From: a virus
Virus record (IMG/VR): IMGVR_UViG_3300024967_000008
Span: 1-24,067 of that record
Reading direction: 5' to 3' (one strand)
Length of the DNA: 24,067 nt
Shown: piece after piece, positions 1 to 24,067 of the stretch
Numbering within the stretch: the stretch's first letter is position 1
How the letters are laid out: the number at the start of each line of letters is the position of its first letter
Translations under genes and position numbers: made by a program
Notes under the pieces: generated by a model
Database searches by the model: none
The model's input: only the letters and a program-made list of their open reading frames with translations
What the model was told of the DNA's origin: nothing

Positions 1-532
1 ATGCTTGCAGTCCTGACTTAATGGATTGTGCAAGAGGCGCAACAATAGGCGGCGGTGACAATTCTTTTGCCTTATCAACCACTGCATCTGTCATGCCATA
101 TTCGTTTGGTCGTTGCATCCCTAGTGATGCGGCAATCGTATTAGCACCGGCATCCAATACTGGTGCAACGTATTTTGCGGCATTCACACCGGCTCTTTGC
201 GCCACATTAACCGGCGCATAAGCTGCGATCGTTTTTGCCACGGGCGAGTTGATCACGTCCGGTGCAGACACGTCAGGCAATACATTTGGCTTCTGCCCAA
301 CTAAAGGCTGTACGTTCACGTCCGGCATACTAGGCACGTTCATCGGCGGCGTATAGTTGACTTGGTGGAAGCCTGCAGGCTGTACCGGCGCTTTGGCTGG
401 TGTCTGCGGAATCGGCAACGTAGCGCGTACCGGTGAAGCCTTCATTGGCTGTGGTGTCGGCATTACATAGTCAGCAATAGACTTTGCATTCGGGTCGTTT
501 TTAGGTTCTTGCAAGTAATCAAGTTGTGCCAT
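1..532 (-). CDS. Pro-rich phage virion-associated protein, 3' end beyond window
   Basis: The reading frame opens at an ATG with AGGA about 8 bases upstream. It continues without a stop for 177 codons and leaves the window at the left edge, so the C-terminus is missing. I do not recognise a family. The visible part starts MAQLDYLQEPKNDPNAKSIA and is rich in Pro, Val and Ala. It carries motifs such as PSMPDV and LPDV that resemble the PDAP motifs of the gene just upstream in transcription. A more hydrophobic, Ala-rich stretch follows (residues about 100-140). It begins 12 bases after the stop of the helical 639-aa virion protein and is almost surely co-transcribed with it. By position it could be a tail-tip, internal or ejection protein. 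That is inference from neighbours, not from a motif. Confidence 0.75.
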   Translation of the reverse strand, partial: MAQLDYLQEPKNDPNAKSIADYVMPTPQPMKASPVRATLPIPQTPAKAPVQPAGFHQVNYTPPMNVPSMPDVNVQPLVGQKPNVLPDVSAPDVINSPVAKTIAAYAPVNVAQRAGVNAAKYVAPVLDAGANTIAASLGMQRPNEYGMTDAVVDKAKELSPPPIVAPLAQSIKSGLQA

Positions 533-544
533 GATAGTGTCCTA

Positions 545-2464
545 TTAAGCTGTATGACGATATTCGTGTTGTTCAGAGAATGAAGTGCTATTGTTAGTAG
601 TTTCACTGGTGTTATTTGCTTCGGAACTGCTGATAGAAGCGCCTTCGCTGTATGAGGTAGAACCAGAAAGGTTGACTGCAGACAAGGCAGAAGCGGCAAG
701 CTGTGCTGATACCTGTGCGCCTGATTTCATGCTCTCGATCAGCAATTCCACGGCTTTCATGAGTTTGGTCACATTGGCTTGTGCGGCCTGTACCTGAATA
801 CCTGCTTCACCTAGCACGTACTGCACATCAGAACGGTAAATATCTGCTTCGGCAGATGCGCGTGCGCTTTCGGCAGACGCAATCGAGGCAAACACACGGC
901 CTTCGGTTTCAAAGTTTTTATTCAGTGAAGCCAAGCGTGAAGATTCTGCTGTCACCAGTTTTTCATAGGCGCTGACACGGCTTTCAAACAGTTTCAATGG
1001 AATTTCTTGCTGTGTTTTCACCTGTGCTTCATGTTCGGCTACTCGCGCACCGGTCAAGGCTGCGTAACCATCCACTTGTGATTTGTAAGCATCGGCCTGT
1101 ACTTTGAATACATCGGCTTTACTCACTTGGGCTTTGACTTGTGTGGCAAAACCTTCGTACTCGGTCGCTTTTGCGCGCACAAGTTCGCCGTAGGCTTGGA
1201 TTTGCGCAGCAAACTGCTCAATGTAATTGCGGTTAATGCCTGATTTTGCGGTGGCGGCATCGACCTGGGCTTTATAAATCTCAATATTAGCGAGTACGCC
1301 CTGCAAAGTAGCCTTGTACATTTCTACTTGCTGCACATTCAGATCACCAATAAGTTTTTGGCCTTCCAGTTCGGCTTTATAAATCTCAAGTTTGCTTAGT
1401 TCGGCATCAATGCGTTGCTTCCAGACTTGGGCTTTGATAGAAAAGGCTTGTGCTTTGGCGTTATAGCCGGAAACGGTGGCTTGATACAGGTCAATACCTG
1501 CGCGTAAAGTAGCAAATGCCACTTCATAAGCGCGTTGTGCGACTTGATTTGCATACGTCAGTAATTGGCCTTCAAGCTGTACACCTGTTGTCACCGCAAA
1601 TTGCCTATTTTGTTGTTCCAAGTCTGCTTGTTTAAGCATGACCTCACGAGAAAGTCCACTGTCTTTGTTCGCCGCATCTTGCATTGCGAGTTGAATTGCA
1701 GTCTGCATTGCGCCTTGTGGTACGGCAAAGCCACGGCCTGCCATATTGCTGCGGATAGTATCAATGGCACGGGTGGCGCTTAAATCCTCACGTTCACGCG
1801 CACGATCCCAAATACCTTGTTCTACGGCAGGGTCTAAACCTGTCGCTGCACCGTTCACCCATTCAGTTAAAAACGCTTTCAGGCCGTCTAATAAAGTGCT
1901 TGAATAGGCAGGTTCAACAAAAGTAAATGTGCCGCTTGGTGGGCTGGCTAGGTCGTCCAGCGTGTCGTTAAAATCAGCAATGGTGAGTACCGGTGCGTCA
2001 GGCAAATTGATAGCAAACGCACTTGGTACAGACGGCAAAGTAATGGTCGGCGCATCCGGCATGACAATCGCATCCAGTTCCGGTGCGGTTGGAATAATTG
2101 CGCTTAATGCGGTAGGCGGTGTGATATTGAGATCAATATCCGGCAAGTCTGCAGTGAATACCGGTGCATCAGGAATGGTCAATGCGCTTACATCGGTCAG
2201 TGTCGGTTCTGTCGGCGCTGCCGGAAAGTCTGTATTCAAGTCCGGCGCAACCGGTGCATCTGGTAAAGTAACCGGTGTGATTGAGGTTGATACCGGCAAT
2301 ACATCAACGGTAATATCAGGAATATCCAGTAATTGATTACCGGCGTTTTCAATTTCACCTAAGAAACTGGTGGCCTCGCTATAGGAAGTAGAGGCATAGG
2401 TCTGTGCTTGCGCCCATCCTGCCTGCACTAAACTATTCGCGTCACCTGTTAATCCGATTGCCAT
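545..2464 (-). CDS. Long helical phage virion protein with PDAP repeats
   Basis: This 639-aa protein has three zones. The first (residues about 45-160) is rich in Pro and Asp, with PDAP at about 68, 98, 136 and 155. The second is a long, nearly Pro-free helical zone (about 190-590), rich in Ala, Gln, Glu and Lys, with short repeating phrases such as LEIYKAELEG and IEIYKAQVDA, as expected of coiled coil. The last is a Ser/Asn-rich tail (about 595-639). An AAGGAG site precedes the ATG, and a terminator lies 22 bases upstream. No enzyme motif or signal peptide is visible. Long helical proteins at this place in short-tailed phages are often tail-tube or ejected internal proteins, or fibres. Which of these it is cannot be decided here. 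The structural assignment rests on composition and context. Confidence 0.8.
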   Translation of the reverse strand: MAIGLTGDANSLVQAGWAQAQTYASTSYSEATSFLGEIENAGNQLLDIPDITVDVLPVSTSITPVTLPDAPVAPDLNTDFPAAPTEPTLTDVSALTIPDAPVFTADLPDIDLNITPPTALSAIIPTAPELDAIVMPDAPTITLPSVPSAFAINLPDAPVLTIADFNDTLDDLASPPSGTFTFVEPAYSSTLLDGLKAFLTEWVNGAATGLDPAVEQGIWDRAREREDLSATRAIDTIRSNMAGRGFAVPQGAMQTAIQLAMQDAANKDSGLSREVMLKQADLEQQNRQFAVTTGVQLEGQLLTYANQVAQRAYEVAFATLRAGIDLYQATVSGYNAKAQAFSIKAQVWKQRIDAELSKLEIYKAELEGQKLIGDLNVQQVEMYKATLQGVLANIEIYKAQVDAATAKSGINRNYIEQFAAQIQAYGELVRAKATEYEGFATQVKAQVSKADVFKVQADAYKSQVDGYAALTGARVAEHEAQVKTQQEIPLKLFESRVSAYEKLVTAESSRLASLNKNFETEGRVFASIASAESARASAEADIYRSDVQYVLGEAGIQVQAAQANVTKLMKAVELLIESMKSGAQVSAQLAASALSAVNLSGSTSYSEGASISSSEANNTSETTNNSTSFSEQHEYRHTA

Positions 2465-2486
2465 GTGTTACTCCTTCAATGGGCGT

Positions 2487-2509
2487 AAAAAAACCGCCGG
2501 TGGGCGGTT
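2487..2509 (-). terminator. Intrinsic terminator, CCGCC/GGCGG type
   Basis: Read on the minus strand, AACCGCC pairs with GGCGGTT across a 4-base loop, and the run continues into seven T in total. It lies between the 481-aa protein and the 639-aa protein. It ends 22 bases before the next start codon, leaving room for a ribosome site but not a promoter. The stem is nearly the same as those at 5983, 6013 and 11281. Confidence 0.85.
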
Positions 2510-2527
2510 GTATTGTTTGTTTAGTAT

Positions 2528-3973
2528 TTAGTTGTCAGTCCATGACAAAGCGTAGATGGAATTTCTGCGCTGGTAATAGTCTGCGTCATCCTTGTAATGC
2601 ACAAAAAAGTCGCTATACATCGGGAACTGCTTGATACGGGTTAGTTGTATGGTGTCGGTATTGAACTTGAACAAGTCGCCGTTTTCTGCCGCGATCAGAA
2701 TTTCCGCATCATTGACTACCGGTACTGGCTGCGTTTTATAATCAAACTCGGTTTCTACCTTGCCGAATATTGGCAAAATAAAGCCATATCCTTTCAGTAC
2801 ATCGCCGTTTGAAAATGGTTTCGTTTCTGAATATCCGGTCAATGACTGAACGCCACCATTCGCAAGCGCCGTATCTGTCTTAGTGTCCATCACCACATAG
2901 TTAAATTCATTGGCAAATAGCGCCTTGCCATTCATGGCAATAGAGGCATGAATATAGGTTGCGTCCATAAATGGCGTGCCGAAGGAATTATCAATATGAT
3001 CAAGGTTGTACTTGCTGTTCAATGCTTCATTTTTATACGGTGATTTCACCACCTCTGCTGAATATGTCGGGTCAACTTCAAGGCTGAATCTAATGTAAGC
3101 ATAAAAGTCTTTACTATCATTGGCTACGCCGGTTGCGCCCAGGTAATACTTGTCATTAGATGGCGGTGCAATTTCGCTGTTGGGGGAATAATTAACTGCC
3201 GTTCCATTGGCAATATCCACTTCCACCACGCCTGCAGCACTAGAACTATTGTTATGAAAGAAATAGGCGGTTGTGCCGTTATTCACGCCGGACATATTTT
3301 GTATGCCTAGCGCTCGATTCACTGCCACATCAAACACGACTGCACCGTCTTTTGAAATCATGACGGCTCTTGGCGTATTAAAGCCCATCACATACAAAAG
3401 CCCTCGGCTGGTAATGGTCACTGCCGCATTAATGCTGACATTGACGGAATACAAATACACGGCACTATCTTCACCGGTATCAATATTTCTTCGTCTAATC
3501 TGCAAGCCGGTGGTCAATGGGTCGGTAGGGTTAAATATTGCATAGAATAAATAACCTTCGTAAAACGCTTCTGCGGTTATTCCATTTTCTGCAGCAACGG
3601 TAAATGCCCTGCCGGTTGCAACAATATTGGTATCGTACTCGGTGAACGTGTATGAAGTGGTGGTTAAAGGCCATGGTGGATTTAAAGTTTTCACCCATAA
3701 GGTTGCTTCATTGGTATAGCTATACATAGGCGTAACCTCTTGCGCCAACACAGCCATACCGGTTTTCAGGCTGATTCTGATTTCATCCTGACCAAAAATT
3801 GATGACACCACAATGCGCACACCATTCTGCAGGTCTTTCGTCCAACTTAATTGCTTGATGCCGCCCATCTGCATGATGTTTTTCATTTCACCCAGAATCT
3901 TGCGGCCTATCCCAATATAAGGGTCGGCTTCCTTACCGGACAGCCTGCGTCTGACTACGCCTAGTTCTTTCAT
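2528..3973 (-). CDS. Phage virion/tail protein of unknown fold
   Basis: This 481-aa protein has no family I can name with confidence. The first 60 residues are basic and mixed (MKELGVVRRRLSGKEADPYI). The rest alternates short hydrophobic and polar stretches typical of beta structure, with many Tyr, Asn, Thr and Val and repeated phrases of the type GLLYVMGF and DGAVVFDVAV that suggest propeller-like blades. No signal peptide or transmembrane segment is evident. Its ATG overlaps the stop of the preceding gene as ATGA, so the two are probably translationally coupled, and their products may work together in the tail. A terminator follows it. A receptor-facing or tail-hub role is possible but only inferred from its place among tail genes. 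Confidence 0.75.
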   Translation of the reverse strand: MKELGVVRRRLSGKEADPYIGIGRKILGEMKNIMQMGGIKQLSWTKDLQNGVRIVVSSIFGQDEIRISLKTGMAVLAQEVTPMYSYTNEATLWVKTLNPPWPLTTTSYTFTEYDTNIVATGRAFTVAAENGITAEAFYEGYLFYAIFNPTDPLTTGLQIRRRNIDTGEDSAVYLYSVNVSINAAVTITSRGLLYVMGFNTPRAVMISKDGAVVFDVAVNRALGIQNMSGVNNGTTAYFFHNNSSSAAGVVEVDIANGTAVNYSPNSEIAPPSNDKYYLGATGVANDSKDFYAYIRFSLEVDPTYSAEVVKSPYKNEALNSKYNLDHIDNSFGTPFMDATYIHASIAMNGKALFANEFNYVVMDTKTDTALANGGVQSLTGYSETKPFSNGDVLKGYGFILPIFGKVETEFDYKTQPVPVVNDAEILIAAENGDLFKFNTDTIQLTRIKQFPMYSDFFVHYKDDADYYQRRNSIYALSWTDN

Positions 3974-5121
3974 AGTTTGCGGCTCAACGGGATAGGTTCA
4001 GTCGAAATGCTGTTCAGTTCAAAGTCTGCGCCGACACCTTCAAGACTGATCTGCCAATGACGCGCTTTAAGCCCACGCCCTAGTTTCAGGCGGTTGTTAT
4101 AGATGCCGTCCTTGCCGGTTGCGTCCAGTTCATATAGAAACTGTTCGTCATCATCCAAAGTCACGGTCACGGTCAAATTGCCATTACTGCGGTAGTTAAA
4201 ATACAGTTCATGTACCCGTTTTAACTGTGCGCTATCAAAATCAAAGATGCCCAGGCTAACGTTAGTTGTAATATCCTCAGTGTCATCCAGCGTGCCGGAT
4301 AGCGCATAAATACCGCCATCACCTGCTGCAAGTGCTGTGCCGTTAAACATGGTCATCGAATTGAAATTGAAGTTGGAATAACTGGTCAAGCCTGCGGTAT
4401 TGGTATTGAGCGTGTAGATATTATAAGTATCGTTGTCGTTACTGGCGTACCCATTGGCGAGTAATTGCAAGGCTGGCAGGCTGATAGTTGTCGTGCCTAA
4501 ACTGTTGGCTGCGCCTTCGGTGGCGAGTGTGAAACTTGGTAAACTGAATGCGCTTTCACCGTCTGCGCCGTTTTCACCATCGGCTGTTATGCCATATTTT
4601 GCTAACGTGCGTGCGAGTGTGCCAACTGTACCGCCGTTACCTTCGGCAACAATTACCAGTGCGCCGGTAGATATGCTGGCGCTACCTAAGTTTTCTGTAC
4701 TGGAAAATGCGGATAATAATAAGGCAGGAATCTGGCGGTTGAATGTGCCGTTTGTGCCATTCAGTCCTGAACCGCTAATGCTTAATTTTGGTAGCGAGAA
4801 CGCCGCAAACGAATCAGAATAGGCGCTAATACTGATAACGGGTAGGCTAATACTGGCGCTGCCTGATACTTCGGTGACACCGGTAGCCAATAAGGTATAG
4901 GCCGGTAAATCTTTTTCAATGTGCGTGCCGTCAGTATTCGTACCGCCAACACCGCTTGCCGCTATGGTAATAGCCGGTAATGAGGCGTAATAATCGGTAG
5001 CTTCAAGTGATAATGCCGGTAGCGATACACTGGCTGTACCATCCCCTGCAATCGGGGTATTAGGGGCTGAAATCCCTAATAATAACTTTGGTAATAAAAT
5101 TGCTGCCGCACCGTTTGACAT
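3970..5121 (-). CDS. Phage structural protein with LPALxL-type repeats
   Basis: This 383-aa protein starts at an ATG with GGAG six bases upstream. Residues about 1-225 consist of imperfect repeats of roughly 30-40 residues. Each holds a core such as LPALSL, LPAYTL, LPVISI, LPKLSI, IPALLL, LPSFTL or LPALQL, followed by an A-x-G turn and a Gly/Thr/Asn-rich linker. This looks like a fibrous or beta-solenoid rod. The C-terminal 140 residues are a different beta-rich domain that ends GRGLKARHWQISLEGVGADF followed by a basic tail. From memory, similar endings (RHWQ...GADF) occur in tail-associated proteins of other phages. The stop overlaps the next start by four bases. Likely a tail or spike-base component; no catalytic motif is seen. 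Confidence 0.8.
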   Translation of the reverse strand: MSNGAAAILLPKLLLGISAPNTPIAGDGTASVSLPALSLEATDYYASLPAITIAASGVGGTNTDGTHIEKDLPAYTLLATGVTEVSGSASISLPVISISAYSDSFAAFSLPKLSISGSGLNGTNGTFNRQIPALLLSAFSSTENLGSASISTGALVIVAEGNGGTVGTLARTLAKYGITADGENGADGESAFSLPSFTLATEGAANSLGTTTISLPALQLLANGYASNDNDTYNIYTLNTNTAGLTSYSNFNFNSMTMFNGTALAAGDGGIYALSGTLDDTEDITTNVSLGIFDFDSAQLKRVHELYFNYRSNGNLTVTVTLDDDEQFLYELDATGKDGIYNNRLKLGRGLKARHWQISLEGVGADFELNSISTEPIPLSRKL

Positions 5122-5148
5122 AAATCACTCCATGAAAGTTGAAACAGT

Positions 5149-5165
5149 GAGCGCACGAAGCGCCC
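5149..5165 (-). terminator. Weak hairpin, possible terminator
   Basis: On the minus strand GGGCGC pairs with GCGCTC (one G-U pair) around a 5-base loop containing TTCG. Only a short, broken T-run follows (ACTGTTTCAACTTT), so termination would be weak. It sits between two structural genes, 27 bases upstream of the next start codon. Confidence 0.35.
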
Positions 5166-5187
5166 ACCTACTGCATGAACTGCTTTA

Positions 5188-5964
5188 TTAACTGGCTGGC
5201 AACGTAATTGCGAAGCCGGAAATGGTTTGTGTTGCTGTCGCGGCAATCGCGGTAGAAGTCAGGTTTAAATCTGAACCGCTAGTGCTGATTGACATATCAA
5301 TACGCACCTGGCTATCGGTAGAATCTGCCGCACCGGAATCCGCTACCGCACCGACAAAACGTGCCCAACCTGCCGTACCACTGGCTGCTGCCACGCCTGA
5401 CCACGTTTGTGCATCATCTTTACTCAATACACCACTGGAAGATGCACCAAACTTGAGGCCATTGACTGCGGTCACGCCACTTGCCATGTTGCCGTATGAA
5501 CCGGTAATCGTTGTGAATGTGCCTGATACCACTAAGCCGTTAGCTTCTGCACCTGCGCCACGCGCTGCGGTAATGTTGATCACACCTGAACCACCGGTAG
5601 AGGCTTTGTATTTTGGGCTGGTTGATGCCTTGTTGATTGCAGTAATGCAATCCAAAGCGGTTTGTGCTAGTGACGTATTGAATGACACGGCAGAGGGCAG
5701 AATATCCACGCCGTCCACGGTAATCGTATCGACTGAACCAGATGCACCGGTTGAAAGTGTGACTGTGCCGACTGCCAACACTTCTGCGGTATGTGACGCG
5801 CTTGCTGCCGTATAAGTGCAAAGCAATGTACCTGATGGTGCGGTTTCTGGGGTTGCAGGCTGTGCGCCTGAATAAACCAGCAATTTACCACCTTGCAAAG
5901 CGTGTTTGAGTGAACCTTGCTCGTTGACATAATTGCGTAGCGCGTTGGATAAACGTACTGTCAT
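5188..5964 (-). CDS. Conserved phage structural protein, Ala/Ser/Thr-rich
   Basis: This 258-aa protein has its start at MTVRLSNALRNY, preceded by AAGGAAA. The frame stays open 42 codons further upstream, but that extension would run through two tandem terminators, so I reject it. The N-terminal segment LKHALQGGKLLVYSGAQPAT resembles, from memory, the start of structural proteins in many tailed phages. The middle has a Gly/Ala/Ser-rich segment with VDGVDILP, then QTWSGVAAASGTAGWARFVG, and the end is beta-rich (TATQTISGFAITLP). There is no enzyme signature. It lies between the beta-rich completion protein and the LPALxL repeat protein, so a tail or head-tail junction role is likely. The exact function is unknown. 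Confidence 0.8.
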   Translation of the reverse strand: MTVRLSNALRNYVNEQGSLKHALQGGKLLVYSGAQPATPETAPSGTLLCTYTAASASHTAEVLAVGTVTLSTGASGSVDTITVDGVDILPSAVSFNTSLAQTALDCITAINKASTSPKYKASTGGSGVINITAARGAGAEANGLVVSGTFTTITGSYGNMASGVTAVNGLKFGASSSGVLSKDDAQTWSGVAAASGTAGWARFVGAVADSGAADSTDSQVRIDMSISTSGSDLNLTSTAIAATATQTISGFAITLPAS

Positions 5965-5982
5965 GATCGTTTCCTTAAAATG

Positions 5983-6003
5983 AAAAAACCGCCAAGCGGC
6001 GGT
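5983..6003 (-). terminator. Intrinsic terminator, second of a tandem pair
   Basis: On the minus strand ACCGCC pairs with GGCGGT around a 4-base loop (GCTT) and continues into a run of six T. It follows the similar hairpin at 6013-6036 by nine bases. It ends 18 bases before the ATG of the downstream gene, a space filled by the AAGGAAA ribosome site. Confidence 0.85.
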
Positions 6004-6012
6004 CAATAGACG

Positions 6013-6036
6013 AAAAAAAACCGCCAAACGGCGGTT
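6013..6036 (-). terminator. Intrinsic terminator, first of a tandem pair
   Basis: On the minus strand AACCGCC pairs with GGCGGTT around GTTT and runs into eight T in a row. It begins about 16 bases after the stop codon of the 393-aa structural gene. It shares its stem with the hairpins at 2487, 5983 and 11281. Confidence 0.88.
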
Positions 6037-6052
6037 GCTAGAACTGGTCGTG

Positions 6053-7234
6053 CTAACTGCGTAAAACGGTAATGTACTGGTCAATACCATTGACGGTGCG
6101 GAATAATGCCGCGCCTTCGTTGGCCTTGCCTATGGTGTAACGGTCTAGGGTTAAATCAATGATTGTGCCGCCGCTGATGCCAACCACAATACCGGCGTGT
6201 GAAGTCCATACTGGCACGCTTTGTTTTGCTACATTGTCCAAGCCCTTGACCTGATTACTGGAAACATAAGTCAATGTACCTTTGACGACACCGACATTGG
6301 CTTTGGTGATTAACTGCATCTGATCCGGCTGCGTACCGGCTAAAAAGTAAGTTTCGGTTTCTGTACCGACAAACAAGCCGTCCTGTACCGGTGCAATCAT
6401 GGTAATGGCACTGGTAAAGCCAAAGTAATCGCGTAAATCAAACAGTTCGTAACCAAAGCCTTTTGAGTAAAATAGCCACTGGTTCTGTGCAACATACATT
6501 CGGCCTTGAAAATAACGGACTAACTGTCCGGATGGCGCGTGCTGGCAGAATTGGGTATCTAACGGGGTGCGCACTATGCCGCCATTGTAATTAGCGCTCG
6601 TTGTTTCGTTCGCCAATACCAATGCACGATATAACACCTCGCCATTCGCTTCTGTCAGGTAAATAACCTTGTGGGTCACTGTCGGATCAGGCGATACCGG
6701 TATATCACTAAATGTGATTGCGCCTGTTGTAATCTCGATTTTGTCTGCGATTCCCGTACCTGATTCCTGCCCGTCCTCGCGCAAATACGTTAAAGCATAC
6801 TGATAAGTACCGGCAAACATATCGCCATAAGCAGCGGTTGCCAATGGTTGAAATACTGGCGGCACAATGCCCCATGTGCGATTGCCGTTACTGGTATAAA
6901 TGCCGGTCTGCGTGCCGTTGCTGTAATAAATCTTACTGTCCACCTCGTCATAACTCATGACAAGGCCACTGCTTAAATCGCTGCGTACCGTCACGCTACC
7001 GACTAAATCGCTGTTCAAACGTTTCAGGTTTGCGCCTTGCACATACAGGCAAATATCGCCATGCGCCCATAATGAATGCACGGCAGCGGTAATTTTCTTC
7101 ACATAACCGTCACGGCTCAATAGCTTGCCGCTATTGTCCAGATTGACATTGGTTGCGACTTCTAAATCTGCAGGCGCAAAGCGTTCTGCGCTTACATCAT
7201 TGCGTAAGCCTGCAAATGCTTTGAAGTCAGCCAT
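6053..7234 (-). CDS. Beta-rich phage head-completion or tail-hub protein
   Basis: This 393-aa protein begins MADFKAFAGLRNDVSAERFA. The next segment, NVNLDNSGKLLSRDGYVKKI, followed by HSLWAHGD, is a pattern I associate with phage structural proteins near the portal vertex. Repeated short blades (YFLAGTQPDQMQ, GLFVGTETETYF, WLFYSKGFGYELF) suggest a beta-propeller. By architecture and gene order it could play the part of P22 gp10, which helps seal the packaged head, but I cannot show sequence homology. The ATG overlaps the stop of the adaptor gene (TAATG), indicating translational coupling, with GGGG just upstream as ribosome site. Two tandem terminators follow its stop. Confidence 0.78.
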   Translation of the reverse strand: MADFKAFAGLRNDVSAERFAPADLEVATNVNLDNSGKLLSRDGYVKKITAAVHSLWAHGDICLYVQGANLKRLNSDLVGSVTVRSDLSSGLVMSYDEVDSKIYYSNGTQTGIYTSNGNRTWGIVPPVFQPLATAAYGDMFAGTYQYALTYLREDGQESGTGIADKIEITTGAITFSDIPVSPDPTVTHKVIYLTEANGEVLYRALVLANETTSANYNGGIVRTPLDTQFCQHAPSGQLVRYFQGRMYVAQNQWLFYSKGFGYELFDLRDYFGFTSAITMIAPVQDGLFVGTETETYFLAGTQPDQMQLITKANVGVVKGTLTYVSSNQVKGLDNVAKQSVPVWTSHAGIVVGISGGTIIDLTLDRYTIGKANEGAALFRTVNGIDQYITVLRS

Positions 7235-7896
7235 TAATACACCCCATTAAAGTCATCGCCCATCTGTTCGCGTGCAATCCATTCTTCATCCACGGCAGAA
7301 CTGCGTTTGCCAAAGACTGATTCAAATAAGGCCAGATTCTTCATTGCCTTATCTTCATTCATGGTTTCTGTGTCTTGCTTCATGTAAGCACGGTGCATGA
7401 TCCAGTAGCGTAAATTGCGGTGAAAGCGTGCATGGATTTCCGGTGTATCGTCCATTGCATTCATATCGGTCAATGGCATACGGATGACTGTCAGATTCAG
7501 CGTGTCATTGACTAATGGTTTAGGATATAAACGGATTTTGCCGGTTTCATAGTCGGTCACAAACAATTGCGGCGTACCGGTTTCTGTTTCCCATCCGACC
7601 ACGGCATTATCCAAGTCACGCATCTGCGCACGGCCTAACTTCATATCGTCTAGTGCTAACTTGGCACGGCGAATGAATACGACACGGCTATCCAGCGTCA
7701 GCAACGGATTACCGGCAGTCACCGCAATCTGGGTCACTGCCGATGTGGTGGAATCAATCAATAAGCGTGCGCGAATACTGGCTTCGTTCTCGGCATCTAC
7801 GGCATATTCAATGAGTTCTTCATCTGACCATAGATTTTTACCAGTTGCATCATCCAGTTCATTGCGTACCAGTTCAATGATTTCGCGCAAGGTCAT
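7234..7896 (-). CDS. Phage head-tail adaptor protein
   Basis: This 220-aa protein has a helical N-terminus (MTLREIIELVRNELDDATGK) followed by LWSDEELIEYAVDAENEAS, a pattern typical of small phage adaptor or head-completion proteins that bind the portal ring. The middle is beta-rich with PQLFVTDYETGKIRLYPKP, and the C-terminus is again helical (NLRYWIMHRAYMKQD). From established knowledge, adaptors such as P22 gp4 form a ring below the portal. I assign the role from length, fold pattern and position between capsid and tail genes. The start lies two bases after the upstream stop and lacks a strong ribosome site, so it is probably coupled. Its stop overlaps the next ATG. Confidence 0.8.
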   Translation of the reverse strand: MTLREIIELVRNELDDATGKNLWSDEELIEYAVDAENEASIRARLLIDSTTSAVTQIAVTAGNPLLTLDSRVVFIRRAKLALDDMKLGRAQMRDLDNAVVGWETETGTPQLFVTDYETGKIRLYPKPLVNDTLNLTVIRMPLTDMNAMDDTPEIHARFHRNLRYWIMHRAYMKQDTETMNEDKAMKNLALFESVFGKRSSAVDEEWIAREQMGDDFNGVY

Positions 7897-7898
7897 GA

Positions 7899-8207
7899 TT
7901 ATTTACCGCCTGATAATGCTGCCAATTCATCTTCGGTCATGCCTGCTGCAGTTTCCGCATTGGTTTTTTCCGGCGCTACTTGTGCATCTGCAACAACTTC
8001 CGGTTCTGGTTCTTTTTCAACCACTGCGCCTGCTACCGGATTGCCGTCAAGGTCAACCTGATTGCCGTTAATGTCAAACAGGTCATCGCCTTGCTGGAAT
8101 TTAACCGCACCGCCGCCAATGACTTCATAAAAGGTTTTGCTACGGTCTAGTGTGCCGCTACTGACTACCGGTTTTTCTGCTTTGTCTGCTGGTTGTTTAC
8201 GTGCCAT
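7899..8207 (-). CDS. Small acidic phage protein, unknown function
   Basis: This 102-aa protein is unrecognised. It starts MARKQPADKAEKPVVSSG. It has a short folded-looking segment around KTFYEVIGGGAVKFQQGDDL and then NGNQVDLDGNPVAG, followed by an acidic Glu/Pro/Ala-rich tail that ends TEDELAALSGGK. I chose the ATG at 8207 because GGAG lies upstream, although 11 bases away. An in-frame ATG at 8243 overlaps the stop of the preceding gene (TAATG) and would add 12 residues; it has no ribosome site of its own but could work by coupling. It ends two bases before the adaptor start. Small proteins of this kind near the adaptor are often head-associated, but no function can be read here. Confidence 0.7.
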   Translation of the reverse strand: MARKQPADKAEKPVVSSGTLDRSKTFYEVIGGGAVKFQQGDDLFDINGNQVDLDGNPVAGAVVEKEPEPEVVADAQVAPEKTNAETAAGMTEDELAALSGGK

Positions 8208-8242
8208 GATGTTCATTACTCCGTGAGATTGATAAGTCAACA

Positions 8243-8452
8243 TTAGTCATCAGCATCAGGACGTGAATCGCTGTCTGATTCATGTGCCGCATCGCTCTGT
8301 GTGCTGGATTTGATACTGCCGCCATTGTCATATCCTTGCTGTAGGTTGCTGCCGTAAGTATCGGTAACGCCAGTATTCACGCCGCGATCAGGCATGGCCT
8401 TGTCATCGCCACGTACTACGCCAGAACCATCGTTTCTTGGAAAATTTTTCAT
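8243..8452 (-). CDS. Small polar, probably disordered phage protein
   Basis: This 69-aa protein starts at MKNFPRNDGSGVVRGDD with AAGGAG eight bases upstream. A longer frame with 10 more residues exists but would place the ribosome site inside the gene, so I reject it. The sequence is rich in Gly, Asp and Ser, ends in a Ser/Asp-rich stretch, and shows no hydrophobic core, so it is probably unstructured. No family is recognised. It is one of three consecutive short polar genes between the glycosyltransferase fusion and the adaptor. Confidence 0.65.
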   Translation of the reverse strand: MKNFPRNDGSGVVRGDDKAMPDRGVNTGVTDTYGSNLQQGYDNGGSIKSSTQSDAAHESDSDSRPDADD

Positions 8453-8467
8453 TGCATCACTCCTTAA

Positions 8468-8479
8468 ATGTATATACAT
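8468..8479. promoter_or_regulatory. 12-base perfect palindrome upstream of a small gene
   Basis: ATGTATATACAT is an exact palindrome in the 36-base gap between two small genes, a few bases before the AAGGAG site of the downstream gene. It contains TATATA, so it could be part of a -10 element, an operator, or chance in an A+T-rich gap. No convincing -35 box is seen. Confidence 0.2.
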
Positions 8480-8488
8480 CAAAATAAA

Positions 8489-8701
8489 TTAGCGTTCCCA
8501 ACCTTCTGGGCGACCAACAAAGCCGCCTTCTTTTGGTTTTTCTGTCATCATCGGCATATCCCATTCGCGTTTTTCCACGGCTGGCTGTTCTGGAATAAAG
8601 CCTTTTTGCAGGTCAGTCATACTTGCACCGCCTAATGCACCATTAGTGCCGCCGGTCATGCCTGCATTAGATTGTGTCAATGTGTCTTTATCGTTTTTCA
8701 T
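8489..8701 (-). CDS. Small phage protein, unknown function
   Basis: This 70-aa protein begins MKNDKDTLTQSNAGMTGGTN. It has a Gly-rich first half and a Pro/Glu/Lys-rich second half containing KREWDMPMM and ending GRPEGWER. No family is recognised and no membrane segment is seen. The ATG overlaps the stop of the upstream methyltransferase/glycosyltransferase gene as ATGA, and AGAAGGA lies upstream, so it is translated as part of the same unit. The composition suggests a flexible protein. Confidence 0.65.
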   Translation of the reverse strand: MKNDKDTLTQSNAGMTGGTNGALGGASMTDLQKGFIPEQPAVEKREWDMPMMTEKPKEGGFVGRPEGWER

Positions 8702-10233
8702 GCGAGTATTCCTTCTAGGTTATAAAAAGCGTTCATCACCTGATCAACGCTGATATTAGCCTGGCACAAGGCCACGCCGGACGTACCATATTGCGTACAG
8801 GTGTCGAATGAGTAGTGCATCTGGTGGCATGGGTAACATGGTGTATGTTCAGGTTCTAGCGCAATCGTATTTTCCCAATCACGGGTCAGGTTATGTGCTG
8901 AACTGTGTGATAACAATACAATCTTGCCGTTTGGTTCAAACGCTACGGCATTGAGTAGGCCAGTTTCCGATCCGATTACCATATCCGCGACCTGTGCGAA
9001 TGCCATTGATTCGCGCATTGTCCACGCACCGGCACGCTTCACCACTCTAGTTTCGCCTTCCCATCCTTGCTGTAGCATGATTTCATCCTTGCCGCCGACC
9101 AGCACCACTTTTAAATCAGGATATTGCAACAATAGTTTGGCAATCACTTCATCCATCCACGGATAAACTTTGTGAATAGCTGACCCGGATAATGACCATA
9201 AAACAACATAACCGCCTAAGACTTCATACTGTTTCTTAGCCCATGCTATTTCGTCATCAGTCGCATAAAATAATTGGTCATGCGTTGCGTGATTCAAATC
9301 GGCTATATCGTGTTGGAACTGTAAATAGTTGCAGTCTAAATACTTGTGGCGCATTTCCTGCGACCAGTTGAATTGTGTCGTATTTGGCAAGGCCAATAAA
9401 CTACGCTCTACCGATTCAGAAAGGTTCACAAACTTGTCATACTTTTTGGCAAGGTGCGCCCAAAACTGGCCTAATTCATGGTTTGGCACTTGGTCATTGC
9501 CTTGCACCACGAACTTATCTATATGCGGATCATGCTTGGTCACTTCATAACCCTGTGCTGCGGTATAGAATGTGACGTGATAGCCTAGTCGTTTTAGTCC
9601 GGCAATCACACTGGATGCCTGAATTGCATCACCGAAAGCGCCATAGCGGACGACTGCGGCTTTTAATCTAGCCTGTTTAGATAATTCAATGACTTTACTA
9701 AAGTCACCTTTACCTTGACCACCTTTTTTATAAACCTGAAAAAAGCTATATTCATTACCGGCATTGCGTTCTTCATTAACTAACAAAGACCAGTTACCAG
9801 TAAGTTTTAGCATAGCCTTTTTAATATCTACCGGCATAAAGTCGTTTTTATGATCTGGGTTAGCGCCAGGCTGTCCAATATTCGGGTAATACTCTTTATG
9901 CGGCAGGTACAGGATTAAATAGCCGCCATGTTTAATCACGCGCCACCATTCTTTCAGTGCCGCCTCGTAATCAGAAATATGTTCAAGCAAATGCGAACTA
10001 AAAATGAAGTCCATGCTGTTATCAGCAAAAATGCTCAAATCCTCGCAAGTATCTACCATTACATCGACACCCTGCTTGCCCCAATGATGCCCGTTATCGA
10101 CACCGATAAAATGCGGAAAGGTTTTGAATAGACCGCAACCTAAATCGAGGCCACGTCCTGCGGTGTATTCCACAATATCCCATTTCACTTTTGCAGCTTC
10201 ATTGCCCTGCGGTGAATTTATATCCCAGACCAT
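8698..10233 (-). CDS. Methyltransferase / GT9-like glycosyltransferase fusion
   Basis: This 511-aa protein has two enzyme-like halves. Residues about 20-170 form a class I SAM-dependent methyltransferase: LDLGCG (29-34) is the SAM-binding loop, IGVDN follows, and SSHLLEHI (79-86) and WWRVIKHGGYLILYLP match the type-11 family pattern. After a Gly-rich linker (GGQGKG, 171-176) comes a GT9/heptosyltransferase-like half. VVRYGAFGDAIQASSVIAGL (194-213) resembles the N-terminal donor/acceptor loop, and VIGSETGLLNAVAFEPNGK (419-437) the family's nucleotide-sugar site. A cysteine cluster, CYPC...DTC, lies at 466-479. It starts two bases after the TylF-type gene. The target could be a virion protein, a glycan or a host surface sugar. 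The substrate is unknown. Confidence 0.82.
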   Translation of the reverse strand: MVWDINSPQGNEAAKVKWDIVEYTAGRGLDLGCGLFKTFPHFIGVDNGHHWGKQGVDVMVDTCEDLSIFADNSMDFIFSSHLLEHISDYEAALKEWWRVIKHGGYLILYLPHKEYYPNIGQPGANPDHKNDFMPVDIKKAMLKLTGNWSLLVNEERNAGNEYSFFQVYKKGGQGKGDFSKVIELSKQARLKAAVVRYGAFGDAIQASSVIAGLKRLGYHVTFYTAAQGYEVTKHDPHIDKFVVQGNDQVPNHELGQFWAHLAKKYDKFVNLSESVERSLLALPNTTQFNWSQEMRHKYLDCNYLQFQHDIADLNHATHDQLFYATDDEIAWAKKQYEVLGGYVVLWSLSGSAIHKVYPWMDEVIAKLLLQYPDLKVVLVGGKDEIMLQQGWEGETRVVKRAGAWTMRESMAFAQVADMVIGSETGLLNAVAFEPNGKIVLLSHSSAHNLTRDWENTIALEPEHTPCYPCHQMHYSFDTCTQYGTSGVALCQANISVDQVMNAFYNLEGILA

Positions 10234-10235
10234 GA

Positions 10236-10763
10236 TTAGAACCTCACCATTGCTTTAGCGTACTGGTCAGTGACCACCCTGTCACCAAAGGCTTCATCTA
10301 CTGCCCTATTCGCGGCAGGTAGGCAATTATAATCATCGAACCACATCACGCCGCCTGCGACCATTAACGGGCTGAATAGGCGTATGGCGCTGGCATAGCT
10401 TTGATACTGGTCTGCGTCTATGTGTAAAAATGCTATGTTCGGTAAACTTTCCGGCATGGTGTCTGGAAAAATCCCCACATGAAACACGGCGCTTGGAATC
10501 AGATCGCGCACGGCCTGTTCATTAGTATCGGCAAAGTCACCGACTAAGTGACTATCCCCATCCTGCCGGTACGGAATACCGGTAAACGTATCGAATAAAT
10601 GTAATTCTCTATGCTGTGCGCTTGCAACTTCTGCCAGTTTTAGCGCAGAACCGCCACGATATACACCAAACTCCACAAAGATACCTTCCGGTGTCTGTGC
10701 TGCCACTGCGCACATTTGCGCTATGGTGTTAGGGTCAATTAAAGAATTAGAGTTATGCGACAT
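10236..10763 (-). CDS. TylF-type class I SAM-dependent methyltransferase
   Basis: This 175-aa protein matches the pattern of the TylF/MycF (macrocin O-methyltransferase) family. FVEFGVYRGGSALKLAE (29-45) is the SAM-binding loop, LHLFDTFTGIP (54-64) the second motif, FLHIDADQYQSYASAI (112-127) holds the metal-binding acidic residues, and GGVMWFDDYN (137-146) is the conserved WFDDY segment. Family members usually O-methylate sugars and need a divalent metal. At 175 residues it is shorter than many members and lacks a lid extension. AAGGA precedes the ATG, and a terminator hairpin lies just upstream. It is followed two bases later by the methyltransferase/GT9 fusion, so the two likely act on one glycan. 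That link is inference. Confidence 0.85.
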   Translation of the reverse strand: MSHNSNSLIDPNTIAQMCAVAAQTPEGIFVEFGVYRGGSALKLAEVASAQHRELHLFDTFTGIPYRQDGDSHLVGDFADTNEQAVRDLIPSAVFHVGIFPDTMPESLPNIAFLHIDADQYQSYASAIRLFSPLMVAGGVMWFDDYNCLPAANRAVDEAFGDRVVTDQYAKAMVRF

Positions 10764-10773
10764 ACGAATCCTT

Positions 10774-10800
10774 AAAATAAGGGGCGTAATTGCCCCTTAT
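10774..10800 (-). terminator. Strong hairpin, probable bidirectional terminator
   Basis: A perfect 9-base stem, ATAAGGGGC with GCCCCTTAT, closes a 6-base loop. On the minus strand it is followed by TTTT, which adds to the T bases at the end of the stem; on the plus strand CTTTT follows. It lies between the small beta-rich head gene and the TylF-type gene, ending about 10 bases before the start codon of the latter, so only the ribosome site AAGGA fits in between. Confidence 0.8.
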
Positions 10801-10818
10801 CTTTTAACTATGTCAGCG

Positions 10819-11202
10819 TTAAGCTGTCAAGTCTGCACCGGCTACCACGTAAGTTTCTACTGCCACTGATGTTGCCTGTGTTGCGTCAGTGCCATGTGCC
10901 ACCCAGAACTGATCACCTTGCGCCAGGGTAATATCCAGCGCATTGTTTTTAGGTGTAATGGCTGCAGAAGTAATTGCAGACAAGGTTGCCGTTGCGGTTG
11001 CTGTACCGCTCTTAGTGTAAAGCAACGGTTGAGTAGCGGAAGTGCCAGCTACATTAGGCACAACGGTTACAGATTTAATTTTCTGCGCTGTGAAAGCCGC
11101 AAACTTTTCAGAAACGCCATTTGCGCCTGCTGCAATACCAGATGAATAAACAACCGGTACTTGGTAGGCCGCATGGTCGTAGGCTTTGTTTTTTACTGTC
11201 AT
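10819..11202 (-). CDS. Small beta-rich head protein, possible capsid decoration
   Basis: This 127-aa protein starts MTVKNKAYDHAAYQVPVVYS with AAAGGAAA upstream. It is rich in Ala, Thr and Val, with alternating residues typical of a beta sandwich (KIKSVTVVPNVAG, NALDITLAQGDQFWV). No enzyme or membrane feature is present. It lies directly after the major capsid gene, separated by a UUCG terminator. A small beta-rich gene in this place is often a capsid decoration or head-stabilising protein. That role is inferred from position and fold pattern; the family is not recognised. Confidence 0.7.
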   Translation of the reverse strand: MTVKNKAYDHAAYQVPVVYSSGIAAGANGVSEKFAAFTAQKIKSVTVVPNVAGTSATQPLLYTKSGTATATATLSAITSAAITPKNNALDITLAQGDQFWVAHGTDATQATSVAVETYVVAGADLTA

Positions 11203-11280
11203 TTCAGTTTCCTTTATCCTGCACGCCTCTCATGCAGAAAGTTATTTGGCAGCGCGAGTAGGCACGATAAGCCAAGAATG

Positions 11281-11302
11281 AAAAAACCGCCCGAAGGCGG
11301 TT
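11281..11302 (-). terminator. Terminator with cUUCGg tetraloop after major capsid gene
   Basis: On the minus strand AACCGCC-TTCG-GGCGGTT is followed by TTTT. The loop is the unusually stable C(UUCG)G tetraloop. It begins six bases after the major capsid stop and would limit read-through, or protect the 3' end of the abundant capsid message. Confidence 0.9.
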
Positions 11303-11307
11303 AATTA

Positions 11308-12255
11308 CTAAGAGATTGAACCCCATTTCACGATACGGGCTTGTGCTGCTTCGGTATGCACCAGACCGAAGCCACCAAGGTAGTACCATGCCACGCCTTT
11401 TGAGCGACCATAATCAGAAGGGATTTTGCCGCGGATTTCTTCCGGTACAGCAATACCTTCTGCAACGGTATCTTCACCGAAGAAGTACGCCCAATTTGAC
11501 AAGCCATTTGACCAAGTTTCCTTGGCAATATTGGTTTGCTCAACGAAGCGCACGCCTTCATAGCGACCAATCTCACCGTTCATGATCATGGTGAAGCCGG
11601 TTTCAACGTATTGATGTACGGCTTCCAAATCATTTTTAACAGTGCGGAAGGTTGATGGATGACCAAGTGCAAAGTAATCATCGTTTTGGTAAGGTGGAAT
11701 GTTGCGTTCCTTCATTACGTCCACGATCGCTTTGATGTGGTTTTTACCCATCGCTACGTTGTTGACGCCTGGCGCTGTGCCGTTAGTTGCCAAAGTCACG
11801 GCAGTTGTTGAGTTGCCTGATGTTGGTGTTACCACCAATGGGGTCAAGTCAAACTGCGCGTGTGCAGCAGTATCGAATGCTTTTTTAGCATCGTTTTTCA
11901 GCACTTTGTTGATCACTTCTTTCACTGGATGCTCTGACAAGTCATCCAATTTGCCGCTATAAGGCACGCTATTACCGTATTCTGTAATAGTCAAAGTACC
12001 TTGAGTGATCGTGAAGTTGGTTTCAGGCATAGTTTCAGTTTCAGTCAATGCGCCACCTTGAGTAGCTACATCGCTGTAAACGTTCCAATGGAACTTGTCG
12101 CCCTTGCCTTTACCTTGTTGTGTTGCGTCTTTTGCATCGCAAAATTGACGGAATTTCACCATTGGTTGTACGGCATTGCGCAAAACCTTTGATAAATTGA
12201 GTGAGTACATATACCCACCAAGGGTATTCGTACCCCATACTTGTTGACCTGCCAT
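11308..12255 (-). CDS. Major capsid protein, N4-gp56 family type
   Basis: This 315-aa protein forms the capsid shell. It starts MAGQQVWGTN with GGAG eight bases before the ATG. The segment SKVLRNAVQPMVKFRQFCDA (22-41), then FHWNVYSDVATQGG, TETETMPETN, ITQGTLTITEYGN and YSGKLDDLSEHPVKEVI match the pattern I know from the N4-gp56 group of HK97-fold capsid proteins. The length is that of a compact member without a large insertion. It follows the scaffold gene and precedes a UUCG terminator, the usual setting for the most highly expressed late gene. The call rests on the N-terminal pattern, length and gene order together. Confidence 0.92.
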   Translation of the reverse strand: MAGQQVWGTNTLGGYMYSLNLSKVLRNAVQPMVKFRQFCDAKDATQQGKGKGDKFHWNVYSDVATQGGALTETETMPETNFTITQGTLTITEYGNSVPYSGKLDDLSEHPVKEVINKVLKNDAKKAFDTAAHAQFDLTPLVVTPTSGNSTTAVTLATNGTAPGVNNVAMGKNHIKAIVDVMKERNIPPYQNDDYFALGHPSTFRTVKNDLEAVHQYVETGFTMIMNGEIGRYEGVRFVEQTNIAKETWSNGLSNWAYFFGEDTVAEGIAVPEEIRGKIPSDYGRSKGVAWYYLGGFGLVHTEAAQARIVKWGSIS

Positions 12256-12280
12256 GATTAATACTCCTTATTGATATTGT

Positions 12281-13240
12281 TTAAACGGGTAAGCCACGGG
12301 CTTCGCGCATATTCCGAATTACATCGGAAGCATTGGCTTCGCCATCGGTAGCTGTTTCAGGCACACTTGTTTTCTGACTAGCGGCTGGCACATGATCAAG
12401 GGCGGCTTTACGGGCTTCCCTGTCATTGCTTGTTACCGTTACGCCTTTGGCTTTAAGCCATTCGCGTGTGGTATCGCCTGCATAGGTCAAGGCTTCATCC
12501 AGCGTCTTACCGTCACGCAACGCTTGTGCGCGATAGGTATCTGCCATGTGAACCAAGAACGGGTCAGTCACAACGTCCTGGTAATCGTTGATAAAAGCCT
12601 GCATTGCCACGTCATCCTGCATCTTCTGACGCGCACGCTCGGCTACTTGGTCAATGTCAAGTTGTGGTTGCGGAATAGCCTGTTGACGTTCCCCCAATAA
12701 CTTTTTCACTGCCTCTCTGGTTTTTTCTTCATCGCCTTCGTACAAGGCACTAACTAACTCATTCGCTTGATCGTCCAGTGAGGATGGATTAGCAGTTTGG
12801 TTGTTAGGAATTGCACTTAATGCTTCTTCTCGTTGGCGTAATTCAGCTTCTTGCCGTTCGAGTTCTGCGCTTCTTCGGGCGACTTCATCCAGCCGTTTTG
12901 AGGCGGCTGCGTCCTTTTGATAAATCTTGAGCGCTTCTGCCGCTGACAGAATTTGCTCTTGACCATCAATCTTGGTGCGCACCTGATAACTGGCGAGTTC
13001 ATCCTCGGTCAGTACGTGTGGTGCGCTGGTATTCGTTGCGGCAGGCTCTGGCTCTGCGGCTGGTTTTGGTTCTGCTTTTGGTTCGGCTAGTCCTTGTTCG
13101 GCTAACTCGGCTTGGATCACTTCATGATTGTTATTTGCGAGTTGTTCCATGAAGTCATAACGGGGATTGTGTGAAGCCTGCACCCCTGTTTCTGTTTCGT
13201 TTTCCAACACGCCCGATTGGGTAGCGTTATTTTTAGCCAT
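12281..13240 (-). CDS. Scaffolding protein for head assembly
   Basis: This 319-aa protein is acidic and helical. I start it at MAKNNATQSGVLENETETG, with GGAG upstream. The frame opens 16 codons earlier, but that part would include a terminator stem. Residues about 50-75 are Ala/Pro/Glu-rich. A segment QVRTKIDGQEQILSAAEALK is followed by a coiled-coil-like stretch (RRSAELERQEAELRQREEAL), then a helical zone and a flexible end that finishes VIRNMREARGLPV. Such charged, helical proteins directly upstream of the major capsid gene act as internal scaffolds that leave the prohead. There is no protease motif in it or next to it, so removal would not depend on a protease encoded here. Gene order supports the call strongly. 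Confidence 0.85.
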   Translation of the reverse strand: MAKNNATQSGVLENETETGVQASHNPRYDFMEQLANNNHEVIQAELAEQGLAEPKAEPKPAAEPEPAATNTSAPHVLTEDELASYQVRTKIDGQEQILSAAEALKIYQKDAAASKRLDEVARRSAELERQEAELRQREEALSAIPNNQTANPSSLDDQANELVSALYEGDEEKTREAVKKLLGERQQAIPQPQLDIDQVAERARQKMQDDVAMQAFINDYQDVVTDPFLVHMADTYRAQALRDGKTLDEALTYAGDTTREWLKAKGVTVTSNDREARKAALDHVPAASQKTSVPETATDGEANASDVIRNMREARGLPV

Positions 13241-13253
13241 TGCTTTACTCCAT

Positions 13254-13280
13254 AAAAAAAGCCACCGGTTAAGGTGGCTT
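13254..13280 (-). terminator. Intrinsic terminator between small helical gene and scaffold
   Basis: On the minus strand AAGCCACC pairs with GGTGGCTT around a 6-base loop (TTAACC) and is followed by five more T, giving a run of seven. It ends 13 bases before the scaffold start codon, so no promoter fits in between. Confidence 0.85.
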
Positions 13281-13306
13281 GGTTGCAACGTAGCTGAATG
13301 CTGCGT

Positions 13307-13597
13307 TTATTCGTTTCTGCTCATTTGGTCTAGTTGTTCTTCACTGGATTGGCCTACAATCAAGGCTTCCTGCAGCCATAATTCAAAGTTTTCTGAACGG
13401 GCGATAATGCTTTGCAAGGTTCTAATGCGCTCGGTCTGTGTCGGGTCTATGCCTTTCAGTTCACCAATGGCTTGAATGGCATCATCTGCGGCACGCCCTA
13501 ACAGGTATTTACCCAAGTCAGAATTAAAGAAGGCTTCAACATCAAAGCCCAAAGCGATTTTCTTTTGAATCTCGTTTAGTTCCTGTTGGTTATTCAT
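13307..13597 (-). CDS. Small helical phage protein between portal and scaffold
   Basis: This 96-aa protein starts MNNQQELNEIQKKIALGFDV. It is mostly helical by composition and contains the segment FFNSDLGKYLLGRAADDAIQ. No enzyme motif, signal peptide or membrane segment is seen, and I do not name a family. Its ATG overlaps the portal stop as ATGA, so it is translationally coupled to the portal. A terminator lies between it and the scaffold gene. A role in portal or head assembly is possible from position only. Confidence 0.75.
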   Translation of the reverse strand: MNNQQELNEIQKKIALGFDVEAFFNSDLGKYLLGRAADDAIQAIGELKGIDPTQTERIRTLQSIIARSENFELWLQEALIVGQSSEEQLDQMSRNE

Positions 13598-16428
13598 CTG
13601 CGTTTGGTTTCCATTGAAGTATCAGGTGGTGGTTGCAAGGCTTCGTGTAAAGCATTGGTTGCCGGTGTTGATACCGCTTCCTGTACTTTCTGCTGAAAGG
13701 TCTTTTTAGGTTGTTTTGGCTGTGCGGCTTCACGTTGTTGGCGCTCTTGTTCTGCCGCACGCGCTTTTGCACCGGTCATCAGTTCATGCAGGCCATCTTT
13801 AAGGCCTTGCACAATGCCGCCATCTGCAAATTGCTGTACACCTTCTGCTTCTGGCGCTTCTTCACCGCCTTGCATCTGTCTAAGCAGTAAGCCTAGTTCA
13901 TTCAGTTTATTCAGCGTATCTTCACCAAGTAAGGCCATTGCCTCTACGTTCAGCACGCCTTCGCCTGCGGTTGCCATAACCGGTACATTATCAGCGGTAG
14001 TGGTTGGGCTTACGCCTTGCACCGCACCACCATCCGCTTTGGCCTGTAATGGATTAGCGTATTGCTGTTCTTGCTGCAGGTGTAATTGCTGCGCAAAAGT
14101 ATCGGCATTCATTGGATTGTCAAATTTGCCTAAGTGCTGACCGGTCTTAACGTATTGCTGAATTGCCGCATCGTTATCGAGAATGCCGCTACCATCGCTA
14201 GCTACGGTTGGAATCAGCACTTCATACTGACCATCATTGAAACTCATGCTGCGTACTGTGCTGATAGAACCATCTGCATTCTTCACAATCGGGCGGTTAT
14301 TGAGGTCGATATTGCCAGGCTCAACAATGCCACCATCAGCTAACGCCTGCACCCCATCGGCTTCTGCTGTTTCAATGCCGGTCATCGGGCTAGTGGGCAC
14401 GGCTGGCTGTAATGGTGACGTGTTCTGGTTAATATCAGGCATTGGCGTACCCATTGCATTAGCCGGTACGTCTGTGGCTTGCACGCCGTCACCGGCAATC
14501 GGTGTCCAGCCTGCGCCTTTCAACACTTCATCAGCTACCGGTGCAACGGCTGGTGTTGCCGCTACAATCTGACCTGTTTGCATAGCGCTGAACTGTGTTT
14601 CCACGTTCTTGCTGACTTTCTGTGACTTGATATAGTCGGCTTCTGCCAGTAGTTTCGCTACGGTTGCATCACGCACTGCCGGATCAAGTTTCGCATCAAG
14701 TGCAGCCTGTAATTCCTGCAGTTTTTGTTCCATTTCAGCCACGCGAGGATCGCCATCATTCGCAGTAAAGAAGCGTTGACCGTCCTTGTAACCCAATTTA
14801 CCGAAGATTTCTTTGGTAATTTCCTCGATATTGACGCGATTACCGACACCAGACACCACAATTTCAGCCAGGGTGCGCATCCCCATCGTAAAGCGCTCGA
14901 ACTGTGCCTGCGGATTAGTAGAACCGACACCCACATTGACGCGCACCAGCATATTGCGCATGAGCATTTCATCGGTAATGTCGGCAATACCGTATTTTTC
15001 GTACAGTTTCGCCTTCGTTCCGGCAAAAATCAGGATGGTTTCATCAGTTTCATACTGTTGTTCCAGCATCACTAACTGTGTAATGACCTTTTCTGCCCAT
15101 GTTTCCACGAAGGTACGCAGTTGATACTCACTGATCTCGTTGGCGCTCTCGCTTAACAGGTTCATACCGCCTACGGTTTCATTCAGTTTGCGGTTAGACT
15201 GCACGCTTGAACCATTGAATGCACCGGCTAAGTCATCAAAGTCTAGGTTTAATCTATCCTGTTCCTGATAGCTAGAACTTGTCACGTCCGGCGTGTCTAA
15301 AACCTTCACGTCATCAATATCGTTCATCAAAGTGACGGATGACGGTACGTTTCTGGTCAGGCTGCGAATATCGACCTGCGCATTACGCTTGGCAAAGTAA
15401 CGTTTATTCATCGCAAACTTGACGTTATCAATACGCTGGTTGGCAATCTCGTTGATTTCAACCTGTAAATCATGCACCAATTCCACCGGCGCACTGGTAT
15501 AGACCTTATGCGATTCAATCAGGGCGCTACCCAATGCAAACGGGCGCTTGCCGTGCCAATACTGCTCGGATAATGGTACTGGCTTACTTAATACGTGTTC
15601 TGTGCCTAATGTGTAGTAGATATAGTCAATGCCATCGTCCTCGATCACATTGCAATGCACCCATACAATCTTGTATTCGCTTACATCGGTGTTGTTGTCA
15701 GTCGGATCAGTGCGGTTACTACCCTGGCGCGTCTGTCTGATGCTGTCATTACTCTGCTTGCTGCCTGCCATGATCTCGCTATCAGTCAATGGCTTCCATT
15801 TAGGCGCACCGGTCTTTTCATCCAGTGTCGTCATGCGTGCTTTTACGTCTTTGTAGTACATTGGAATCATCCACACCAGATACGGGCTGGTATTGATGGG
15901 GTCTGTCCAATCGGCTGCAGGGTCAAATCGGAAGTTCTCAATCGGGATTAGTTCAACACATGGCTGGTCGATACCGCGCTTTGCGTCATATTTCCAGTAT
16001 TGATGGGAAATCACCACGCCGGAAGTCATCGCGTCCTGATATGCACCAATCACAATCTGAAACCACGGAATAGTCTTGGTCAAACGATACTGCACCAGTT
16101 CCGCAATAATCTCTGAACTGGCTAAGTGTTTCGGGTCTGCGTCATTCTCTGCGGTGATAGACACCACGTCCTCATTGGAAAAGAATGCGGCAGCGGCAAT
16201 AGCTTCATTTTTGCGCACCATCGTCCGTGTTTTAGGACGAAATAGCTTACTGCGGCCTTTATACGAATCAGAATGGTATTTTGAGTTAGCAGGATGCTTA
16301 CCTTGCACTTGGCGCAGGTTAGCCTCGACTTGACTGCGGATATTGCTGTCAAAGTAACTGGTTGAACCGTCAAAGGCATCCCTCGCGCGTTTCAGCCATA
16401 TATCCTGTTTAATCTCTTGTTCAGCCAT
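13594..16428 (-). CDS. Large phage portal protein with C-terminal ADGG-repeat extension
   Basis: This 944-aa protein forms the ring through which DNA enters and leaves the head. The N-terminal part (SYKGRSKLFRPKTRTMVRKN, FFSNEDVVSITAENDADPKH) and the following mixed core to about residue 560 have the pattern of large P22/N4-like portals. A helical stretch covers about 560-610. The last 250 residues are unlike an ordinary portal. There are three ADGG motifs (near 697, 798 and 866), a module beginning NIDLNNRPIVKNADGSIST and reaching GKFDNPMNADTF (about 702-775), and NVPVMATAGEGVLNVEAM, then a basic tail. From memory these motifs are commoner in phage internal or ejection proteins. It starts two bases after the preceding stop and ends overlapping the next ATG. 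Confidence 0.88.
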   Translation of the reverse strand: MAEQEIKQDIWLKRARDAFDGSTSYFDSNIRSQVEANLRQVQGKHPANSKYHSDSYKGRSKLFRPKTRTMVRKNEAIAAAAFFSNEDVVSITAENDADPKHLASSEIIAELVQYRLTKTIPWFQIVIGAYQDAMTSGVVISHQYWKYDAKRGIDQPCVELIPIENFRFDPAADWTDPINTSPYLVWMIPMYYKDVKARMTTLDEKTGAPKWKPLTDSEIMAGSKQSNDSIRQTRQGSNRTDPTDNNTDVSEYKIVWVHCNVIEDDGIDYIYYTLGTEHVLSKPVPLSEQYWHGKRPFALGSALIESHKVYTSAPVELVHDLQVEINEIANQRIDNVKFAMNKRYFAKRNAQVDIRSLTRNVPSSVTLMNDIDDVKVLDTPDVTSSSYQEQDRLNLDFDDLAGAFNGSSVQSNRKLNETVGGMNLLSESANEISEYQLRTFVETWAEKVITQLVMLEQQYETDETILIFAGTKAKLYEKYGIADITDEMLMRNMLVRVNVGVGSTNPQAQFERFTMGMRTLAEIVVSGVGNRVNIEEITKEIFGKLGYKDGQRFFTANDGDPRVAEMEQKLQELQAALDAKLDPAVRDATVAKLLAEADYIKSQKVSKNVETQFSAMQTGQIVAATPAVAPVADEVLKGAGWTPIAGDGVQATDVPANAMGTPMPDINQNTSPLQPAVPTSPMTGIETAEADGVQALADGGIVEPGNIDLNNRPIVKNADGSISTVRSMSFNDGQYEVLIPTVASDGSGILDNDAAIQQYVKTGQHLGKFDNPMNADTFAQQLHLQQEQQYANPLQAKADGGAVQGVSPTTTADNVPVMATAGEGVLNVEAMALLGEDTLNKLNELGLLLRQMQGGEEAPEAEGVQQFADGGIVQGLKDGLHELMTGAKARAAEQERQQREAAQPKQPKKTFQQKVQEAVSTPATNALHEALQPPPDTSMETKRR

Positions 16429-16430
16429 TT

Positions 16431-16793
16431 TTATTTATCCGCGATATGATTGCCAAATTTGTCTAGGTTTAATGCTTCGTACTGTGTCTGGTTAAAGCGT
16501 CCACGGCTCATGCGGAAGCGTTCCAGCAATTCGCCACCGGCTTGCATGATTTTCTTTTTCCAGCCATCTTCGGTTACGTCCTTCACCTTCATCAGAAAGC
16601 CCCATGTGCCGGATAGATTCAGGTTATAGATATGCACCACGCCGCCATGCAGGTCGCAGTTGCACGCCCATTGATGATCTGGGTAGATACTTTGCAGATA
16701 TTCGGCAACGTTCTTAGCCACCTCGTTTTCACGCTTAATCTGCAGCGCCTTGTCTGCTGCGGTCATATCGGTGCTTAAAATGATGTTGCTCAT
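16431..16793 (-). CDS. Conserved small phage protein upstream of portal
   Basis: This 120-aa protein starts MSNIILSTDMTAADKALQIK with GAGG nine bases upstream. After a helical N-terminus it has a beta-rich centre, HQWACNCDLHGGVVHIYNLN, with two Cys and two His that could bind a metal, though the spacing does not match a standard zinc finger. Then come GTWGFLMKVKDV and a helical end with RMSRGRFNQTQYEAL. No function is recognised. Its stop is two bases before the portal ATG, so the two are surely in one unit. Confidence 0.75.
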   Translation of the reverse strand: MSNIILSTDMTAADKALQIKRENEVAKNVAEYLQSIYPDHQWACNCDLHGGVVHIYNLNLSGTWGFLMKVKDVTEDGWKKKIMQAGGELLERFRMSRGRFNQTQYEALNLDKFGNHIADK

Positions 16794-16796
16794 GTA

Positions 16797-16937
16797 CTAA
16801 TCCTCGTCCGGCTCGGTTTCAGCACGTAGCAGGTCTTGCTTCTGCTGGTCGCTTAACCATAAATATTCTTGTCTGCTGTAATACTGGCGAATGCACTCCG
16901 GCAAAGCCTCGTAGTCATCATTCGTTAATTGGGGCAT
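16797..16937 (-). CDS. Very small phage protein (46 aa), overlapping start
   Basis: I place the start at MPQLTNDDYEALPECIRQYY. The frame is open 25 codons further upstream, but that part lies wholly inside the neighbouring 57-codon gene and reads like a shadow. The protein holds YSRQEYLWLSDQQKQDLLRA and ends TEPDED. From memory, short phage proteins with a similar EALPE...EYLWLSD pattern exist. There is no good ribosome site, and the gene overlaps the previous one by 20 bases, so it probably relies on coupling. The stop is three bases before the next ATG. Function unknown. Confidence 0.6.
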   Translation of the reverse strand: MPQLTNDDYEALPECIRQYYSRQEYLWLSDQQKQDLLRAETEPDED

Positions 16938-17091
16938 TGATCGGCTGTTGTGAAGGTTGACGGCGAGTGCCAGGCTCATAGAACACTCGACCATTGCCAA
17001 ATACATAGTCAATCTTGACTTCCGGTGTCGGGTCAGCCTGCTTCACTTCGGCACTCCATAAACGGGTGCGGTGTACTGGTGCTTGTGGCAT
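16918..17091 (-). CDS. Small phage protein of 57 codons
   Basis: This gene is short and easily missed. The ATG lies three bases after the stop of the preceding gene, with an AAGGAG ribosome site overlapping that stop. The product begins MPQAPVHRTRLWSAEVKQAD, continues with EVKIDYVFGNGRVFYEPGTR and ends INAPINE. The sequence is balanced, with a plausible beta-hairpin (KIDYVFGNGRVFYEP) and a Pro/Gln-rich end, so it looks like real coding sequence. No family is recognised. It overlaps the next small gene by 20 bases. Confidence 0.65.
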   Translation of the reverse strand: MPQAPVHRTRLWSAEVKQADPTPEVKIDYVFGNGRVFYEPGTRRQPSQQPINAPINE

Positions 17092-17094
17092 GAT

Positions 17095-17298
17095 TTACTC
17101 CTTCGGCTCATTCAGTGGCGCATACCATTCAATCCAAGCGTCAGATTCACGCATTCCATATTCCATACCTTGAGGGCAAAACTTGGCTGCATCACGCTCA
17201 CATACGGTTTTACGAATTGGATCAGCCTGCATAATGCGATTGCCATGCGTTACCCAAGGCAACACTGGTGAATTTGCTGGTACTTCTTGAATGTGCAT
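17095..17298 (-). CDS. Small phage protein, unknown function
   Basis: This 67-aa protein starts at MHIQEVPANSPVLPWVTHGN, preceded by GAAGGAAA. The frame is open 18 codons further up, but that extension would run through a terminator stem, so I reject it. It contains KTVCERDAAKFCPQGMEYG, with two Cys nine residues apart, and ends IEWYAPLNEPKE. No family is recognised. It heads a run of four small tightly packed genes that leads into the portal. Confidence 0.68.
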   Translation of the reverse strand: MHIQEVPANSPVLPWVTHGNRIMQADPIRKTVCERDAAKFCPQGMEYGMRESDAWIEWYAPLNEPKE

Positions 17299-17316
17299 TG
17301 CGTTTCCTTCGGGCAT

Positions 17317-17343
17317 AAAAAAAGCCCACGTCTTAGGTGGGCT
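17317..17343 (-). terminator. Intrinsic terminator after the tRNA-like element
   Basis: On the minus strand AGCCCAC pairs with GTGGGCT around a 7-base loop and runs into a stretch of seven T. It lies 43 bases after the tRNA-like element and 18 bases before the next start codon. The T-run is followed by ATGCCC, as in the terminator at 23298. Confidence 0.85.
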
Positions 17344-17385
17344 AAATTGCATAAGTCTTTTAGCAGGTGTTGTATCTATAAATAG

Positions 17386-17464
17386 TGGCGTGAAGGGATT
17401 TCGACTTTGTACCCCTGACCTCTGATAACTGGTATCAGTATTCTATGCTCTGAACTATCGCGCC
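17386..17464 (-). tRNA. Degenerate tRNA-like element with enlarged T-loop
   Basis: The minus strand folds as a cloverleaf of 79 bases. The acceptor is GGCGCGA with TCACGCC (six of seven pairs, one C-A mismatch), discriminator A. The D stem is GTTC with GAAT, the anticodon stem CTGAT with ATCAG (perfect). There is a 5-base variable loop, and a T stem AGGGG with TCCCT. The T-loop is 13 bases, matching TTCGAAA with ACAAAG inserted after the first T. The anticodon loop ACCAGTT has C instead of T at position 33, and its nominal anticodon is CAG (Leu) although there is no long variable arm. The D-loop lacks the usual GG pair. CCA is not encoded. It may be a decayed or specialised phage tRNA; aminoacylation is doubtful. 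Confidence 0.6.
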
Positions 17465-17492
17465 ATTTTCCTGCTATCGCTTGCAAAACTGT

Positions 17493-17513
17493 ATGTTCAC
17501 GTTTCGTGAACAT
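17493..17513. promoter_or_regulatory. Perfect 9-base inverted repeat after terminase gene
   Basis: ATGTTCACG and CGTGAACAT are exact inverted copies separated by TTT. The element lies 16 bases after the stop of the large terminase gene. The T-run that should follow on the minus strand is short (ACAGTTTTGC). It may be a weak terminator, an RNA processing site, or a protein-binding operator. Confidence 0.45.
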
Positions 17514-17528
17514 TAATAAATGTTGAAC

Positions 17529-19160
17529 TTACATACCATCTGCATAAGTTTCCGGCTCAAGTAACTTGTCATCAATCAATATTGGCGCTCTGGCTTCCAT
17601 ATCGTAAATCCTGCTTACGCAATCAATAAGGTCATCATGCAGCACAAACGGATAAGCTAAGAATTGTGTAACAAAATTCAAAGTCAGGTTATATACCTTG
17701 CCGGTATGGTCGCAACGTCTAATTGGTTGCAGTATCAGGTGACTATTGCCATCCTTTTTGAACTTGGCTTGCGTTGCTGTCAGTTCTTTCGTCTGTGCAA
17801 TCAGGAAGAAGCGACCATTCCTAAAGTCTGGTTCTAAGCGCTGTATGCGGTCAAACTTGGAATTGTTGCCGTCACTCGTCCAGGCTAATTCTTTAATGGT
17901 GAAAGCGTCTTGGTCACGTTCCATCTGACTTTCAAAGTGTTCTAGGTCACTGCGCATACCATAGCGCTCATAACCTACAAATACGCCCTGAATACCTTTT
18001 TGTGCCATCCATGTGCGGCGTAAGGTACGAATAGCTACCCATCTTTCCGCTAAACTCATTTTGTGGTGATAGCCGTCTAACAGGTACTTGTTACCCTGTG
18101 CGTCAACACCAATCACCGCAATCGCAGTGCTATCACTGGTTTTCTTCTTGCTTGAAGCCGGATCAACCATGATGTAGATATTCAGCGTTTTCGGTCTTAC
18201 TTCTGCAAAGTACAGGTAATCTTTCCTGAACATTGCTTGATCACCGGCTAACGGGTTCTGCAGCATTTGCGTTGAAATGGTAGCAATACCCTGTTTCAGT
18301 TTTTTCTCTGCCCACGCTTTCGGTGTCAGGAATACCGGTTCACCGTCCGGCGTACCGTCCTTGGTTGCCGGATAAATCCTTGGTATCAATGCCTGCCGGT
18401 CTAGTATGCTTTGGTAAGTATCACCAAAACTGTAGCGCGTTCCGATATGCCATGAACGGCCTGGGCTTCCATCTGCTTGCGCTGCCCCCAGGTTATCCGA
18501 CAATTCCCATGCTTCGGTAGTCTTGAATACCTGTTCCGGTGTCGTTACTGATTCGCGTGTCACCACGTCATCATAAACACGTAGCATAAAGTGCGCTGAT
18601 GTAGGCTGACCATCGACCAAGCCCCATGCTTCCAGTGTAGCTTCCTTCGGGTTGGTGTCGCGCTTCACCACTAAGCCGGTATCATCTGACCATCTAGGCG
18701 CTTCGCCTTTAGGGTTCTGCCAGAATATGTCAGAAAACAGGCTTTTTAAATCCTGATTGCCTTCCAGTTCAATCTTGACTTGACGCAGGAACTTAATCGA
18801 AATGCGCCGTGTATGACTGAATAAGCCTATCGTGATTTCTTTATTCAGTATGATTTCCTGAATAATCCCTGCAAACGTGATAATGGTTGACTTGTAATGC
18901 TCACGCGCCCATAAGTCCAAGTAACCATCTGGGTTCGCTTCCACCTCGCGGCAACGTGCCAGTAACCACGGCTTGAATGCGTCCTTGCGGTGTAATACCT
19001 TGCAAAGCAGGTAAAAGCGGTCATTGGCGCATAGCCAACGTCTGCCAGCAATGCCATACTTGCCTTCAATCCACTTGTAAGCGTTGTTTAACTTGTCCAG
19101 CGGTAGTGCATGAATCGCTTGCCTGTATTTGTCATCAAGCCCTATTTGCGAATCTTGCAT
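17529..19160 (-). CDS. terL: Terminase large subunit (DNA packaging ATPase/nuclease)
   Basis: This 543-aa protein drives DNA into the prohead and cuts it. I start at ATG, MQDSQIGLDDKYRQAI; a TTG six codons earlier is also possible. The ATPase half has a degenerate Walker A, LWAREHYKSTIITFA (83-97), that keeps Lys-Ser-Thr but lacks the usual glycines. A Walker B-like RVYDDVVTRES follows (194-204). The nuclease half has the RNase H-like acidic set: MVDPASSKKKTSDSTAIAVI (331-350, with Asp333), VGYERYGM (with Glu398) and VLHDDLIDCVSR (with Asp509/Asp510). These positions and the length fit a complete enzyme. The start overlaps the end of the 107-aa gene. The matching small subunit is four genes upstream rather than adjacent. 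Confidence 0.95.
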   Translation of the reverse strand: MQDSQIGLDDKYRQAIHALPLDKLNNAYKWIEGKYGIAGRRWLCANDRFYLLCKVLHRKDAFKPWLLARCREVEANPDGYLDLWAREHYKSTIITFAGIIQEIILNKEITIGLFSHTRRISIKFLRQVKIELEGNQDLKSLFSDIFWQNPKGEAPRWSDDTGLVVKRDTNPKEATLEAWGLVDGQPTSAHFMLRVYDDVVTRESVTTPEQVFKTTEAWELSDNLGAAQADGSPGRSWHIGTRYSFGDTYQSILDRQALIPRIYPATKDGTPDGEPVFLTPKAWAEKKLKQGIATISTQMLQNPLAGDQAMFRKDYLYFAEVRPKTLNIYIMVDPASSKKKTSDSTAIAVIGVDAQGNKYLLDGYHHKMSLAERWVAIRTLRRTWMAQKGIQGVFVGYERYGMRSDLEHFESQMERDQDAFTIKELAWTSDGNNSKFDRIQRLEPDFRNGRFFLIAQTKELTATQAKFKKDGNSHLILQPIRRCDHTGKVYNLTLNFVTQFLAYPFVLHDDLIDCVSRIYDMEARAPILIDDKLLEPETYADGM

Positions 19161-19465
19161 ATCAGGTCTTTTTCCCAATACCCCTGCTTGCCATCACCGG
19201 CATTGGCACTGATCTTGGCCTTATACTTTGCATTCTCGGTCAAGGTCATGGTGTCCAGCAAAGTGGTACGGTACAAGCCATCACTGCCGGTTACATAGGT
19301 CATGGTCTTTGGAAAGGTATCGCCTGCCACCGCAATGCCTGCACTGTCAACCAGAGTTACGGTAACGCTTGCGTCATTCACATTTGCACCGGTCGTTTCA
19401 TTGGTGAGGTCTGATAGTTCCAGCACCATATCATTGCCTTTGTATAAAACGGCGACTTCACTCAT
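19142..19465 (-). CDS. Small beta-rich phage structural protein
   Basis: This 107-aa protein starts MSEVAVLYKGNDMVLELSDL. It has the alternating pattern of an Ig-like beta sandwich: NDASVTVTLVDSAGIAVAGD and then YVTGSDGLYRTTLLDTMTL. It ends WEKDLICKIRK. I recall similar short proteins next to fibre genes in other phages, but I do not name the family. The ATG overlaps the stop of the 763-aa repeat gene as ATGA, with AAGGAAA upstream, and the end overlaps the terminase start. It may attach to or cap the fibre-like protein before it. That is inference. Confidence 0.75.
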   Translation of the reverse strand: MSEVAVLYKGNDMVLELSDLTNETTGANVNDASVTVTLVDSAGIAVAGDTFPKTMTYVTGSDGLYRTTLLDTMTLTENAKYKAKISANAGDGKQGYWEKDLICKIRK

Positions 19466-21753
19466 GATGTAAATTTCCTTGTCGTTGGTGAGCGCGACCT
19501 TAATGCGGCGTTGATGCTCGGTTGTCCTTGTATGGCTGGCAGTGCGTTAAACTCAACATGATCAACAGCGGTTTTTAACAATATCTTGCCAAGCAGCATT
19601 TCTACTGGCGCGGCAGCGCTAAATCCACCACCAATGACACCAGATGATCCTTGTGATGCAAATATAGAATTTGCAACGGATTTTGCGTAAACGTCTGCCG
19701 CCGCAATCGCGGCACTGGCTGCAATCGCAGCGCTGGTGCTGATGGCACTGGCGCTTGCGGCTGATGAAGATTGGCTGGCTGCGACCGCATTAAATATGGC
19801 GCGGCCTGAACCGTTTGCGGTACTTGTAGCACTACTATCGCCGGTGGTTTGTTTGACCGCAACGCCGGTTGCTACCGCTGCCGCTGTACCAGTGGCATTC
19901 GCAATAGCGGCATAAGAGCCATTCGGAACGCTGTCTGCACTTGAAGAACCGGATGCTTGAGCGGTGGCGGCACTGATGCTGGCACTTGCCACGCTATCTG
20001 CCGCACTACCGGCGCTGGTAGACACGCCATCGAACAATGCTTTGCCTGTGGCGCTAACCGCCGCTACGCCGCTTGCTGCCGCGATTCCAGTCACACCACT
20101 GCTGGTAACGCCACTAACAGTGCTTGTTCCGGATGCGCTGCCGACCATATCTTTCAAAGCGTTAGATACAGACAGTGCGCTACCAATTCCGGCGGCACTG
20201 GCCTGCGCTGGCAATAATGCCGTGCTGATAGCGGCTGCATTGACTGTGCCGCTACTTTCTGCGACCGCTTTAACATCAACACGGGCTATCACGGCATCGG
20301 TAGCCACACCATTGGCAGCGCCTACGCTGTTACTTACTGCACTACTACCGGCATCGGCGGTTGATACACTCGCACTTGCACCAACGCCAGGCTTTGCAGC
20401 CGTACCGCTTGCGGCGGCGGTTGCTGATCCACTGGCTGATGCAATGGCTGTACCGGCTGTGCTGTTGCCAACACCGGAAACAGCGGCTGCACCTGATGCG
20501 GCGGCTATGGCATTGGCAATACTGGTGCTAGTGGTTGCGGCGGTAGATACGCCAGCGCTACTTGCGACACCATTAAACAATGTTCTTGCAATCACATTGT
20601 CGCTTGCCACACCGGAGCTATTCGCCGCAGCATTGATCAGCGCATTGCCGACCACGCTTGATGCGGCAACGCCTGCGCCATCAGCCACGCTATTTGCAAA
20701 CGATTTGCCTACCACACCACTAGCGGCAACACCACTAGCTGCGCCAACAACATTGAACAACGCCGCTCCGGTAGCCTGCACACTTGATGTGCCACTGGCT
20801 GCAGCAATATTTTCAACGATGCTATAACTACCGGTCGCGCTTGCCGTTGACGTACCGACACCTGACCCAATCCCTTTGTATGGATTTTGCCGGATAACTT
20901 CCGCTACCAGTTGCGTTAAACGTGCATTGGATGGCGTTTTCCGCACCACCTCGGCTACCAGTTGCGTTAAACGTGCATTGGTGACGGGAGAAAGTCCGGT
21001 CACGGTTGCCGCAGCGGATGCTGACGCAACAGATAGCGCCAGGGATTTGCCGGTTGCGGTGGCAGTCACAGAGCCGGAAGATGATCCGCTGGCAGATGAT
21101 GTGATCTTGGTTTCAAACTCAACAATCATTGCACCGAAAGCGGTGGCAGAGGTGCTCCCCCAGGTTACTGTTGTACCAGTAAACCCACTGTTACGGGTCG
21201 CATACTCCATGCTGGTTGTAGGCGTAGAATATTGCGCCCCCGTGAAGTCTATCTGTTCCGTCCAGCCAGATGGCTCGGTTAGACTGGCACTGGTTGCTGC
21301 ATTCCCAACCAAAGCAATGGTTGGATTATCGGTTTCTACTGCCGCATCAAACACCACGCTTGGGGTTGTTGATGCTGACTGATTTGCAGATACTTTAAAC
21401 TGCTTGATGGCACTTGTACCAGTAAACGGCATACCAGAGATGCGTAACACAGCCACCACTGCACCCGTTGCGGAATCGCCGGTGCAATCAAAGGTGCAAG
21501 TCTGACTGACTGCGCTGGCTAAACTATTGGCAACAAATACATACAGGGTGTCTGCGCTGCCGTTTTTGGCTACACTGCCAACCTTTGTGAACGTGATCCC
21601 GTTGCTATTCGATACCGATCCTGCGGCAACCGTACCGGAAGCGACCACCAGAACCACCAACAAATCATTGGCTACAGGAGTGAATGACCCCGTAGCATAA
21701 GATGAAGTGTTACTGGTGCTTGCCGTAACAATGGCATGGGTACAGGTCGCCAT
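19462..21753 (-). CDS. Ala/Ser/Gly-rich repetitive fibre-like virion protein
   Basis: This 763-aa protein starts MATCTHAIVTASTSNTSSYA with AAAGGGG upstream. Residues 1-215 form a beta-rich domain with two Cys near 85-90 (QTCTFDCTGD), ending AFGAMIVEFE. A tandem 17-residue repeat, ARLTQLVAEVVRK and ARLTQLVAEVIRQ, lies at about 258-291. Residues about 295-715 are low-complexity Ala/Ser/Gly/Val repeats of about 20-25 residues with a loose pattern ATGxAxFNxVxAASG. The end (720-763) is a normal mixed domain with EMLLGKILLKTAVDHVEF. The repeats suggest a long rod or fibre. Such sequence also yields long false frames on the other strand. A fibre or whisker role is likely but not proven. Confidence 0.82.
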   Translation of the reverse strand: MATCTHAIVTASTSNTSSYATGSFTPVANDLLVVLVVASGTVAAGSVSNSNGITFTKVGSVAKNGSADTLYVFVANSLASAVSQTCTFDCTGDSATGAVVAVLRISGMPFTGTSAIKQFKVSANQSASTTPSVVFDAAVETDNPTIALVGNAATSASLTEPSGWTEQIDFTGAQYSTPTTSMEYATRNSGFTGTTVTWGSTSATAFGAMIVEFETKITSSASGSSSGSVTATATGKSLALSVASASAAATVTGLSPVTNARLTQLVAEVVRKTPSNARLTQLVAEVIRQNPYKGIGSGVGTSTASATGSYSIVENIAAASGTSSVQATGAALFNVVGAASGVAASGVVGKSFANSVADGAGVAASSVVGNALINAAANSSGVASDNVIARTLFNGVASSAGVSTAATTSTSIANAIAAASGAAAVSGVGNSTAGTAIASASGSATAAASGTAAKPGVGASASVSTADAGSSAVSNSVGAANGVATDAVIARVDVKAVAESSGTVNAAAISTALLPAQASAAGIGSALSVSNALKDMVGSASGTSTVSGVTSSGVTGIAAASGVAAVSATGKALFDGVSTSAGSAADSVASASISAATAQASGSSSADSVPNGSYAAIANATGTAAAVATGVAVKQTTGDSSATSTANGSGRAIFNAVAASQSSSAASASAISTSAAIAASAAIAAADVYAKSVANSIFASQGSSGVIGGGFSAAAPVEMLLGKILLKTAVDHVEFNALPAIQGQPSINAALRSRSPTTRKFTS
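20880..20981 (-). repeat. 51-base tandem duplication inside the repeat protein gene
   Basis: Two copies with a period of 51 bases (17 codons) lie head to tail. A core of 28 bases is identical (20903-20930 and 20954-20981), and the rest differs by scattered changes. In protein the units read ARLTQLVAEVVRKTPSN and ARLTQLVAEVIRQNPYK. It keeps the frame and separates the N-terminal domain from the Ala-rich rod. Confidence 0.85.
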
Positions 21754-21764
21754 TGCTTACCCCT

Positions 21765-22787
21765 TTAAGTGGACACATCAACCCCTGCCTCAATCGCATT
21801 GACTGTTGTTTCAGTCCAGGCAGTAGAGGTGTTGGGGTCTAGTTCATATACGTGACTAGCAAGGTTGTAACCACTGGATAAATTAAGTTCAGCCCCTAAA
21901 GAATAGGTCGCACCGGATTTAACGACCGGCTTCACTCCCCTAGTATCAGATCCGTCTTTTCTGGCGCACGCATGAACAACCACCCCTTTAACCACGCCGC
22001 CAACTACGGATATGTTACCCAGGTTCACAGTTTCCCGTGCATTCAAGGTGGCGCTGTAAGCATAATCGGTATCGCCATTCTGGGCTGCTTCATCAATCAC
22101 CGCATAATGCGATGTGCCGGTTGATAGCGTAAAACTTGAGTTTGTACCATCAGCATTCGGAAACACCGATTCAATAACCACATCACCAAGAAAGTCGTTG
22201 TTGACAGAGCCGGATGAATCACAAACATAGAAATCATCAATGGCAGTCATTGCCCCACCAGAGTTTTCGATCGTAGCGCAAATGCCCACAGCATTTGCAT
22301 AAGCGTTTGCTGAATTTTGCGTGTCAACACCTGACCCAGACAATATTGTCACATCATTCACCCTGACTTCATAACTGCCGGTGCTGTTGTTGATGGTGGC
22401 CTTGAACTCAACAAACGCATAATCTGATGGGCTAAACACATTGTCAGCAGACACGGCAAGCTGCGTACCATCGCCTCTAGTAACGGCAATCGAGCCATTC
22501 CCCCCGTGACGTAGATAGATTTGCTTAGTGCTACCATCGTATAAAGTTAAAAATCCATCTGCTGTCGTGTTTGCGAACGATGAATTTGATCGTTTAATTG
22601 CCATGCCAACAATAAGCGTTGCAGCGTTTACACCTAAAGATTTGATGGTCTGTAAGTGAAAATAATAATATGCACCGCTCCCACTTCTCGCGGCGGCGAT
22701 TGAAGTGGGAGCATTGCCAGAAGTCCATTTTTTAAAAACATCGCCTAGCACATAGTGGTCGAAGCCATCACAAAACAATAAAGACAT
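21765..22787 (-). CDS. LamG/lectin-like phage fibre-associated protein
   Basis: This 340-aa protein starts MSLLFCDGFDHYVLGDVFKK with AGAGG upstream. The N-terminal 200 residues look like a concanavalin A/LamG-type jelly roll. The opening CDGFDHY and KKWTSG fit the usual first strand, followed by AYYYFHLQTIKSL, FVEFKATINNSTGSYEVRVN (a very typical LamG strand pair) and AIDDFYVCDSSGS near 185-197. The last 140 residues are a second beta-rich domain with TGTSHYAVIDEAAQNGDTDY. No catalytic site is seen. Such proteins bind sugars or add to fibres. Here it lies between two other structural genes. A host-binding or decoration role is inferred from fold pattern. Confidence 0.8.
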   Translation of the reverse strand: MSLLFCDGFDHYVLGDVFKKWTSGNAPTSIAAARSGSGAYYYFHLQTIKSLGVNAATLIVGMAIKRSNSSFANTTADGFLTLYDGSTKQIYLRHGGNGSIAVTRGDGTQLAVSADNVFSPSDYAFVEFKATINNSTGSYEVRVNDVTILSGSGVDTQNSANAYANAVGICATIENSGGAMTAIDDFYVCDSSGSVNNDFLGDVVIESVFPNADGTNSSFTLSTGTSHYAVIDEAAQNGDTDYAYSATLNARETVNLGNISVVGGVVKGVVVHACARKDGSDTRGVKPVVKSGATYSLGAELNLSSGYNLASHVYELDPNTSTAWTETTVNAIEAGVDVST

Positions 22788-22850
22788 AATTGCCGCCTCT
22801 CTATAGCTTCACAATGGATGAATGACCACCAACCACAGGAAGAACACTAA

Positions 22851-23279
22851 TTAATCTTCTGTGATAGTTGATGCGGTTGTCAGTTGTGGTGTAATGCCAT
22901 TGCCACACACAATGTTTGGTGTCACCGTGCCGGAATAAAGCAACACACCTGCGCCGGAAGATGCAACACCGACACCAAAGTGCGTTGCTGTACCAGAGCC
23001 GCCTGTGCCTGCAGGGAAACTAATCGCCGCAACCGGTGACACGCTGTTATTTGTGACCGTCCAGCCGCCGGTAGTACGTGCAACCGCTACACGGGCATAC
23101 GAGGTATATGCAATTTCATTGGTGGTCTGGTCGCCTGCTTCGCCTGGGTCAGAGGTATGCAATGACACATACAGATTGGTCGCCGGTGACGTGGCATCGT
23201 TTTCGGCTAAGTCTGCAATCGCGGTCGCGTTGAAAATCAGCTTCAACATGGAGTTTTCAAACGAGTTACTTTTACTCAT
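22851..23279 (-). CDS. Conserved phage structural protein, tail-fibre type
   Basis: This 142-aa protein starts MSKSNSFENSMLKLIFNATA with AAGGA upstream. It carries NLYVSLHTSDPGEAGDQTTN, then EIAYTSYARVAVARTTGGW and AISFPAGTGGSGTATHFGVG. From memory, this SLHT-DPG-...-TNE-Y-YARV pattern is frequent in small phage proteins annotated as tail fibre or head fibre. The sequence is beta-rich with no enzyme motif. It follows the small terminase gene after a terminator and leads the fibre-like gene group. Exact location in the virion is not known. Confidence 0.8.
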   Translation of the reverse strand: MSKSNSFENSMLKLIFNATAIADLAENDATSPATNLYVSLHTSDPGEAGDQTTNEIAYTSYARVAVARTTGGWTVTNNSVSPVAAISFPAGTGGSGTATHFGVGVASSGAGVLLYSGTVTPNIVCGNGITPQLTTASTITED

Positions 23280-23297
23280 GACAGTTCCTTCTGGGCA

Positions 23298-23322
23298 TAA
23301 AAAAGCCCCTCGGAAGGGGCTT
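23298..23322 (-). terminator. Intrinsic terminator after small terminase gene
   Basis: On the minus strand AAGCCCC pairs with GGGGCTT around a 6-base loop (TTCCGA) and continues to a run of six T. It starts 16 bases after the terS stop and ends 18 bases before the next ATG. The run is followed by ATGCCC, as in the terminator at 17317. Confidence 0.88.
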
Positions 23323-23338
23323 GTTGGTTAAGTGTGAT

Positions 23339-24046
23339 TTAATGTTTTATTGCGGATTGGAAGTCATCCCAATCCTTGTCCATACCTTCAAATGTATGGG
23401 TGTGTTGAGTAGCCAGGCCAGTCTGTTTATTATGGTCTGTTGCGAATCCCCAGATACGTTCCTGCAGCGCCACGGCGCGATCACCGGTTTCAACCAGTTT
23501 TTTCAGGCTGTCGATACGCGCTGCTACGCCAATGGTGCGGTTAAACAGTTCCAAGCGCTTGGCCTGCCATGTGCTTTGTGCTTCTTCGCCACCGGTACTA
23601 TCATCATCTGGGCTATTGAATACGGTTTCAGCCAGCCTGTTTAACGGCTCTTGGTTTTCGGTAACAGTTTCCAGTTCTTCCATCATGGTTTCACACAGCT
23701 TCATCATCCTTGTGGAAAAGCCACGATGCTTCATGCGCACATCAGCGATAGCCATTGCATTTGCTTCAATGATCGCTTGGTCAGTTACCGCCTTTTCACT
23801 GGTAACTTCTTTGGTAACTTCACGTTTGGTAACTAAGGCATCGGCCTTGGCTTTAATCTTTGCACTTAGGTCACGATCCCACCCTTCGCGCTTTGCACGC
23901 TTGCTGATGGCAACATGAGATACGCCTTGTGTTGCAGAAATCTCGCGCACTGATAGCAATCCGGCGCGGTAGTCTGCTTCTATTCGTTCCCAATCAATTT
24001 TCTTCTTGGCCTGATCTGACTGAACGCCCGTAGGTAGCTCTTTCAT
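23339..24046 (-). CDS. terS: Terminase small subunit (DNA recognition)
   Basis: This 235-aa protein starts MKELPTGVQSDQAKKKIDWE with AAAGGAG upstream. Residues about 17-58 form a helix-turn-helix: WERIEADYRAGLLSVREIS, then ATQGVSHVAISKRAKREGWD. This is the pattern of small terminase subunits and related DNA-binding proteins. A helical middle follows (FSTRMMKLCETMMEELETV), then FNRTIGVAARIDSLKKLVET near 170-190, and a flexible C-terminus that ends DDFQSAIKH. Small subunits bind the packaging start and stimulate the large subunit. No pac or cos site could be recognised inside the gene by eye. It is separated from the large subunit by four genes. Confidence 0.88.
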   Translation of the reverse strand: MKELPTGVQSDQAKKKIDWERIEADYRAGLLSVREISATQGVSHVAISKRAKREGWDRDLSAKIKAKADALVTKREVTKEVTSEKAVTDQAIIEANAMAIADVRMKHRGFSTRMMKLCETMMEELETVTENQEPLNRLAETVFNSPDDDSTGGEEAQSTWQAKRLELFNRTIGVAARIDSLKKLVETGDRAVALQERIWGFATDHNKQTGLATQHTHTFEGMDKDWDDFQSAIKH

Positions 24047-24067
24047 GATGGCACTCCTTTACATTAT

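Follow-up and report, generated by a model that had tools for sequence, protein, structure and literature searches.

Head gene cluster of the window

The window, by which we mean the whole stretch of DNA analyzed, is a 24,067-base virus record and represents a fragment of a podovirus genome. Its main genes all lie on the minus strand, in the order terminase small and large subunits, SU10-type portal, scaffold-like protein, major capsid protein, g127, TylF methyltransferase, 511-aa fusion, three small proteins, SU10-type adaptor, and head-closure protein. We refer to the TylF and fusion genes as the cassette. The features of the region are as follows.

13594..16428, minus strand: SU10-type portal protein (PF23899, 2e-37)
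11308..12255, minus strand: major capsid protein (phrog_1357, E 4.4e-19)
11285..11302, minus strand: terminator-like hairpin immediately following the capsid gene (hairpin search)
10819..11202, minus strand: g127, Thr/Ala-rich, predicted jelly-roll capsid cement/turret-like protein and candidate acceptor (model pLDDT 90.9)
10777..10800, no strand assigned: terminator-like inverted repeat between g127 and the cassette (number of such repeats in the region not above chance)
10236..10763, minus strand: predicted TylF-family O-methyltransferase, 175 aa (PF05711, E 3.5e-17; 63 bits against a cut-off of 23)
8698..10233, minus strand: predicted 511-aa fused class I methyltransferase and GT9 glycosyltransferase (open reading frame coordinates exact; profile and structure searches)
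9709..10233, minus strand: methyltransferase domain of the fusion, residues 1 to 175, with the SAM motif GLDLGCG (Methyltransf_11, PF08241, E 2.2e-12)
8701..9675, minus strand: predicted GT9 (WaaF-type) domain of the fusion, residues 187 to 511, with D202, K355, E423-T-G, and a four-Cys C-terminal motif (C466/C469/C479/C490)
8489..8701, minus strand: g70, small conserved head-region protein (open reading frame list and comparison with relatives)
8243..8482, minus strand: g79, small conserved head-region protein (open reading frame list and comparison with relatives)
7899..8243, minus strand: g114, small protein preceding the adaptor, found also in cultured relatives that have no cassette
7234..7896, minus strand: SU10-type head-tail adaptor (PF24175, 1.6e-21)

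The gene models of g70 and g114 are loose, and the region has no more sigma-70-like promoters or terminators than shuffled sequence. A first-pass annotation of this DNA had described, between the capsid and adaptor genes, a TylF-type methyltransferase and a fused methyltransferase/heptosyltransferase-like enzyme, and it had left the GT9 half of the latter to stand or fall by profile and structure searches. Our results agree with that description. Genes matching phrog_1357 and PF24175 flank the pair, the TylF gene matches PF05711 at exact coordinates, the fusion matches PF08241, and its GT9 half was found both through the profiles of its relatives and by structure.

By capsid protein, the nearest cultured phages are of or near Xuquatrovirus. 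Among them is Vibrio phage 219E41.1, with 59.7% identity to the window capsid protein; identity to coliphages HelliStehle and Pondi is 54 to 55%. The two annotated relatives examined, 219E41.1 and HelliStehle, have no cassette between capsid and adaptor.

Further proteins are encoded between the terminase genes. One is an Ala/Ser-rich repetitive protein of 763 aa (19462-21753, minus strand), which has no Pfam match and no relative in any fetched locus and is possibly a fiber or adhesin-like insert. Its neighbors, g107 and g340, likewise have no relatives in the fetched loci. The other, a 142-aa protein (22851-23279, minus strand), matches the Podophage GP4 fiber I protein gp80 (PF23140, 2.1e-17).

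Predicted GT9 glycosyltransferase in the fusion protein

We built an AlphaFold model of the fusion on its aligned relatives (pLDDT 87.3, pTM 0.85). Methyltransferase structures matched residues ~3 to 173 of the model, and 3dli gave a Z score of 16.3 over residues 3 to 170. Residues 187 to 511 aligned with the GT9 structures 3tov (Z 24.4), WaaF 1psw (23.6), and WaaC (21.1), and with TibC (20.0). In the model, the GT-B fold of WaaC and WaaF extends across the full domain, with Z scores of 20.6 to 24.4 over 264 to 286 residues. A Pfam search with the window fusion protein gave no PF01075 match at E ≤ 1, short of the curated cut-off, and an NCBIfam search returned generic methyltransferase matches only. 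However, 9 of 18 aligned relatives matched PF01075 (Glyco_transf_9; best, 1.4e-6). Because of these matches and the structural ones, the GT9 assignment stands despite the failed direct search.

In profile alignments to 3tov and WaaF, the GD motif with its catalytic Asp corresponds to Asp202, the donor-binding Lys of KRWP to Lys355, and DSG to Glu423-Thr-Gly. D202, K355, E423, and Cys469 are invariant in 106 of 106 fusions, a set restricted to those having full-length capsid genes. The dN/dS ratio of the fusion against three close relatives is 0.07 to 0.11. We conclude that the C-terminal half is a predicted WaaF-type GT9 glycosyltransferase and, as judged by sequence comparison, that the fusion is under purifying selection with its catalytic residues intact.

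The GT9 domain occurs alone in some relatives (L015-L022), and the methyltransferase half is degenerate in two others (L014 and L023). In L014 (2987-7377), two GT9-like genes and a separate Methyltransf_23 gene accompany the fusion with the degenerate half. In another locus (L011, 5713-7605), the reading frame of the fusion enzyme runs on into a g114-like head-region protein (E 4.5e-16), which could be a tether of the enzyme to head assembly or a sequencing or start artifact. We rejected general tethering through g114, as this was the sole clear case among 157 and the other long open reading frames are mechanical extensions.

TylF-family methyltransferase

The nearest PDB relatives of the 175-aa protein are NovP and MycF, which are O-methyltransferases acting on antibiotic sugars. 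Its residues D116, D143, and D144 align with the NovP DxD and DDY aspartates, which we take to be metal ligands, and are unchanged in 23 of 23 homologues. The N-terminal part of the family profile (positions 1 to 84) is missing from this copy. The protein also weakly matches phrog_2675, which is labeled DNA methyltransferase. Against one relative, dN/dS is 0.05. On the alignment evidence, we regard the TylF protein as a predicted sugar O-methyltransferase.

The TylF gene was present in 22 of 152 loci, within about 130 bp of the fusion gene in 18 of the 22, and the near relatives L001 to L004 are without it. In L046 and L052, it lies about 7 kb upstream, ahead of the portal gene and away from the fusion.

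Conserved position and wide distribution

In 101 of 120 loci, or 101 of the 106 with room for it, the enzyme gene has the capsid gene upstream on its own strand, at a median distance of 1.4 kb. The remaining 19 loci included only 5 with at least 3 kb of upstream sequence, some near-duplicates were left in the set, and the open reading frames of the fetched loci were called mechanically. An arrangement that recurs in over 100 loci is not due to chance.

A protein-pattern scan of IMG/VR found at least 599 matching stretches, at least 521 of which encode relatives; as results of pattern scanning, both counts are minimum values. In GTDB genomes we found 25 loci, including some in Paraburkholderia isolates and some in bins of Polaromonas, Zoogloea, Accumulibacter, and Magnetococcales, bins that could contain mis-binned phage contigs. 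A tblastn search with three queries (the window protein and two other GT9 versions) against 50,697 phage records found no GT9 half; the sole match, at 26%, was to the methyltransferase half of the window fusion. The product of the fusion thus escaped notice because its GT9 half is absent from sequenced phage isolates.

A contig of Paraburkholderia rhynchosiae WSM 3937 (NZ_PNXY01000026; L212-L214, about 34 to 74 kb) carries the fusion gene, a complete head operon, and a DnaB-like helicase, and is apparently an integrated prophage of a cultured isolate. Paraburkholderia sp. C35 is a second strain with such a prophage. A tyrosine integrase is encoded by the two closest long relatives and by one Paraburkholderia relative, which makes a temperate lifestyle of the phage possible.

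An optional cassette in a slot of swapping sugar enzymes

As a control, we collected 80 IMG/VR loci by their capsid protein (capsid identity of at least 69%). Among the 60 with an adaptor gene or at least 6 kb downstream, 40 carry the fusion gene and one third do not. In L136 to L139, whose capsids are 77% identical, the adaptor gene lies 628 bp past the capsid gene and the cassette is absent, leaving a clean gap. This gap and the 40-of-60 carriage indicate that the slot is fixed and its occupation by the cassette optional. Distances between GT domains parallel those of capsid and portal (Mantel Spearman 0.60 and 0.66, respectively), whereas distances of the methyltransferase half parallel the capsid less well (0.30).

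Elsewhere the slot holds an FkbM methyltransferase (L012 and L103), a GT2 enzyme (L108), or single genes of the hexapeptide-transferase, PIG-L deacetylase, GFO/IDH/MocA oxidoreductase, and sulfotransferase families. By family assignment, the swapping slot genes are the expected content of a glycan-building locus. In the same slot beside the capsid gene, L051 (2269-5674) has genes for a GT4 protein and for a methyltransferase-GT4 fusion of independent origin; methyltransferase-glycosyltransferase fusion therefore arose more than once here. The capsid-to-enzyme interval of one subgroup is occupied by a 211-aa family with no Pfam match (L080, 1964-2596), often in two copies per locus (38 open reading frames in 24 loci).

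Candidate acceptor and donor

Directly upstream of the cassette, g127 encodes a protein of 127 aa that is rich in Thr (14.8%) and Ala (15.6%). In structure comparison its model scores highest with the HFTV1 turret and the KHP40 trimeric cement protein (Z 9.7); nucleoplasmins tie with these two, which leaves the fold no more than suggestive. g127 is common in the set anchored on the glycosyltransferase (90 loci). We rejected it as a universal acceptor, since a recognizable g127 is missing from 37 of 48 capsid-anchored loci that bear the enzyme, and an unrelated small protein takes its place in cultured relatives.

Six related phage contigs of 57 to 67 kb contained no sugar-nucleotide epimerase of PF01370, which we take to be the family of ADP-heptose epimerase; the donor therefore probably comes from the host. 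Several GT9 enzymes are present in each of the two Paraburkholderia host genomes.

Proposed function and rival explanations

We think it probable that the cassette provides late virion glycosylation with methyl capping, carried in the head operon. The GT9 half would take a sugar from a host nucleotide sugar during assembly, most plausibly ADP-heptose, which is favored because it is the substrate of characterized GT9 enzymes. The sugar would be moved onto a virion protein of the neighboring genes, for which the capsid protein and g127, with its predicted cement-like jelly-roll, are the candidates. O-methylation of the sugar by the fused methyltransferase, and by TylF where present, may follow and could cap it or change its recognition. 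Consistent with this proposal are the GT9 fold and family, the invariant catalytic residues, the low dN/dS, the place beside the capsid gene, the accessory behavior of the cassette, the sugar-enzyme swaps in its slot, the conserved TylF metal ligands and the closeness of TylF to the fusion gene, and codivergence of the glycosyltransferase with capsid and portal. The layout also has precedents in mycobacteriophages of clusters O and J and, by analogy, in chlorovirus PBCV-1. One feature expected of phage virion-glycosylation cassettes, a glycosyltransferase encoded in the head/tail operon, is present. The first-pass annotation had proposed synthesis and methylation of a glycan. Transfer and methylation is the best reading, but "synthesis" goes too far, because only these two activities are encoded as far as tested and the six long contigs have no PF01370 protein.

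The main rival is a change to the host surface. GT9 would put a methylated sugar on the LPS core, to block superinfection or to stop progeny from adhering to debris. A host-surface acceptor is possible because most characterized GT9 enzymes build the LPS core, and WaaC and WaaF are among the top structural matches. The integrase in three long relatives points the same way, as does a study of Pseudomonas aeruginosa prophages whose authors interpreted neighboring GT9 and methyltransferase genes as modifying DNA or O-antigen. These points, with the fact that g127 is not universal, count against a virion target. However, the conserved slot lies in the late operon, flanked by the capsid and adaptor genes and not by an integrase or repressor, and the composition of the cassette resembles that of virion-modifying cassettes in mycobacteriophages. 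We therefore judge the host-surface explanation unlikely. The first-pass view that this is not a host-conversion locus holds for its position, and it is weakened by the tyrosine integrase of the relatives, with which the phage may be temperate.

It is improbable, in our estimation, that the cassette is a passenger retained through recombination at a tolerant spot of the operon and has no consistent target. One third of capsid-matched relatives do without it, and TylF is gained or lost among near neighbors. Yet its low dN/dS, invariant catalytic residues, and codivergence with capsid and portal indicate that selection maintains the cassette and that it moves together with the head genes. Least probable is glycosylation and methylation of phage DNA against restriction. 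Phages do glycosylate DNA, and TylF has its weak match to phrog_2675, but the two methyltransferases each match families for small molecules and sugars, and the genes belong to the head operon, not to a replication region. GT9 is not known to be a DNA-modifying family. With no supporting feature, we rejected DNA modification.

A more specific form of virion glycosylation is tentative, and we hold it to be possible rather than probable: a large group of uncultured podoviruses may use a WaaF-type enzyme, captured and joined to a methyltransferase, to turn host ADP-heptose, the LPS-core donor, into a methylated heptose coat on the capsid or cement protein. Few phages, mainly of Mycobacterium, have been shown to glycosylate their virions with enzymes of their own. 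The fusion signature, built on an LPS-type enzyme, is widespread, from hundreds of IMG/VR stretches to prophages in cultured Paraburkholderia. If virion glycosylation is correct, the particles of phages of many Gram-negative hosts bear methylated sugars, with possible effects on adsorption, stability, predation, and immune recognition. Sequenced bacterial isolates with the prophage make the question testable.

Comparison with known systems

Like the LPS heptosyltransferases WaaF and WaaC (CAZy GT9, PF01075), the fusion has a GT-B fold over its whole C-terminal half, the GD Asp, the Lys, and D/E-x-G. It differs from them in its methyltransferase half, its place in a phage head operon, an identity of ~15%, and an invariant Glu instead of the DSG Asp. 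TibC and AAH, the BAHT enzymes, are GT-B heptosyltransferases that glycosylate protein and have four Cys residues, and the four-Cys motif of the fusion first resembled the TibC iron finger. The spacing is C-x2-C-x15-C-x11-C in TibC and C-x2-C-x9-C-x10-C in the fusion. TibC and AAH have an N-terminal beta-barrel where the fusion has a methyltransferase fold (residues 3 to 173), and no autotransporter partner was noticed among the open reading frames of the window. We rejected BAHT membership: a WaaF-type four-Cys tail occurs also in a Paraburkholderia host WaaF-type GT9 (CSPCFQRECPLGHLNC); because ordinary WaaF-type enzymes have this kind of motif, it is not diagnostic for BAHT and supports GT9 only.

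The P. aeruginosa prophages vB_PaeS-D14C/O/Q are alike by description: GT9 and a SAM-dependent methyltransferase are reported as adjacent but separate genes in siphovirus prophages. Mycobacteriophages of clusters O (Firecracker gp33-36) and J (Courthouse gp15) have, like the window, a TylF O-methyltransferase inside the head operon, followed in cluster O by glycosyltransferases. The cluster O enzymes are reported to modify the capsid and tail tube. These cassettes differ in that they use other glycosyltransferase families, encoded by separate genes, in actinobacterial siphoviruses. A fused plus a separate methyltransferase is found in chlorovirus PBCV-1, where A064R (a GT-GT-methyltransferase fusion) and A061L complete a methylated capsid glycan. 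PBCV-1 is an analogy only, being a eukaryotic virus with rhamnosyltransferases, an N-glycan, and the GT-GT-methyltransferase order. If present, a methylated-heptose coat would give phages of Gram-negative hosts their equivalent of the capsid glycosylation of chloroviruses and mycobacteriophages, and hundreds of environmental phages would share it.
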